Below, piece after piece: positions 1-64,000 of a DNA stretch of 64,000 nucleotides. The notes beneath the pieces were generated by a model, which worked only from the letters and a program-made list of their open reading frames with translations, searched no databases and had not been told where the DNA came from. A program made the translations under genes and the position numbers. Origin of the DNA: Verrucomicrobiota bacterium JB023 (GTDB taxonomy: Bacteria > Verrucomicrobiota > Verrucomicrobiia > Verrucomicrobiales > Akkermansiaceae); contig JAUTCR010000017.1 in the NCBI GenBank assembly GCA_030673895.1, positions 62,001 through 126,000 on the forward strand. The letters are read 5' to 3'. Numbering within the stretch: position 1 is the stretch's first letter; each line of letters begins with the position of its first letter.

Positions 1-1919
1 TCACCAATGCTCCCTTTCTCAACGGTGAAGAGACGATCGGGATGGGCGCCATCCACCTGCATCGGGAGGCCATCCTCTACGATCGGCAGCTGCTGGAGCG
101 AATTACAGTCCATAATCACCGCAATCTGGCGCTCACCCTCCGGCTGCGCCTGGAGTGGGACGCTGACTTCTCCGATTTGTTCGGAATCCGCGGAGTTGAT
201 AACCAGAACACCGGTCAGATTCTGAAAAGCAAGGAGCCTCGACTCGTTAGCTACCGGGGTGCCGACCAAATCGAACGGGCCACCCGTCTTGCTGTGCATG
301 GTGACGTCGAGGTCGACTACCGACGCGGCGCGGCATTGATAGAGATCGCACTGGAGCCCGGCGAGGAGTCGGTCTTCGTCATCACCGCCACCTGCTGTCT
401 CTCCGCCCCTTCGGAGGAATCCGCCTGCGAGCCCAGGGAGATCTCCTTTGGAGAAGCGCGCAAGGCGGCGAAACAATGGGCCAGCGAATTCACCGCTGCG
501 ACCGCCCGCCTGCAAACACCCCGCGACCGCTTCCAGAAGTGGATGGATCAATCGTGGGCAGACCTCCGCATGCTCACCACGGAGACGCCTTGGGGACTCA
601 TCCCCTACGCGGGGGTGCCTTGGTTCTGCGCGCCCTTCGGTCGAGATTCGCTCCTGGCTGCCCGCCAGCTGCTCACCTTTGCTCCCGAGGTGGCCAAGGG
701 AACCCTCCGCTTCCTGGCCGCCCATCAGGCAGAAGAGTTCTGCGCCGAGACTGAAGCGGAACCCGGCAAGATCATCCACGAGATGCGGTCCGGCGAATAC
801 GTGAATCTCGGCCGGGTGCCCTATGGGCGCTACTATGGCTCCGTCGATTCGACTTCTCTCTTCGTCTGGCTCCTCTCGGAGACTATTGCCCGCACCGCAG
901 ACCAAGATCTCCTGATCGAGCTTGAACCCGCGCTGGAGGCTGCGCTCAAGCATCTCTTCCGCGAGATGAATGGCGACTCCTTTATCTACTACGACAACCG
1001 TTCCAAATCCGGCCTCATCCACCAGGGGTGGAAGGACGCCGACGATGCCGTCTTTCACCAGGATGGAAGCGATGGAGAAGCACCCATCGCCCTCTGTGAA
1101 GTGCAGGCTTACACTTACGCTGCCCTACGAGGTGCGGCCAGGCTCTACCAGCTGTTAGAGAATCATGGCGAGGTCCGCCGCCTCGAGGCCACGGCAACCC
1201 GCCTGCAGGAGAGGTTCCTAAGCGAGTTTTGGCTCCCTGAGCTGGGCTCCCATGGATTTGCCGCATTAGCCCTCGACCGTAACGGTCCCTGCCGGGTGAT
1301 GTCTTCCAACGCCATCCATTCCCTTCTTTTCGGAATCTATCCCGATGATATCGCCAAGCAGCTCATCGAGAGCTATCGCTCCAGCGATTTGTTCTCCGGC
1401 TGGGGGGTCCGGACTGTCGCTCCGGATACGATTCGCTACAGCCCACTCTCCTACCACAATGGATCGGTATGGCCGCACGACTCGGCCCTCTGCATGGCCG
1501 GCCTCTCGCGCTTCGGCGAACAAGACGATGCAGCCCGCATCTTCGCCGCTCTCTTTGACGCCTCCGAGAACTTCGCCTTCCGGCTGCCCGAGCTGATGTC
1601 CGGCTACCTTCGGCGGACCCACGCCACCACGCCCATCCGCTACCCCAATGCCTGCTCCCCTCAGGCCTGGGCCGCCGGCTCGGTCTTCCTCATGCTGGAA
1701 GCAGCACTTGGCCTCGAGATTGATGCCGCTGGCTTGCGGGTGATTTTTCATCGGCCCTGGCTGCCCGAATGGATTGGCACTCTGCACATCCATGACCTGC
1801 CGGTCGGCCCCCATCGCGTCTCCTTCCAGCTCAAGCACCGCGCCTCTTCGCTGGATCTTTCTGTCCTGAGTGGCAGCGAACCCTCCCCCGTCTCCTTCGA
1901 AGTGCACAATCAACCCTAA
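1..1919 (+). CDS. Glycogen debranching enzyme-like amylo-alpha-1,6-glucosidase, 5'-truncated
   Basis: The reading frame is open from base 3, so the N-terminus lies outside the window and the ATG at 42 is internal. The 625 residues after that ATG show the end of an N-terminal beta-sandwich domain (to about residue 150), then an (alpha/alpha)6-type catalytic region with the family-like blocks WFCAPFGRDSLLAARQ, HQGWKDADDAVFHQDG and YHNGSVWPHDSA. This is the architecture of bacterial amylo-alpha-1,6-glucosidase/GDE_N_bis proteins, which act on alpha-1,6 branch points or related alpha-glucosides in the cytoplasm. The stop lies 7 bases before the GH1 beta-glucosidase start, so the two are probably one operon for glucan use. 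Family assignment is firm; the exact substrate is inferred. Confidence 0.85.
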   Translation, partial: TNAPFLNGEETIGMGAIHLHREAILYDRQLLERITVHNHRNLALTLRLRLEWDADFSDLFGIRGVDNQNTGQILKSKEPRLVSYRGADQIERATRLAVHGDVEVDYRRGAALIEIALEPGEESVFVITATCCLSAPSEESACEPREISFGEARKAAKQWASEFTAATARLQTPRDRFQKWMDQSWADLRMLTTETPWGLIPYAGVPWFCAPFGRDSLLAARQLLTFAPEVAKGTLRFLAAHQAEEFCAETEAEPGKIIHEMRSGEYVNLGRVPYGRYYGSVDSTSLFVWLLSETIARTADQDLLIELEPALEAALKHLFREMNGDSFIYYDNRSKSGLIHQGWKDADDAVFHQDGSDGEAPIALCEVQAYTYAALRGAARLYQLLENHGEVRRLEATATRLQERFLSEFWLPELGSHGFAALALDRNGPCRVMSSNAIHSLLFGIYPDDIAKQLIESYRSSDLFSGWGVRTVAPDTIRYSPLSYHNGSVWPHDSALCMAGLSRFGEQDDAARIFAALFDASENFAFRLPELMSGYLRRTHATTPIRYPNACSPQAWAAGSVFLMLEAALGLEIDAAGLRVIFHRPWLPEWIGTLHIHDLPVGPHRVSFQLKHRASSLDLSVLSGSEPSPVSFEVHNQP

Positions 1920-1926
1920 CTAGTCA

Positions 1927-3327
1927 ATGCATCCAAACCCTACCACCTACGATCCCGAGCCTCCGACCTTACCCGAGGGCTTCCTCCTCGGGATCGCCGA
2001 CAGCGACCTCCAAGTGATTGGCGAAGACCATTGCCTGGAGAAAGAAGGCTCGCAGCGGACGATGTGGTATCGCTTCGCCGAGCAATCCGGTCGTGTCTTT
2101 CAGGATGCCACCCCGGGCGTCGGTGTGGACCGCTACCACCGGTGGGAGGAAGATGCCGAGTTGATCGCCCATTTGGGCTTCCGGCATTACCGCACGTCCC
2201 TCTCCTGGTCCCGTATCTTGACGGAAGAGGGCGAGATAAATGCAAAGGCGGTGGCGTGGTATCGCCGCTACTTCGAAGCCTTGCGCGCGAAGGGCATCAA
2301 GGTCTATGCCACCCTGTATCATTGGGAGCTTCCGGACTACCTCAGCCAACGGGGTGGCTGGAAGAATCGCGCGACGGCCGAAGCCTTCGTGCAGCACGCC
2401 GAGGCTTGCACCAGGGAACTTGGCGATTTGGTGGAAGAAATTTTCATCCTCAATGAGCCGTGGTGCGCTGCTCACAACAGCTACTTCCACGGCACCCATG
2501 CCCCGGGTGAGGGCAATCTGCGTGACACCCTCATCGCGTCCCACCACCTGCTCTTAGCCCAAGCCATGGCCTTCGAGCGTATCAAGGAGATCGCGCCCTC
2601 GCTGCCTGTTGGGACCGTCCTCAATGTCGAGCCTTCCTTCCCCGCCACCGATGAGAACAAGGACTTTACCGCCGCCCGACTAGCTGACCAATTTTTCAAC
2701 GGTTGGTTCCTCGATCCAATATATCGGGGACAGTATCCCGAGGAGCTAGCCGACCGCTACGGAGCGAAGATGCCAGACTTCTCCTCCGAAGATATGAGCC
2801 GGATCCAGATCGGAGCCTCTCTTTCCACGATGGGTCTGAACTACTATACGAGCAAGAATGTGCAGGGATGCGATTTCTCCCCCCTTGGCTACATTCCGGC
2901 CCGGGAGATCGATGAGGAGATCAATGGCTTGGGATGGAGCGTCTTCGTCCCTCCCGTTTACCCGCCGGGATTACAGCTCGGTCTGATCGACTTCCACCGT
3001 CGCTACGAAAAGGACGGGATGAATCGGATCATGATCACCGAGAATGGCTTCGCCGGGCATGGAACCCGGGATGGCTCCATCGAGCCTCTCGACGACCCGC
3101 GCCGCATTCGCTATCATCAGGAGCACCTCAAGCAGATCCTCGCTGCCCGCGAGGCCGGGGTTCCGGTGGAAGGCTACTTCGCCTGGACTCTGTTAGACAA
3201 CTACGAGTGGGCCGAGGGGTACCGTCCGGAATCCTGCTTCGGCCTTGTCCACGTCGACCGACAATCGCTTGCCCGGACCCTGAAGGCATCCGCTAAGTGG
3301 TTCCAGCGATTGAATCAGGCTACGTGA
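1927..3327 (+). CDS. GH1 family beta-glucosidase
   Basis: A 466-residue protein of the usual GH1 length with no signal peptide, hence probably cytoplasmic. The acid/base motif NEPW places the catalytic Glu at residue 177, and ITENG places the nucleophile Glu at residue 372. The substrate-site block TLYHWELP and a C-terminal WTLLDNYEWAEGY also match GH1 retaining beta-glucosidases/beta-galactosidases. It starts 7 bases after the debranching-enzyme stop, so it is likely co-transcribed and supplies glucose from beta-glucosides. No Shine-Dalgarno site is seen. Substrate range (gluco, galacto or fuco) cannot be read from the sequence. Confidence 0.95.
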   Translation: MHPNPTTYDPEPPTLPEGFLLGIADSDLQVIGEDHCLEKEGSQRTMWYRFAEQSGRVFQDATPGVGVDRYHRWEEDAELIAHLGFRHYRTSLSWSRILTEEGEINAKAVAWYRRYFEALRAKGIKVYATLYHWELPDYLSQRGGWKNRATAEAFVQHAEACTRELGDLVEEIFILNEPWCAAHNSYFHGTHAPGEGNLRDTLIASHHLLLAQAMAFERIKEIAPSLPVGTVLNVEPSFPATDENKDFTAARLADQFFNGWFLDPIYRGQYPEELADRYGAKMPDFSSEDMSRIQIGASLSTMGLNYYTSKNVQGCDFSPLGYIPAREIDEEINGLGWSVFVPPVYPPGLQLGLIDFHRRYEKDGMNRIMITENGFAGHGTRDGSIEPLDDPRRIRYHQEHLKQILAAREAGVPVEGYFAWTLLDNYEWAEGYRPESCFGLVHVDRQSLARTLKASAKWFQRLNQAT

Positions 3328-3356
3328 GGAACGGCTCCGGGGATAAGGTCCCACGT

Positions 3357-3842
3357 TTACTCCGGCATCAGCAACATGGCGCTGGCCAGCGCGGCGATCC
3401 CTTCCTTCCGGCCGACAAAGCCCATGGTCTCATTCGTGGTGGCCTTGATGCCCACGCGCTGGGGTGCGATTCCGAGAGCCTCGGCGAGCTTCTCCTTCAT
3501 TGCCGCGACGTGCGGCATGACCTTCGGGGCTTCGGCGATGAGCATGGCGTCGAGATTGCAAAGGCGTCCCCCTTGGCTCTTCACTTCTTCCACGGCCTTG
3601 GCCACGATCTTGAGGGAATCAATCCCCGCACAATCAGGATCTCCCGGCGGAAAGTAGTAGCCGATATCAGGAAGACCGGCTGCTCCGAGAATGGCATCAG
3701 CGATCGCGTGACAGAGAACGTCGGCATCGGAATGACCATCCAAGCCGTGGGTGTGGGGTATCTCGACGCCACCTAGAATGAGAGGGCGACCCTCCTTAAA
3801 TCGATGAACATCGTAGCCGATACCTGAGAGTGGAATATCCAT
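3357..3842 (-). CDS. ispF: 2-C-methyl-D-erythritol 2,4-cyclodiphosphate synthase
   Basis: A 161-residue protein matching IspF along its full length. This cytoplasmic homotrimer converts CDP-ME 2-phosphate to the cyclodiphosphate in the MEP isoprenoid pathway. The metal ligands are visible: Asp11 and His13 in GYDVHRF, and His45 in DADVLCHAI. The conserved C-terminal block KATTNETMGFVGRKEG is also present. It is convergent with the upstream GH1 gene, 29 bases away, and begins a minus-strand run with the next two genes. No other MEP pathway gene is nearby. Confidence 0.97.
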   Translation of the reverse strand: MDIPLSGIGYDVHRFKEGRPLILGGVEIPHTHGLDGHSDADVLCHAIADAILGAAGLPDIGYYFPPGDPDCAGIDSLKIVAKAVEEVKSQGGRLCNLDAMLIAEAPKVMPHVAAMKEKLAEALGIAPQRVGIKATTNETMGFVGRKEGIAALASAMLLMPE

Positions 3843-3899
3843 GAGTGTCTTTGAAAAATTTGACCTTAACCTGGCGCGGGCGTCGTGAACTCCCGTGCA

Positions 3900-4301
3900 C
3901 TAGCGGTTCAACCGAGCCTCGGTCAGGCGGTTGCTCTCGTCGACCAAAACCTCGAGGTAGTAGGAATCTTCCGAGGGTCCAAAGTCGAATTCAAGCCGGG
4001 CTCCGCCGTTGTCTTTCAACGCGATGTGGCGAAGCTTAAGTGAAGGAGCGGCATCCTCGTATGAATGACCTTGTTCGGCCAGAGCCGCCGAGACCCGGGC
4101 CGAACCCCGGGCGAGAAAATTTCGCCAGTTACTATTGAGGTCCGGGACCCGGCTATCGATCAAGGCCGTCCAAGCGGCGGGGTCTCCACTACATGGCTCG
4201 TAGTGGAAGCGGCCACGATTTTCGTTAATCGGCTCATAGCTGCCGGAGGTCCCGAGCTCCAGGGTTCCCAGGCTTTGGGTGACGAAAGATTCCGGTTTCA
4301 T
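3900..4301 (-). CDS. Hypothetical protein, 133 aa
   Basis: I do not recognise this 133-residue soluble protein. It has no signal peptide or membrane segment. It sits between the phosphatase gene and ispF on the same strand with short gaps (41 and 57 bases), which supports a real gene in a small operon. The C-terminal half has alternating hydrophobic residues typical of a beta-sheet (for example LEFDFGPSEDSYYLEVLV). A plus-strand frame at 4065-4304 overlaps it but has no comparable context. Function unknown. Confidence 0.6.
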   Translation of the reverse strand: MKPESFVTQSLGTLELGTSGSYEPINENRGRFHYEPCSGDPAAWTALIDSRVPDLNSNWRNFLARGSARVSAALAEQGHSYEDAAPSLKLRHIALKDNGGARLEFDFGPSEDSYYLEVLVDESNRLTEARLNR

Positions 4302-4342
4302 TGACAGGATGATTGTTTGGGGTCGTTCTCCGGCTCGGGGTT

Positions 4343-5092
4343 TCAGAGCACCTCGTCGATGGGGATTTTTCCATTCGTTGCCTTGATGGCATAGACCTCG
4401 GGCTCACCCTCGGGTGAGGCTAGCTCGCAGGCTCCACCGGCTAGTTCCAGGATGAGCTTACCCGCGGCAATGTCCCAGAGGGAGATGCGGCTTTCAACAT
4501 AAGCCTCCAAGCGTCCGCACGCCACGTAGACCATCGCCAAGGCGGCGCTGCCCATCATGCGCATCTTGCGGCACCGCAATGAGGCTTTGCGAAAGCGCTC
4601 CAGCCCCACTTCCAAGGCTTTCTCATCCTTACCGCAGCCGATGAAGACGATGGATGTTTCCAACGTTTTGCGGGGACTGACTGAGATGGGCTTGCCATTG
4701 AGCAAGGCTTGGCCACCTTTCTCACCCGTCCAGAGTTCGTCAGTCATGGGGTCATAGACGACACCTACGAGCAGTTCATCACCCTGCCGCAGGGCAATGG
4801 AGACGCAGAAGTGGGGAATGCCGTGGAAGAAGTTCACGGTGCCGTCAATCGGATCGACAATCCACTGAAAGTCGGAATCCTGATTCCCGCCGATGCCCTC
4901 TTCACCAAAGAGGGCGTGGTCGGGCCAGTCTTTGCGGATTCGAGCGAAGATGCGCTCTTGGGTCAGACGATCCATCTCCAGCTTCAGGTCGTGGTGCTCG
5001 ACGGCGTCCACATTCTTATCAGCGTGGAAATTCTCCCGAAGCATGGCCCCGGCTTCTTTCGCGGCCTCAATCGCCGTTTCCAAATAGCTCAC
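4343..5092 (-). CDS. Inositol monophosphatase family protein (SuhB-like)
   Basis: A 249-residue protein with the full IMPase signature. FGEEG carries the metal-binding Glu pair (64/65), WIVDPIDGTVNF supplies Asp80 and Asp83, and SLWDIAAG gives Asp207. The family hydrolyses inositol-1-phosphate and related sugar or nucleotide phosphates using Mg2+ in the cytoplasm. Length is normal and no signal peptide is present. It is divergent from the L,D-transpeptidase gene across a 135-base region that should hold both promoters. Whether it acts as SuhB, a histidinol-phosphatase or a 3',5'-bisphosphate nucleotidase is not decidable here. Confidence 0.93.
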   Translation of the reverse strand: MSYLETAIEAAKEAGAMLRENFHADKNVDAVEHHDLKLEMDRLTQERIFARIRKDWPDHALFGEEGIGGNQDSDFQWIVDPIDGTVNFFHGIPHFCVSIALRQGDELLVGVVYDPMTDELWTGEKGGQALLNGKPISVSPRKTLETSIVFIGCGKDEKALEVGLERFRKASLRCRKMRMMGSAALAMVYVACGRLEAYVESRISLWDIAAGKLILELAGGACELASPEGEPEVYAIKATNGKIPIDEVL

Positions 5093-5227
5093 GCCCTCGT
5101 CTTAACATGGCTGCCGACAGGAGCAACTCCCCTCTGCCCGCCTTCCCTAATCAAAACTTCGCGACTCAATCTTTTTGGCTGGTTTTCTAGCATTTACAGG
5201 TTAGACGTTGTTTTCATTCACCGACGC

Positions 5228-5797
5228 ATGCTCTGCCGCTCGTTCACCCTTTTTCTTCTCCCGCTCCTCCTCTCTTGTGCTCGAAGCGTCTCTCCCAACG
5301 CTCAGTCTTCCTCCGGGGAAGCGCCACAATGGCAGCTGACCGAGTCCATCTATCAGGCTATGGAGCGGGGGAGCGGTCGCCTCGCGATCTCACTCGAAGA
5401 CCAAACTCTTCGCCTCTATGACCAGGCCGGGCGCCTTGCCCTCAGTAGCGATTGCTCCACTGGTATCCCCGGACATGAGACCCCGGCAGGCCGATATCGT
5501 ATCCTGGAGATGATTGTCGAAAAGCGCTCCAATCTCTATGGGAAGTATGTCGATAAGCATACTGGAGAAACCGTTGTCGCCAAAAGTTGGGAAGTGGATG
5601 GCCCCCCAGCCGGCACGAAATTCCAGGGAACTGCGATGCCTTACTGGATGAGGCTCACATGGGATGGCGTGGGTATTCATGTGGGAGCCTTTCCCCGTGG
5701 CTACCGTTCCAGTTTTGGGTGCATCCGCATGCCTGAAGCAGTTCAGCCCTTGGTCTATGCGAAGTGCCGCCTGGGCACCCGGGTGACGATTCACTAA
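5228..5797 (+). CDS. L,D-transpeptidase (YkuD domain) lipoprotein
   Basis: 189 residues from the ATG chosen because it opens a lipoprotein signal peptide with the lipobox LLLSC (Cys17). The open frame extends upstream to 4709, but that part overlaps the phosphatase gene and has no signal. The YkuD catalytic site is seen as His151 in GIHVGAFP and Cys165 in SSFGCIRM. Such enzymes form 3-3 cross-links in peptidoglycan or attach proteins to it, at the outer face of the inner membrane or the inner leaflet of the outer membrane. The only odd feature is its small size: no separate peptidoglycan-binding domain. Confidence 0.92.
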   Translation: MLCRSFTLFLLPLLLSCARSVSPNAQSSSGEAPQWQLTESIYQAMERGSGRLAISLEDQTLRLYDQAGRLALSSDCSTGIPGHETPAGRYRILEMIVEKRSNLYGKYVDKHTGETVVAKSWEVDGPPAGTKFQGTAMPYWMRLTWDGVGIHVGAFPRGYRSSFGCIRMPEAVQPLVYAKCRLGTRVTIH

Positions 5798-5951
5798 GTA
5801 GTAGTCTGTTAGATACCGTCATCGTAGTGTTTATCGCAGGGAGATGGAGCGCCTCCAATCATCGCAGATGACCCTATTTGTTAGATGATCACGACCCTGA
5901 ATTTTCCGATTACAAAATGGGTTCAATAAATTTGGCAGTATTCTGCACTGA

Positions 5952-5966
5952 TGGCATCCAGGTTGC
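5952..5966 (+). promoter_or_regulatory. Sigma-54-like -24/-12 element
   Basis: TGGCAT-N5-TTGCT fits the RpoN consensus TGGCAC-R-N4-TTGC with correct GG/GC spacing and two deviations (positions 6 and 7). The GC is only about 15 bases from the ATG at 5981, so transcription from it would give a nearly leaderless message. A weaker copy with spacing one base short lies at 5933-5946. Similar sites lie before two other exported-protein genes. Confidence 0.4.
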
Positions 5967-5980
5967 TTTGCCGCTAAAGC

Positions 5981-6667
5981 ATGATGAGGCCCGTCTTGCT
6001 GCTACTCCTTCTTATGATGGGGCTGGGTAGCGCCCAAGAGTCCACGCAAAAGGCGAGCGCCACCTTCTATTGCTTCCAGTATGCCAATGGCTTGAAGGAT
6101 ATCTACGTCCCGACAGGTGAAGACCGTTTTCAAAAGTTAGAGCTCTCGACAGCCAATATGTTGGGGCCGGTATCCGTCCTTGTCCGGGACGGTGTCCTGA
6201 CGCTCCACGATTTCGTGGAGACGGAAGAGGGAGAACCAAGCTACCCCCGGATTGGCACCGCGAAGGTGAAAGACATCAAGCGACCTTTGGTCGTCCTTCT
6301 ACCCGGGTCGGAGGAAAGCACAAGTCGCTATGGCAGCCTGATTATCGACCGCAGCGAGACCCAATTTCCCCAAGGGAGCATTCAATTTATCAATCTTACC
6401 CAGCATCGCATCAGAGCACTCATTGGTGAGACCCGTCTGGCCTCCACGCCGGGGAGCGTGCGGAATATCAAACCGACTGCTCCGGCGGGAGAGATGATGA
6501 TCGTTCTCTTCGAATACGAAGTCGATTCCCGCTGGCGCTCAATGACGAAGACCCGGTGGGCGAGCCGACCCGATCGGCGAAGCATTCTTTGTGCATACAT
6601 CGACCCACGGGACAATCGGGCGAAGATGCGCTCCATCCCCGAGCGGGAAATACCCGTTTCCCAGTAA
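5981..6667 (+). CDS. Exported hypothetical protein, 228 aa
   Basis: The N-terminus is a clear signal peptide (poly-Leu core, cleavage likely after GLGSA, about residue 18). The rest is about 210 residues with no motif I recognise and two cysteines, predicted mostly beta. A second ATG directly follows the first (5981 and 5984). It precedes the Verru_Chthon A-like gene on the same strand by 154 bases, and both have RpoN-like sites upstream, suggesting a shared regulon. The product is probably periplasmic or surface-exposed. Function unknown. Confidence 0.8.
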   Translation: MMRPVLLLLLLMMGLGSAQESTQKASATFYCFQYANGLKDIYVPTGEDRFQKLELSTANMLGPVSVLVRDGVLTLHDFVETEEGEPSYPRIGTAKVKDIKRPLVVLLPGSEESTSRYGSLIIDRSETQFPQGSIQFINLTQHRIRALIGETRLASTPGSVRNIKPTAPAGEMMIVLFEYEVDSRWRSMTKTRWASRPDRRSILCAYIDPRDNRAKMRSIPEREIPVSQ

Positions 6668-6690
6668 TTACTGCCGTTTCACCTAAAAAC

Positions 6691-6705
6691 TGGCATACTT
6701 ACTGC
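6691..6705 (+). promoter_or_regulatory. Sigma-54-like -24/-12 element
   Basis: TGGCATACTTACTGC matches TGGCAC-R-N4-TTGC at 13 of 15 positions, with exact GG/GC spacing. It lies about 117 bases before the ATG of the Verru_Chthon A-like gene, in a 154-base gap without other signals. An activator binding site cannot be identified. Confidence 0.4.
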
Positions 6706-6821
6706 CTGCAAAGGTCAAAATCGGAGTTTCACAACGAACCTGGTGTTGGGCATTTCCGACACTCATTTCACGAAGAAGGGCTTTACTTTGTAAACCCTCA
6801 GAACGTGCTGTCATCCTCATT

Positions 6822-9800
6822 ATGAAAAGCAAACTGGACATCTCTCCCTCGCCAAAAGGAGGATTCTCTTTGGTCGCAACCGTCACCTTGATGGTTTTGC
6901 TCGCAATGATTGCGATCGGTCTGCTCAGTCTTTCAGCCGTCACGGTTCGCAGCTCCGGCCACGGCATTCTTCATCAAGAGGCCCGTGCCAACGCGCGCCT
7001 CTCCCTCCAGCTGGCTATCGCGGAACTACAACGCCTCACCGGACCCGACCAAAGGGTCACTGCGAATGCCAGCATCTTATCGGAGAACGAGGACACTCCG
7101 AGCACCAACCACATCACCGGGGTTTGGAAAAGTTGGGCATGGGACCTTGATGATGAACCTCAAAACTACGAGGAGCGCAAGGAGGAGGACTTCCTCGGCT
7201 GGCTGACCTCACAACCGGAACGAACGTCCGGCGAAGCCCCCGTGCTCGATCTCCCCTATCTGCCGGAAGACGCCGTCACCTTGGTCGGCAGAGGCACGGT
7301 CCCTGCGGAGAAGGATGAGGTGCGCGCTGCCCGTATCGAGCTGGGAGAGGGTGAGGGCAGCATTGCCTGGACCGTTCTCGACCAAGGGCAGAAGGCCTCG
7401 GTCCTCTTGGACAATGAGCTGGAATCCGACGTCCTCTCCGATCGCCTCGCCGCACTCACTGCTCCAGCCGAGCCCGGCTATCGCTCGGTCCGCTCCGAGG
7501 GAAGGAACTGGAACGCCCTCGCCAACGATTCCGAGAGAAGGATGAAATACATCTCCACCCGCCAGCTGGAGATCGGTGGCCTGGAGCCGGACTCCCCTTA
7601 CTTTCACGATCTGGCACCTCTTCATCTCGGCCTTCCCATCGATGTCGTGCAGGGAGGTTTCGCCAAGGATCTCAGCCTCTTATTAGAGAAGGAGACGCTG
7701 CCCATCGATTATCAGCGCCGCTTTCTTTATAGCGAGGCCCAGCAACCGCTGGCCAATCCACCAAACCGCTTCAGCGGAGCCAACGTGATGCCCGCCCCGG
7801 ACCCACTCTGGTCCATTCTTCACTCCCACTACCGTCTCTACAAGGAGGTGCAGGATCCGGCTACCCGCCCGGTCATCGACGTGGCTGTCGACGAGCGGCC
7901 CGCCGCCGGCCTGCCCCCCGCCCGCACGATGTTCTCCACCGCCTTCAGCCAGCAGCAGATTGCTCCCGTCATTGCCAATGCCCAGTTCATCTTCAGTCTG
8001 GGCTTTGGGAAGTCGCCCATCCAGGCGAAAGGCGGCCAGCAGCCCGGACAGAATGACGGCGAGGACTGGGTGGCCTGGCTCATCACCGATCCCGTCATCA
8101 CGCTCTGGAATCCATATAACGTCAATCTGCGCTTCGAGGAGGCGCAGATCGATCTCTACCGCGTCCCCCTCGCCTTCCAGATTTTTCGCAATGGGCAAAC
8201 CTTCGGCGCACCCACCCTCTTCTCGAACTCTTATCTTCCCGGCGATTTCGCCACTGCCAAAGGGAAATACTATCGGCTGAATATGAAGCCGCCCCTTGAT
8301 GAGGATGGCAATGAGGAGGACGAGGTGATCATGAAGCCGGGCGAGCATCTGGTCTTCACCGCCCACAATCACATTCCCCACTACCTCGGGGCCTACTATA
8401 AGACTGGTGCCGACCTGCGGCCCGGTTGGCACGCTCCTGCCGGAACTAATTCCGACCCGAATGTCGGCGGATTCTCCAGCCTCAATCTCCTGGTCAATAG
8501 CACGGGCAATGACTCCGGCACGATCAATGGAGCCACCTCGCGCGTCATCCCGGTGAAGAGTGGCGACGCCATCCAGATCGCCGTTTCCACGCAACGCGAA
8601 GGGCGGAATACCGTCTCGGAGGCCGGGAATAAGGAAGTGACCTTCTATGCCGAATACTTCGTGAAGAATTCGTCCTCGGGCAGCACGCCCCTCTACGCCG
8701 GAGCCATCGAAGTGGACTATGCGGACGATGAAACCAGCCTCCTCGAATCCTATGAGAAGCGGGATCTGCCGACCATTATCGTCCCGCGCAATCTCTCGAC
8801 CCGCCAGGGCGACAGCATGAATCCGCCGCCCGCTCCAGCTTGTTCCACCAAGGAGCCCTTCCTCATCACCTCCACCCATCTTAAGACAACCAATGACTCC
8901 CGCGAGCCCTCCCGGGGCTGGCTCCACAATGCACCCACCAATCTCTACGCCTCCGCCGGTCTCGATCAGAGCGAGGACGAGACCCATCACCAGTATGAGT
9001 TCAAGTGGGAGCCCATGACGGACTGGAACAGCACCCCTACCGTCGAGATCGACCCGGTGGACCGGGGCTACGGAGCCTCAGGCATCTACGCCCAGACGGG
9101 TCGTGAGATCGCCCCCTTCGCCGGAGTGCCCCTCGCCCCCCTGCTGTCGCTCGCCCAGCTTCGCCACGCCCCGCTCAACGCGGGCGGCCAACTGCCCCTG
9201 CAAAGTCAGATTGTAGGCAATTCCTTCAGCTGCCCGCTCATCCCGCCAGCTGAATTCCGGACCCAGCCCGATAACCGTACCTTCCTCGATCACTCCTTCC
9301 TCGCGAATCAAACGCTCTTCGATTCCTACTTCTTTTCCGGCATCACGGATCAGATCGGCACCACCAACGGCCGGGCCCGCGATGCCGTCTCCGTCTTCCA
9401 GGACTTTCTCGCTGGTGAAGAAGGCCTCCCCAACCAGCGCTTCACCCCCCTCTTCCCTGACAATGCGGGAGACCTGAACGCAGTCGACCTGGTCACTCAG
9501 GACGAGGGCTACCTCGACATCGCCGCGCATCTGGGCATCAAAGGAGCCTTCAATATCAACTCAACTTCCGTCGCCGCATGGGAAGCGCTCATCGCCAGCC
9601 TCCAGCCCGACACCCCCAGCAATATCCTGACGGAGACCGGCGACCTCTCCGAGACCTACGGAGAGGGTATGCTGGGAACTCGCTTCATCCCCCCTCTGGA
9701 CGAACAACTCGATGGTACCACCGACCCCCTCCAGCACGACCAACTGATCTGGCAAGGCCATCGTCGTCTCGATGACTATCAGGTGACCGCGCTGGCCGAA

Positions 9801-10310
9801 GCCATCGTTGAGGAAGTGCGGGCACGCGGCCCCTTCCAATCAGTAGCCGAATTCGTCAACCGCCGCCTGGAGGACAGCGAGCTCGGCCTCTCCGGCGCCC
9901 TGCAGGCCGCCATCGACAAGAGCGGGCTCAATGAGGACGCCACCGCATTTGCGCTTGAGATCATCAACGACGGCCTTGTGAGCTCGCCCAATCCGGAAGC
10001 CTCCGAAGGCACAACGATGGATGGAGCTCCTTGTGTCTTGAATCAAGCGGACCTCCTCACCCCATTGGCCCCCTTCATCACGGCGCGCTCCGACACCTTC
10101 ATCATCCGGGCCTATGGCGAGGCCCGGCGAGGCGGCAACATCGCCCGGGCCTGGTGCCAAGCCACCGTCCAGCGCACCCCTGACTTCCTTGATAGCTCGA
10201 TGGCCGCCACGGCGGACAGCGAGGAACTGAAGAGCAGCTTACCGAACTCCACCTTTGGCCGCCGCTACAAGACCACCGCCTTCCAGTGGCTCTCGGAAGA
10301 CGAAGTGTGA
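6822..10310 (+). CDS. Verru_Chthon cassette protein A-like giant prepilin-like protein
   Basis: 1162 residues. The N-terminus GGFSLVATVTLMVLLAMIAI followed by LLSLSAVTVRSS looks like a type IV prepilin or PilX-like membrane segment (about residues 14-42), here joined to a very long Asn/Asp/Pro-rich exported body. Size and start match the TIGR02600 family (Verru_Chthon cassette protein A), known from Verrucomicrobium and Chthoniobacter. The usual partner pseudopilins B, C and D are not in this window, so this copy is an orphan. The stop is 30 bases before the ECF sigma start, so sigma and kinase may be co-transcribed with it. A role in a pseudopilus-like secretion or surface structure is inferred; none is established. 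Confidence 0.8.
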   Translation: MKSKLDISPSPKGGFSLVATVTLMVLLAMIAIGLLSLSAVTVRSSGHGILHQEARANARLSLQLAIAELQRLTGPDQRVTANASILSENEDTPSTNHITGVWKSWAWDLDDEPQNYEERKEEDFLGWLTSQPERTSGEAPVLDLPYLPEDAVTLVGRGTVPAEKDEVRAARIELGEGEGSIAWTVLDQGQKASVLLDNELESDVLSDRLAALTAPAEPGYRSVRSEGRNWNALANDSERRMKYISTRQLEIGGLEPDSPYFHDLAPLHLGLPIDVVQGGFAKDLSLLLEKETLPIDYQRRFLYSEAQQPLANPPNRFSGANVMPAPDPLWSILHSHYRLYKEVQDPATRPVIDVAVDERPAAGLPPARTMFSTAFSQQQIAPVIANAQFIFSLGFGKSPIQAKGGQQPGQNDGEDWVAWLITDPVITLWNPYNVNLRFEEAQIDLYRVPLAFQIFRNGQTFGAPTLFSNSYLPGDFATAKGKYYRLNMKPPLDEDGNEEDEVIMKPGEHLVFTAHNHIPHYLGAYYKTGADLRPGWHAPAGTNSDPNVGGFSSLNLLVNSTGNDSGTINGATSRVIPVKSGDAIQIAVSTQREGRNTVSEAGNKEVTFYAEYFVKNSSSGSTPLYAGAIEVDYADDETSLLESYEKRDLPTIIVPRNLSTRQGDSMNPPPAPACSTKEPFLITSTHLKTTNDSREPSRGWLHNAPTNLYASAGLDQSEDETHHQYEFKWEPMTDWNSTPTVEIDPVDRGYGASGIYAQTGREIAPFAGVPLAPLLSLAQLRHAPLNAGGQLPLQSQIVGNSFSCPLIPPAEFRTQPDNRTFLDHSFLANQTLFDSYFFSGITDQIGTTNGRARDAVSVFQDFLAGEEGLPNQRFTPLFPDNAGDLNAVDLVTQDEGYLDIAAHLGIKGAFNINSTSVAAWEALIASLQPDTPSNILTETGDLSETYGEGMLGTRFIPPLDEQLDGTTDPLQHDQLIWQGHRRLDDYQVTALAEAIVEEVRARGPFQSVAEFVNRRLEDSELGLSGALQAAIDKSGLNEDATAFALEIINDGLVSSPNPEASEGTTMDGAPCVLNQADLLTPLAPFITARSDTFIIRAYGEARRGGNIARAWCQATVQRTPDFLDSSMAATADSEELKSSLPNSTFGRRYKTTAFQWLSEDEV

Positions 10311-10340
10311 TCCCACCCGAGCCATTTTCCTAACGACGTT

Positions 10341-10934
10341 GTGCATAATTACCTGACCCGCCACACCCTTCTCCAGCGCGCCTGTGATCCCCGCGATGAA
10401 GGAGCTTGGGAAGAGTTTGTGGGTCACTACCGGCGCTTCATCTACTACATCCTTCATCAGGTCGGCATCGATAGCGATGATCGGGACGACGTCTGCCAAC
10501 AGATTCTGCTCATCCTGACCCGCGACCTCGGCTCCTACGATCGATCCCGTTCCAAGTTCCGCACCTGGCTCAGTACGGTGATTCGCAATGCCGCCTTCAC
10601 CCACCTCAGGAGCCGCAAGCGCTACCAGATCCGCATTGAGACCCTGGGCAGGCAGGTCCACTTCGACGATCCCGGTGACGGACCGTCCGAGCTGGACCAG
10701 GTGATCGAGATGGAGTGGGCGAATTACGTCTCCAGCCTGGCGATGGAGCGAGTCCGATCCGTCTTCCAAGGGCAAGCGATCGAGGTCTTCGAGATGAGCT
10801 TGGACGAGTTGCCTCCAGACGAGATTGCGCGGCGCTCGAATCTCACCGTCTCCTCCGTCTACACTCTGCGCAAGCGGGTGAAGAAGCGCCTCTACCTGGA
10901 GATACGGGCCCTCACCAAGGAGCTTGAGCCATGA
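10341..10934 (+). CDS. ECF-type RNA polymerase sigma factor
   Basis: 197 residues from a GTG start. Sigma region 2 is seen around DVCQQILLILTRDLGSYD and the FRTWLSTVIRNAA block; region 4 is the helix-turn-helix LPPDEIARRSNLTVSSVY. No zinc-finger anti-sigma gene follows. Instead the last four bases (ATGA) overlap the start of a Ser/Thr kinase gene. This layout resembles ECF sigma factors controlled by phosphorylation through a linked kinase (the ECF43/PknT-type arrangement). Its target promoters are unknown; the nearby exported genes are candidates by position only. Confidence 0.92.
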   Translation: MHNYLTRHTLLQRACDPRDEGAWEEFVGHYRRFIYYILHQVGIDSDDRDDVCQQILLILTRDLGSYDRSRSKFRTWLSTVIRNAAFTHLRSRKRYQIRIETLGRQVHFDDPGDGPSELDQVIEMEWANYVSSLAMERVRSVFQGQAIEVFEMSLDELPPDEIARRSNLTVSSVYTLRKRVKKRLYLEIRALTKELEP

Positions 10935-12892
10935 AGGAGGCCGCGCCCTACACCCCGGACCGCCGCTTGGGCCAAGCCTATCATGAGGCCAACCACCTCA
11001 ATGAGGAAGGCCTCGCCGCGATCTGCCCCTCATACATCGAGCTGGCCGAGACCGACCTGCGCTATCGTGAGCATTCCCTCATCGGGCAAGGCTCGCTCAA
11101 GAATGTCTGGAAGTGCTGGGACTGCCGCGCCCACCGCTGGGTGGCCATGGCCCGGCTACGCGAGGACCGGGGTCCGGAATTCTACGACCTCTTCGTCAAT
11201 GAAGCCTGGGTGAGCTCATCGCTCACTCATCCCAATATCATCAAGGTCCATGACGTCGGGCTCACCAGCCAAGGGCAGCCCTTCTTCACCATGGACCTCA
11301 AGGGAGAGGGAACCTTGGCCGACCTCATTCAGCAACCCGAGCGCGACCTCCGACGCCTCCTCGGCATCTTCCTCAAGGTCTGCGACGCCATCGCCTACGC
11401 GCATGAGAAGGGCGTCCTCCACCTCGATCTGAAGCCCGAGAACATCCAGGCCGAGCGCTTCGGCGAGGTGATCGTCTGCGACTGGGGACTGGCTAAACTT
11501 CTCGACGATCCCGATCCCGATAGCGACGACTTCCCCTTCCCCGACCAAGTGGAATCCATTGGTAACGTCACCTTGTTCGGCGAGATCAAGGGAACGCCCG
11601 GCTACATGGCTCCCGAGCAAATCCTCCCCGGCCGTCAAAAAGACGAGCGCACCGATGTCTTCGCGCTCGGCTGCCTCCTCCATGCCATTCTAACAGGTGA
11701 ACCACCCTTCAGCGGAGTGGGTCACGAGCAAGGTCTGGCCCCCGTGCCCGGCACGCCCTGCGACCGGGACGCCAAGCGGACGACGTCACCCCATCTACCC
11801 GAAAGCCTGAACGCCGTCTATCGCAAGGCCTGCCGACCCCAGCCAGAGGAGCGCTACCCCTCGGTGCTCGCGCTGGCCAAGGAGGTGGAGAAGTATCTTC
11901 ACGGCTTCGCCACCGAGGCGGAAGAGCCACACTTCCTGCGCGCGCTTTCTCTCTTCCTGCGGCGGCATCGTCTCCCCGCGACCATCACCTTGGTCGCCCT
12001 CATCGCCCTGACCACCTTCGCCGCTCTCTCCTTACAACACATCAATGCGGAACGCACGCGGGCAGACTCCCTCGCCTCCAAGGTGGAGACCTATGGCCAA
12101 TCCGAGAAACATCAATCCCAGCAACTCGCCTCCGCCGCAGGCACCTTGAAGAATCTCGGCGTCTTCCGCACCCCGGCCCGCAGTATCTCCGAGGCACGCG
12201 ACCTCGCCGCTCTCGCTCTAACGCTCGATCCGGGCAACGAGTTCGCCCGCCACCAGCTGTTCTCTATCTCGCTCATCCAGCTCGACTTCCAATCAGCCCT
12301 CGCCTATGCCCCCGGCCCCGAGCATCCCTACTCGGATTACTTGGCCCTCGCGGAAGCCTTCCCCCACTACTCCTACAACTCCGCGCACCGGCCAAGCCCC
12401 GCAGAGCTCGCCTCCTTCATCCGCCAGGCCCGCCTCATTACCCCCCACCGGGGTCCCCTGATGGAGCGCATCCTCTCGTATGACTTCTCCCTCCGCAGCC
12501 ATCGCGATCCAGAGCCCGTCCTCGCCCTCATTGAGTATCTGAATGGTGGCTCCGAACAATGCCGCACGACCTATCAAGACCGAACCTTGACGATCGAGAG
12601 CAAGGGAGATCTCCACCTGAGACTCGCCCCGGGATCAGGCTCGGGAGATTGCATCCTCAAGTACCTCGCAGTGAGGGATCTTCGCCTCTCTGTCGCTGGT
12701 TGCTTCAATGTCACCCAGCTTTCCCGCCTTCCCCTCAAGACTCTGGACTTGTCGCAATGCCCGAACTTGCGCCTCCGCCGACCGGTCGTGCTCCCATTGC
12801 TTAAATCTATGAAGATCCCTCCCCAGCCCATCTCGACGAAGGAATGGAAATACGGAGTGCATACTCTCGATCGCTGGCATCTGACCATTTGA
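10931..12892 (+). CDS. Membrane-bound atypical Ser/Thr protein kinase
   Basis: 653 residues: cytosolic kinase domain (about 48-325), one transmembrane helix (about 350-372, ATITLVALIALTTFAALSL), then an external or periplasmic region ending in a leucine-rich stretch (LKTLDLSQCPNLRLR). The kinase has a Gly loop (GQGSLKNV), the alpha-C Glu91, HLDLKPEN with catalytic Asp166, DWG with Asp184, and APE. The VAIK lysine position reads Ala74 (VAMARL) and HRD reads HLD, so catalysis may be altered, perhaps with Arg75 as a substitute. It overlaps the ECF sigma gene by 4 bases, making that sigma the obvious partner or substrate. Active kinase or pseudokinase is undecided. Confidence 0.88.
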   Translation: MKEAAPYTPDRRLGQAYHEANHLNEEGLAAICPSYIELAETDLRYREHSLIGQGSLKNVWKCWDCRAHRWVAMARLREDRGPEFYDLFVNEAWVSSSLTHPNIIKVHDVGLTSQGQPFFTMDLKGEGTLADLIQQPERDLRRLLGIFLKVCDAIAYAHEKGVLHLDLKPENIQAERFGEVIVCDWGLAKLLDDPDPDSDDFPFPDQVESIGNVTLFGEIKGTPGYMAPEQILPGRQKDERTDVFALGCLLHAILTGEPPFSGVGHEQGLAPVPGTPCDRDAKRTTSPHLPESLNAVYRKACRPQPEERYPSVLALAKEVEKYLHGFATEAEEPHFLRALSLFLRRHRLPATITLVALIALTTFAALSLQHINAERTRADSLASKVETYGQSEKHQSQQLASAAGTLKNLGVFRTPARSISEARDLAALALTLDPGNEFARHQLFSISLIQLDFQSALAYAPGPEHPYSDYLALAEAFPHYSYNSAHRPSPAELASFIRQARLITPHRGPLMERILSYDFSLRSHRDPEPVLALIEYLNGGSEQCRTTYQDRTLTIESKGDLHLRLAPGSGSGDCILKYLAVRDLRLSVAGCFNVTQLSRLPLKTLDLSQCPNLRLRRPVVLPLLKSMKIPPQPISTKEWKYGVHTLDRWHLTI

Positions 12893-13021
12893 GGCCGCCC
12901 AGCATTTGTCGAAAAAAAATCGGCAACATCTGTCCCAAACGCGCACCGGGCGGCTCATCTATTCTGAGCCTGAGAAGATCGCTCCCGATCCCTGGCTCGA
13001 CGAACCAACCGCCACCGACTC

Positions 13022-13708
13022 ATGTCCCGAACCGCACTAACCACATTCGCCGCCTCACTTCTCGCCCCCGCTGCCCTGACCGCCGCGACCATTCATGTCG
13101 ACTTCGGTCGAGCAGACAACCAGGCCACGGGGAACTACAACTCTGTCACCGGTCCGGGTGGGACCACCTTGTCCACGCCCTCCGTCCCCTTAATCGACGA
13201 TACCGGAGCGAGCACCGGCATCACCTTGAATACCGACTTCAGCAACGGCGGTTCCTGGGCCGGAACCGGCGCTGATTACTATACCGGACCCTATGTCGGC
13301 AGTCTTGCGGGAATTGACGAAGCCGCCTTGATTGACTCCCTTTTCATTCGGAGCCCCGCTTTCGTCACCATCACGCTAGTCGGCTTGGATACCGAGACAT
13401 CCTACGGCCTCGTCCTCTACGGAGCACGGGGTAACAATGCCGGAGACTTCACCACATATTCCATCACTGACGGGGCAGGCACCACAGAACTTCAGCTGAA
13501 TGCCCTGAACAATATCACCGCCGTTGAGGCCTCCGGCCTGGTCGCTGATGGAAACGGCGAGATCACCCTGGTGATGACGACCACCTCCTCGGGTACGAAC
13601 GGCGCTCTCAACTATCTGGGAATCACCACCACCCCCATCCCGGAGCCTTCGGCCATGGCCCTCTTCCTTCTCTCCGGTCTCGGACTCCTCAATCGCAAAC
13701 GTTCTTGA
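13022..13708 (+). CDS. PEP-CTERM exported protein with GARGNN module
   Basis: 228 residues: signal peptide (1 to about 21, TAATI), one beta-rich module (about 24-202), and a PEP-CTERM tail (IPEPSAMALFLLSGLG then basic NRKRS). PEP-CTERM tails are recognised by exosortase (EpsH/XrtA-type) and linked to surface or exopolysaccharide export; no exosortase is in this window. The module carries DFGR, GTGADYYTGPY and LYGARGNN, and recurs in the next two genes. It is 18 bases upstream of the calcium-repeat gene, so co-transcription is likely. The module's ligand is unknown; a carbohydrate-binding-like fold would fit but is inference. Confidence 0.88.
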   Translation: MSRTALTTFAASLLAPAALTAATIHVDFGRADNQATGNYNSVTGPGGTTLSTPSVPLIDDTGASTGITLNTDFSNGGSWAGTGADYYTGPYVGSLAGIDEAALIDSLFIRSPAFVTITLVGLDTETSYGLVLYGARGNNAGDFTTYSITDGAGTTELQLNALNNITAVEASGLVADGNGEITLVMTTTSSGTNGALNYLGITTTPIPEPSAMALFLLSGLGLLNRKRS

Positions 13709-13726
13709 AACCTATCGCCATCGATT

Positions 13727-15916
13727 ATGAAGAGTTCGAAATTGGCAATAGGATGCCTCCTCTTGGCCTCGCCCTCCCTGCTTGCCCAGACGGTTCTGGT
13801 CGACTTTGGCCGAAGCGACCCGGGTCAACCGACCCCTGACACGGGGTGGAATAATATCACGGCCGAAGTCGGCAATCTCTCCTCGAACACAACCGAGATT
13901 CTCGACCTCGTTGATGAGACGGGCGACCCCACTGGCTACTCGCTTACGATGAGCTACGTCGCCGGAGCCTCCGGGGCGGGTGCGGGTGCAGACTACTCCG
14001 GCCCTTACCCGGCCTCGGTGGCCAGCTATCCGGCGAGCGCTATCTCGGATGGCTTCTTCATCAATGTCACCGGCTCGATCACCATGAGCATTGGCAATCT
14101 CGATCCGACCCTGCTCTACGATGTGAGGATGTATGGAGCCCGGGGTAACAATGGCACCGAGGTCGCTGTCTCCAGTGAGAGCGGAAGCGGAACCACGGAG
14201 ACGACTATCCCGGATACCTTCGTCAATGCCACCGACGTCGCCGAGCTAATCGCGCTGACTCCCACCGCGGAAGGCACCATTGAGGTCACCATGCGCTGCG
14301 CCACCGGCACGGGTGGCGCGCTCAATGTCCTCATCGTGGAAGCCTATTCCACCCCCGATGATGACGAAGATGGCATGCCCAATTCCTACGAGATCGCCAA
14401 TGGCACGAATCCCAACCTCGATGACGCCAATGAGGACTTCGACGAAGATGGCCTGACCAACCTTCAGGAATACCTGGGGCTCAATTCCTCCGATGAGACG
14501 ACAGGTTTCGGGCAAACCGATTCAGGAAATGCCGATACCGATCAGGATGGACTCGATGACGGCGATGAGGTCAGTGGAGCCCTCAATCCCTGGGATATCA
14601 ATGGCTTCCCCGTCACCGCGCCCGGTGCTCCAACCAATCCCAACGACAGCGACAGTGACAACGACAGCCTGAACGACTTTGAGGAGCTGGATGCCAGCAA
14701 TGGATCCGTCACCGACCCTAACTGGCATGATACCGACCAGGACGGAATGAGCGACTACTACGAGGCCAGTAACGACCTCGATCCCACGAGCGCCCTCGGA
14801 GATGATGGCGGCAATGGTGATCCGGATGAGGACGATCTATCCAACTTCGAGGAATCATTGATTGGAACCGACCCCAAGGATGAGGATAGTGATGACGACA
14901 CCCTCAGCGACGGCGATGAAGAGCTGTTCCATGGGACCAGCCCTCTGTTGACCGATACCGATGGTGATCTCCTGGACGACGCCTTCGAAGTCAGCGGCAC
15001 GACCGACCCCCTCTCCATCGACACGGATGATGACCGCTTCACCGACTATGCGGAGATCGAAGCAGGGTCCGACGGCAACGACGCGAACTCGTTACCCACC
15101 TTCCCCTCAATCGCATGGTCTGCAGTCGAGTTCAACTCCACTTCCGCCATCTCAAATAGCGGGACCCTGCTCTATGCCGAGAACTATGCGGGGGAAGATG
15201 TGACCGTCAACGGTGTGACCTTCGCAGGGACCAACTCCTCAGCCACTGAGAGGAGTAGCCTGAAGGTTCAAACCTTCCTTAGCTCGGCATCGACCGTTGA
15301 TCTCTATGACGACGAGGTGTCTGAGATCGCTCCCCTGTTGGAGACCTTCTGGTGGGAGGCCGGTTCGACCATCGGGAATATCAGCCTCACTGGTCTGACT
15401 CCCGGTCAGACCTATCAGGTTCAACTTGGCCGGGCTGACGATCGAGACTCAATCAACATCATCAACCGCTACGCTCGCGTTGACAGTTATGGTGGGAATA
15501 CGGGGACGGGAGGCATTGGTGCGGACAACACCATCTTCGGAGGCCCCCTGAATCCCGCCCTCTTGTTCACTGGCACCTTCACCGCGACGTCTTCCGTTCA
15601 GGTCTTCAACACCGTTCAAGTCGACTCCAGCGATATCGTCACCGGCACCCAGCTCGCCTTTCTTCAGGTGCGCGAGGTTGTTCCCGTAAGTGAGCTCACA
15701 ATTACGGGCTTCTCGGTGACCGGAGCCACCGCGACCGTCAACGCCTCCGGCCTTGATGCTGCGAAGTCCTATCAGCTGATGCGCTCTGCCAATCTGCAAG
15801 ATACCCCCGAGGTGGTCGATGGGCCTCGCGTGGTGGGCGCTGCGAGCGGCACCTTCACCGATAGCACCGCCCCGCAGGGCAGTGCTGCCTTCTATTACCT
15901 CGAAGAGCTTCCCTGA
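13727..15916 (+). CDS. Exported calcium-repeat protein with GARGNN module
   Basis: 729 residues. Order: signal peptide (1-20, cleavage near LLAQ); the GARGNN module (about 23-206: VDFGRS, GADYSGPYP, MYGARGNNG); a run of thrombospondin type 3-like Asp-rich repeats (about 207-460, for example DDDEDGMPNSYE, DTDQDGLDDGDE, DTDGDLLDDAF) that should bind Ca2+; a further beta domain (about 460-650); and a short tail (about 655-729) of the form seen at the ends of other exported proteins here. There is no PEP-CTERM motif. Flanked by a PEP-CTERM protein and a sulfatase carrying the same module. Likely surface-exposed or secreted; function unknown. Confidence 0.88.
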   Translation: MKSSKLAIGCLLLASPSLLAQTVLVDFGRSDPGQPTPDTGWNNITAEVGNLSSNTTEILDLVDETGDPTGYSLTMSYVAGASGAGAGADYSGPYPASVASYPASAISDGFFINVTGSITMSIGNLDPTLLYDVRMYGARGNNGTEVAVSSESGSGTTETTIPDTFVNATDVAELIALTPTAEGTIEVTMRCATGTGGALNVLIVEAYSTPDDDEDGMPNSYEIANGTNPNLDDANEDFDEDGLTNLQEYLGLNSSDETTGFGQTDSGNADTDQDGLDDGDEVSGALNPWDINGFPVTAPGAPTNPNDSDSDNDSLNDFEELDASNGSVTDPNWHDTDQDGMSDYYEASNDLDPTSALGDDGGNGDPDEDDLSNFEESLIGTDPKDEDSDDDTLSDGDEELFHGTSPLLTDTDGDLLDDAFEVSGTTDPLSIDTDDDRFTDYAEIEAGSDGNDANSLPTFPSIAWSAVEFNSTSAISNSGTLLYAENYAGEDVTVNGVTFAGTNSSATERSSLKVQTFLSSASTVDLYDDEVSEIAPLLETFWWEAGSTIGNISLTGLTPGQTYQVQLGRADDRDSINIINRYARVDSYGGNTGTGGIGADNTIFGGPLNPALLFTGTFTATSSVQVFNTVQVDSSDIVTGTQLAFLQVREVVPVSELTITGFSVTGATATVNASGLDAAKSYQLMRSANLQDTPEVVDGPRVVGAASGTFTDSTAPQGSAAFYYLEELP

Positions 15917-15961
15917 GCCTTCTGTCTGGTCGCTCCCTTGGCGGACCCGATCATACCATAA

Positions 15962-15994
15962 TTCAAGGGAGTGGCCGGCGGTCACTCCCTTGAA
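15962..15994 (+). terminator. Perfect 12-bp hairpin before the sulfatase start
   Basis: TTCAAGGGAGTG pairs exactly with CACTCCCTTGAA around a 9-base loop, followed by CTTTTG. It begins 45 bases after the stop of the calcium-repeat gene and ends 10 bases before the chosen sulfatase ATG. It could terminate the upstream message or attenuate and limit sulfatase expression. The T tract is short. Confidence 0.55.
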
Positions 15995-16004
15995 CTTTTG
16001 CTGT

Positions 16005-18722
16005 ATGAAGCACGCACATGTTCTCCTTTCTCTCTCCGCGGAACTGGTTATGTCGCAAGGGGGTCCGCCCCGGCCCAATATCATCATGGCAATGGCCGAT
16101 GACATGGGCTGGGGTGACCCTTCTTGTTATAGCGAAGACGTTACTTTGCCTGACGGCAGCCCGCATCCCGACCAAGGCTGGATCCAGACACCGGTCATGG
16201 ACGAGATGGCCGCCAATGGGCTGCGCTTCACCAGATTTTACGCAGCCTCTGCCGTCTGCTCGCCCACCCGGGCCAGCTGCCTGACCGGGCGCAATCCCTT
16301 CCGCGTCGGTATCCCCTTCGCCAATGACGGGCGCCTCGGCTTTGATGAGACTCCTCTCTCCTCCATTCTCGCTGAAGCCGGCTATCGGTGTGGCCACTTT
16401 GGCAAGTGGCATCTCGGCTCTCTAACAACCTTGAGAGCCGACTCGAATCGAGGCGGCGATGCCAGCGTCTACTCCGCCCCCTGGCACCACGGCTACCACA
16501 CCTGCTTCGTCACCGAGTCCAAGGTGCCGACTTACCATCCTTACCGAGTCACGAACAACTCGAGTCCTCTTCCCACCTCCTTCGCCGACCCCAACTTCTA
16601 CGGCACCTACTACTGGCGCATGCCGGAGGACTGGAACTTCACCTCGGGTGAAGGAAGCATTGTGCCGGTCGATGAGGTCAATAACGCAAGCGATGGCGAT
16701 GACTCCAAGCTCATCGTCGAGCAAGCGCTCCCCTTCATTCGAGATGCGGCAGCTAATGACGACCCCTTCTTCCTCGTCCTCTGGTTTCACACTCCACACA
16801 AGCCTCTCGTCGATCCCGATGGCCTAACGAGCACAGACTCCAGCGACGCCCTCCATGATAGCATCGTCGATATGGATGCCGCGCTTGGGCTCCTGAGAAA
16901 CGAGCTAATTGACCTTGGCATTCGCGAGGACACCATGTTCTGGCTGACGAGTGACAATGGCCCGGAGAATGGCGACGACTCGCCAAACGAAATTTCCACC
17001 GCACGCTCGATTCGGTCAGGCCGCTTTCGCCAGCGCAAGCGCAGTCTCTACGAGGGTGGCCTCCGTGTGCCATCCATTCTCGAGTGGCCAGCCGCCATTC
17101 CGGCGGCGCGCGTCACCAGCTTCCCCGCCGTCACATCGGATTACTACCCCACTATCCTCGACTACCTGCAATTGACCGTGGCCGACCAGAAGCCTCTCGA
17201 TGGCATCTCCTTACGCCCGCTCATCGAGGGGAGCGCCAGCACCCGGAGCCAGCCCATCGGATTCAAGATTAACGCTCATCGCTCCTGGACCGCCCAACGT
17301 TACAAAATCATCGACGCGGGTGGTGGTTGGGAACTTTACGATCTACTCAACGTCCCAGAGGGAGAAGAGGTTGAGCAAAATCCTCTCGCTACTGCGGACA
17401 ACATCCGCGACCAGAGCGAAGCCACCCAAGCCATCTATCAGGAGATGTTAGACGGCTTCAACACCTGGGAACACAGCCTGTCCGGAGACAGTCCGCATGC
17501 CAGCCCGGCCCGCCCGTCAGTCAGCCTCAGCGCTCCCGGGGCCGACCTCGGGGACTTCGTGGAAATCTCGGTCGAATTCGATGAGCCGGTGACCCAGCTT
17601 CATGGACATGAGTTCCAGCTGACCGGCGCCAGCTTGATCCATTTCGTAGGCCAGGGCACTTCCTACACCCTCACGGTCCTAGCCTGCGAAAGCGAACAAG
17701 TCATCATCACCTTACCCGAAGGGGCAGCCATTGATAGTGATGGCAATCCCAATCTCGCGCCTCCGCCTCTCGTTCTCGGGGAGGCCCCTCCGACAGAAAG
17801 CCGTCCCATCTCTGTCGCCATCGATATCGGCCACAGCACCCAGCTCACCGAGGGACCTTGGAACAACTTCTCCGCCAACACTTCTGGCTCTCCTCTCGAC
17901 ATCGATGACCTCGCGACCGTGGACGGGCAGAGCAGTGGCATTTCCCTGCGATACGCTAAATCAGGCACTGCCAATATTGGAGGAACAGGAGCCAACTACG
18001 ACGGCCCTTATCCCGACGAGTTGGGCGATCTTCCCAGCTCTGCGCTTCGCGACGGATTCTTTATCCAGGACGGGTCGTCCATCACGCTGACCCTTGCCGG
18101 ATTGGAATCGAACTACCCGGTGGACCTTGTTCTTTACGGTGCCCGTGGTAATAACGGCTCCCCTCTCCAAGTCACTATCGTAGGTGAAACTTCAGTCTCT
18201 CTGAGTCTCGACCCAATTCATCTCAATGAGACTACGGTGCTGACCCCATCCGGCATCATCCCAAGTCCGGCAGGGGAGATCCGCCTCATCCTCGAGTCCG
18301 AAGGACCTTCCTCCGCCGCGCTCAACTACCTCGGCCTGGAAACATCAATCACCGTCGAAACAAGTCCTGACGACGCCCCCATTCTCCCCCATCAGGACTG
18401 TGATGGCGACGGCTCCACAAACCTCGCCGAGTATATCGCCGGCACCGATCCGAAAGATAGGAGCTCGTTTTTCCAAGTCACTATCGATGGGGTTGCGGAC
18501 GATAGCGCAACCCTTGCCTGGATGAGCCTGTTAGGGAGAGACTACACCGTCCAGTGGTCTGAAGATGCCCTCGCATGGACTGACCTCTCCACGGTCACGG
18601 GAAGTGCGGGGGAACAAGCTTTTGAAATCGACCGAACAAGTCTGCAGGAGCTAACTAACGGACCTACTGATGTGGCCAATCTTCTCTTCAGAGTTCAAGC
18701 CACCCTATCAACCAACGAGTGA
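16005..18722 (+). CDS. Formylglycine-dependent sulfatase with C-terminal GARGNN module
   Basis: 905 residues from the ATG at 16005; the open frame reaches back to 15819 but would overlap the upstream gene and run through the hairpin. Type I sulfatase features: NIIMAMADDMGWGD at the N-terminus (metal site), CSPTR with Cys85 as the residue oxidised to formylglycine, GHFGKWHLG, and LTSDNGPE. The catalytic part ends near residue 500. A GARGNN module follows (about 604-780: WNNF, GANYDGPYP, LYGARGNNG), then a DCDGDGSTNLAEYIAG calcium-type repeat and a short C-terminal beta tail. The N-terminal signal is weak but export is likely. No sulfatase-maturing enzyme is nearby. Substrate, probably a sulfated polysaccharide, is inferred. 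Confidence 0.9.
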   Translation: MKHAHVLLSLSAELVMSQGGPPRPNIIMAMADDMGWGDPSCYSEDVTLPDGSPHPDQGWIQTPVMDEMAANGLRFTRFYAASAVCSPTRASCLTGRNPFRVGIPFANDGRLGFDETPLSSILAEAGYRCGHFGKWHLGSLTTLRADSNRGGDASVYSAPWHHGYHTCFVTESKVPTYHPYRVTNNSSPLPTSFADPNFYGTYYWRMPEDWNFTSGEGSIVPVDEVNNASDGDDSKLIVEQALPFIRDAAANDDPFFLVLWFHTPHKPLVDPDGLTSTDSSDALHDSIVDMDAALGLLRNELIDLGIREDTMFWLTSDNGPENGDDSPNEISTARSIRSGRFRQRKRSLYEGGLRVPSILEWPAAIPAARVTSFPAVTSDYYPTILDYLQLTVADQKPLDGISLRPLIEGSASTRSQPIGFKINAHRSWTAQRYKIIDAGGGWELYDLLNVPEGEEVEQNPLATADNIRDQSEATQAIYQEMLDGFNTWEHSLSGDSPHASPARPSVSLSAPGADLGDFVEISVEFDEPVTQLHGHEFQLTGASLIHFVGQGTSYTLTVLACESEQVIITLPEGAAIDSDGNPNLAPPPLVLGEAPPTESRPISVAIDIGHSTQLTEGPWNNFSANTSGSPLDIDDLATVDGQSSGISLRYAKSGTANIGGTGANYDGPYPDELGDLPSSALRDGFFIQDGSSITLTLAGLESNYPVDLVLYGARGNNGSPLQVTIVGETSVSLSLDPIHLNETTVLTPSGIIPSPAGEIRLILESEGPSSAALNYLGLETSITVETSPDDAPILPHQDCDGDGSTNLAEYIAGTDPKDRSSFFQVTIDGVADDSATLAWMSLLGRDYTVQWSEDALAWTDLSTVTGSAGEQAFEIDRTSLQELTNGPTDVANLLFRVQATLSTNE

Positions 18723-18800
18723 GGCTTCTCTTAGCGAGCCCTTCGTGCTCCGGATCAACAGATCCAAGGCGGTAGAAAAAATGCGCTAGTCCGCCGACGC

Positions 18801-18834
18801 AAAATAAAAAAGCCGCTCCACGCAAGGGAGCGGC
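18801..18834 (-). terminator. Rho-independent terminator
   Basis: On the minus strand GCCGCTCC pairs with GGAGCGGC (18834-18812), followed by TTTTTTATTTT (18811-18801). It lies 38 bases beyond the stop of the exported beta protein gene that reads leftward. Confidence 0.85.
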
Positions 18835-18872
18835 CTGAAACAAAAGAAAGTCGGCTTAATCGAGTCTCTTAA

Positions 18873-20501
18873 TCAGAGAGAACCCTCGACGACGACGTCG
18901 TCAATGTACCAGCCCAGATAGTCAGCGGTGGTTCCGCCAACACCGGATAAGCACCATTGGAGATAGACCGTAAGGCCGGCTCCAGCGGAGAGGTCGATGG
19001 GTTGACCGCCATTGGCCTCAGCCCAATCTGCAGTAGCAAGGCTACCGTCCGTGGCAGTGTAAACCGTCGCAATCTCGACATCGCCATCGGCGTTGAACAG
19101 TTTCAGCTCAGCAGTATCAGAGCCTTCAACATCCAGCGCCTCTGCGAAGGTGAGCTCGGCTTGGGTGAAGCCACTCAAGTCGATATCCGGTGAGCGAAGG
19201 CAGCTATCCGTCGTGGGAGCCGCGTAGGCGCCATTCAATCCAACTCCCCAAGCATTCAGTGAACCTCCATTGCCTGCGGTGATACTGCCCCCGAAGCCAA
19301 TCGAATTGGGAGCACCCCATTCCCAGAGAGTTCCCTCCGTGACAGAGGCCGTGAATCCGCCATTGTCGCTTTCGAAATCGACATCAAGTAATGCTGGTGG
19401 CTCCATCTCCAGAACCGCGAAAAAGCGACTGCTATCTTCTCCTCCGGGAATATCGGTCAGCGTCGTTTCGGCTTCGGTAGCCACGATGCCGGTGCGCCCA
19501 TCCCATGCGTCCCAGGCGTCCGGGCTTGTTGAGAGGTCCGTGCTACTAACCAAGTCGTAGAGATAATTCGGCTTACTCTCCCATGTGAAGTCGTAGCTCC
19601 CCTCGGTCGTCTCGCTCGGAGAGATGCTCAAGGTTAGCGTAGGAGCGGCGAACAGCGTGCCGCCGATGACGTCGGCAAAGGTCGTGCCGATCCGGATCTC
19701 ATCAAAGCCATCGACTTGGGTCTCCCCGATATTCAAGGTGTCGAGCATTGCCTGATCCGCCTGCAACATGTCGAAGGTGTTGGAGGAAATTGCATCTTCC
19801 TCAGCAGGCTCGGCGGAGAGGTCGGTGATATTGAAGACGAAAATTTCATCCTCGGTTCCATCCTCATTCCAATTGATTTTGGCTGCGAAGAGGAAGACCT
19901 CGTTTTCGGAATCGTTTGGATTCAGAGTCGAAGCAGAGACCGTCGGCGCAGTTGCGTCGAGATAGTAGGCGGCATCGACCGTCGCGTTAACGCCCCCACT
20001 GGGTTCTCCAATCACGATACCCACTCCATAGCCAGCGGCATTGAGAGAGTGATCGTTGCTATCCGCCAAGGGCTCGGAAGCCAAGGTGACTGAACTATCA
20101 GGACCACTGAATCCAGTATCGACATACAAGAAGCTCATCCACATGGTGGTCCCATCGGCCGTCAATGCCGAGATGGCCTCGGAAGATACCGAGCTGGCCA
20201 TCACTGCCGTCCCTTGGCGAGCAGAACGGAGAATGCTATTCCCGGTGACGGGCAAGACGTTGCCATGGACATCGGAGAACTCCATTCCACCCTCCAAAAC
20301 CTCCATCTCGATGTTATTGATAACCTGGCTCCATGCGCCATCCAGACCGAGCGCTCCCGATTGGCTCCCATCTCCCAGATAGGCTTCATCACCATCGGTC
20401 CCTGTGGAGGGGTAATCAAATGGCTCATAAATGACGATCTCCGCAGCGAGCCAAGTCGCCGAGGCGAGAAAGATGGGAAGGGATTTTGCTAATGCTTTCA
20501 T
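18873..20501 (-). CDS. Exported multidomain beta protein
   Basis: 542 residues from the ATG opening a signal peptide (MKALAKSLPIFLASATWLAA); the frame extends to 20756 but that part is low-complexity intergenic sequence. The mature protein begins IVIYEPFDYPSTG, a start typical of exported LamG/concanavalin-like proteins in Verrucomicrobia. A tail-like segment (WESKPNYLYDLVSSTDLS, about residues 288-370) comes next, then a MAM-like sandwich at the C-terminus ending DYLGWYIDDVVVEGSL. There is no PEP-CTERM motif. It is convergent with the sulfatase and has an RpoN-like site about 60 bases upstream. Function unknown; ligand binding at the surface is a guess. Confidence 0.82.
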   Translation of the reverse strand: MKALAKSLPIFLASATWLAAEIVIYEPFDYPSTGTDGDEAYLGDGSQSGALGLDGAWSQVINNIEMEVLEGGMEFSDVHGNVLPVTGNSILRSARQGTAVMASSVSSEAISALTADGTTMWMSFLYVDTGFSGPDSSVTLASEPLADSNDHSLNAAGYGVGIVIGEPSGGVNATVDAAYYLDATAPTVSASTLNPNDSENEVFLFAAKINWNEDGTEDEIFVFNITDLSAEPAEEDAISSNTFDMLQADQAMLDTLNIGETQVDGFDEIRIGTTFADVIGGTLFAAPTLTLSISPSETTEGSYDFTWESKPNYLYDLVSSTDLSTSPDAWDAWDGRTGIVATEAETTLTDIPGGEDSSRFFAVLEMEPPALLDVDFESDNGGFTASVTEGTLWEWGAPNSIGFGGSITAGNGGSLNAWGVGLNGAYAAPTTDSCLRSPDIDLSGFTQAELTFAEALDVEGSDTAELKLFNADGDVEIATVYTATDGSLATADWAEANGGQPIDLSAGAGLTVYLQWCLSGVGGTTADYLGWYIDDVVVEGSL

Positions 20502-20560
20502 ACGATGGTCTCCACTTGATGCCAATTTCAGTAGGTATTGGCAAGCAGATAGATTTATCA

Positions 20561-20575
20561 GCAAAAACGATGCCA
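20561..20575 (-). promoter_or_regulatory. Sigma-54-like -24/-12 element
   Basis: Read on the minus strand: TGGCATCGTTTTTGC followed by T. The GG/GC spacing matches the RpoN consensus with the same two deviations (positions 6 and 7) as the site at 5952. It is about 60 bases upstream of the exported beta protein ATG at 20501. Confidence 0.42.
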
Positions 20576-20665
20576 GAACGCTCACTCGTTTTGAACGCGA
20601 TCCCCCTTCACTCCCACGCCCAACCGAGTGACAAACCTTCGCCCCACCCTTCCGTTCCCCGGACT

Positions 20666-20710
20666 GCGGCAGCCTGCTGCCGCTCCATTGCAGGGCCAGC
20701 CTGCTGGCCC
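20666..20710. repeat. Pair of REP-like hairpins with identical loops
   Basis: GCGGCAG-CCTG-CTGCCGC (20666-20683) and GGGCCAG-CCTG-CTGGCCC (20693-20710) are perfect 7-bp stems with the same CCTG loop, 9 bases apart. A third small stem, GCGG-ACTG-CCGC, lies near 20890. They resemble dispersed REP-type palindromes; copies elsewhere in the genome cannot be checked here. Confidence 0.7.
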
Positions 20711-20771
20711 GGGTAGGACTTAGGGATTGCTTCACCTCTCCGTCCTCTCCAACCAACCAGCCAACAGCTCA

Positions 20772-20816
20772 CCCACTTCCCACTTCCCACTTCCCACTTC
20801 CCACTTCCCACTTCCC
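20772..20816. repeat. Heptamer tandem repeat (CCCACTT)6
   Basis: Six perfect copies of CCCACTT plus a partial CCC. The repeat is in noncoding sequence between divergent genes. A 7-bp unit would be prone to slipped-strand length change. Confidence 0.95.
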
Positions 20817-20970
20817 GTCCCATCACCACCTCCTCCCTCTCCCTCTCCACCACCCCTCTCAACAGGCTAAGAGCCTTCTCATCTCGGCTGCGGACTGCCG
20901 CATTCCAAGGACCGGAATTCCCCCTCCATCCTTGCTCTCGACAGATTGAGCCCAATAATTCGCTCCGACC

Positions 20971-21690
20971 GTGTCTCATCCACTGATCTCTGCAGCCGAA
21001 TCCTTGCGCAACGAAGTCAACCGCCTTCAGTTCGCCAAGCCCGTCACCCACATCTACAACCCCTTGGACTACGCCTGGGAGCCTCACCGAATCTACCTCG
21101 AGCGATTCGGAGAAGGAACCAAAAGAGTCCTCTTCCTCGGGATGAACCCCGGCCCTTGGGGGATGAGCCAAACCGGTATCCCCTTCGGCGAAGTTGAACT
21201 CGTGCGGGATTGGATGGGAATCAACGCCCCCGTCTCAAAGCCTCCAGTCGAGCATCCGAAGCGGATCGTCGAGGGCTTCGCCTGCCAGAAGTCGGAAGTC
21301 TCCGGTCGTCGCCTTTGGGGCTTCTTCAAAGAGCGCTTCGGAGCAGCGGAAAATTTCTTCCGCGACCATCTTGTCCTCAACTACTGTCCTCTCGTCTTCA
21401 TGGAGGAATCAAGCCGCAACCGCACTCCTGACAAGCTTCCCAAGACAGAACAAGCTCCCCTCCGCGCTGCCTGCGACGCTCATCTACAGATCCTCATCGA
21501 TACCCTGCAGCCGGAGTTCGCGGTCGGAGTCGGCAAATTTGCGGAAGCTTGTTTCAAGCGCATCAACGTGCCATCGCACACCACGGTCACCACCGTCCTT
21601 CATCCCAGCCCTGCCTCTCCCGCAGCAAATCGTGGCTGGGCCGAGGCCGCCGCTAAACAGCTCCATGCCAATGGAGTCTGGCCAAGCTGA
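20971..21690 (+). CDS. SMUG1-type (family 3) uracil-DNA glycosylase
   Basis: 239 residues from a GTG start. Motif 1 GMNPGPWGMSQTGIPFGE (Asn59) and motif 2 HPSPASPAANRGW (His211) are the two active-site motifs of SMUG1, which excises uracil and oxidised pyrimidines such as 5-hydroxymethyluracil from DNA. LVLNYCPL (Asn137) corresponds to the base-recognition Asn. Length is close to animal SMUG1 (about 270). SMUG1 is mainly known from animals and a limited set of bacteria (Geobacter has a characterised one). It stands alone after the repeat-rich intergenic region, with no other repair gene nearby. Assignment is strong. Confidence 0.93.
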   Translation: MSHPLISAAESLRNEVNRLQFAKPVTHIYNPLDYAWEPHRIYLERFGEGTKRVLFLGMNPGPWGMSQTGIPFGEVELVRDWMGINAPVSKPPVEHPKRIVEGFACQKSEVSGRRLWGFFKERFGAAENFFRDHLVLNYCPLVFMEESSRNRTPDKLPKTEQAPLRAACDAHLQILIDTLQPEFAVGVGKFAEACFKRINVPSHTTVTTVLHPSPASPAANRGWAEAAAKQLHANGVWPS

Positions 21691-21880
21691 CAGCAGATGG
21701 CCAACGCGGAAGCAAGGAACCCCAACCGCCATGCTTCGACCTCTCAATGATGTTCGCCTTCACATTCATCCCCTCACAATTAACTTACCCGTAGCATCTT
21801 GCAGCAGGTTGCCACCGAGGCTCGCTATTCCAGGCTGCGACCTTGATTAGGTCTTTTTTCACTTTTCTTCCCTCGCTTTG

Positions 21881-21900
21881 TAATGACAGAGTAGTCATTA
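21881..21900. promoter_or_regulatory. Perfect inverted repeat, possible operator
   Basis: TAATGAC-AGAGTA-GTCATTA, a 7-bp perfect dyad with 6-base spacer, ends 19 bases before the ATG of the PEP-CTERM gene at 21920. Position and symmetry suit a dimeric regulator; no cognate regulator is identified. Confidence 0.45.
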
Positions 21901-21919
21901 ATTAGTCGAACCATAGACC

Positions 21920-22822
21920 ATGAATTCAATCAAATCATCGCTCATCGCCCGTGGACTTCTCCCTCTATTCCTGGGCGCGCCAGCAGCCTTTGCGGCCACA
22001 ACGGCTTTCTCATACGACTTCGAGGCCGCAACTCCCGGCAATCTCTCCGGCACCGGGAGCTTGGGAAGCCCCTCGGTTGGAACCTTGAATGCCACTGGTG
22101 GTTTTGTGAGCACGGGGAACCAAGCCTACGCAACAGGCAACAATGGCTCTAACAATCCAATCTCTACCGCGAATAATAGCACCTTCAACGACGTCGGCAC
22201 ACCGGCTGGAAATTACATCACCGCATCCCTCTCGGAGCCTCTCAATCTTGCAATCGGTAATCCAATCAGCGTCGGATTCTCCCTCGGCAGCTACGGCACG
22301 AACAACCCCACCCAATTCAAGTTGGTGCACGCCATTGGGCTCTCGTCTACTGGGGATGAGGTTTTCCACCTCACTTGGAGAGCAGGAAGCGGCGGTAGCA
22401 CCCGGGAACTTTATGCCCGAACCTTTGGACAGGACAACACAACCTTCGGAGCCTCGGGCTACCAGTCAATGGACGGCACGAAGATTCTCGATAATGTTCA
22501 GAACGGCATCAACTCGACCAACACTTCCAACCGCCCAGGAGGAATGATTGATATCGACCTTTCGATTGACGGGCTTCTCTGGGGAGCAAGTGCTACCCCG
22601 ACCGCCGGCACGTTTGCTTCGACTCCGGCCAGCGACCTGGCAATCACGAGCGGAGCGAGCGACTTAGCTTCTATCCAGTTTTTCTCTTCCCACAACTCCT
22701 CCGTCAACAATCAGAACAAGGGCCTCTGGCTGGATGACATCACTGTCACCCAGATTCCAGAACCATCGACCGCGCTCTTAGGCGGCATGGGCCTTCTCGC
22801 CCTCCTCCGCCGACGCCGCTAA
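21920..22822 (+). CDS. PEP-CTERM exported protein, LamG-like
   Basis: 300 residues: signal peptide (to about 26, AAFAATT), a single Asn/Thr/Ser-rich beta-sandwich resembling concanavalin/LamG-type exported proteins (starts FSYDFEAATPGNLSG, ends GLWLDDITVTQ), and the PEP-CTERM tail IPEPSTALLGGMGLLALL followed by RRRR. It should be exported by Sec and processed by an exosortase at the cell envelope. It does not contain the GARGNN module of the 13-18 kb genes. A dyad lies just upstream and a strong terminator just downstream, so it is monocistronic. Confidence 0.9.
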   Translation: MNSIKSSLIARGLLPLFLGAPAAFAATTAFSYDFEAATPGNLSGTGSLGSPSVGTLNATGGFVSTGNQAYATGNNGSNNPISTANNSTFNDVGTPAGNYITASLSEPLNLAIGNPISVGFSLGSYGTNNPTQFKLVHAIGLSSTGDEVFHLTWRAGSGGSTRELYARTFGQDNTTFGASGYQSMDGTKILDNVQNGINSTNTSNRPGGMIDIDLSIDGLLWGASATPTAGTFASTPASDLAITSGASDLASIQFFSSHNSSVNNQNKGLWLDDITVTQIPEPSTALLGGMGLLALLRRRR

Positions 22823-22858
22823 TCGATGGCTTCTGGAAAGAAGAGCGAACGATTTGAG

Positions 22859-22893
22859 AAAAAAAAACCGGCTCCTAGCAGGGCCGGTTTTTT
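22859..22893. terminator. Bidirectional rho-independent terminator
   Basis: AAAAAACCGGC (22862-22872) pairs with GCCGGTTTTTT (22883-22893) around a 10-base loop. A/T tracts on both sides serve both the PEP-CTERM gene (plus) and the macroglobulin gene (minus). Confidence 0.92.
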
Positions 22894-22937
22894 CGTGGAG
22901 CGATTTGTCTTTCTCTGCAGCGAGAGAGACTTCCTCC

Positions 22938-25900
22938 TCAATCGACCTCCACTTTGACACTCTCACTATGAGCCGAGAACTCGGGAGCATACATGCATCG
23001 GATCTCAGCCATGCCGGTCTCGTATGCCCCCCGATGCTGCACTCTCACACTCGTCTCAAAGACGTGAGTGCCAGCCGGTAGGTAATCGATGAAGAAATGG
23101 CTCGCGGTATCACGTGTCGTCTCGTAGTAGCCAAACCCGTCTTGCCAGCGGTAGCCGCTCAGCACATTCATCGGCTCGGTCCCGCTTCCTCTCTGATCCT
23201 TCAAATGAACAAATTCCATCGCCCGATCATTGCGAAGGACGAGACGGGTCACCAGCTCATCACCCACCTCGACGGGACCGGAGAGCGGTTGAAGCTCCTC
23301 CCCCTGATCGGTGTTGACCTTGATAAAGAGCTTCTTCTCCAGCTGAAGTTCCTTGCCTGCGGCACTCGTCACTTCGCCAATATCCTCAAGATATTGCCAA
23401 TGAAGACTGGCCCAAGCCACTCCATCGTCCTTCTTACTAAGCACCACCTTACCAAGGTCCGGCCTCACCGACTCTCCGGTGATGCGCTCTTCATACATCC
23501 CTGTGCCGGGCTCCACCTTGCCCGGCTCAATGGTCTCACCCCCCAGGGAAACCGCTAACAAGTCATCGGAGCCAAGAAGGTTACCTCCGCCCATCAGGAG
23601 AGAATAAACAGCATCAGCGGTCGCTTTCGTCGTTTCCCAATCGCTCACCTGCTTTTGCTTGATGAGCCAGACTTGGCAATTCTCCACGGCCTCGGCGTCG
23701 TCATCAATTTCGCCGAAGGCTTCAATCATCATCGCTTGGGTCTCGATAGGCGCCTGCCACCACCACCAACCGCGAGGATCATTCCAGTACATCCCCTGCT
23801 CCTCGTCGACGATGGCGTGCTCTCGCAAGGAGCGCGTGATGAGTTTGGCCGTTTCCGTCTCACCGAGACGATGAAGGGCTAACGCCACGTGGGCCCGGGA
23901 GAGCCGATTGCCCAGATCCGTCCAATGCTCTTTGGCTTGCCCGACGAAATAGTCGAACGCCAGCTGGTCCTTGGCCTCAAGCTTCTTATCCTTCAGGAAA
24001 AAGGTCCGACTATAGAGATGATGGGCAATCCTGCGGGTTAAGTTGGCTTCCTCAAGCTTCTCGTCACGACGTAACTTCTCGTAGTGCGATGTCATATCGG
24101 CGTCGAGAGCGGCTAGGGATTGCAAGGCCGGGGTGATATCGGTCTCCACCCCGAGATGACGCAGCCGGCCGAAGCCCGTGGTGATATAAAGGCTGATGTA
24201 CTCGCTACCCCTCCCACCCGGGAACCAGGGCCAAAGACCATCCGCCCCTTGCATGGCCTTCACTTTCTCCAAGGCTTTTTCCAGCTCGAAGCTCAGCTTG
24301 TTCTCCTCAAAGAGCAGCCCCACCCTCCGCCGTGCCTCGGACTCGTCTTGAGCCTCGGCCAGCCAAGGCGTCTCCTCAATGAGCAGACCCTTGAGATCCT
24401 CGTTCTTCATGAGGGGACTCTCAAGAGCATCAGTCCCCTTCCAGAGATCAAAAATCCGGCGAATCTTAGGATCTGATGCGGTGATATGGCCGGCCAGCGC
24501 ATTGGCATAGTAGCGGTTGAAGGTTTGCTCCGCGCACTCATGGGGGAACTCCATCAAATAAGGCAAGGCCATCACCGCATACCAGGCAGGCTGGGATACG
24601 ACTTGCAAATGGAGGAAACGGCTCTCCAGAGTATCCGATTGGCCGCTATCTAACAACTTGGTGAATTCAAACTTCTTCTCCCCGGCATCACGAATAGGTA
24701 ACGCCATCGACTCAGTGACCATCACCCGGCGGGGAAGGACTGGCAGCCAACCTTCTTCACCATCGCTCAGCGTTTCCGTCTCCGCGATGGCTCGATAGCG
24801 GAGAAACTCTTGGCCATCGGGAACCTTCAGCCGCCAGCTCACCGTCCGGCTCTCCTTGGCCGGGATGGTGAAGGCTCGCTCCAGCTCATTGACACCCAGA
24901 GCATCGTTCCGGCTTTCCTCCGTTGCCGCATCGCTGAGAAAGAGCTTCGCGATGCCCTCCTGAGGCTCCGTACTTTGATTCGTTACCTTCACCGTAAATT
25001 CCAGCTCATCACCCTCCCGCAAGAAGCGGGGAGGATTGGGCTGCGCCATCAGATCCTTCGAAGTCACCACCTCGGCGTTCAACATGCCACTACGCAGGTC
25101 GTTATCATGAGCCAAGGAAAGGAAGCGCCAGGTGGTTAGAGCCTCCGGCATGGTAAAGGTGATGCGCACCTTACCATCCTCTCCACTAACCAGATTGGGG
25201 TAAAAGAAAGCCGTTTCACTAAGGTTCGTTCGTACCGGCACGGCAGGGACCCCCTCCTCGTCCTTTCCCTCCGGATTATTGAGGATCTCATCGATTGAGT
25301 CTTCCCTGACCGCAAAGTCGCCAGACCGAAGGCCCGAGCTTATCGTTCCTGAGGCGAAAGGATCGCCCAAGGGGGACAGAAGACCACTCGCGTCGCGCTC
25401 CGCAGAGAATGGGTCGGCATCTGCGAAGTCCGCCCCGAGCGCTGACTTCGACATGATGCGTCCCCTTGAACGACTCCCTTCGAAACGACTCCCATAGTAA
25501 AAGTCCCGGTAGAGCTGGTTAAGACGATGCCTGGACGGGCGCTCGAAATTATAAAGGAAGCGAAATCGCTCAAGGTCCGAACTATACCGCGAACCCATCC
25601 AAATTCCGCCAGGGCCCCGCAGCATGGACTGAAAACCTCGGAATTGATGCGGAACGAACTCGTCGAGCGACGCATCGTATAGCGTGGCCACCATTTCTGC
25701 CACCGCCGCCTCACCATCCGGCCCCTCGATGATCGCGGTCCAGCTCTCTTTCGCTCCAGGCTCAAGCTTATTGACCATATGCTCCCACCTGACCTTCAAA
25801 TCCTTATTAGTCCATGGAACTACGATGGAAAGGGTCTCTTCCTCAAATCGATTATTTGCCACCTGTTGAATCAATACCGAGAAACCTCCGCGTTGCGCCT

Positions 25901-28900
25901 CGGTCACCTCAAACTGGAGCATTTGTTGGGTCTGTCCTGGCTTTGTCCACTCTCGCTTCAACAGGCGATTGTCTTGATAGACCTCGATAACTGCCTGAGC
26001 TTCCGCATGTCCACTGCCCCAGAACAAGTGAAAGGTCTCACCGGGCTCAACCACTTGCCTTGGACTACTGGTATAGAAGGGAATCATCGTAGGGAAGTCA
26101 GTCCCCGCCGGATCCACGACCTCGATTTCGTGAATAGCTTTCACCTCCTTGCCTCCCGTGTCCTTGCTGGTTAGGACGAGGCGATAACGACCTGCATCCA
26201 GCTGGCTCTTGAGTTTGGCTTTTCCGGCTTGTTCGCCCTCAGCGGGGGTATCGAAATCCAACGACGCGACAAGCTCTCCAAGTTCCCACCGGGTCGTCTC
26301 ATTTGGAGAATGCGATCCCGCCCCCGGGTCAGAAGACACAGGATCCGATCCTTCCTCCTGAGGAACATAATTTGGCCGCGGGCAGATCTCCGGCTCCTTC
26401 AGTCGATGAATCATCACCCGTCCTTCGGCAGGACGAGGCTCTCCGTCATAGGATTCTGTCCGAACCGTAATTTCAACGGCATCTTCCACCGTGGTCCATT
26501 TTGGAACTTCAAGACTTGCCCGCATCGTGGTGTAGGCCAAGGAGACCAAGTTGGTGGCGCTCCGTGTCTCTCCTGCCGAATCAGTGATATCAACCTGCAC
26601 CTGATAGTTGAAAACTGGCTCCGATTTCGGGTCCACCGACTTGTCAGGTTTGGCGATGAACTCGATATCGAAGTGACCGCTTGCATCAGTTTCTCCCGTA
26701 CCATAGGCAATCTCTTCGGTTTGACCCGCGCCGTTTTGATGCCCGGTCCAGTATCGCCAACTCGGCCAACGGATGGTGCGGGTGACCTTCCAGGAAACCT
26801 TTGCTCCATCCACTGCTGCTCCTGTGTAAGCCTCAGCTCGGGCCTGCACTTTCACCTTTTGTCCCAAGGACGCTTCATTGGAAACCGACCCTAGCTCTGC
26901 AAAAAATTTGGGCCGCTTGTACTCTTCAATCGCAATGGTGCCCATGCCACTCATCTCATGACTGCGGATCGAATATCGGCCCAAAACTCCCGCTTTGGGC
27001 GCGATGAAGCTTCCGCTCAATGACCCCCGGTCGTTCGTCTTCAGGTCCAGCGTGCCCACCTCTTCGCCATTTCCATTTACTAGAATAACCGTGAATTCCT
27101 CATCAGGAATCACCCCGTAGCGAGCTTTTCCTGTATGGTAACGGCAGGCGATCGCCTTAAAGTGGATGGTCTGGCCGGGGCGATAGATTGCTCGATCAGT
27201 GAAGAAGATAAGTTGTTCACGCTCCTTGTTAGAGTAGCTTCCATTGCTGGCCCAGCCACGAGTCACGGCACGCTCATCACCTCGCCGAGCAACAATGAGA
27301 CAACTCTGATTCACCTCGGGAAGGGCGAAGAATCCGGACTCATCACTTTCGATCTGCTTGACGATGAGGTCACTCCGGTCGCCATTCATCCAACAGGCTT
27401 CCATCTCAATATCCGAGAGTGGAGCGCCCGTGACGGCATCGACGACATAACCATCAAGCCCTCCCGCCGGCCTCCGCCGGGTGACCACAGCGATGGAGGT
27501 GACATGCACGCCCGATACGGCGAGCGCATTATCATCCGTCGTAAAGTCCTCTTTCCCACTTGCTACGACCACATAGTAGCCCGGGGCCAGATCTGCAGGC
27601 GCGGGAAGATACGTGGTCATCTCCTGGTAATCCCCCGCATCATGGATCGCCACATCCCAAGCTTGCTCCGGCTTGTCGGCAAGAAGTTGGCGGAGGGGCA
27701 CCCTCTGGGGGAGAGGATCCGCGCGCAAGGTCGCTTCTCCCAACTCGAAGGGCTGTCGATAGAGTCGGAACCAGAGGTGATTGAGATTCTTCGATTCGAC
27801 CACGAGTTGCTCGGGCGCGGGAGTCCATTGGGATTCCGTTTTCAATCGGAGACTCTTTGCTTCAAGCTCGGCAACGAGATTCCCACATTGCTTGCCGTAG
27901 GGATGCTCCGGGAATAGCTTCTGACCGGCGGACGCTAGCGCGTAGGCTTCCTTGGTTTGTTCGTTACCTTTCAGAAGTTGAGCCAGAATCTCGCGAGCCT
28001 TAGCGCTGACCGGATGTTCTCCGTTCTCGGCGATGAAGTCCCAAAGCGCGGACTTGTAGTCTTCGGTGAAGGCATCTCCCTGTGCCGCTCCCCGCGCCCA
28101 GACGAGGCGCTCAAGCTGGCAGTGAAGGAAAGCGGCTGGGTCTTCATCCTCCTGATGGAAGCGCAGCAAGTCTTGGTAGATGCGCAAGGCTTTGCCCTTG
28201 GGAGACTCTCCCGTCTCCGGACTCCAGGCAAGGAAGGTCGCCACATCGGCGAAGACAGGCGAACCCTCATTGAGCTCGAAAGCGTTCACCACTTGGGCCG
28301 CGACGCTCACCTCCATTCCGTAGAAGTCGGCCGCCTGATGGGCGATGAAATCATAAAGCGTGGGGCGCAGTCGATCGCCTAGGTCCCCCGCGACAAGCAA
28401 TCCGTCGAGCGTGGAGGCAGGTAGCGTCTTCAGCATTTCCTCATCGGCCAAGGCTGCCTGCAATCGGTCGTCCAATTCGTTGAGGATCCGGGGGAGACTC
28501 CATTCCTCAATGGTGTCGCCTTCCGCCTCGCCGGCGTGGTTGCGCTGAACGTAGATCCAGAAATTCTGCTGATAATGATGATAGAGCCAATGGGCTGAGA
28601 CGAGCCGAAGTATCGGGCGCAATACCTCCGGAGCACTCTCGATTTCAGCTTCGAGGGACTCCGCTGCGGCGGCCGAGTCCTGCGTCACCTGGCTCTCAGC
28701 GAGGAGCCGCATGACGAGAGCCTTACCCGCCTCACCCCACTTTTCCTCTTTGAGCGCCGCCTCTTCGATCGGTCGGAGAAGCTTGCTAACAGTTTGAGGG
28801 AGATTCTTTCTTTCCGCCTCCTCGACGGCCTTCCACTCAGCGTCCCTTTCCGCGCTCAATGCCATCGTCCCAGCACATAGGCCGATTAGCAGGCCAACCC

Positions 28901-28925
28901 AAATTCGTATCATTGTTCTTCCCAT
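22938..28925 (-). CDS. Bacterial alpha-2-macroglobulin with thioester motif
   Basis: 1995 residues with a signal peptide (to about 24, GTMALSA). A good Shine-Dalgarno (GGAGGA, 6 bases before the ATG) fixes the start. The N-terminal 450 residues are helical, TPR-like. Then come MG domains (AIYRPGQTIHFKA near 580), a Gly/Ser/Arg-rich bait-like stretch (about 1108-1235), and the thioester motif CAEQ with Cys1464 in FPHECAEQTFNRYY, then the alpha-helical thioester domain. Such proteins trap foreign proteases in the periplasm by covalent linkage. The usual partner pbpC is absent; neighbours are a PEP-CTERM gene and an acetylesterase. It is longer than E. coli YfaS (about 1500). Confidence 0.93.
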   Translation of the reverse strand: MGRTMIRIWVGLLIGLCAGTMALSAERDAEWKAVEEAERKNLPQTVSKLLRPIEEAALKEEKWGEAGKALVMRLLAESQVTQDSAAAAESLEAEIESAPEVLRPILRLVSAHWLYHHYQQNFWIYVQRNHAGEAEGDTIEEWSLPRILNELDDRLQAALADEEMLKTLPASTLDGLLVAGDLGDRLRPTLYDFIAHQAADFYGMEVSVAAQVVNAFELNEGSPVFADVATFLAWSPETGESPKGKALRIYQDLLRFHQEDEDPAAFLHCQLERLVWARGAAQGDAFTEDYKSALWDFIAENGEHPVSAKAREILAQLLKGNEQTKEAYALASAGQKLFPEHPYGKQCGNLVAELEAKSLRLKTESQWTPAPEQLVVESKNLNHLWFRLYRQPFELGEATLRADPLPQRVPLRQLLADKPEQAWDVAIHDAGDYQEMTTYLPAPADLAPGYYVVVASGKEDFTTDDNALAVSGVHVTSIAVVTRRRPAGGLDGYVVDAVTGAPLSDIEMEACWMNGDRSDLIVKQIESDESGFFALPEVNQSCLIVARRGDERAVTRGWASNGSYSNKEREQLIFFTDRAIYRPGQTIHFKAIACRYHTGKARYGVIPDEEFTVILVNGNGEEVGTLDLKTNDRGSLSGSFIAPKAGVLGRYSIRSHEMSGMGTIAIEEYKRPKFFAELGSVSNEASLGQKVKVQARAEAYTGAAVDGAKVSWKVTRTIRWPSWRYWTGHQNGAGQTEEIAYGTGETDASGHFDIEFIAKPDKSVDPKSEPVFNYQVQVDITDSAGETRSATNLVSLAYTTMRASLEVPKWTTVEDAVEITVRTESYDGEPRPAEGRVMIHRLKEPEICPRPNYVPQEEGSDPVSSDPGAGSHSPNETTRWELGELVASLDFDTPAEGEQAGKAKLKSQLDAGRYRLVLTSKDTGGKEVKAIHEIEVVDPAGTDFPTMIPFYTSSPRQVVEPGETFHLFWGSGHAEAQAVIEVYQDNRLLKREWTKPGQTQQMLQFEVTEAQRGGFSVLIQQVANNRFEEETLSIVVPWTNKDLKVRWEHMVNKLEPGAKESWTAIIEGPDGEAAVAEMVATLYDASLDEFVPHQFRGFQSMLRGPGGIWMGSRYSSDLERFRFLYNFERPSRHRLNQLYRDFYYGSRFEGSRSRGRIMSKSALGADFADADPFSAERDASGLLSPLGDPFASGTISSGLRSGDFAVREDSIDEILNNPEGKDEEGVPAVPVRTNLSETAFFYPNLVSGEDGKVRITFTMPEALTTWRFLSLAHDNDLRSGMLNAEVVTSKDLMAQPNPPRFLREGDELEFTVKVTNQSTEPQEGIAKLFLSDAATEESRNDALGVNELERAFTIPAKESRTVSWRLKVPDGQEFLRYRAIAETETLSDGEEGWLPVLPRRVMVTESMALPIRDAGEKKFEFTKLLDSGQSDTLESRFLHLQVVSQPAWYAVMALPYLMEFPHECAEQTFNRYYANALAGHITASDPKIRRIFDLWKGTDALESPLMKNEDLKGLLIEETPWLAEAQDESEARRRVGLLFEENKLSFELEKALEKVKAMQGADGLWPWFPGGRGSEYISLYITTGFGRLRHLGVETDITPALQSLAALDADMTSHYEKLRRDEKLEEANLTRRIAHHLYSRTFFLKDKKLEAKDQLAFDYFVGQAKEHWTDLGNRLSRAHVALALHRLGETETAKLITRSLREHAIVDEEQGMYWNDPRGWWWWQAPIETQAMMIEAFGEIDDDAEAVENCQVWLIKQKQVSDWETTKATADAVYSLLMGGGNLLGSDDLLAVSLGGETIEPGKVEPGTGMYEERITGESVRPDLGKVVLSKKDDGVAWASLHWQYLEDIGEVTSAAGKELQLEKKLFIKVNTDQGEELQPLSGPVEVGDELVTRLVLRNDRAMEFVHLKDQRGSGTEPMNVLSGYRWQDGFGYYETTRDTASHFFIDYLPAGTHVFETSVRVQHRGAYETGMAEIRCMYAPEFSAHSESVKVEVD

Positions 28926-29095
28926 TTGTTTCCTCCTATTTGCACCAACATCCCAAATTGTGACACGCCAAAAGGAATTTTCTCCAAGACCTCGCGGAGG
29001 GCCTTTGCCTCTCCTTCCTCCTTCCCACCGGCCTGGTCGCTAAGGAGGTCGAAAGGGTGGAAGAATGCGGCCTTGCCTCCGTAGCTACTCGGACA

Positions 29096-30583
29096 ATGAA
29101 GCAGTTAGTCGGATTAAGTTGGCTTGTGATGGCGGGTGTGATGGAGGCTTCTCTGGAGGTGCCCTCCTTCTTCTCGGAAGGCATGGTCCTCCAGCAAGGA
29201 GGCGGCGCCGCCGTCTGGGGAACAAGCGGAGCGGGGAAGGACGTGACGCTCACCTTCGCGGGCAAGGAGTATCAAACCAAGGCCGCGACGGACGGCAAGT
29301 GGACCATCAAACTCGACGAGCTGGCCGCAAGCTCGGAGGGGAAGGAACTGACGATCACCTCGGATGGCGATAATCTCTTCATCTCCGATGTGGTGGTGGG
29401 TGAGGTTTGGATCGCCTCCGGGCAATCCAATATGGAATGGGCGCTGAGCCGCCTGCCCAACTACCAAGATGAGGTCGAAACCGCGCAAGATGATCTCCTG
29501 CGGGTGTACGTCTCCCAGAATGCCGCCACCGCTACGCCGCAGACCGATTTTCCCGGTCATTGGAAGTCAACTCAACCGGAGAACACCGCCAGCTTCACCG
29601 CTGTGGGTTACTTCTTCGCGAAGCGTCTGCGGGAGGAATTGGATGTCCCCGTCGGGGTGATCGAATGCGCCTGGGGCGGTAAGCCCGTGCAGGCTTTCGC
29701 TTCTGAGGAAGCACTCGAGAAGCTGCCGGAAGCGAAGAAGCTTCTCGCCGCCAAGGCTCGCGCGGTCGCGGCATGGGACGATGACAAGGAGGAGGAGCGC
29801 TACCAGGCTCTGGTCGAGAAATTCAAAAAAGAGGGCCGCAAAGGCCGGCCCGTGCGACGCCCCCACCCCTCCGTTAGCCCGAGGAATGCAGGCACCATCT
29901 TCAATGGCATGATCGCTCCCATCACGGGCTATGGCGCCCGTGGAGTGATCTGGTATCAGGGGGAATCGAATAGCAAGCCTGGTGAGGCTGAGCACTACGA
30001 GGAATTACTCGGCAGCCTTGTTGCCGACTGGCGAAGCCGGTGGGGCAGCGACCTGTCCTTCTACTGGGTGCAACTCGCCAACTTCATCCGCAAGGGAGAG
30101 AGCGAAGAATGGGTGACGGTGCAGGACGAGATGCGCCGCGCCCTCGATAGCATCCCCAACAGCGGGATGGCCGTTATCAATGACATCGGCAACGCGAAGA
30201 ACATTCACCCGAAGAACAAGGTCGATGTGGGAGAGCGCCTCGCCCGCTGGGCTCTTGAGAAGAACTACGGTGTCGAAGTCGGTGCCGTCTGCGGACCGCT
30301 CTTCGATAAAGCAGCGAAAGAAGGAAAGCGAATGGTCGTGAGCTTCAAGCACTCCGAGGGGCTGAAGAGCCGCGATGGCAATGCTCTGCAACGCTTCGAG
30401 ATTGCCGATAAGAAGGGAGCCTGGAAGGCCGCGAAGGCAAAAATCGACGACGGCAAAGTCGTCGTCTGGCACGATGAGGTCGAGGAGCCCACCGGCGTTC
30501 GCTACGCTTGGACGGATAATCCGACCGGAGCCAACCTCGTCAATGGCGATGGCCTCCCTGCCAGTTGCTTCACGACCGAGTGA
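29096..30583 (+). CDS. Sialate O-acetylesterase family SGNH hydrolase
   Basis: 495 residues from the ATG opening a signal peptide (KQLVGLSWLVMAGVM); an earlier in-frame start at 29057 is less likely. SGNH block I is GQSNMEW (nucleophile Ser) and the conserved GVIWYQGESN lies near the middle. The N-terminal beta-domain starts SFFSEGMVLQQ, as in SiaE-type esterases. The family removes O-acetyl groups from sialic acids or plant/algal polysaccharides, normally in the periplasm or outside. It is divergent from the macroglobulin gene and convergent with carB. The substrate is not readable. Confidence 0.92.
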   Translation: MKQLVGLSWLVMAGVMEASLEVPSFFSEGMVLQQGGGAAVWGTSGAGKDVTLTFAGKEYQTKAATDGKWTIKLDELAASSEGKELTITSDGDNLFISDVVVGEVWIASGQSNMEWALSRLPNYQDEVETAQDDLLRVYVSQNAATATPQTDFPGHWKSTQPENTASFTAVGYFFAKRLREELDVPVGVIECAWGGKPVQAFASEEALEKLPEAKKLLAAKARAVAAWDDDKEEERYQALVEKFKKEGRKGRPVRRPHPSVSPRNAGTIFNGMIAPITGYGARGVIWYQGESNSKPGEAEHYEELLGSLVADWRSRWGSDLSFYWVQLANFIRKGESEEWVTVQDEMRRALDSIPNSGMAVINDIGNAKNIHPKNKVDVGERLARWALEKNYGVEVGAVCGPLFDKAAKEGKRMVVSFKHSEGLKSRDGNALQRFEIADKKGAWKAAKAKIDDGKVVVWHDEVEEPTGVRYAWTDNPTGANLVNGDGLPASCFTTE

Positions 30584-30597
30584 GTGAATTTGACCCA

Positions 30598-30645
30598 GAA
30601 AAAAGCGTGCCCGGCTGACTTGCCGAGGCACGCTTTTCTTTTTCT
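30598..30645. terminator. Bidirectional rho-independent terminator
   Basis: AAAAGCGTGCC (30601-30611) pairs with GGCACGCTTTT (30627-30637), followed by CTTTTTC. It separates the convergent acetylesterase and carB genes. Confidence 0.92.
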
Positions 30646-30682
30646 AAGAGGGGTTGGAAGAGGCCGTTCAGGCCTCGTTTGT

Positions 30683-33600
30683 TTAGGCGTGATACTCTTG
30701 GACGGACTTCACCGTCATGTCCTTCTCCTGGAGAGACCGGATTGCCCGCACACAAGCGCTGGCTGCGGCCAGGTTGGTGCAGTGAGAGACTTTTGTGGTG
30801 ACCGCGGTGCTGCGGATCTTCACCTCATCTTCCCGCGCTTCGGGGCCGCTCGGCGTGTTGATAACGAAGACGATTTCCCCGTTCTTCATCATATCGACCA
30901 CGTTCGGGCGCTTCTGCTCCGCCAGCTTGTAGACCCGGTGGACCGGGACTTCCTTCTCCTTGAGGAAGCGGTAGGTCCCCCCGGTGGAGAAGATAGTGAA
31001 GCCGAGGTCGGAGAGCTCCATTGCGATGGAGACGACCTTCTCCTTATCCCGGTCATTGACCGAGATGAAGACATTGCCTGCCGTTGGCAAGGTGTTGAAG
31101 GCACTGATCTGCGACTTGGCGTAAGCCATGCCAAGGTCGGCATCGATGCCCATGACCTCGCCCGTCGATTTCATCTCCGGCCCGAGAACAATGTCGATGC
31201 CCGGGAAGCGGGGCCAAGGGAAGACCGCTTCCTTCACACAGTAGTGAGGCGGCGTGATTTCCTCGGTGAAACCGAGATCGACCAACTTTTCACCGACCAT
31301 GATGCGGGCGGCGAGCTTGGCAAGCGGGACGCCGATGGCCTTGGAGACAAAGGGCACCGTCCGGCTGGCACGGGGATTCACCTCGATAACGAAGAGTTCA
31401 TCATCCTTCACCGCGAACTGGATATTCATCAACCCGCGAACTTCGAGAGACTTCGCCAATTCCTTAGCCGCGCGGCGGATTTCATCCTTGATGCCGTCAC
31501 TCAGTGAGAAAGCAGGAATCACGCAAGCCGAGTCTCCCGAGTGGATTCCAGCCTGCTCAATATGCTCCATGATGGCACCGATGACGGTGGTTTCGCCATC
31601 GCTGATGCAGTCGACATCGACCTCGGTCGCGCCTTCCAAGAAGCGGTCGACAAGGACGGGACGGTCCGGAGTGGCGTCAACCGCGTCGCGCATGTAGTGG
31701 CGAAGCTCCTTGTCATTATAAACAATCATCATCGCCCGTCCGCCAAGGACGAAGGAAGGACGGACCAACACGGGGTAGCTGATACGATTGGCAATCTCGA
31801 CCGCCTCATCTTCAGTCACTGCGGTGCCGGCTTCCGCCTGCTTGAGGCCCAGCTTGTCGAGCAGGGCAGAGAAGAATTTCCGATCCTCGGCCAGTTCGAT
31901 GGATTTGGGCGAGGTCCCGACGATGGGGACGCCTTCCTTCTCGAGCTTCTCAGCGAGGTTGAGGGGTGTCTGGCCACCGAATTGGACGATGACGCCATCG
32001 GGCTTCTCCTGGTCACAGATGTTGAGGACGTCCTCCAGCGTGAGCGGCTCGAAGTAGAGCTTGTCACTGGTGTCATAGTCCGTGGAGACCGTCTCCGGAT
32101 TGGAGTTCACCATCACCGTCTCATAGCCGAGCTCCTTGAGCGCGAAGGCAGCGTGCACACAGCAGTAATCGAATTCGATGCCCTGACCGATACGGTTGGG
32201 ACCGCCGCCCAGAATGACGATGCGCTTTTTGTCACTCTCGCGAGCCTCATTCTCATCACCATAGGTCGAGTAATAGTAAGGGGTTGCAGCCTCAAACTCG
32301 GCAGCACAGGTGTCGACCAGGCGATAGGTGGGGATGAGTCCCGCCTCCTTACGGCGAGCGCGGACAGCCAGCTCGTCCTCGCCCGTGGCTTGGGCGATTT
32401 GGTAATCGCCGAAGCCCATTTTCTTGGCCCGGCGAAGGTCCATATCCGCCAGCTCTTTGCCTTCATCGACAATCTGCTTGAGATGGGTCAGGAACCAGCG
32501 GTCGATCTGCGTGGCTTCGAAGACTTCCTCGATGGTCCATCCTTGCTCGAAGGCCACCTTGAGCCAGAAAATCCGCTCGGCATTCGGGACGTGCAACTTC
32601 CGCTCGATGACTTCACGGTCGGGATCGACCGGGTCCTTGCCATCGAAGCCGAATCCGAGGCGGCCAGTTTCCAAAGAGCGGAGGGCCTTCTGCATCGACT
32701 CCTTGAAGGTACGGCCGATGGCCATCGCCTCACCGACCGCTTTCATCTGGGTCGTCAGGACAGAGTCGGCTGTCGGGAATTTCTCGAAGGTGAAGCGGGG
32801 CAGCTTGGTCACGACGTAGTCGATAGTCGGCTCGAAGCTGGCCGGGGTCTCCCGGGTGATATCATTAGGCAGCTCGTCCATCGTGTAGCCGACTGCCAAT
32901 TTCGCGGCAATCTTGGCGATGGGGAAGCCAGTCGCTTTCGAAGCGAGAGCTGAAGAGCGCGACACGCGGGGGTTCATCTCGATGACGATGATGCGCCCGT
33001 TCTCGGGATTGACTGCAAACTGGATGTTCGAGCCTCCGGTCTCGACACCAATCTCGCGGATACAAGCGAAGGACTGGTCCCGCATGATTTGATACTCCCG
33101 GTCGGAAAGGGTCTGGGCCGGCGCGACGGTGATGGAATCGCCGGTGTGAACACCCATCGGGTCGAGGTTCTCAATGGAACAGATGACCACGCAGTTGTCG
33201 GCGCGGTCGCGCATGACCTCCATCTCGTATTCCTTCCACCCGAGGAGACTTTCCTCGATGAGGATTTCCGAAACAGGCGAGAGGTCGAGACCGCGAAAGC
33301 AGATTTCCTCGAACTCCTCGCGATTGTAGGCAATGCCGCCGCCGCTGCCGCCGAGAGTGAAGGCGGGGCGGATAATGAGAGGGAAGGAGCCAATCTCCTC
33401 AGCCACCTTACGCGCTTCCTCCATGCTGTGCGCGGTATCGGAGATGGGGAGGTCGAGCCCAATCTTGAGCATCGCGTCCTTGAATCGCTGGCGATCCTCT
33501 CCCTTGTCGATGGCATCGGCGTTGGCGCCAATCATACGCACCCCGTATTTGTCCAAGGTGCCGTCCTTGAAGAGGTCCATGGCCGCATTGAGCGCGGTCT

Positions 33601-33877
33601 GCCCGCCCAAGGTAGGAAGAAGGGCATCGGGGCTCTCCCTTTCGATGATTTTCTCGATGACCGCGGGAGTGATGGGCTCGATGTAGGTCCGCTCCGCCGT
33701 CTCGGGATCGGTCATGATGGTGGCCGGATTGGAATTGACCAAAACGACCTCATAGCCCTCTTCGCGAAGCGCTTTACAGGCTTGGGTGCCCGAGTAGTCA
33801 AATTCACAACCTTGTCCAATCACGATCGGCCCGGAGCCAATCACCAGAATTTTTTTGATACTCGTGTCCTTCGGCAT
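30683..33877 (-). CDS. carB: Carbamoyl phosphate synthase large subunit
   Basis: 1064 residues, normal for CarB. Two homologous ATP-grasp halves are obvious: [19 protein letters not shown] near the start and [18 protein letters not shown] near residue 555. The C-terminal MGS-like regulatory domain follows ([18 protein letters not shown] onward). The cytoplasmic enzyme makes carbamoyl phosphate from bicarbonate, ATP and ammonia from the CarA glutaminase, for arginine and pyrimidines. carA is not in the window. It lies downstream of asd and a small unknown gene on the same strand. Confidence 0.98.
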
Positions 33878-34044
33878 GCTAGCTTGCGGCTAAATTGGTG
33901 TTGTACTGCCAACGCAATGCCCGGCGGTCAAGCCCTGACGGCGATTTTAGTGAAAGAAGATCCCGAACACGAAAGGATCACCCCAGAAACGAAGAAAGAA
34001 CAACCGATTCCCCCTTCTTGTGGCTAGCGCCTGCGCCTCGCGCC

Positions 34045-34317
34045 TTAGCTCGGCAACTTAAGCTCGCGAGTCATGTCGGGAGCCGGTTCTGGTAGCGGAC
34101 GAGCGACGAAGCGCTCGACCTCAAAGACCAAGTCCGCATCGGGCTGCTCATGTCCATCGAGCACCCGCCGCAAGCGGGAGCGCCAATCTTCCGCCGGGAC
34201 CTCGTCCTTGGCAGCCAAGGTGTGAGCGAGCTCGGAGAGGCGGCCGCTGGGCGAGAGCAGACGCCGGGCTCTGGGCAACCACTTGGCGTAATAGAGATGC
34301 ATGGGATCGGATGCCAT
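34045..34317 (-). CDS. Small hypothetical protein, 90 aa
   Basis: A 90-residue basic, Arg/Leu-rich soluble protein that I do not recognise. It contains PMHLYYAKWLPRARRLLSP at its start and an acidic middle. It is the only sensible reading frame in the 488 bases between carB and asd, lies on their strand, and keeps the codon style of its neighbours. A small hairpin (GATTGC-TTA-GCAATC, 34336-34350) lies between it and asd. Function unknown; moderate confidence that it is a gene. Confidence 0.55.
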   Translation of the reverse strand: MASDPMHLYYAKWLPRARRLLSPSGRLSELAHTLAAKDEVPAEDWRSRLRRVLDGHEQPDADLVFEVERFVARPLPEPAPDMTRELKLPS

Positions 34318-34335
34318 GCTCTTTATTTTGCTTAA

Positions 34336-34350
34336 GATTGCTTAGCAATC
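34336..34350. other. Short inverted repeat between asd and the 90-aa gene
   Basis: GATTGC-TTA-GCAATC, a perfect 6-bp stem, extendable by CTT/AAG across a 2-base bulge. No T tract follows in the minus direction, so termination is unlikely; it may be an operator or an RNA hairpin. Confidence 0.4.
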
Positions 34351-34365
34351 AAGTCGACTCAGAGT

Positions 34366-35388
34366 TTATGACGAAGGTCCCTTGAGGAGAAGCTCGGCGA
34401 TCTGGACCGCATTGAGGGCGGCACCCTTCCGCACCTGATCTCCCACGACCCAGAGCGCGAGGGCGTTGGGAAGAACCTTGTCCTCACGGATCCGGCCGAC
34501 AAGGCAATCGTTCTTACCTGTCGTATCAAGCGGGGTGGGATAGAGAGCCTGGGTCGGATCATCGCAGAGGCTCACGCCCGGCGTGCCGTCACCATAGACG
34601 GCCCGGGCAGCCTCCACGGAGACCGGCTTATCGAAGACTGCGGTGATGCTGACGGAGTGGCTGCGGTGCACGGGCACGCGCACACAAGTGCAGGTGACCC
34701 CGAGCTCGGGCTGGGCAAGGATTTTCCGCGACTCATTGAGCATCTTAAGTTCCTCCTTGGTGTAGCCATCTTCCAGGAAGACGTCGACATGGGGAATGAC
34801 ATTGGAGACAATCTGGTGCGGGTAAACCTCGCGCACGATCTCTCCACCATTCGCCAAGGCCTGCACCTGTGCGTCCAGCTCGGCTATCCCCGCAGCTCCG
34901 GAGCCGGAGACCGCTTGATAGGAGGAAGCGATAATGGACTTGAGCCCAAAGGCTTTGTGCAGGGGCGCGAGCGCCATCAGGGAAATGATGGTCGTGCAGT
35001 TGGGATTCGCGATGATCCCGCGTGGATGGTCGAAGGCGGCCTCGGGATTGATCTCGGGGACGACGAGCGGGACCTCCTCATCCATGCGGAAGGCGGAGGA
35101 GTTATCAATCACGACCGCACCCGCTGCGGCGGCGTGGGGGGCAAATTCCTTCGAGATAGAACCACCTGCCGAGAAGAGAGCGATATCGACGCCCTCAAAG
35201 GAAGAAGGAGTCAGCTCTTGGATGGTCAGCTCCTCACCTTGGAATTCCACCTTCTTGCCTGCGGATCGAGCAGAAGCGAGCAAGGTCAGCTCCGCGTAAG
35301 GCACCTTGAGATCGGCGAGGCATTCCAGCATCTCGATTCCAACGGCACCCGTCGCTCCGGCAATGGCGATATGAGGAGGATTCTTCAT
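34366..35388 (-). CDS. asd: Aspartate-semialdehyde dehydrogenase
   Basis: 340 residues from the internal ATG that gives the family start HIAIAGATGAVGIEML (NADP-binding); the frame extends 48 bases further upstream without homologous sequence. The active-site Cys131 lies in ANPNCTTI and the substrate His region in RVPVHRSHS. It reduces aspartyl phosphate to the semialdehyde for lysine/diaminopimelate, threonine and methionine, in the cytoplasm. Length is standard. It heads a minus-strand group with the 90-aa gene and carB. Confidence 0.97.
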   Translation of the reverse strand: MKNPPHIAIAGATGAVGIEMLECLADLKVPYAELTLLASARSAGKKVEFQGEELTIQELTPSSFEGVDIALFSAGGSISKEFAPHAAAAGAVVIDNSSAFRMDEEVPLVVPEINPEAAFDHPRGIIANPNCTTIISLMALAPLHKAFGLKSIIASSYQAVSGSGAAGIAELDAQVQALANGGEIVREVYPHQIVSNVIPHVDVFLEDGYTKEELKMLNESRKILAQPELGVTCTCVRVPVHRSHSVSITAVFDKPVSVEAARAVYGDGTPGVSLCDDPTQALYPTPLDTTGKNDCLVGRIREDKVLPNALALWVVGDQVRKGAALNAVQIAELLLKGPSS

Positions 35389-35453
35389 ATGGGAAAAAAT
35401 GGGCGGGAACCCTAGCCGCGACTCGGAAAGATGCAATGCCCTTGATCCGGGAC

Positions 35454-36206
35454 CTATTGCGCAACCACGCGATAGAAGGCCCTCACCGGTGGCGGCGAGG
35501 GGTCCGTAAAGAGGTGCGAGACGCCTCCCGTAAAGGCTTGGCCCACCGGCACTGCAGTTGATTCCGGGCTTTCTCCCCGGAAGAGCTGATAGGTCGCAGC
35601 GGGGGTCAACTGGTCAACTTGAATCTGCACCTGAGTTCGGAGATGCGAGATTGCGACCACCCTCGGTCTCGCTGCCGGGGCCTCCGACTCCACGAGGCGG
35701 AAGGCGCTTTCCTCTCCGCCTCTCCATAGCAGATCACCATCGGCGAGGTTCAGATCGGCACCCAACACAGCGAACGATTCAGGATTCCGGAGCAGCCAAT
35801 CGTCATTGGCCGCCGTCACGACATTGCTTTCCTGACCCCCACTGCTGAAAAAGCGGATGCCCAGTCGGCGAGGATACTCATTAGGAGCGATCAAACCCGC
35901 CTCCTCCTTGGAGGCGAGGCTTTCAGCGAATGAAAATTGACCGCTTTGCTGGGTGGGCTCCCCTGTTTGGTCGATGATCCCGATTTCATTCGGCTCGATT
36001 GCGGAAATCGGGGTGAAGTCCGCCCACTCGCCCGCCGAATCTGGAACGGCATCGCTGGCGAAGTAGCCAATCTCATAATGGCCTGTCGCCGCAGTGCCAT
36101 CACTCGCCATGATCGGCGTCACCGAGCTGCCGGCGATCTGCAGATCGGCGTGCGCACTCAACCAACTCAACAAAAGAAGGAGCCAGCAGGTGGAGACTCG
36201 ATTCAT
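35454..36206 (-). CDS. Exported protein, paralogue of the adjacent PEP-CTERM protein
   Basis: 250 residues with a signal peptide (CWLLLLLSWLSAHA, to about 20). Residues about 21-170 are clearly homologous to the neighbour at 36231-36812: both have IAGSS, a GYF motif, a PRRLGIRFF block and a DWL motif. Here the last 75 residues are a beta tail (TYQLFRGESPES to HLFTDPSPPPVRAFYRVV) instead of a PEP-CTERM motif. The pair looks like a tandem duplication, 24 bases apart, probably one operon with the TIGR02597-like gene. Location periplasm or surface; function unknown. Confidence 0.82.
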   Translation of the reverse strand: MNRVSTCWLLLLLSWLSAHADLQIAGSSVTPIMASDGTAATGHYEIGYFASDAVPDSAGEWADFTPISAIEPNEIGIIDQTGEPTQQSGQFSFAESLASKEEAGLIAPNEYPRRLGIRFFSSGGQESNVVTAANDDWLLRNPESFAVLGADLNLADGDLLWRGGEESAFRLVESEAPAARPRVVAISHLRTQVQIQVDQLTPAATYQLFRGESPESTAVPVGQAFTGGVSHLFTDPSPPPVRAFYRVVAQ

Positions 36207-36230
36207 GACGGCCCGAAAGTTGACCTGGGT

Positions 36231-36812
36231 CTAGGCTCGGCGGCGCCGACCGATCCATCCGCACCCCATCGCTAGGAACAGCCAGGTCGACGGCTCTGGT
36301 ACCGCCGTGAAGGGCGATGAGGAAAATTCCCAGACGAGATCCTCGTCCTGCAGGCTGAGTACTGAGCCTGTCGGAGCGAAACCCTCGGGATCATTCACCA
36401 GCCAATCGCTGTTGTAAGCACTCACCGTGTTCCATTGCGTCCCGCTGGAATTGAAGAAACGGATGCCGAGGCGGCGGGGGTAGTCGGACGCCTCGGTGAG
36501 CCCGATCTGCTCGCGCTCCGAGACATCGTAGGAGAAGGCGAATTGGCCATCCTGAGGCGTTTTTGACCCTGATTGCGCGATGGTCCCCAGCTCCATGCTA
36601 TCAAAGCCAGCCAAAGGCTCGAACGTCGCCCAGCCCGTTCGGGAGTCGGGAGCCTCACTGCTTTCGAAGTAGCCCACGAGGTAGCTCGAGGCTGATTCCC
36701 CTGAGGTGAGCACGATGGGTTGGGTCGAGCTCCCGGCAATCGTGATGGACGATTGCGCACCAAGGGGAGCGGTTGCCGCGATGAGTGGGAGAAGGACCAG
36801 CTGTTTTCTCAT
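36231..36812 (-). CDS. PEP-CTERM exported protein, paralogue of next gene
   Basis: 193 residues: signal peptide (to about 20, APLGAQ), a single domain of about 145 residues shared with the downstream gene (SSITIAGSSTQPI, LVGYFESS, SDYPRRLGIRFFNSSG), and a PEP-CTERM tail VPEPSTWLFLAMGCGWIG followed by RRRRA. It lies 21 bases after the TIGR02597-like gene and 24 bases before its paralogue, so the three are likely one message. The shared domain is unknown to me. The PEP-CTERM tail predicts exosortase processing. Confidence 0.87.
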   Translation of the reverse strand: MRKQLVLLPLIAATAPLGAQSSITIAGSSTQPIVLTSGESASSYLVGYFESSEAPDSRTGWATFEPLAGFDSMELGTIAQSGSKTPQDGQFAFSYDVSEREQIGLTEASDYPRRLGIRFFNSSGTQWNTVSAYNSDWLVNDPEGFAPTGSVLSLQDEDLVWEFSSSPFTAVPEPSTWLFLAMGCGWIGRRRRA

Positions 36813-36833
36813 GGTTCCGGGTGGTTAATGCTC

Positions 36834-37826
36834 TTACTGTTCTGAGGAGAGGTAATCAGGGATTTGGCGCGTGTTTGTTGGAGTCGCCGTGGCCCGCGAG
36901 ATAAAGAGAGCGCTATTGGGCGGGATAATGGTGCCACCGGCATCTTCGAATGGATTGCCGGCCGCCCGCCATGCCGTGCCGTCATGGCTGAATTGCTTCC
37001 AGGAATCATTGCGCCAGAGATAGAGGCTGTCCTGGGTAGAGTTCCATCCCGCGAGTTGCTCAATTCGCTGTTCGGCGAGGGTCGAGGATACTGGATAACG
37101 ATTGGAGATGAGGTGCAGCCCCGCTGCATCGAGCGTCGCTGTCTGGACCTTGGTCGGCACTTCGCCAAAGAAACGAAAGACCAGCGGGGTAGGCTGGCTT
37201 CTCTGGATCAGGAGCCCTTCTTCCGGAAAAATGACGGTATTGCCTTGGTCAGTGAATGGATCGCCCGCGACCACCCACATGCTGCCGGTGTAGGAATATT
37301 GCACCCACTTGCCAGACCAGAGATTAAAGCCATCATTCCTATTAATCTCATCAACTTGCGAACCAAACAGACTGTTGATGGTGTGAGCCTGCCGAATCAC
37401 CAGCTCCACATTCTCGCCAAAGGTTTCCAGCGTTTCAGAGTCCCCCCTCAGGTCATATCCGCAGTGAATCGTCAGCTGACCATCCGTGGTGTGCCCGGTG
37501 ATGAGAAAGGCTTCCTCCGCTCCTCCGGCATTGGTGAGATAAGCCAAATGAGGGCTCGCCAAGAACTCGTTACTCGCCCAGTCCGCTCCTGAGACGACAA
37601 CCGATTGATAGCCGTCACTATAGTCATCGATGAGGGTCGCCAAGGTGCTCACCTTCTCTTCTCGAAGAAAGTTAGCGGAAATGGCTGTGAGACGGCTTTG
37701 TCCCTCGGATTCTGCGGCAGCGACGGTTACCTTGGAAAAACCAAAGGGTGAACTCAATATCTCTTGCGCCGGGGACATCGCAAGAGGGATCGCAGTGAGG
37801 AGAATAATAGAGAATCCAAGCTTCAT
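36834..37826 (-). CDS. TIGR02597-like exported protein
   Basis: 330 residues with a signal peptide (to about 20, LAMSPAQ). The mature start LSSPFGFSKVTVAA and overall size resemble the uncharacterised TIGR02597 family of Verrucomicrobia, which often occurs near PEP-CTERM proteins. The body has repeated short W/F-containing beta motifs (LWSGKWVQYSYTGSMWVVAG, and LYLWRNDSWKQFSHDGTAW later), suggesting two related units. It is first in a three-gene exported set. No enzymatic motif is visible. The family match is from memory of sequence style and should be checked with the HMM. Confidence 0.78.
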   Translation of the reverse strand: MKLGFSIILLTAIPLAMSPAQEILSSPFGFSKVTVAAAESEGQSRLTAISANFLREEKVSTLATLIDDYSDGYQSVVVSGADWASNEFLASPHLAYLTNAGGAEEAFLITGHTTDGQLTIHCGYDLRGDSETLETFGENVELVIRQAHTINSLFGSQVDEINRNDGFNLWSGKWVQYSYTGSMWVVAGDPFTDQGNTVIFPEEGLLIQRSQPTPLVFRFFGEVPTKVQTATLDAAGLHLISNRYPVSSTLAEQRIEQLAGWNSTQDSLYLWRNDSWKQFSHDGTAWRAAGNPFEDAGGTIIPPNSALFISRATATPTNTRQIPDYLSSEQ

Positions 37827-37907
37827 ATAGGAGGAATTCGGGAGATTGTTTGCATTTATTAAATTAAAGCAAAAGCAAATAATCCTTTGGAAATGACACT
37901 CGCTCTA

Positions 37908-40037
37908 TCAAATATCCCTTAGGACTGCTTCAAAAACTTCTTCCGCTTCGTTGGCTGTTAGTTGCTTGGATGAACTGAGGCGGAGGTGAAGAGTTGCCAA
38001 TCCATACTCGAAAAGAGTTTGGGCCAAGAGAAGCCGGTTCTCATCCCGCGCGAGATCGAAAGCGTCAGTCGCCTCGCCCGCGCGCCAACCTTCTTGTAAA
38101 AGGCGCTCAATCACCCGCCCCCGTGCCGATGAGGGAACCTGCTCGAGATGCCGCTCGAAGGTGGCCACTGGCTGGCTCAACGATTGAGCCTGGCTGCTAG
38201 TCTGGCCAACGGGGCCTCCGAAGCGCTTGCGAGTCGCCCGCCTGGCGCGGAAGGCCCACCATTCGCTCAAGGCGACGAGCTTCCGGTTGATCCATGAATC
38301 AAAACCCGGTGCCAGACGCCGCCTCGGCATGCAGGAGCGGGAGGCCATCTGATAGTCCGCCTCTCCCAGCGGACCGTGATAAATCGCCGTGCCGGGCTCC
38401 ACTAACAGGGGCGAGCCCGGATAGATGACGCCTTCCCAACGGATCCCATCCGTCGAGAATCGTTGGGGGTGCTTTTGATAAAGTAGGGCCTCGGCCTCAC
38501 CATAGCCCCGTTGTTGGCGGACGAATTTGGCAATGGTCTCGCGCCGATCGTGGAAAACGCTGGCCCCGGGATGGAAAGCCAGCTCATAGCCTGCATCCAA
38601 CAAGCGCCAACAGATATCGACATCATCACCTGCAGCATGGAATCGCTCGTCGAACCCTCCTTCCGCCAACAGCACGTCAACCTTTACGGCCAAATTGCAG
38701 CCCGGCAGATGCTCGGCGGTGGTGTCACTCAGAAGGACGTGGGAAACATTACCTCGGCAGGCCGTGACGACAGCATTCTCTCTCGAGATGGGCGCGGGCG
38801 GCAGATTCGGACCGCCCGCAGCAGCAGCCTTAGGATTGCGGGCGAAGGCGCGCCTGAGATAGTGCAACCAATCCGCATCCGGACGCGCGTCATCATCGAT
38901 GTAGGCAATGATCTTACCGCGCGCCAAGCGGGCAGCGTGATTCCGCGCCACCGAGAGGCCCCCGGGCGGTTGATGGCTGTAGCGGAGGTCGAGCGTGGTA
39001 TGAGCAGCAAAGGCGCTGACGACCTCCTTGGTCTGATCCGTCGAGCCATCGTCGATGATGAGGAGCTCGAAGTCTTCATCGGCAAGAAGCTCGAAGCTGG
39101 GCAAGTTATGCCGCAGCCGTTCCCCGCCATTGCGGGTACAGACTGCGATAGTGATCAGACCCTGCCATGAGGAAGGCTGCGGAGTCCGGTAATCAGCCAA
39201 GGTCGACAAGGCCGGCTTGTCCGAGCGATCGCGCCGGGTGAGGCCGAAGGACCAATCCGTGACCTCCTCGCCGCCGGTCTTCCAGCGGTCGGACCAAGAG
39301 TAGACCGTGAAGCCGGCCAATGCCTCGGTATGGCTCGTCTCCAGCGCCCAGCGCAGTGTCTTCGCTTGCTCCTCTTCCAGAGCCTCCGCGCTCCGCCCAG
39401 TCTCGCGCGGATGGGTATTGAAACCGAATTCCGTCAGCATCACCGGCCGATCTCCGCCGATATTCTGCAGACGCCGCAGGTAGCGGGCGAAGTCCTCCTG
39501 CTGCTCCAGATAGACGTTGAAGGCGGTGAAGTCGGTATTCCCCAGCTCCAGGTATTCGGTGGTAGGGAAGCTGGCATAGGCAATCGGCAGGCGGGGAGCG
39601 AGAGGGCGGCAGAAGGCGACTAATTCCTCCAACTTCTCCCTGGTCGCCACCGGCCCCATGAAGCGGACCAGATCCGGCCGGATCTCATTGGCAATGAGGA
39701 GCGCCCCCAGAGCTGGATGCTCGCCATAGGCTCGGAGAAATGCCTCCAAGGCCGCTCGCGCTTTCGCCAGGGTCTCCTCGTCACGCGTGAAGAGACTATC
39801 CCAGTGCCAAGGCACGGTGGCCATGACGTGCAAGCCGTGGCTGGACGCGCAATCGAGAAGACGCCGGTCAGGCGCCTGATAGGTGCGGATGGCATTGAAG
39901 CCCGCCTTGGCGATGCGGGAAAATTCGCGCTCCGGCTCCAGCTCACCTTTCTCTGGGAAGGGACCATAGGTCACGGCCCGGAGAAATTGTCTCTCTCCGT
40001 CAACCTCAAAGAACCGTCCCTGGATGGCTAATGGCAC
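37908..40037 (-). CDS. Glycoside hydrolase (GH-A) and family 2 glycosyltransferase fusion
   Basis: 709 residues from a GTG start. Residues 1 to about 285 form a GH2/GH5-like TIM barrel: IRTYQAPD, the acid/base Asn-Glu pair in ANEIRPD (Glu118) and the nucleophile in LTEFGFN (Glu203). Residues about 293-520 form a GT-A glycosyltransferase family 2 domain: IDDGSTD (Asp329/330), the DDD triad at 381-383, and GDDVDICWRL (470-479). A helical C-terminus of about 190 residues follows. No signal peptide or clear membrane helix is present, so both active sites should be cytoplasmic. It may make and trim the same glycan; no acceptor is known. It is 81 bases upstream of the TIGR02597-like gene. Confidence 0.88.
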   Translation of the reverse strand: MPLAIQGRFFEVDGERQFLRAVTYGPFPEKGELEPEREFSRIAKAGFNAIRTYQAPDRRLLDCASSHGLHVMATVPWHWDSLFTRDEETLAKARAALEAFLRAYGEHPALGALLIANEIRPDLVRFMGPVATREKLEELVAFCRPLAPRLPIAYASFPTTEYLELGNTDFTAFNVYLEQQEDFARYLRRLQNIGGDRPVMLTEFGFNTHPRETGRSAEALEEEQAKTLRWALETSHTEALAGFTVYSWSDRWKTGGEEVTDWSFGLTRRDRSDKPALSTLADYRTPQPSSWQGLITIAVCTRNGGERLRHNLPSFELLADEDFELLIIDDGSTDQTKEVVSAFAAHTTLDLRYSHQPPGGLSVARNHAARLARGKIIAYIDDDARPDADWLHYLRRAFARNPKAAAAGGPNLPPAPISRENAVVTACRGNVSHVLLSDTTAEHLPGCNLAVKVDVLLAEGGFDERFHAAGDDVDICWRLLDAGYELAFHPGASVFHDRRETIAKFVRQQRGYGEAEALLYQKHPQRFSTDGIRWEGVIYPGSPLLVEPGTAIYHGPLGEADYQMASRSCMPRRRLAPGFDSWINRKLVALSEWWAFRARRATRKRFGGPVGQTSSQAQSLSQPVATFERHLEQVPSSARGRVIERLLQEGWRAGEATDAFDLARDENRLLLAQTLFEYGLATLHLRLSSSKQLTANEAEEVFEAVLRDI

Positions 40038-40085
40038 CGGGCGAATCCTTGCTTAATATCAAGCGTCTGAAAAGCAGCGTCGCGG

Positions 40086-40928
40086 TCAGGCTTTCCGCTG
40101 CCGCCGCCCAGCGAGAAGTGCGCAGCCCAAGAGACCAAGCCAGCCAGTCGCCGGCTCGGGCACGGTGGCGAGGAAGAGCGACGCCAGCTCGGCATGAGCG
40201 GTATCCCCGGGGTGAAAGGAATCATAATAGAGATACTCCGAGGGATAGGCCGGGGAATCATTGATGATCGTCCCCGTCACATTGGTGAGGCCATAGCTCG
40301 AGGGATTGGCATTCATATCGGAGAAGGGTGCAGCGATATTGAAGAGGCTCACCCTGGGATCACCCAGCGAGGCCAAGGCGAGCGAGAGACGCAAGTTCCA
40401 TGTCGCAGCCAAGTTGGCCAGGGCAGCCAAGGCAGCTTGGTCTCCGGCTGCCAGGTCGGTGGCCAGAGGAGTCAAGCTGACATCAGGAGCATTGGCGATC
40501 AGGACCTGCGTGGCTCCGAGGTCAGTCAGTTCTACCGCTTGATTGAGGAGCTGGGTCACGCGATTGTTTACCCGATTGAACACTTGGAAGATATTGCGCG
40601 AGCTAGCGGCTATCGCCCCGAGATCATTGCCCCCGACAAAGATCACATAGGTCGCCAAGGGATCAGCCACTCCCCCGGAGGCCAAAAGATAGTCGTCCAC
40701 CTGGGTGAGCACGTCCGCCGTCTGCGCGCCACCCCGGGCATAGATCGTGCCGCCGGTATCCGAGGGTGAGGTCGCGATGCCAATCTGCTCATGCCACAAG
40801 AGTCCATTGGTCCAGCGTCCTTCATTCCCACTATCGGAAAGACTGTCCCCGAAGACATAGACGGCATTGAGAACCGCTGGAGTCGGCAAGCAGGAGACGG
40901 CGATGAGGAGAAGGATGAGGCGTTTCAT
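40086..40928 (-). CDS. GDSL/SGNH esterase with PEP-CTERM tail
   Basis: 280 residues: signal peptide (to about 20), GDSL block I VFGDSLSDSG (nucleophile Ser), block III GGND, and block V DSFHPGDTAH with the catalytic Asp/His. The protein ends VPEPATGWLGLLGCALLAG plus RRQRKA, a PEP-CTERM tail. The enzyme would be an exported acyl-ester hydrolase held at the envelope; the closest families act on lipids or acetylated glycans. It lies 48 bases upstream of the GH-GT fusion on the same strand, so they may be co-transcribed. Attaching an enzyme to a PEP-CTERM tail is less common than attaching adhesion-type domains. Confidence 0.92.
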   Translation of the reverse strand: MKRLILLLIAVSCLPTPAVLNAVYVFGDSLSDSGNEGRWTNGLLWHEQIGIATSPSDTGGTIYARGGAQTADVLTQVDDYLLASGGVADPLATYVIFVGGNDLGAIAASSRNIFQVFNRVNNRVTQLLNQAVELTDLGATQVLIANAPDVSLTPLATDLAAGDQAALAALANLAATWNLRLSLALASLGDPRVSLFNIAAPFSDMNANPSSYGLTNVTGTIINDSPAYPSEYLYYDSFHPGDTAHAELASLFLATVPEPATGWLGLLGCALLAGRRQRKA

Positions 40929-41055
40929 GGTCGGGAGGGCACAAGGTGGTGAACTTGAGAGACCAAGTCAAAACTTCTACCTCGGGCCGCCGCGTTTCGC
41001 GTCTGTCACTATTTTTGGCTCGTGACCTCTCTCGCATTCCGGTTTAGCCAAGCGC

Positions 41056-42072
41056 GTGTTCATCGCCGCTCAATACGTCCACGACCTTGATCCTGTGATC
41101 TTCTCGGCTGGTCCCCTGGCAGTCCGGTGGTACGGGCTGGCCTATTTAGCCGGTTTCCTCACGGGTTGGTGGTTGCTTAAGAAGATGGCCGAGCGCTCGC
41201 TCTACCCCATCGCACCTGATAAGATATCGGACTTCATTGCCCTCTGCGCCTTGGGGGGTGTCTTTCTCGGCGGACGTCTCGGCTATGTTCTCTTCTACAT
41301 GCTGCCATCTCACGAGGGCCGAGCGCAGATTGCCGCCGATCCCCTGACCATCATCAAGGTCTGGGAGGGCGGAATGGCCTCTCACGGGGGCATCCTCGGC
41401 ATTTGCGTGTGCGCCTACTTCTATGCTCGGAAGAATCAAATCTCCTGGGCCGCATTGGGTGATGGGCTGGTCTGCGTCGCGCCGCTGGGTGTCTTTTTCG
41501 GTCGCTTGGCCAACTTCATCAATGGCGAGCTCTATGGCCATGTCGCCAAGGGCGTCGCTTGGGCAGTCAAATTCCCCGGCAGCCTCTTCAATCCCGCTTG
41601 TGATGAATTCAAATCGCAAAACGAGGCCATGGTGAGCGCCATCCAAGCCGCCGAAGGCACGACGCGGGAGAACCTGATCGCAGCCTATGAGACCGGAGCC
41701 AATGGCGAGCCACTGCTCAATGCCGCAGTGCGGGAAAGTGATGCCGTCAAAGATGCCATCGAGCCCTACCTCCTCCCCCGGCATCCTTCCCAGATCTATG
41801 AGGGATTACTCGAGGGGCTTCTCCTCTTCGGCGTTCTCACCTTCCTTCGCTTCCGCTACCCGAGGCTGCCTCACGGTCTTCTTACCGGGCTCTTTTTCCT
41901 CCTCTACGCCGCAGGCCGCATCTTTGTGGAGCAATACCGGGTGCCGGACTCGGCAATGGTCGGCCCACTGACCAAGGGGCAATTTTACTCCCTCTTCTTC
42001 ATCCTCATCGGAGCTGCTTTCGTCTTCCACGCTTGGCGTCAGCAACAGCGGAAGCCCGTTTCCTCCAATTGA
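41056..42072 (+). CDS. lgt: Prolipoprotein diacylglyceryl transferase
   Basis: 338 residues from a GTG start, a polytopic inner-membrane enzyme that transfers diacylglycerol to the lipobox Cys of prolipoproteins. The signature GRLANFINGELYG, the substrate-site segment EGGMASHGGILG and PRHPSQIYEGLLEG are all intact. Between NGELYG and RHPSQ there are about 75 residues, some 40 more than in E. coli Lgt, making a longer periplasmic or cytoplasmic loop. The stop is 30 bases before the MCE protein start. It would modify the L,D-transpeptidase lipoprotein among others. Confidence 0.96.
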   Translation: MFIAAQYVHDLDPVIFSAGPLAVRWYGLAYLAGFLTGWWLLKKMAERSLYPIAPDKISDFIALCALGGVFLGGRLGYVLFYMLPSHEGRAQIAADPLTIIKVWEGGMASHGGILGICVCAYFYARKNQISWAALGDGLVCVAPLGVFFGRLANFINGELYGHVAKGVAWAVKFPGSLFNPACDEFKSQNEAMVSAIQAAEGTTRENLIAAYETGANGEPLLNAAVRESDAVKDAIEPYLLPRHPSQIYEGLLEGLLLFGVLTFLRFRYPRLPHGLLTGLFFLLYAAGRIFVEQYRVPDSAMVGPLTKGQFYSLFFILIGAAFVFHAWRQQQRKPVSSN

Positions 42073-42102
42073 CAATAGGTGTCCCGTGTGGGACTGGTCT
42101 GC

Positions 42103-43185
42103 ATGCCTGCGCGGGAAAGTCGAACCGAGTTACTGGTCGGAATTTTCATTCTGTTCGGTCTCGCCGTGCTTGGATGGCTCATCATCAGCTTTGGCAACTT
42201 CAGCAAGGGTTATAAGGACGGCTACCACGTCACAGTGCGCTTCTCCGACGCCAGCAACGTGATCAAGGGCACCAAGGTGCGCATGGCAGGCACCACCATC
42301 GGAGAAGTCGCCTCTCCTCCGTCACTGGAGGAGCTTCAGGTCGGAGCCAATGAAATGCCCAAGGTGCGGGTGCCTCTGGTCATCGATAACCAGCGCCGCC
42401 TCCCCCGCAATACGGTCTTCCAGATCGAGAGCCTGACCGTGCTCGGAGACAAGGTCATCGTCGCCTCCATCCCTGAAAATCCTTCCACCGCGCTTCTTGA
42501 AGAAGGAGAGATCGTGGATGGTGGCGGAGCCAGCGGTCTGGAGTCCATCCAAAGTGACGCCGTGGCTGTGGCCAGTGATATCCGCGAGTTGGTCGAGGAT
42601 TCACAGACCAGCCTCATCAAGTTCGATGCGGCTCTCGATGACATCCGCGCCATTGCCCTCCGCCTCACTGAATCCATTGAGCAGGTCAATAATGGCATCC
42701 TCTCCGATCGCAATATCGGCACCATCTCCCGCACGTTGACGAATATCGAAGACGCCTCCGTCGGAGCCAAGGCCGCCTCTGCCGATATGCAGCCGCTCCT
42801 GGCCGACGCCCGCCTGGCCGTTCAGGAAATTACCGCCTTGGCCGACCGGGCTCAGCTCACCTTCGGCGAGGTCGACAAGCAACTTGCCCACATCGGCCCC
42901 GCCATGGAGGAAGTCCCCTCGACCGTTCGCTCAATCAAGGCTGTCGCTGACGACGCCCAAGGAGCGGTGCAAGAAGCGGAAAAGACCCTCGCCAAGGCCG
43001 GCGACACCCTCGACAACCTCAATTCCGAGAACGGCCTGGTCAGCGCCCTAGGCAAGGATGAGGACATCTCGACCGATACAAAAACCTTCGTCCGCAACCT
43101 GCGGCGCTACGGCATCCTCGGTTACAAGGACGAGGCCACACCGGAAGACGATCCCCGGGAGCGCTATCGCGGACGTCGCCGCTAA
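42103..43185 (+). CDS. MCE/MlaD family lipid-transport protein
   Basis: 360 residues from the ATG giving MPARESRTELLVG; a GTG at 42079 is an alternative. One N-terminal membrane helix (about 10-30, VGIFILFGLAVLGWLIISFG), then the MCE domain (about 35-130: VTVRFSDASNVIKGTKVRMAG), then a long helical region (about 140-340). This is the plan of MlaD-like substrate-binding proteins of ABC systems moving phospholipids between membranes. The permease (MlaE) and ATPase (MlaF) genes are not adjacent. It sits right after lgt and may share its promoter. Confidence 0.93.
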   Translation: MPARESRTELLVGIFILFGLAVLGWLIISFGNFSKGYKDGYHVTVRFSDASNVIKGTKVRMAGTTIGEVASPPSLEELQVGANEMPKVRVPLVIDNQRRLPRNTVFQIESLTVLGDKVIVASIPENPSTALLEEGEIVDGGGASGLESIQSDAVAVASDIRELVEDSQTSLIKFDAALDDIRAIALRLTESIEQVNNGILSDRNIGTISRTLTNIEDASVGAKAASADMQPLLADARLAVQEITALADRAQLTFGEVDKQLAHIGPAMEEVPSTVRSIKAVADDAQGAVQEAEKTLAKAGDTLDNLNSENGLVSALGKDEDISTDTKTFVRNLRRYGILGYKDEATPEDDPRERYRGRRR

Positions 43186-43318
43186 GCGCCCTCCCCAGGG
43201 TCTGCGGCTGATTACAAAAGAGGGATTCGATTGTATCCCGCACTTTTTGCCCGTTCGCGTCTATTCCGCTGAACAAAATGCGGATTCGAGTCCGCTATCA
43301 AGGTAGAAAGTTACCCCC

Positions 43319-43684
43319 ATGACCTCCGACAATCATTCTGACAAAGCTGATCAAGCCCACTCCGAGAGCCCCTTCGCGCGTATCGAGGAGACCATGAAGA
43401 ACGCCTTTGAAGACGCGGGACGCAAAGCCCGCGAGAAAGCGCCGAAAGTTAAAGAATCTCTTGATGGAGCCCTAGTCGATCTCGCGTATGGTATCGCATA
43501 CGGCGCGGGATTCGCCGCCACCTTCGCTCGGGAATTCGTGCCAGAAACAGTGAAAGAATCTGTTGCAAAAGGCATGAACGCCGGACAAGACGCGGGCCGC
43601 GAGGCCAGCAGCCGGGTGAAAGAGGCGGTTGACAAACGCACGAAGCCGGACGAACCGTCCACAGACGAGGCTCTCCTTATTTAA
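43319..43684 (+). CDS. Small helical membrane-associated protein, 121 aa
   Basis: 121 residues, strongly charged and helical at both ends (EETMKNAFEDAGRKAREKAP, KAVK-type repeats) with a short apolar Ala/Gly stretch near 55-70 (LAYGIAYGAGFAATFA). It resembles general YtxH-like or apolipoprotein-like stress proteins in composition only. It is followed by a textbook terminator and preceded by a 133-base gap after the MCE gene, so it is probably monocistronic. Function unknown. Confidence 0.75.
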   Translation: MTSDNHSDKADQAHSESPFARIEETMKNAFEDAGRKAREKAPKVKESLDGALVDLAYGIAYGAGFAATFAREFVPETVKESVAKGMNAGQDAGREASSRVKEAVDKRTKPDEPSTDEALLI

Positions 43685-43724
43685 CAGATTTCCTGCCCTG
43701 TATTGTGCGTGTGACTGGTGAGAG

Positions 43725-43758
43725 CGGCCCTCGGGAAACCGGGGGCCGTTTCTCTATT
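43725..43758 (+). terminator. Rho-independent terminator with GAAA tetraloop
   Basis: CGGCCCTCGG-GAAA-CCGGGGGCCG (43725-43748) forms a 10-bp stem with one T-G pair and a GAAA tetraloop, followed by TTTCTCTATT. It lies 41 bases after the small helical protein gene. Confidence 0.88.
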
Positions 43759-43852
43759 TCCCGGTCGACCCAAAAGGGCAAAAAGAGCTGAGGGTCATGA
43801 ATTACCGAGTGGACTCATTCTAGTGCAGGAGCCCGCCCTGCTCCGGGTCATT

Positions 43853-45037
43853 TCACAGAAAGAGACCGGCGATACTCGCGCTCATCAGATTCGAGAACGT
43901 CGCGGCCAATACGGCGAGAAGCCCGAGACGAGCAATATCCGGGCGTCGCCCCGGAGCCATCCCTCCGAGTCCTCCGAGAAGAATCGCGATCGACGAAAAA
44001 TTAGCAAAGCCGCACAGGGCGAAGGTGATGATGCCTTTGGTCCGCTCCGAGAGTTCGCTGAAATCGCTCTGAAGGGAGAAAAAGGCGACGAATTCATTGG
44101 CCACCACTTTCTGTCCAATCAGTGAGCCCCCTTGGGCCGCCTCGGTCCAGGGGATTCCGACCAACCAGGCAAGAGGTGCAAAGAGGAAGCCGAGAATCTT
44201 CTCCAAGGAAGTGCCGAGCGCCTCGAGACCCAGATTCAGCACCGCGATTAAGCCAATGAAGGCCAAGAGCATGGCTCCGACGTTGAGCGCGAGTTGCAGG
44301 CCCTCGGCTGCGCCCTTGGCGGCCGCGTCGAAGAGATTGACCGGCTTGTCCTCCTCATCCAGGGGGGGCGGGGTGAGCGCGGGCTTCTCCGTCTCCGGCA
44401 GGATGAGCTTGGCAAAGAGCAGCCCGCCGGGAGCGGACATGAAGCAAGCCGCGATCAAGTATTTGAGCTCAATACCCATCCCGGCCAAAGCAGCGAGGAC
44501 GGAACCGGCAATGCTGGCCAGTCCTCCCACCATCACCGCGAATAGCTCGGACTGGGTCATCCGCGGGATATAGGGCTTCACGACCAAGGGGGCCTCGGTC
44601 TGCCCGACGAAGATATTGGCTGTTGCCGAGAGTGACTCGGCCCGGCTCGTCTTCAGGAGGCGCTGCAAGGCGCCGCCCAGGATGGCAATGACCCATCGCA
44701 TGACTCCCAGATAATAGAGAACCGCGATTAAGGAGCTAAAAAAGACGATGACGGGCAAAACCTTGAAGGCGAAGACGAAACCGAACTTCTCATCCACTGT
44801 CGGCCCGAAGATGAAGCCGATCCCTTGATTCCCCGCGCCGATAATGGCGGCGACGAAATCACTCACCCTAGCCAGGAAGGTCACTCCCCAAGGCACAATG
44901 AGGACGAAAGCCCCGATGCCAAGCTGGATGGCGAAGGCCCCGCCCACCGTCCGCCAGTTGATTGCCTTCCGGTCTCGGGATATCGCCCAGGCCAAGAAGA
45001 GGAGGGTGGCGATGCCAAGCAGGCCTTGCGCATTCAT
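43853..45037 (-). CDS. nupC: Concentrative nucleoside transporter (CNT/NupC family)
   Basis: 394 residues with about ten membrane helices. The CNT features visible are [37 protein letters not shown] (substrate and ion site region) and [12 protein letters not shown] near the end, followed by [15 protein letters not shown]. The protein imports nucleosides across the inner membrane with protons or sodium. Its start lies 6 bases from the stop of the Ser/Thr kinase on the same strand, so the two are probably co-transcribed, with the kinase first. Specificity is not readable. Confidence 0.94.
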
Positions 45038-45043
45038 GATGAC

Positions 45044-47512
45044 TTAGCGGTTCATCCTCTCGAGCGCGCGCTCGGCGAGGTAGGAGACATCGTCATTGGC
45101 ATCCTCGCGGAAAATCTCGACAAGCTCGATGGCCCAGCGGTCATTGTAGTTGCTGGCCAAGGCGGTGATGAGCGCGCGCTTCTCGGTATCATTGCGCAAA
45201 GAGACGGAGACGGCCTTCCACTTGTTCGCCAGGTCGTCAGCCTCGCTCTTTTTCAAGAAGTTGATGATCGTCTCGAAGACCTGTGCCCGGAGCACTTTGT
45301 CGGATTCATCATTCAGAGCCTCGAGGTGCAACTCGAAGAGTTCGTCATTGGGCCAATTCTGCAGAGCGGTGAAGGCCGCAATCTTCAGCGTGCGATCATC
45401 GCCAGTGAGCGCATCGTTGATAGTCGGCTGGGCCGACTTCATGCCCGTGGCGCCAAGGAGTCTCAGGAAGCTTTGCTTGGCTTCGCTATCGAGCGCGGCC
45501 TCATAGGCTTGATTGATATTGTTCGCGAGGACGGTGACCGGGCCCCGGCCCTGGGATTCCGCGTATCGCATGAGGGCCTTCTCGGCAGCGAGGCGGATCG
45601 ATCTGTCGGAGCCAAAGGAGATGATTTTCAATAGCTCGGGGACTTCGAATTGGGTGATGCCCTTGGACGCGGCCTGCAGCGCGGCTTCTCCGGCGCGACT
45701 CTCAGAAGTCTCGCCCGCATAGGTCACCAGCCGGGTGACGACATCATCGGCCCCCCTCTTGTTGAGCACCTGGAAGAGACGGACCCGGATCTCCTCGGAG
45801 AGATTCTTCTTGGTGGCGAATTGCGCGATCTCACGGTTGAGACCAGAGCCCTCGGTAAGGGTGGCCAAGCTGAGAGCCTGGTAGAAGGTGCCCTTGTCCT
45901 TATCGAAGCCGGGGCTGCCGATGTGATTGAGGATGGCATTGAGCTTCGCCTTGGTAAGGGGGATTTCCTCGGTGCTGGGATCGGCCGCCAGATTGGCAAT
46001 GACCTGGAGCTCCTCCTGATCCTTGTTGTTCGCGATTTTTTGATAAAGGACGACGGCCGTGACGAGGACGGCAGCGGTGAGAAGGGTGGCGATGGTGGCT
46101 TTGAGCGCGGTGCTCATTCCGTCTTTTTCTGGCATGGGCAGTTGATGAGTTTGAGTCTCTGCTGGAGGGGCGGGAGCTGATGGCGGCGCGGAAGCAGCCG
46201 CCCCTGGAGGAGCGGGTGGTGGAGGCGACGAGGCCGGGGCGGACGCCATCGGGGGCGCGGGAGGCGCGGGAAAAGGGGTGGTCGAGGCAGGCGCCGCAGG
46301 GACGGCGAGCTGATTGGGTGGGACCGGAGTGGACTGGGCCGGAGGGGCCGGAGTGGACTGGGCCGGAGGGGCAGTGCTTTGCAGAAGGGTCGGCCCGGTG
46401 GCGGCGCGGAGAACCTGCGAGGAGGTGTGCACACTGGGCTTGGACCCTGGCGGTGGGGTCAAGGGTTGCGGCGAGGTGCTCTGCTCAGCAGCAGGCTGGG
46501 CTTCCGCCGGGCTGGCTGTTGGTGGCCCGGTGACCAGCTTGACTGTCCCCGGGGGGGTCGAGCTTTGTGGCTGGGCATGGAGAGGGACGGGTCCCGTCGT
46601 TGCGGAGACGGTATTAGAGCGCAAGGCGGCGGCCGGAACAGCCTTAACCTCCACGGGAGCGGTGGCCGAATTGACCGGTTGGTCGAAGACGAGGAAGCGC
46701 TCGAGGGATTCACGGGCATCCTTGGGCCGGTCCTCCATATTGCGGGCGATATGCCACTCAATCCATTGGCAGGCCCAGTCCGGCACATCGGGGCGGATCT
46801 CCTTGAGCGGGGTGAAGGTATTTTGCAGGTGGGAGGCCATCACCTGCGGCGCGGTATCGCCATCGAAGGGATATCGACCGGCCAGCGCGTAGTAATAAAC
46901 GCAGCCGAGCGAGTACATGTCAGTCCGCTTGTCGAGGTGGACCCGCTCGAACTGCTCGGGGGCCATGAAGTGGATTGAGCCAAAGACGGCATCCCCATGA
47001 TCGATGGTCTGCAGGGAGGGCTTGGGTGAAAATTTGGCGAGACCGAAGTCGAGCAACTTGACCTGGAACTTACCCGAGGGAAGCCACGTCACCATCACGT
47101 TGGAGGGCTTGATGTCCCGGTGAACCAAATCAAGCTCTTGGGCGGCGATGAGCGCTTCCTGCGTCTGGATGGCGACCTCGCGGAAGTCGCCCCAAGTCAT
47201 CGTCCCCCGCTCCACCATCTCCTCAAGAGTCCGACCGCCGAGCAGCTCCATCACCACATACGGGCCATCCTCATCAACGCCGGCATCATACACGGTGACG
47301 ATGTGCGGGTGCTGGACCGAGCAGAGGGCGGTGGCCTCCTTCAGCAAGGACTTGGTGGCTTCGTCGTCGGCATTCTTCGGGTCAAAGCCCTCCTCGGTGA
47401 GGACCCGCTTGATGGCAACCTCACGATTGAGGTTGCGGTCAAAGGCCCGATAGACAGCCCCGACGCCCCCTTGGCCTACCTTACCTCGAATCTCGTATCG
47501 TTCGTCACTCAT
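45044..47512 (-). CDS. Membrane Ser/Thr protein kinase with HEAT-like C-terminus
   Basis: 822 residues from the ATG giving MSDERYEIRGKVGQGG; the frame extends 18 codons upstream without support. The kinase domain (about 6-290) is canonical: GQGGVGAVY, Lys35 in VAIK, HRDIKPSN with Asp133, DFG with Asp155. A Pro/Ala-rich linker (about 310-455) follows, then one membrane helix (about 466-492) and an extracytoplasmic region of about 320 residues with HEAT/armadillo-like helical repeats. The linker includes an exact 24-bp DNA duplication. The PknB-like layout fits a sensor kinase. Its neighbours nupC (6 bases) and the M56/BlaI pair (126 bases) are on the same strand. Confidence 0.93.
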   Translation of the reverse strand: MSDERYEIRGKVGQGGVGAVYRAFDRNLNREVAIKRVLTEEGFDPKNADDEATKSLLKEATALCSVQHPHIVTVYDAGVDEDGPYVVMELLGGRTLEEMVERGTMTWGDFREVAIQTQEALIAAQELDLVHRDIKPSNVMVTWLPSGKFQVKLLDFGLAKFSPKPSLQTIDHGDAVFGSIHFMAPEQFERVHLDKRTDMYSLGCVYYYALAGRYPFDGDTAPQVMASHLQNTFTPLKEIRPDVPDWACQWIEWHIARNMEDRPKDARESLERFLVFDQPVNSATAPVEVKAVPAAALRSNTVSATTGPVPLHAQPQSSTPPGTVKLVTGPPTASPAEAQPAAEQSTSPQPLTPPPGSKPSVHTSSQVLRAATGPTLLQSTAPPAQSTPAPPAQSTPVPPNQLAVPAAPASTTPFPAPPAPPMASAPASSPPPPAPPGAAASAPPSAPAPPAETQTHQLPMPEKDGMSTALKATIATLLTAAVLVTAVVLYQKIANNKDQEELQVIANLAADPSTEEIPLTKAKLNAILNHIGSPGFDKDKGTFYQALSLATLTEGSGLNREIAQFATKKNLSEEIRVRLFQVLNKRGADDVVTRLVTYAGETSESRAGEAALQAASKGITQFEVPELLKIISFGSDRSIRLAAEKALMRYAESQGRGPVTVLANNINQAYEAALDSEAKQSFLRLLGATGMKSAQPTINDALTGDDRTLKIAAFTALQNWPNDELFELHLEALNDESDKVLRAQVFETIINFLKKSEADDLANKWKAVSVSLRNDTEKRALITALASNYNDRWAIELVEIFREDANDDVSYLAERALERMNR
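46324..46371. repeat. 24-bp tandem duplication inside kinase linker
   Basis: Two perfect, adjacent 24-base copies (46324-46347 and 46348-46371) encode a repeated eight-residue PAQSTPAP unit in the Pro-rich linker of the kinase. Being in frame, copy-number change would alter linker length only. Confidence 0.95.
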
Positions 47513-47638
47513 GCCCGCTTTGTTAACAGCAACCCGTTCATCTTCCTGATTCTCGCCGCCAAGCAAAGGACAGAATCGGTAAGCAGCTCATGCAGCCACG
47601 GAAAATGGCGTGCGTCAGCTCGAAGAGGCGAGTTGGCC

Positions 47639-48580
47639 TTAATTCCCCGGGAAGGGATTAGCACTGTGGCGCAGCTCGATTTCCTGCTGGGTCCACACCG
47701 GCGAGGGCAGACTTTTTTGCAGGGCCGGGGTGAGGGTATTGAGTGCGACCGCCGTCCCCAGAGTGAAAAGGAGAGTGAGCAGAATCGAAAGCAGCGACAG
47801 AGGCTGGGCCGGGGCGAGGAGGTTCTCGACTCTCCCGCGCAGAGTGGACTTGGTCGCCATCGTCAGGGCAAGAGTGGGAGCCGCAAGGTCAGCTGGCTGC
47901 GCGAGATCACAGAGCGTATGGGCATACGCCTTGGCATCCAAGCCGGTGGCCAGCACCCGGTGGTCGCAGGCATACTCACATTGCGTCAGCAGCTGCCGAC
48001 GGAGAAGCCACGTGAAGGGATTGAACCAATGGAGGACGCAGGCGGCTCGGGCAATCGCCGAGGTCCACAGATCGCGCCGCGCATGGTGCCCCACCTCGTG
48101 CAGCAGCACGCATCTCAGGGTCTCGTCCGACCAATTGACTGCCTCCTCCGGCAGATAGACTGCCGGACGGAAGAGGCCGGCCGCCACGGGGGAATGCAGG
48201 TCGTGATGCTGCCTCAAACTCACCGTCCTCCGATAGCCAAGACGAGCTTGGCATTCTGCCAGGATCTTCCCCAGGGGCGCGGCTGTCAGCGGCCTGCTCT
48301 GCCGCTGCCAACGATGAAGCGCGAGGAAATCCAAAGCGAACTTCCCCCCAAAGACGATGACCCCTCCGGGATAGAGCAGCCAAATGCGGGCGGATGATGT
48401 GCCTTCCACCAAATTCCCCGCGCCGGGAATTGCCACCTCCACCTTGGGAAGAAAGCCCAGGAAGGGGAAAAGGAGAAGCGTCACCAGCGTGATGGAGGTC
48501 AACACTGGAGAGCGGCGCCCTGCGAGTCGGACGGCCAGGAGGCCAATAGCGGCAATCAGGATGGAGGGTAGAAAAGACAT
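47639..48580 (-). CDS. M56 family membrane metallopeptidase (BlaR1-like, no sensor domain)
   Basis: 313 residues from the ATG giving MSFLPSILIAAIGLLAVRLAG; the frame starts 12 codons earlier. The zinc site is HEVGHH (about residue 162) with CEYACDHRVL further on, the M56 pattern. Membrane helices lie near the N-terminus and at about 265-290 (LLSILLTLLFTLGTAVAL). In BlaR1/MecR1 a penicillin-binding sensor follows the protease; here only about 25 residues follow the last helix, so the signal must differ. It is 32 bases downstream of blaI-like on the same strand and probably cleaves or triggers loss of that repressor. Confidence 0.92.
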   Translation of the reverse strand: MSFLPSILIAAIGLLAVRLAGRRSPVLTSITLVTLLLFPFLGFLPKVEVAIPGAGNLVEGTSSARIWLLYPGGVIVFGGKFALDFLALHRWQRQSRPLTAAPLGKILAECQARLGYRRTVSLRQHHDLHSPVAAGLFRPAVYLPEEAVNWSDETLRCVLLHEVGHHARRDLWTSAIARAACVLHWFNPFTWLLRRQLLTQCEYACDHRVLATGLDAKAYAHTLCDLAQPADLAAPTLALTMATKSTLRGRVENLLAPAQPLSLLSILLTLLFTLGTAVALNTLTPALQKSLPSPVWTQQEIELRHSANPFPGN

Positions 48581-48612
48581 GGTCAGTAGGGGCCGAGCCG
48601 GCCGCCGGGGAG

Positions 48613-48996
48613 TCACTCCCCTTGCTTATCGTCGATAAGACTGCGGATATTCTCAATTTCTTCATCGGAAAGCTTCTGATCCTTGGGATCGAGGAGCGAG
48701 GCGACGAGATTCTCCGGCTTGCCCTGGAAGAAGGTGCTGAGGAGATTCTTGATGGCGGAACGCTTGGCGCTGTCTTCGCTAATGGCTGGATGATAGAGAT
48801 AACGGCGCCCGGATTTGGTGTGCTTGAGCATCCCCTTGTTCTCCAAGGTCACCAGAAGCGCGCGCACGGCGGAGTAGCTGGGCGGATCCGGCAAATTATC
48901 CTGCACATCCTGCGCGGTTGCTTCTCCCAGACGATAAATGATGTCGAGGATCTGCCGTTCGCGCCGCGAAAGCTGGTTTTTTTCAAGCCGGTTCAT
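48613..48996 (-). CDS. BlaI/MecI family repressor
   Basis: 127 residues. An N-terminal winged helix (LSRRERQILDIIYRLGEATA, YSAVRALLVTLENKGML) is followed by a C-terminal dimerisation helix region, as in BlaI/MecI/CopY. Such repressors bind TACA-type dyads and are inactivated through the paired M56 protease, which follows here after 32 bases. No beta-lactamase gene is in the window, so the regulated genes are unknown; autoregulation of this pair is likely. I could not find a clear operator in the 123 bases upstream. Confidence 0.93.
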   Translation of the reverse strand: MNRLEKNQLSRRERQILDIIYRLGEATAQDVQDNLPDPPSYSAVRALLVTLENKGMLKHTKSGRRYLYHPAISEDSAKRSAIKNLLSTFFQGKPENLVASLLDPKDQKLSDEEIENIRSLIDDKQGE

Positions 48997-49119
48997 GCGG
49001 GCAAATTAGTGGGTGCTGGATTTTTCGCAATTAAAATGTTGTTTTTCCGGCTTTTCAGAATGGCAGGCGGACGCATTTTTGGAATGTTGCAAGGCTGCGG
49101 AATGGGGTAGAGTCAGCTC

Positions 49120-49443
49120 ATGTCAATGAACGAACAGAGGCAAGTGGTGAGTCCATGGGCGGAAACGACCGCCGATGTGGGCTCAGCGGTATTGGGGGTG
49201 GCCGCAGGCATCGTCCTGGGCGATCTCCTGCAGGAGCGGGCGCGCAAGCCGCTCGCGTTGTTGATTGGCCTGGCTGGGGTGGCCGCGGTGACTCCAGCCA
49301 TCGTCGATGGCGTTCGCGAGGTGATTGCCGGACCCAACACCCGCCGGGGAGTCAAGCGGACCTTGAACTCGATCCGTGATGCTGGCGCGGCGACCCGCGC
49401 CGAGCTGATGAGCGAGGAAGACGAAGAACTCTTCGTCGGTTAG
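49120..49443 (+). CDS. Small hypothetical membrane protein, 107 aa
   Basis: 107 residues with two apolar segments (about 20-36, VGSAVLGVAAGIVLGDLL, and about 44-63, LALLIGLAGVAAVTPAIVDG), an Arg-rich middle and an acidic C-terminus (SEEDEELFVG). Composition recalls YtxH-like membrane proteins, but I cannot assign a family. It is 42 bases upstream of rmlA on the same strand and divergent from the BlaI gene. Function unknown. Confidence 0.75.
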   Translation: MSMNEQRQVVSPWAETTADVGSAVLGVAAGIVLGDLLQERARKPLALLIGLAGVAAVTPAIVDGVREVIAGPNTRRGVKRTLNSIRDAGAATRAELMSEEDEELFVG

Positions 49444-49485
49444 AGAAGGGCGTCAATCGACTCCCCAAACTGTTAGAGGCCGGCA

Positions 49486-50352
49486 ATGATTCGCAAAGGA
49501 GTCATCCTCGCGGGCGGTCGCGGCACCCGGCTGGATCCACTCACCCGGGTGGTGTCCAAGCAATTGCTGCCGGTCTATGACAAGCCGATGGTGCTGTACC
49601 CCCTCTCGCTCCTGATGCGATGCGGGATACGGGAGGTCATGCTCGTGACCAGCCCGGAGTGGCTGCCAAGTTATCGCTCCCTCCTCGGAGACGGGAGTGA
49701 GCTGGGGATGGAGATCTCCTACTCCGTGCAGGAGTCTCCTCGCGGCGTTCCCCAAGGGTTGGCCATTGCCGGCCCCTGGCTGGCCGGCGAGGGTTGCTGC
49801 TTCATCCTCGGTGACAATCTCTTCTTCGGGAATCTCGATCCCTTGCGGGAGGCGATGAATCTGGAGAAAGGCGCCCGCATCTTTGCCGTCCCCACCCGAG
49901 AGCCGGAGCGTTTCGGCATTGTCGAGGTCGATGCCACAGGACAGGTCCTCTCCATTGAAGAGAAGCCCAGGACGCCGAAGAGTGACTTGGCGATACCCGG
50001 TGTTTACCTTTTCGACGGTAGCGTCGCCCGGCGGGCCGAGAGCCTGCAACCCTCCCAACGGGGCGAGACCGAAATCTGCGATCTCATGGCGTCCTACCTC
50101 AGGGAGGATGAGCTCGAATGCCGGGAGCTGGGGCGCGGCTTCGTCTGGCTCGATGCCGGCACCCCCGCAAGCTTGTTAGAGGCAGGCAACTTCGTATCCG
50201 CGATGGAGCACCGCACCGGCTACGAGGTCGCTTGCTTGGAAGAGATCTCCTGGCGGCAAGGCTGGATTAACGAGGCACAACTCGCCGACCTCGCCCGAAA
50301 GCAGGCGAATCCCGCACGCCGGAAGTATCTCCAGAGCTTGACCGAATCTTGA
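49486..50352 (+). CDS. rmlA: Glucose-1-phosphate thymidylyltransferase
   Basis: 288 residues with the nucleotidyltransferase loop GVILAGGRGTRLDPLT, the YDKPMVLYPLSLLM block and the substrate-site GDNLFFG, all characteristic of RmlA/RfbA. It makes dTDP-glucose from dTTP and glucose-1-phosphate in the cytoplasm, the first step to dTDP-rhamnose and other deoxysugars for surface glycans. Length matches the family. rmlB, rmlC and rmlD are not nearby. It is convergent with ftsK. Confidence 0.94.
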   Translation: MIRKGVILAGGRGTRLDPLTRVVSKQLLPVYDKPMVLYPLSLLMRCGIREVMLVTSPEWLPSYRSLLGDGSELGMEISYSVQESPRGVPQGLAIAGPWLAGEGCCFILGDNLFFGNLDPLREAMNLEKGARIFAVPTREPERFGIVEVDATGQVLSIEEKPRTPKSDLAIPGVYLFDGSVARRAESLQPSQRGETEICDLMASYLREDELECRELGRGFVWLDAGTPASLLEAGNFVSAMEHRTGYEVACLEEISWRQGWINEAQLADLARKQANPARRKYLQSLTES

Positions 50353-50363
50353 CCCACCTCGAA

Positions 50364-50379
50364 TACGGCTTGAGCCGTA
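50364..50379. terminator. Small palindrome between rmlA and ftsK
   Basis: TACGGCT-TG-AGCCGTA lies in the 31-base gap between these convergent genes. No T tract, so a terminator role is uncertain. Confidence 0.35.
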
Positions 50380-50383
50380 GCAA

Positions 50384-52870
50384 CTAGGCTCGCCGTAGAA
50401 TCTCCCTGGGCTTGGCTCCATCCGCCGGGCCGATGTAACCCCGCTGCTCCAAGATATCCATCATGCGGGCTGCCTTGGTGTAGCCGAGGCGGAGACGTCG
50501 TTGCAAGAGAGAGGTGCTCGCCTTGTTCTCCGTCATGATGACGTCGATGCAGCGGGTGACGACCTCCTCATCCTCATCAGAGACATCATCCTGCCCCTCG
50601 TCGGAGCCGCCCTTGTCGATGGTGTCTTGAATGCTCTGCTCAAACTGCTGTTCGGTCTGGTTCGAGCAAAATTGGACGATCGACTCAACTTCCTCATCGG
50701 ATACGAAGGCCCCTTGCGAACGCTCGAGCTTGGCCGAGCCGGGAGGCAAGAAGAGCATATCTCCCTTGCCCACCAACTTCTCCGCGCCCTTGCTATCGAG
50801 AATGACGCGTGAATCCAGCGCACTGGATACCTGGAAGGCGATGCGGGAAGGAATGTTGGCCTTGATGATGCCGGTGACCACGTCAGCCCGCGGCGTCTGG
50901 GTCGCGACGATGAGGTGGATCCCCGCCGCCCGCGCCTTCTGCGCGATCCGGGCAATGGCCGACTCGATATCCGCCGGAGCCGTCTGCATGAGGTCGGCCA
51001 GCTCATCGATGATCACCACGATGTAAGGGAAGCGATCCGGGATCTCTTCTTCCTCCTCATCCTCGTCTTCATCGCTGAAGCCCATGGGGCCCAGCTCACC
51101 ATCCTCAAGAGCAGCGGCGATGGAATCGATCTGCTCGTCGCTCAAGGCCTCCTCCTCCTCGGGCTCCGGCTCCTGCGCGAGCTCCAATTCCTCCTCGGGC
51201 TCTTCCGCCTCTGGACGCACCCGGTTGTTGAACGAGTCGAAGTTCCGCACGCCCATCTTGGCGAAGACCTTGTAGCGGCGCTCCATCTCATTGACGGTCC
51301 ATTTAAGAGCACCCACGACCTTGCGCGGATCCGTCACCACGGGCACGACGAGGTGCGGCAGGTCGTTATACATCTGCATCTCCACCACCTTGGGATCAAC
51401 CATGATGAAGCGGAGTTCATCAGGGCCGAACTTATAAAGAATCGAGGTGATGATTGAGTTGATACAAACCGATTTACCCGAACCAGTGGCTCCAGCCACG
51501 AGGAGGTGAGGCATGGCCGCGAGGTCTCCGATGACGGCATTGCCATAAACATCCTTACCCAGCGCGAGTGGGATCTTCTTCTTCGATGAACGGAATTCGG
51601 CACTCTGCAAAAGCTCGCGCAGCGGCACGGCCACGCGGTCGTTGTTGGCAATCTCGATACCTACGGTGTCCTTGCCGGGGATGGGGGCGAGGATGTTGAT
51701 CCGCTCCGCCTTGGTCGCCCGGGCGAGGTCGGACTCCAGCTGGGTGATCCGGGAGACACGTAATCCGAGCGAAGGGTAAATCTCGTAGCGAGTAATGGTG
51801 GGGCCACGGGTGATATCGCCCGCCGTGACCTCCACACCGAAGGCCTTCAGGGTATCGACAATGGTCTGCTGGGTGGCGAAGAGTTCGTCGTGATTGCTAT
51901 CAGTTGGCGATTCCGCAGCCTCATCGTAGTCGAGGAGGTCGAAGCCGGGCAGCTCATACTCATCGAAGCCTTCCGTGCTGAGCGCGGCATGTTCGGGCTT
52001 CTTGCGCTCGAAGGCGCGTGGTCCCGCATCGGGCGCGAGACCGCGCTTCTGGTTGGCATCGATGATCTGCGGCTCAGGCGTCTCGCGCAGAGGGAGCTTC
52101 GTCTGCCCGGTGTCCTCGACGTCGAAGTCCTCCTCCACCACCGGGGTATCGTCGTCACCGACCGGATCCTCGATGATTGGTTTTGGCTTCTTCCGAGGAT
52201 TCTTCTTCGCGGGAGCGGGACGGACTGGAGTGGCGGACTGCCTGGACAGCCGCTTGGCCAATTGCAAGTTCTGCACTTCGCCCCACAGGGCCTTGGCGAA
52301 TTCCACCGGATGGAGACCGAGAAAGAGGACGAGACTGGCCAAGTAAACGACGCCGAGAATGAGCACGGAACCCGCAACATTGAGCAATTTCTCAAAGACA
52401 CCCGAGCCCAGGATATTCCCCACCACTCCACCCGGTCCGCCGCCAACGCCGTTGTTGATGGCCCATGTCTTCCAGAGCTTCATCACCGCGACGAGCGAGG
52501 AGGCACTGGCGAGGAGAACGCCGAAGCCAGTCCAGGTCATCCACCCGAATTCGCCCCGAAAGAATAGCTTCCTCACCCCGAGCCAAATCAAGCCCAAGGG
52601 CACGAACCACGAAGCCACTCCGAAGAGTTGCAGTTGGAGAAAGGCGAGAATGGTCCCGATCACTCCGGCGAAGTTATGGTTTGGCCCCTTCTCTCCTCCC
52701 TCGGAGAAACTTTGCAAAAAGGGGATCCCAACCAGATCGGCCCGATGAAAAGTGGTCAGCGACAACAGCAAAAGCAGTCCGGCTACCATCAACCCCACGC
52801 CCCACCAGAGACGCACCGTACCCTCGTCTTGCTTCGACGCCGTTTTGCTTCTGTTTGATTTGCGGCCCAT
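50384..52870 (-). CDS. ftsK: DNA translocase FtsK/SpoIIIE
   Basis: 828 residues. Four N-terminal membrane helices (about 25-195), a charged linker (about 205-320), then the motor: Walker A GATGSGKS (about 459-466), Walker B YIVVIIDELADLM (about 618) and the C-terminal gamma winged helix (VTRCIDVIMTENKASTSLLQ, YTKAARMMDILEQRGYIG) that reads KOPS-type sequences. It pumps DNA during chromosome segregation at the septum. A strongly acidic stretch of about 65 residues (about 545-612, rich in EEE and DEDEDEEEEE) is inserted just before Walker B, longer than usual. Confidence 0.96.
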   Translation of the reverse strand: MGRKSNRSKTASKQDEGTVRLWWGVGLMVAGLLLLLSLTTFHRADLVGIPFLQSFSEGGEKGPNHNFAGVIGTILAFLQLQLFGVASWFVPLGLIWLGVRKLFFRGEFGWMTWTGFGVLLASASSLVAVMKLWKTWAINNGVGGGPGGVVGNILGSGVFEKLLNVAGSVLILGVVYLASLVLFLGLHPVEFAKALWGEVQNLQLAKRLSRQSATPVRPAPAKKNPRKKPKPIIEDPVGDDDTPVVEEDFDVEDTGQTKLPLRETPEPQIIDANQKRGLAPDAGPRAFERKKPEHAALSTEGFDEYELPGFDLLDYDEAAESPTDSNHDELFATQQTIVDTLKAFGVEVTAGDITRGPTITRYEIYPSLGLRVSRITQLESDLARATKAERINILAPIPGKDTVGIEIANNDRVAVPLRELLQSAEFRSSKKKIPLALGKDVYGNAVIGDLAAMPHLLVAGATGSGKSVCINSIITSILYKFGPDELRFIMVDPKVVEMQMYNDLPHLVVPVVTDPRKVVGALKWTVNEMERRYKVFAKMGVRNFDSFNNRVRPEAEEPEEELELAQEPEPEEEEALSDEQIDSIAAALEDGELGPMGFSDEDEDEEEEEIPDRFPYIVVIIDELADLMQTAPADIESAIARIAQKARAAGIHLIVATQTPRADVVTGIIKANIPSRIAFQVSSALDSRVILDSKGAEKLVGKGDMLFLPPGSAKLERSQGAFVSDEEVESIVQFCSNQTEQQFEQSIQDTIDKGGSDEGQDDVSDEDEEVVTRCIDVIMTENKASTSLLQRRLRLGYTKAARMMDILEQRGYIGPADGAKPREILRRA

Positions 52871-53000
52871 CGTGCCTGACGAGAATCTCCTTAAGCTTTC
52901 TTAAATACAAGGTTGTTCTGTGATTTTACCCGTTCGATGGAGACAGCGTCGATCGAGACTCTACTTGCAAGTTGCGCGGGATATCACGAGTGTTGCGCAC

Positions 53001-53843
53001 GTGAAGCCAGCTAAAGCTCTCATCACGTCAGCCAACCCCGCCGACAAGCATTTGCCACTCCAGACAATTGTGGATGCCAAGGGCGAGACGAAGACTCCAT
53101 TGCAGATCCTTCTCGATGAGATCTTTGCCGCAGGGCTGGAATCCGCCGCCGTCGTCATCGCTCCGGGTGAAACCGAGTCCTACCGCGAGGCGGCCGGTCC
53201 TCACGCCGACAAGGTCGAGTTTATCGTCCAGAGCGAGCCCCGGGGATATGGACACGCCATCGTCTCCGCCCGTGACTTCACCGGGGGAGATCCCTTCCTC
53301 CTCCTCGTTGGCGACCATCTCTTCCGCTCCTACACCGAGAAGAATTGCCTCGAGCAAATCCTCGAGGTTGCGGAGAAGGAGGAGGCCACCATCTCCGGAG
53401 TGCAGCCCACCCGCGAGAGCCACCTGAATCTCTACGGAACGGTAAGCGCCAGCCTCATCCCCGGCAGCAAGGGCCTCTTCGACGTCTCCAAGATTGTTGA
53501 GAAGCCGACCCCGACCCTCGCCGAGCAAGAGCTCTTCGTCCCCGGCCTGCGTGCCGGGCGCTATCTCTGCTTCTTCGGGATGCACGTCCTTCCCGCGCGC
53601 GCCATGGACTTGCTCTCCGACCAACTCGCCAGCCTCTCTCCAGGAGAGAGCCTCGGTCTGACTGCGACCCTCAATCATCTCGCCAACTCCGGCAAATACC
53701 TGGCCCTCCAAATCAACGGCAAGCGCTTCAACCTGGGCCGTCGCTACGGCATCCTGCGCGCCCAGCTGGATCTCTCGCTGGCAGGCCCTCATCGCGACGA
53801 GGTCATGGCCATGATCATCGAAACCCTGGCCAGCGAAGGCTGA
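53001..53843 (+). CDS. GalU-like nucleotidyltransferase with degraded nucleotide loop
   Basis: 280 residues from a GTG giving MKPAKALITSANPAD; an open frame from 52920 adds 27 residues without homology. The fold is GalU/RmlA-like: a PRGYGHAIVSAR segment, PFLLLVGDHLF (metal Asp region) and IVEKPTPTLAEQE. The expected Gly-rich loop (PAAGLGTR type) reads TSANPADKHLPLQ, with no GxGTR. Catalysis is therefore doubtful; a regulatory role is possible. It lies 25 bases before the kinase-pyrophosphorylase fusion on the same strand and is presumably co-transcribed. Cytoplasmic. Function inferred from context only. Confidence 0.8.
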   Translation: MKPAKALITSANPADKHLPLQTIVDAKGETKTPLQILLDEIFAAGLESAAVVIAPGETESYREAAGPHADKVEFIVQSEPRGYGHAIVSARDFTGGDPFLLLVGDHLFRSYTEKNCLEQILEVAEKEEATISGVQPTRESHLNLYGTVSASLIPGSKGLFDVSKIVEKPTPTLAEQELFVPGLRAGRYLCFFGMHVLPARAMDLLSDQLASLSPGESLGLTATLNHLANSGKYLALQINGKRFNLGRRYGILRAQLDLSLAGPHRDEVMAMIIETLASEG

Positions 53844-53868
53844 TCCCAACCACCGACAACGCACGCCC

Positions 53869-56800
53869 ATGACTGATCTCATCTCGATCATCACCAGCGA
53901 CGACGCGGCCCGCCGCGATACCGCTCTCGCCGCCGTCTGCAACTCACTCTCCCGTGACGAATTACTGGAAGCTGCCGCCAGTCTGGATGACTTCCGCCGG
54001 ACCTCGGACAATCTCTACCATCGTGTCCGGGCTCTCTTCTTCCTCTACTCCATCCATCGTTACCATCTCCCTCCCAAGCTGGATAACATCGCCGGTCACA
54101 TCCCCTTCGAAGGTCATGATCACTTGCTGAACCGTCGCTTCCAGGAAGCCATCGATGTCTTTTTGGCCGAACAGGATGAGAACGGGCCCGGCGACGGCAT
54201 CTCCTCCGCCCTCGCCGCCTCCTATCATGAGCTCGCCTTCCAGACCCTCGCTGATCAGGTGCGCAAGTCCGTGCGCACCGTCCGCGGCAACCAGTGGATG
54301 TTCCGCATGGGTCATCCAGCGGACAATCCCCTTCGCTTTCGCAAGGAACTTCTCGATCTCTCCATGGGAGCCTCACCCATCCTGCGGGAGAGCACCCCGG
54401 TCCGCATGGATCTCTCCCACAGCGGCTGGTCGGACATCTTCTTCCTCGGGATGGACTATCCTGCGGGGGCGAAGGTCGTTAATGTTTCAGTCGACTTGGG
54501 AGTGCATGGCCGAGACTCGGAAACCCGCCCTCCGGTCGAGGCCTACCTACGGGTTATCGATGAGCCGGTCATCAGGCTGACCTCCATCGACCTCAAGGCC
54601 ACCGCCACCATCACCAGCTTGGGTGAGGTCTTCGACTTCGCGAAGGACTACCTCGGCCTGCTCAAGGCTGCGGTCATCTCCTCCGGCATTGTCCCTCCCG
54701 GCATTGAGGGCTCCGGTCAGCGCCTCGAGGATCTCCTCGCCAGCCTGCTCGGCCCGGGCAAGGGCTTCGAGCTGGTCTCCTCGGTCAATGATATTCCCAA
54801 GGGCTCCCGCCTCGCGGTCTCCACGAATTTGCTCGCCGCCCTCATCGGCGTCCTCATGCGGGCGACGGGCCAGACGACCCAGCTGGTCGGTCCATTGGAG
54901 GAGAGTGAGCGCCGCCTAGTGCTTGCCCGCGCCATCCTCGGGGAATGGCTGGGCGGCTCCGGCGGCGGCTGGCAGGACTCCGGCGGGGTCTGGCCCGGGA
55001 TCAAGCTCATCACGGGCGAACCAGCCGGTGAGGGAGATCCCGAGCACGGTATCTCGCGCGGACGGCTCATGCCCAGCCACCACGTCTTTGACGAGGAGGA
55101 AATTCCCGCCTCCGCCCGGCAAGCTCTGCAGGACTCCCTCGTCCTCGTCCATGGCGGCATGGCGCAGAATGTCGGCCCCATCCTGGAGATGGTGACGGAG
55201 AAGTATCTGCTCCGGTCCGACAAAGAGTGGCAAGGCCGCCAACAGGCTCTCAACCTGCTCGATGAGTTGATCGATTCGCTTAAGAAAGGCGACATCAAGG
55301 CCCTGGGCAAAGCCACCACCAAGAACTTCTATGGCCCGATCCAGACCATCATACCCTGGGCGACGAACCTCTTCACCGAGACGCTCATCGCCCGCGCCTT
55401 CCAGCACTTCGGCGACGACTTCTGGGGGTTCTGGATGCTGGGCGGCATGTCCGGCGGCGGCATGGGCTTCATCTTCGCCCCCGAGCGAAAGGCCGAAGCC
55501 CAGGAAAAACTGGCCGAGATCATGGTCGCCGAGAAGCGACGCCTTGAGCACGCCCTCCCCTTCGCGATGGATCCGGTCGTCTATGACTTCTCCATCAATC
55601 CCAAGGGCACAGCCGCCGTTCTCTTGGGCGGAACCTCCCCGCTTCTCCCACCCAATTACTACCAGATCCACGTGCCTCAACTGCTTGGGCGGCAGCGGGA
55701 AAGCCTGAGCGAGACCCAGAAGCAGGATCTCCTCCACTTCCGCCAGGCAGTCGATGAGCGGAAGGAATTCTCCCGCTCCATCCACGAACTCTTCGATAAT
55801 ATCCTGCCCAAGGATGAGCAGAAGAATGCGACCTCCGGCTCTCTGACGGAGCTTCTGCGGGAGAACGGATTTGATCGCGAGCTGCATGAAGACATCCGCA
55901 GCGACATCCGCGAGGGACGCCTCGGGCTCTCGCAAAACCGCCTCTCCACGACGACGACAATCAGCGACGTTGAGGAGGACGATGTCCTCGATACGCTTGA
56001 GATTGATACCAGCGGCGCGGAAGCTGTCGGTCAACAAGCCCTGAGCAATGGCGAGGTGGCCGTCATCACCCTCGCTGCGGGTGCCGGCTCCCGTTGGACG
56101 GGAGGCGCGGGCACCTGCAAGGCGCTCAACCCCTTCGCTCCCCTCGACGGTCAATTCCGCACCTTTCTGGAGGTCCATTTGGCAAAGTCCCGGCGGGCGA
56201 CGAAGAGCTGCGGCATGCCCATCCCGCACATCTTCACCACTTCCTATCTGACTGACGGCCCGACCCGTCGCTTCCTCGACTCGGTCCACAATTACCAATA
56301 CCCCGGCCCGGTGCTCCTCTCGAAGGGGCGCTCCGTCGGCCTGCGCCTGGTGCCCACGGTGCGCGACCTACGCTTTGCCTGGGAAGAAGTGGCCCAGCAA
56401 AAGCTCGATGAGCAGCAACAGAAAGTGCGGGATTCAGTCCGCGCCGCCCTCATCAACTGGGCGGAGCAAACGGGCGAGTGCACGGATTACACCGACAATC
56501 TGCCCCTGCAATGTCTCCACCCCGTGGGCCACTTCTTCGAGGTGCCGAACCTCCTGCTCAATGGCACGCTGAAGTATCTCCTGGAGAACCGGCCGCAGCT
56601 CAAGACGCTGATGCTCCACAATATCGACACCTTGGGTGCCAACGTGGACGCCTCTCTCCTCGGCCTGCACCGCATGAGCGGCGACGGGCTCAGCTTTGAG
56701 ATGATCACTCGCCGTCTTGAAGATCGGGGAGGAGGTCTCGCCCGCATCAATGGCATGCCCCGCCTCGTGGAAGGACTTGCCATGCCGGATGAGGAAGCCG

Positions 56801-57183
56801 AGTTCGAACTCTCCTACTACAACTCCAATACCACCTGGATCGACATCGACCAGTTCCTCCGCCTGATGGGCCTGACCCGGGACGACATCCTCGCCGACGA
56901 GACCGCCATCATCCAGCGCGCGGTCCGCGAGCTGGCCAATCGCCTCCCGACCTATGTGACGCTGAAGGACGTCAAGAAGCGCTGGGGCCACGGGCAGGAA
57001 GATGTCTTCCCTGTCGCCCAGTTCGAGAAGCTGTGGGGCGACCTCACCATCCTCCCGGAGGCCAATGCGGGCTACTTCGTCGTTCCGCGCCTGCGGGGAC
57101 AGCAGTTGAAGGACCCCGCCCAGCTCGACGGCTGGCTCCGGGACGGCTCGGCCGATTATGTGAAGTCGCTCTGTGAATGGTAA
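53869..57183 (+). CDS. GHMP sugar kinase and UDP-sugar pyrophosphorylase fusion
   Basis: 1104 residues. An N-terminal helical region (1 to about 165) precedes a fucokinase-like GHMP kinase (about 170-545): TPVRMDLSHSGWSDI (from 176), the ATP loop PKGSRLAVSTNLLAALIG (from 310) and GGMSGGGMGFIF (from 525). A linker (about 545-725) leads to an intact UDPGP-type pyrophosphorylase (about 728-1104): LAAGAGSRWTGGAGTCKAL (from 735), HPVGHFFEVPNLL, and MLHNIDTLGANVD with the substrate Asp. One polypeptide could phosphorylate a free sugar at C1 and convert it to a nucleotide sugar. The FKP/FKGP enzymes have the opposite domain order. No fucose genes lie nearby, so the sugar is unknown. Confidence 0.9.
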   Translation: MTDLISIITSDDAARRDTALAAVCNSLSRDELLEAAASLDDFRRTSDNLYHRVRALFFLYSIHRYHLPPKLDNIAGHIPFEGHDHLLNRRFQEAIDVFLAEQDENGPGDGISSALAASYHELAFQTLADQVRKSVRTVRGNQWMFRMGHPADNPLRFRKELLDLSMGASPILRESTPVRMDLSHSGWSDIFFLGMDYPAGAKVVNVSVDLGVHGRDSETRPPVEAYLRVIDEPVIRLTSIDLKATATITSLGEVFDFAKDYLGLLKAAVISSGIVPPGIEGSGQRLEDLLASLLGPGKGFELVSSVNDIPKGSRLAVSTNLLAALIGVLMRATGQTTQLVGPLEESERRLVLARAILGEWLGGSGGGWQDSGGVWPGIKLITGEPAGEGDPEHGISRGRLMPSHHVFDEEEIPASARQALQDSLVLVHGGMAQNVGPILEMVTEKYLLRSDKEWQGRQQALNLLDELIDSLKKGDIKALGKATTKNFYGPIQTIIPWATNLFTETLIARAFQHFGDDFWGFWMLGGMSGGGMGFIFAPERKAEAQEKLAEIMVAEKRRLEHALPFAMDPVVYDFSINPKGTAAVLLGGTSPLLPPNYYQIHVPQLLGRQRESLSETQKQDLLHFRQAVDERKEFSRSIHELFDNILPKDEQKNATSGSLTELLRENGFDRELHEDIRSDIREGRLGLSQNRLSTTTTISDVEEDDVLDTLEIDTSGAEAVGQQALSNGEVAVITLAAGAGSRWTGGAGTCKALNPFAPLDGQFRTFLEVHLAKSRRATKSCGMPIPHIFTTSYLTDGPTRRFLDSVHNYQYPGPVLLSKGRSVGLRLVPTVRDLRFAWEEVAQQKLDEQQQKVRDSVRAALINWAEQTGECTDYTDNLPLQCLHPVGHFFEVPNLLLNGTLKYLLENRPQLKTLMLHNIDTLGANVDASLLGLHRMSGDGLSFEMITRRLEDRGGGLARINGMPRLVEGLAMPDEEAEFELSYYNSNTTWIDIDQFLRLMGLTRDDILADETAIIQRAVRELANRLPTYVTLKDVKKRWGHGQEDVFPVAQFEKLWGDLTILPEANAGYFVVPRLRGQQLKDPAQLDGWLRDGSADYVKSLCEW

Positions 57184-57210
57184 GCCGTGAGGCCTTCCGC
57201 TTGCGACTGG

Positions 57211-57231
57211 AGCGGCTCGCCTAGAGCCGCT
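57211..57231. terminator. Hairpin between convergent genes
   Basis: AGCGGCTC-GCCTA-GAGCCGCT, a perfect 8-bp stem, spans the stop codon of the minus-strand gene ending at 57221 and lies 27 bases after the fusion stop. No T tract. Confidence 0.4.
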
Positions 57232-57616
57232 TCATCGCCGTCGCGCGGGGGATGCCGCCCTTTTCAATCGTCACCTCGAAGGCGAAGCGCTGCTCGCGCT
57301 CCAGATTGGTCTCGTTGAGGGCCGTCGGCACCACGACGAAGAGATGCTGCTCGCGGCCCTGCTCTTGGACGACCACTTCGACAAATTTGCCGTCATCCCG
57401 GGGCTCGATGGAATGGACCCGCCCTTCCATCGAGTAACGATTGCCACGAAGGGAATTGGCATTGCGGAGGAAGGACTCCACCGGAAGGGGGGGGGAGGTG
57501 AAGCCCTTCGGCTTCTGGTTCATGAAGAAGTAGCCGGCTCCGAGAAGGAGCACGACTGCTCCGATAATCCCGAAGGTGACAGCGGGGCTTTGGCTGGATG
57601 ATGCGCGTCGGGCCAT
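57221..57616 (-). CDS. Membrane-anchored small protein with OB-like domain
   Basis: 131 residues: a membrane anchor (about 13-32, VTFGIIGAVVLLLGAGYFFM) and a periplasmic domain of about 90 residues with an alternating beta pattern (YSMEGRVHSI, FVEVVVQEQG, HLFVVVPTAL), compatible with an OB fold such as that of CcmE. I see no heme-binding His motif, so it is not CcmE. It starts 48 bases after the ABC transporter stop on the same strand, so co-transcription is possible. Function unknown. Confidence 0.8.
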   Translation of the reverse strand: MARRASSSQSPAVTFGIIGAVVLLLGAGYFFMNQKPKGFTSPPLPVESFLRNANSLRGNRYSMEGRVHSIEPRDDGKFVEVVVQEQGREQHLFVVVPTALNETNLEREQRFAFEVTIEKGGIPRATAMKRL

Positions 57617-57664
57617 GGATTGATTCTGGTGAAAGGAGGGACGGGTGAGAAGGATATTAGCGGC

Positions 57665-59410
57665 TCAATGCTCCCACTTCGGTCGATTCAGGCCGAGGAA
57701 GGCGACCACCAGCCCGATGAGGAGATGAGAGGCGAGGAGGAAAAGGCAGACTCGCTCCGGCGAGAGGGTGGTCTCGGTGACCCCCTTGATGGCCGAGTAA
57801 GTTTCCGTACTCAGTGCGGAGATGGAGCCCGACCAGGCCCAATAAGCGGAGATGAAGGGCCGCGTGAGGGGCTCCACCGCGGCAGGCAAGGCCAGGACCG
57901 CTCCGGACAAAGGCAATTGAAAGCCAACCAAATAGATGGATAAGAGCGAGGCTTGTTCGGCCGACTTCGCTTGGGCAGATATGCCCAGGCAAATCGAGGT
58001 CATCGCCGCATTGACGAGGACGAGGAATCCGAGGTGAGTCGTGAAGTCGCCCCGGAACTTCCAAAAGTATTCCACGAAGAAGCCCATCCACAGCGATTGG
58101 ACGAGGACCAGCACGGCCAGATAAGCCGCCTTGGCCGCGAGATAGGCCGCGGGCGATAAGCCGCCGAACTTCTCCTTCTCAACGATCCGCCGCTCGGCCG
58201 CCACCTCGCGGGCCGCATTGTTCGAGCCCATCAAGCATAGGAGCACCACCTGAAACATGATGATACCCGAGTTCGCCGATCCCACCTTGAGCTGGGATTC
58301 GCGGACCTCGGCCCGCTGGGTCATCTCCTCGATGGCGTTCTCCGACAAAGAAGAGGAGAGCCTTTTCCCCTGCTCATTCGCTCGGGGCGAGAAGAGGGCG
58401 ACAAGGATGGGAAAGCCGACGATGAGCGCGAATTGCAGAATGATCTGGGCACGATCGCGGGAGAAGATCCGCCAACGACGGCCCAGTAGAGTTGCGAATT
58501 GGGCGAAGAAGCCCGGCGACTTGCGGATTGGACGGGTCTCGTCCTCCTCCTCTACCTCATCGGGCGGCAGCTGCAGCTCGCCCTTCTCGATCAATCCGGC
58601 CCGCTTCTCGTCCAGCTTGGCCTGATAGCGGGCGCGGTGCTTGTCCCAGGAGCTCTTCCAACCCTCGGAATCACGTTGCGCCAAGGTCGGATAGACCTCC
58701 TCGGTATCATCCACCGAGAAGTAATGGGTCACCCCCGAGGGCGGGCCGTGATATGCCACCCGCCCCTCGTGCAGCACCAAGAGGGAATCATAAAGCTCCA
58801 GGTGGGCCAGCGAGTGGGTGACCGAGATGACCGTGCGCCCCTCCTGCCGGGAGAGGTCGTGCAGCAGGTGAACAATCTCGCGCTCGCTGCGAGGATCGAG
58901 CCCCGAGGTCACCTCATCGGCGAGCAGAAGCTTGGGCGACGACACCAGCTCCATTGCGAGCCCCAGCCGGCGCTTTTGGCCACCGGAGAGCACGCTGACC
59001 GGGCGGTCGGCAATCTCGGTCAAGCCAGTCTCGTGCAGGACCCGGTCCAGCAGGGTATCCAGCTCCTGCGCATTCTTCGTCCTCACCCGCAACCGGGCTG
59101 CAGCCTCGATGGATTCATCGACGGTCAGCTCGTCATAAGCGATTGAAAACTGTGGAACGTAGCCAATCTCATGAGGCTCCAGATCACCTTCTTCAGCCAA
59201 GTTACGACCATCATAGTAAATGGCGCCCTCGCTCTCAGGGTTGATGCCCGCGATCGTCTTCAGCAGAGTCGTCTTCCCGCAGCCGGAAGGTCCCACGATG
59301 GCCATGAAGTGCCCGGCAGGGATTTGGAGAGTCACCTTGTCCAGGAGAGCCTTGGTTCCTCCATCTTGATTGATGTGAAAGGAAATCTCATCGAGCTGCA
59401 ACATATTCAC
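57665..59410 (-). CDS. ABCG-like half transporter (ATPase-permease fusion)
   Basis: 581 residues. The N-terminal ATPase (about 1-235) has Walker A GPSGCGKTT, signature LSGGQKRRLGL and Walker B LLLADEVTSG. A linker of about 80 residues is followed by an ABC2-type membrane domain with about six helices (about 325-580). This nucleotide-binding-first order is that of White/ABCG half transporters, which dimerise to export lipids or drugs. The start could be the first or the third residue, both Met. It probably forms an operon with the small anchored protein. The substrate is unknown. Confidence 0.93.
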   Translation of the reverse strand: MNMLQLDEISFHINQDGGTKALLDKVTLQIPAGHFMAIVGPSGCGKTTLLKTIAGINPESEGAIYYDGRNLAEEGDLEPHEIGYVPQFSIAYDELTVDESIEAAARLRVRTKNAQELDTLLDRVLHETGLTEIADRPVSVLSGGQKRRLGLAMELVSSPKLLLADEVTSGLDPRSEREIVHLLHDLSRQEGRTVISVTHSLAHLELYDSLLVLHEGRVAYHGPPSGVTHYFSVDDTEEVYPTLAQRDSEGWKSSWDKHRARYQAKLDEKRAGLIEKGELQLPPDEVEEEDETRPIRKSPGFFAQFATLLGRRWRIFSRDRAQIILQFALIVGFPILVALFSPRANEQGKRLSSSLSENAIEEMTQRAEVRESQLKVGSANSGIIMFQVVLLCLMGSNNAAREVAAERRIVEKEKFGGLSPAAYLAAKAAYLAVLVLVQSLWMGFFVEYFWKFRGDFTTHLGFLVLVNAAMTSICLGISAQAKSAEQASLLSIYLVGFQLPLSGAVLALPAAVEPLTRPFISAYWAWSGSISALSTETYSAIKGVTETTLSPERVCLFLLASHLLIGLVVAFLGLNRPKWEH

Positions 59411-59556
59411 TCTCTAACGATTCAGATCCCGCCCTCTTGGGCAAGGAACAAGATTCTCTTCCCTGCCCCCCTCTCACCAGTTTGCAAGGGAGCCGGGAAG
59501 GTCCAACTCAGCGCGAGAAGCGGAATGAACCGTGCTTTCAACCCTCCCATCGGATC

Positions 59557-60090
59557 ATGAGTCACTCCAAGGCCAGGCTCCTCCTCTCGGCCACGTTCGC
59601 TTTCCTTTTCTACTTCACCTGGACCTATCTCGTGAACCGTGGACCGGAGATCGAGCCGGCCATCACCCTGCGCGCCGCCTTGGTGCAGGGCACCTACAGT
59701 GGGGCAGTCACGCTGGGCTTCACCTTCATTCTCGAGCTGCTCGTCGAGCACTTCGGAGCCCACTGCTTCTCCCTCGCCTTCATGACGCCGATCCTCTCAA
59801 CAGCTTCCGCGAAGACGGCCCAGGCCAAGGCGATAGGAGCAGCCTTCAATCATGCCCTCAACAAGGCAGCCGATTTCTTCCAGGGCGCGCGCATCCCCGG
59901 AGCCCTCGTCGCTCCCCTGCTTCCCCTGAGCGTCCAGACCATCGCGGTGGTCTCGGTCCATTGGCTGAACCGTACGCCCAATCTTCTCCTCACCGTCTCA
60001 CCGAGCATCCTCTTCACCGGACTCTACGGCTACCTCTACACCTTCTCGCTCCTCCGCAAGAAGCGGGAGCGCCCGGTGCCCGCTGATTGA
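59557..60090 (+). CDS. Hypothetical inner-membrane protein, 177 aa
   Basis: 177 residues from the ATG giving MSHSKARLLLSATFAFLFYF; an open frame from 59437 adds 40 residues without features. Four hydrophobic segments are seen: about 8-25, 40-62, 105-125 (with charged gaps) and 145-165 (LLTVSPSILFTGLYGYLYTF). The tail is basic (LLRKKRERP). No family recognised. It is divergent from the ABC transporter across 146 bases and convergent with the nitroreductase. Confidence 0.75.
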   Translation: MSHSKARLLLSATFAFLFYFTWTYLVNRGPEIEPAITLRAALVQGTYSGAVTLGFTFILELLVEHFGAHCFSLAFMTPILSTASAKTAQAKAIGAAFNHALNKAADFFQGARIPGALVAPLLPLSVQTIAVVSVHWLNRTPNLLLTVSPSILFTGLYGYLYTFSLLRKKRERPVPAD

Positions 60091-60156
60091 GGAGCCTGCC
60101 AACGGGCTCTTGCAGGAAGCTGGCTCTGGCTCAGCGAAGTGGCTCAGCCAACTGAC

Positions 60157-60735
60157 TCAGGCCTCGCCATGCCAGACCACCCGGGTCTCCAGCGGTGCCC
60201 GCGTCGAGCGAGGCTCCTTGGCTCCCTCCGGCAGGTAGCCCAGATAGAGCAGGCCAAGCACGCGATGGGTCTCATCCAGCCCGAGCCATTGCCCGAACTC
60301 CGCACTGCACGTCACCGGAGGCGTGCTCCAGTAGGAGCCAATGCCCTGCTCGTGTGCGGACAACATGAGATTCTGTGCCGCGCAGGAGGTCGCCGCGATC
60401 TCTTCCCATTCCGGAATCTTGCCCCCGGGCTCCACCTTGGCCGCCAGGGCGATGACGAGAGGCGCATGCCGCAGGACCTTGCCAAGCTTTTCCCGCTTGG
60501 CCTCATCCCTTGCTTCCGCAGGAATGATCTCATCGTAGATGGCCTGCAGCTGGTCCGCCAGAGCGGCGCGCGACTCGGGTGCTTGAAAGACATGGAAGCG
60601 CCAAGGCTGGGTCAGCCCATGCGTCGGTGCCCAGTGGGCATCCTCCAAGAGTGATAGAAGCGTCTCGCGGGGCACTTCCCGATTCGGGTCCATATCCAGC
60701 GGTTTGAGCGAGCGACGTTGGCGATAGATAGACAT
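60157..60735 (-). CDS. Nitroreductase family oxidoreductase
   Basis: 192 residues from the ATG giving MSIYRQRRSLKPLD; the frame extends upstream to 60861 but that part is the divergent promoter region of mqo. The flavin-binding start (RRSLKPL), HWAPTHGLTQPWRF and ATSCAAQNLMLSAHEQGIGS are those of YdjA-type minimal nitroreductases. Cytoplasmic FMN enzyme using NAD(P)H; substrate unknown. The length is normal for the YdjA group. Confidence 0.93.
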   Translation of the reverse strand: MSIYRQRRSLKPLDMDPNREVPRETLLSLLEDAHWAPTHGLTQPWRFHVFQAPESRAALADQLQAIYDEIIPAEARDEAKREKLGKVLRHAPLVIALAAKVEPGGKIPEWEEIAATSCAAQNLMLSAHEQGIGSYWSTPPVTCSAEFGQWLGLDETHRVLGLLYLGYLPEGAKEPRSTRAPLETRVVWHGEA

Positions 60736-60900
60736 GAGCGATTGAATGCAGCGGACCCGAGACTTGCCACGATGGGCTCCGCTGCAAGCAAACTTATCGC
60801 CCTTTCTGCCCTCCAGGCCGCTATGGGGCCCATTCGGAGAGGAAAAAGGTATCGCCCGCATATTGACAATTTCGCCATCTTCCTTCCCCGTTTCGCCGTC

Positions 60901-62391
60901 ATGGATTCACCTCGCCTCGCTACTTTCGAAGAACCCGACGTCGTCCTCATCGGTGGCGGCATCATGAGCGCCACGCTCGGCGTCCTCATTCACCAGCTTG
61001 ATCCGTCGCTGAAGATCCAGATTGTTGAGGCCCTCGCCGAGGTCGCCAAGGAGAGCTCGAATCCATGGAACAATGCCGGCACCGGCCACGCCGCCCTCTG
61101 TGAGCTGAACTACACCAAGGAGAAGCCCGACGGCTCCGTCGATATCTCCAAGGCGCTGGAAATCAACGAAGCCTTCGAGCTCTCGAAGCAGTTTTGGGCC
61201 TATCTGGTCAAAGCCGGCCTCCTCCCCGACCCCTCCTCCTTCATCCATCATGTCCCCCACATGAGCTTTGTCCGGGGCGAGGAAAATTGCGACTTCCTCA
61301 AGCGCCGCCATGAGGAAATGTCCGCCCACCACTTCTTCTCGGAGATGGAATTCTCCACTGATCCGGAGAAAATCCGCGAATGGGCTCCTCTCCTCCTCGA
61401 GGGCCGCCCCTACCTCGAGCCAATCGCCGCCACCCATGCCGCCGGCGGCACCGATGTCAACTTCGGCGCCCTCACCGCCGCCCTCGTCGACTATTTGGAG
61501 AAGCAGGACAACATCAAGCTCGCCACCCATCACCAGGTCCGCAACATCAAGCGCCTGGATGACGGGCGCTGGAACCTCACCGTCCGGAATCTCGACAAGC
61601 GCGTCAATCGCTCCGTCAATACCCCCTTCGTCTTTGTCGGCGCTGGCGGCGCCTCCCTTCCGCTCCTTCAAAAATCCGGCATCGCAGAAGGAAAGGGCTA
61701 CGGAGGCTTCCCCGTCAGCGGACAATTCCTCGTCTGTGACAATCCGGAACTCGCCGAGAAGCACCAGGCCAAGGTCTATGGCAAGGCCGCCGTGGGCGCG
61801 CCTCCAATGTCTGTCCCGCATCTCGATACCCGCATCATCGACGGCAAGCGCTCCCTCCTCTTCGGCCCCTTCGCCGGATTTTCGCCCAAGTTCCTCAAGA
61901 CCGGCTCCATCTTCGATCTCCCCGGCTCGGTGCGCATGGACAATCTCGTCCCTCTCCTCGCAGTCGGGAAGGACAACATGGACCTCACTCGCTACCTCCT
62001 CGAGCAGGTCATCCAGGACCCCAAGGATCGGCTCGATGCCCTCAAGGAATTCTTCCCCGAGGCCTCCCTCGGCGATTGGCATCTCTCGACGGCCGGCCAA
62101 CGGGTCCAGATCATCAAGCAGGACAAGGAAAAAGGCGGCATGCTCCAGTTCGGTACCGAAGTCGTCGCAGCCAAGGACGGCTCCATCGCCGCCCTCCTCG
62201 GCGCATCTCCCGGAGCTTCCACCGCAGTGGATGTGATGGTCGAGATCCTCGAACGCTGCTTCCCCGACAAGGTGAAAGAGTGGACCCCGCGCCTGCAGGA
62301 AATGCTGCCCGGCTACGGCCAAAACCTCGCCGAGAACGAAGAACTCTACCGCCGCGTGCGCACGGAAGCGGACGAAGTCCTTGGCCTTTAA
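60901..62391 (+). CDS. mqo: Malate:quinone oxidoreductase
   Basis: 496 residues from the ATG giving MDSPRLATFEEPDVVLIGGG; the frame starts earlier at 60718 but would overlap the nitroreductase start. The FAD-binding IGGGIMSATLGVLI, the hallmark SSNPWNNAGTGHAALCELNY and AAGGTDVNFGALT match Mqo along its full length. A peripheral inner-membrane enzyme, it oxidises malate to oxaloacetate and passes electrons to quinones, replacing or supplementing NAD-malate dehydrogenase. It is divergent from the nitroreductase across 165 bases. Confidence 0.97.
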   Translation: MDSPRLATFEEPDVVLIGGGIMSATLGVLIHQLDPSLKIQIVEALAEVAKESSNPWNNAGTGHAALCELNYTKEKPDGSVDISKALEINEAFELSKQFWAYLVKAGLLPDPSSFIHHVPHMSFVRGEENCDFLKRRHEEMSAHHFFSEMEFSTDPEKIREWAPLLLEGRPYLEPIAATHAAGGTDVNFGALTAALVDYLEKQDNIKLATHHQVRNIKRLDDGRWNLTVRNLDKRVNRSVNTPFVFVGAGGASLPLLQKSGIAEGKGYGGFPVSGQFLVCDNPELAEKHQAKVYGKAAVGAPPMSVPHLDTRIIDGKRSLLFGPFAGFSPKFLKTGSIFDLPGSVRMDNLVPLLAVGKDNMDLTRYLLEQVIQDPKDRLDALKEFFPEASLGDWHLSTAGQRVQIIKQDKEKGGMLQFGTEVVAAKDGSIAALLGASPGASTAVDVMVEILERCFPDKVKEWTPRLQEMLPGYGQNLAENEELYRRVRTEADEVLGL

Positions 62392-62490
62392 TGGCTGAAG
62401 CCATGCGCCAAGGTCCCCCGCTTTCACTTCCTCGTCTTTTCACCAAGAAAATTGCCAGCTGCCCGTTTCTGAGTTACGCTCACCTTTACG

Positions 62491-63039
62491 ATGGGTGCGC
62501 GGAAGGAAGAGATGAGCGCGATTGCACGAGACGAGTTCGTCGCCCGGGCCCTTGATCGATACGAGGCCCCGCTGATTGGCTATGCAGCGGGCATCGTCCG
62601 GGACCCGGAGCGAGCGCGAGACGTCGTGCAAGACACCTTCATCCGCCTCTATCAGCAAGATATTGAGAAAGTCCGCAAGGGCCTGAAGACTTGGCTCTAT
62701 ACGGTATGCCGGAATCGAGCCCTCGATGTCCTTCGCAAGGAAGGACGGGCCGTTGTCAGCGATGAGGAAAAGTTCGCCCACTACGAGGCCGAGGGCCTCT
62801 CGCCCCGCGCTGTCGCCGACAAGGAGGAGCGCCTCGTCCAAGTCGTCGAATGCCTTGACCGCCTCTCCGCCAACCAACGCGAGGTCATCCAGCTGAAATT
62901 TCAGCAAGGCCTCAGCTACAAGGAAATCGAGAAAGTGACCGGTCTCACCTCCGGGAACATTGGCTTCCTCATCCACACCGGACTCAAACGCATGCGCAGT
63001 CTTCTCCCCGCCGACCTTTTGGAAAATTTGGAACAATGA
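62491..63039 (+). CDS. ECF-type RNA polymerase sigma factor
   Basis: 182 residues. Region 2 is seen in RDPERARDVVQDTFIRLYQQ and region 4 in SANQREVIQLKFQQGLSYKEI followed by TSGNIGFLIHTGLKRMR. The last four bases (ATGA) overlap the start of the next gene, whose N-terminus looks like an anti-sigma domain, the standard arrangement for ECF pairs. It is 99 bases downstream of mqo. Targets are unknown. It is not closely similar to the sigma factor at 10341, which lacks an anti-sigma neighbour. Confidence 0.95.
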   Translation: MGARKEEMSAIARDEFVARALDRYEAPLIGYAAGIVRDPERARDVVQDTFIRLYQQDIEKVRKGLKTWLYTVCRNRALDVLRKEGRAVVSDEEKFAHYEAEGLSPRAVADKEERLVQVVECLDRLSANQREVIQLKFQQGLSYKEIEKVTGLTSGNIGFLIHTGLKRMRSLLPADLLENLEQ

Positions 63040-64000
63040 AACGACTCCGCCCCGACGATCCCCGAGTCACCAGCTACGCGCTGGGTGAACTCCAGCCCCG
63101 TGAGGCTCGTATCGTTGAAGAAAATCTACAGAACGACCCCAGCCTCGCTGACGAGATGACCAAGACACAGGCGCTCGGCCGCATCCTTTGTGCCGCCTAC
63201 GAGAAGCAGGGTCTGAGCCTTCATCCTGTCCAACGGGAAGTTATCCGGCGTGTGGGACGGGATCGCAAGGTCGTGGCACTGCGCTCCGCCCGCCGGCGGA
63301 ACGAATGGGTCCGGGGTGGTGCCATCACCTCGGCTGCCGTGGCGACTGTTGCCTTCGGTCTCTTCTTGCTCCACCGCATGCCTGTCGACCAAGAGCGGAT
63401 GCAATCCGCCGAAGTCGAGGAGCTCCAGATGGATGTCGTCCTCAGCCCCGCTGCAGTGACAGAGTGGGGTAACGAGACGATCAAGCCCTCCGACACCGCG
63501 ACCCCGCAACTTGCCCAGCTCGACCAAGGCAATGGCCAGACAGACGACGACAGCCTGAGGGAAGCAGCCCGCCAAGAGGCAACCGACCGCATCCTCCGCG
63601 ATCCCCAGCACTTCTTCGCCTCCGCGGAGCTGACCGCCCGTCGCCACAATCTCCCTTCAGCGGAATCCTTCGTCCCTCTCCAGGAGAATGAATACCTCTC
63701 CAGCAGTGACGCGCCCAGCACCGTGGTGCCCGTCATGGCTGGACGCACCAGCTTTGCCTGGGTCGAGCGCTTCCTGCGCGAGCAAGGCCAGTTGCCGCCG
63801 CGCGATGCCGTCCGCCTCGAGGAATTGGTGAACTACCCGGATTACAAGGAAGAAGCCGGCCGCCGCATCGGTGGCGTCGCCCTGACCACGGAACTCGTTC
63901 CTTGCCCGTGGAATCCCGATTCCCTCCTCCTCGGCATTCTCCTCCAACGTGAACCCGGCAGCGAGAAAGAGGAGAAGGTCTCCGTTCGTCTTGAAGTGAA
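63036..64000 (+). CDS. VWA-type protein with anti-sigma-like N-terminus, 3'-truncated
   Basis: The frame opens at the ATG overlapping the sigma stop and runs off the window after 321 residues. Residues 1-60 (VTSYALGELQPREARIVEE) resemble anti-sigma N-terminal regions. A membrane helix lies at about 93-111 (GGAITSAAVATVAFGLFLL). The visible external part has RTSFAWVERFLREQGQLPPR and ELVPCPWNPDSLLLGILLQ, the YfbK-type vWF-A N-terminal domain that normally precedes a VWA domain, which must lie beyond base 64000. It probably holds the sigma factor until an envelope signal arrives; that role is inferred. Confidence 0.88.
   Translation, partial: MKRLRPDDPRVTSYALGELQPREARIVEENLQNDPSLADEMTKTQALGRILCAAYEKQGLSLHPVQREVIRRVGRDRKVVALRSARRRNEWVRGGAITSAAVATVAFGLFLLHRMPVDQERMQSAEVEELQMDVVLSPAAVTEWGNETIKPSDTATPQLAQLDQGNGQTDDDSLREAARQEATDRILRDPQHFFASAELTARRHNLPSAESFVPLQENEYLSSSDAPSTVVPVMAGRTSFAWVERFLREQGQLPPRDAVRLEELVNYPDYKEEAGRRIGGVALTTELVPCPWNPDSLLLGILLQREPGSEKEEKVSVRLEV

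Follow-up and report, generated by a model that had tools for sequence, protein, structure and literature searches.

An unnamed module shared by a PEP-CTERM protein, a calcium-repeat protein and a sulfatase in a Verrucomicrobiota bacterium

How Verrucomicrobiota retain a substrate, and the enzymes that act upon it, at the cell surface without the SusC/SusD of the Bacteroidota type is, to our knowledge, poorly known. The window analysed here, a stretch of 64,000 nucleotides from Verrucomicrobiota bacterium JB023, raises this question at a single locus, where three adjacent exported genes encode a PEP-CTERM protein (Gene 1), a protein with TSP3-type calcium repeats (Gene 2) and a sulfatase (Gene 3), each carrying a single copy of a module that is about 185 residues long (Table 1). 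What could an anchored protein, a calcium-repeat protein and an enzyme have in common, such that the same module would serve all three? Marine members of the phylum are important consumers of sulfated algal polysaccharides with high sulfatase content and expression, as described in a study that makes no mention of PEP-CTERM (PMC8857213).

Table 1. Features of the module-encoding block (positions are those of the window).
Feature	Position	Strand	Evidence or remark
Large exported protein, prepilin-like N-terminus, 1162 aa	6822..10310	+	Heads the block that is conserved in G275
ECF-type sigma-70 factor	10341..10934	+	TIGR02937, 2e-17
Ser/Thr protein kinase, apparent transmembrane segment and C-terminal region	10931..12892	+	PF00069, 1.3e-34
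Gene 1: signal peptide, one module, PEP-CTERM anchor; 228 aa	13022..13708	+
Module copy 1 (PEP-CTERM protein)	13082..13639	+	HMM envelope; AlphaFold2 pLDDT 90.3, pTM 0.89
PEP-CTERM sorting signal of Gene 1	13634..13702	+	TIGR02595, 22.6 bits (cut-off 16)
Gene 2: signal peptide, module, TSP3 repeats, second unnamed domain; 729 aa	13727..15916	+
Module copy 2 (TSP3 protein)	13784..14353	+	HMM envelope; E 1.6e-79 to the module HMM, itself built partly from copy 2
TSP3-type calcium-repeat region	14357..15091	+	DxDxDG repeats; PF18884 below cut-off
Domain J2 of the TSP3 protein, unnamed and C-terminal	15107..15676	+
Perfect 15-bp inverted repeat between TSP3 gene and sulfatase, just upstream of the sulfatase start	15962..15994	+
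Gene 3: S1-type sulfatase, Big_12 Ig-like domain, module, one weak TSP3 repeat	16005..18722	+	PF00884, 1e-36
Sulfatase active-site motif CSPTR (formylglycine consensus CxPxR)	16257..16271	+	Residues 147-151 of the 967-aa frame
Module copy 3 (sulfatase)	17811..18353	+	HMM envelope; AlphaFold2 of Big_12 plus module, pLDDT 86.6

One module in three adjacent exported proteins

The three copies are 33-37% identical in pairwise comparisons, and their local pairwise scores are 236-250, whereas 500 shuffles gave 41-47 on average and 64-83 at most (z 25-29). This bears out the preliminary description, in which three neighbouring exported genes were said to share one module, and the coordinates proposed there agree with our HMM envelopes within about 15 bases. 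The module had also been called unnamed, and rightly so: it is covered by no Pfam or NCBIfam model in scans of the window proteins; no PHROG or PDB family match spans it, the PHROGs giving weak single matches only; and a literature search, with subscription papers outside its reach, found no paper on it. A Pfam scan of 86 module members likewise gave scattered weak matches, and the families listed included no Pfam CBM. The fn3 model was matched in 10 of these 86 members (best E 0.0026), and identity with FN3 was rejected, given that the PDB sequence matches are local and limited to the L.GL.P...Y strand pair. GARGNN, in turn, proposed as the hallmark of the module, held for a subfamily of 11 copies, which form a single tree branch (SH-aLRT 88) with the variants YNARGAG in two copies, YGARALN in one and YTARGNN in one; it does not extend to the wider superfamily, where the equivalent loop mostly reads SR....R.T.Y.V. 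The most constant positions of the module include the D of DFG, the N of WNN, L102 and Y108.

Gene 1 ends in a PEP motif, a hydrophobic helix and a basic cluster, as is characteristic of PEP-CTERM proteins, and besides its TIGR02595 match it scores 19.5 against PF07589, slightly below the cut-off of 20.7. Together with the two exosortase homologs of this genome (PF09721, above cut-off), these features liken Gene 1 to exosortase substrates. However, the PEP-CTERM proteins described together with exopolysaccharide are mostly encoded in single-gene operons (Haft et al., 2006, PMC1569441), whereas Gene 1 lies inside a multi-gene block. In Gene 2, the idea that domain J2 is another copy of the module found no support (hhalign probability 11); the domain recurs in G275, G323 and G306, where TSP3 proteins next to the kinase carry it even when their N-terminal module differs. 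The inverted repeat between Gene 2 and Gene 3 may be an attenuator or a regulator site. The open frame of Gene 3 begins at 15819 and encodes 967 aa, and we placed the start at about 16005, where a Met is followed by a short signal-like stretch; among the solved relatives of this enzyme are arylsulfatase A, S1_15, S1_16 and GalNAc-6-sulfatases.

Upstream, the sigma factor gene starts 30 bp after the gene for the 1162-aa protein and overlaps the kinase gene by 4 bp. The 1162-aa protein, which presumably resembles the Verru_Chthon cassette proteins of a TIGRFAM family, has no Pfam family and no NCBIfam match at E 0.01, to the cassette protein model or any other. It has paralogs at 8 more sites of the genome; several are matched in part, and several adjoin a gene of about 230 aa. 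Elsewhere in the window (35457-36812), a 193-aa PEP-CTERM protein and the adjoining 250-aa unanchored protein are 46% identical over 131 residues, in a module of a different kind.

Predicted fold of the module and a phage homologue

Fold prediction, suggested in the preliminary description, yielded a confident model of copy 1 from an 86-row alignment (Table 1), namely, a single all-beta domain that we read as a beta-sandwich. Copy 3, modelled apart with the preceding Ig-like Big_12 domain, reached comparable confidence with a strand order similar to that of copy 1; the fold search with this two-domain model gave alignments spread over both domains, which are hard to read. When the module model was compared with solved structures using Foldseek, the top match was a porphyran-binding CBM (8xmz), followed by CBM35, 36, 61, 16 and 4 and an alginate-binding CBM. 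Other beta-sandwiches matched are, as far as known, not glycan binders, namely, APC10/Doc1 and a clostridial toxin binding component. The TM scores to solved CBMs are just 0.4-0.5, approximately (among the best of these matches, TMq is about 0.31-0.41 and TMt reaches 0.54, where about 0.5 or more on query length would indicate the same fold), and therefore, on present evidence, we assign the module to no known CBM family.

The likeness to the beta-sandwich CBMs of the CBM6/35/36/61 type, 8xmz included, lies in modularity, in fusion to glycan-active enzymes, in being a beta-sandwich by prediction and in the best solved matches. The differences, however, go beyond these TM scores. First, no CBM sequence model matches the module (Pfam over 86 members, NCBIfam), nor does any PDB chain by sequence, other than the local FN3-like matches. 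Second, the module has 185 residues, compared with roughly 120-150 for these CBMs. Third, it also forms stand-alone anchored proteins.

Foldseek matches to viral models include, at TM 0.69, an unnamed protein of 448 residues and, at TM 0.74, one of 903 residues from Vibrio phage Kuja. Independently, the module profile matched the genome of Kuja at one place only, the C-terminal end of a frame that likewise has 903 residues and lies in the tail region (E 4.5e-4). The C-terminal domain of this tail-region protein (Vibrio phage Kuja_1840, L115:44292-47003) appears to be homologous to the module; tblastn of the module against phages gave no match. From comparisons of sequence and predicted structure, such a homologue would fit a receptor-binding role for the module.

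Spread, partners and genomic position of the module family

The search of Verrucomicrobiota by HMM proposed in the preliminary description was run with a first profile built from five module copies, which matched 35 of 289 genomes of the phylum (12%) and 34 of the 195 genomes of the family. The module did not prove to be a known ubiquitous domain with an assigned role, the outcome that would have refuted the preliminary description: it is widespread in the phylum but has no assigned role. Iterating the search enlarged the superfamily to at least 88 module domains in 72 proteins, with gene boundaries in the relatives drawn by a simple open-frame picker instead of a trained gene finder. Many genomes have just one detected copy, and several tandem arrays were found.

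Fusions to sulfatases occur in JB023 itself (C17, to which the window belongs, C10 and C47) and also in G275 (two sulfatases), G369 and G418. At C33 of JB023, the module is joined to an alginate lyase with three CBM6, and Pfam scans identified further fusions to SGNH/GDSL and alpha/beta esterases and to a metallophosphatase. Most of the identified partners thus act on polysaccharides or esters. Some members of about 720 aa lie in biosynthetic-looking clusters, next to what looks by eye like an MBOAT gene; and since some of the fused enzymes are phosphatases or esterases and some members belong to such clusters, the ligands must vary.

The genome of JB023 has further copies (C10, with the second sulfatase, C63, C70, C64, C33 and C47). 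Seven of its eight module loci are within 6 kb of a sulfatase, a limit fixed after the distances were known, whereas no more than 12.2% of the genome lies that near to one (binomial 3e-6); of the five loci without a fused sulfatase, four are within this distance (1e-3). This genome encodes 55 sulfatases above cut-off and approximately 48 PEP-CTERM proteins; of the latter, four out of five with the module are near a sulfatase, compared with 6 of the 43 others (Fisher 0.005). At C70 (39.7-60.7 kb), a PEP-CTERM protein with the module is found within an array of about ten sulfatases, a situation listed likewise for L152, and C47 has two PEP-CTERM module proteins and a double-module sulfatase, which one of them directly precedes.

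These positions bear on the idea that the module is a stalk, that is, a stable beta-sandwich spacer without a ligand, shared within the cluster by local duplication. The domains that accompany it, namely, Big_12, PKD, Ig-like and TSP3, are themselves of the stalk kind, and the tandem arrays and the frequent close duplication of modules within one locus would be in order. However, a spacer would not be expected to prefer sulfatase loci so strongly, nor to conserve polar residues in its presumed loops (DFG, WNN and the R of GARGNN/SR). Moreover, in most PEP-CTERM members the module is the only domain, and there is therefore nothing to space. We consider a stalk role improbable.

A different ligand, namely, the cell's own exopolysaccharide, would turn the module into a means of retaining enzymes and structural proteins in a sheath or biofilm matrix. 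It was with exopolysaccharide that PEP-CTERM proteins were first associated (Haft et al., 2006, PMC1569441), and one clade, made up of 8 module proteins from as many genomes, has members whose loci resemble polysaccharide-biosynthesis clusters. In JB023, however, the module is tied to sulfatases, alginate lyase and CBM6, which speak of degradation, and such self-recognition seems to us very improbable.

The proteins that carry the module are divided between anchors and enzymes. A PEP-CTERM end is present in 23 of 27 small complete module proteins and in none of 35 large ones (Fisher 3e-13, with the boundary of 350 residues picked by eye and with related proteins, which are not independent, counted separately). 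Of the four small proteins without PEP-CTERM, two have a comparable VPE tail whose end is basic. In the tree, these types are intermingled: the module of the TSP3 protein of the window pairs with a sulfatase module of G275 (SH-aLRT 93), the module of the window sulfatase pairs with that of the C10 sulfatase of the same genome (SH-aLRT 83), and the PEP-CTERM and TSP3 modules of G275 are sisters. With this moderate support (93 and 83), modules seem to have been exchanged or converted between anchored, TSP3 and sulfatase genes, and this suggests that they are interchangeable.

Conserved sigma-kinase loci and a model for surface capture

Gene order in G275 is that of the window, namely, the prepilin-like protein, the sigma factor, the kinase, the PEP-CTERM module protein, the TSP3 module protein and the module sulfatase, the last being fused in G275 to TSP3 repeats and a second sulfatase as well. 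Among the relatives the exact trio was found in G275 only. At an independent locus in G418, the sigma-kinase pair is followed by two PEP-CTERM proteins, one TSP3 protein and two sulfatases, with nine modules together. The C-terminus of the kinase was matched in 12 of 190 family genomes, and a sulfatase, in one case a weak match, is close by in 10 of the 14 sigma-kinase or kinase loci inspected, those of the window and G275 included; we give this as a count, without a statistical test, because the background depends on the genome. Two of the remaining four loci are on short contigs. In G323 (L126:4524-10613), where a TSP3 protein and a sulfatase follow the sigma-kinase pair, these two proteins have another region of 350 residues in common, at 57% identity.

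Modules of other kinds are shared in a similar manner. At L135, a PEP-CTERM protein and its neighbouring sulfatase have in common a module unrelated to the GARGNN type, and at L136 and L133 a PEP-CTERM protein and a large unanchored neighbour share a module of another family. Sharing with a neighbour as a rule for all PEP-CTERM proteins was rejected, since an adjacent unanchored partner was found for 3 of 48 in JB023.

Such sharing, as if it mattered in itself, could point to homotypic docking, in which modules bind each other and the PEP-CTERM anchor gathers the TSP3 protein and the sulfatase into a cellulosome-like complex. Docking would agree with the strictness with which anchored proteins of one module and unanchored enzymes are kept apart, and with the high similarity of copies within one locus (74% in G376, 45-50% in G418 and 56% in G275). 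Recent duplication, however, also predicts the latter; many genomes have a single detected copy; and the phage homologs fit receptor binding. Cohesin and dockerin, likewise, provide a non-covalent recognition system common to an anchor protein and enzymes, but here one type of module is on both sides, and no dockerin or cohesin family was matched. Overall, we regard docking as unlikely. More broadly, and still doubtfully, Verrucomicrobiota sulfatase loci might be built on a locus-specific matching module, common to a PEP-CTERM anchor and its adjoining enzymes, of the GARGNN type here and unrelated elsewhere, which would give rise to surface-assembled degradation complexes without lipoproteins or cohesin/dockerin.

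Of the two roles offered in the preliminary description, a common ligand and a self-assembling surface complex, the former is the better supported, by partners that act on polysaccharides or esters, by the CBM-like fold and by the apparent exchange of modules in the tree. We thus favour, as reasonably likely, a new CBM-like family that serves as the shared recognition part of the receptor and the enzymes of one sulfated-glycan locus. Because relatives repeat the arrangement of anchor and enzyme, the module probably allows both to bind one and the same sulfated sugar polymer. Exosortase would fix the PEP-CTERM protein to the surface, where it would display one module as a receptor, and the TSP3 protein and the sulfatase would bear the same recognition module unanchored; at the cell surface, capture and desulfation would therefore act on a common glycan. 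The cluster may be turned on by the sigma factor and the transmembrane kinase that are encoded upstream of it.

By its proposed function, namely, that of an anchored glycan-binding protein encoded with enzymes and a regulator, Gene 1 is reminiscent of the SusD-like proteins of Bacteroidota PULs. However, no protein of the cluster matched SusC or SusD models, the anchor is a PEP-CTERM whereas SusD is a lipoprotein, and here receptor and enzyme share a homologous module. A module common to a PEP-CTERM protein and sulfatases offers a direct, testable answer as to how substrate and enzymes may be held at the verrucomicrobial surface; it would also give one class of PEP-CTERM proteins a function and could serve as a marker in the annotation of proteins that are at present unnamed.
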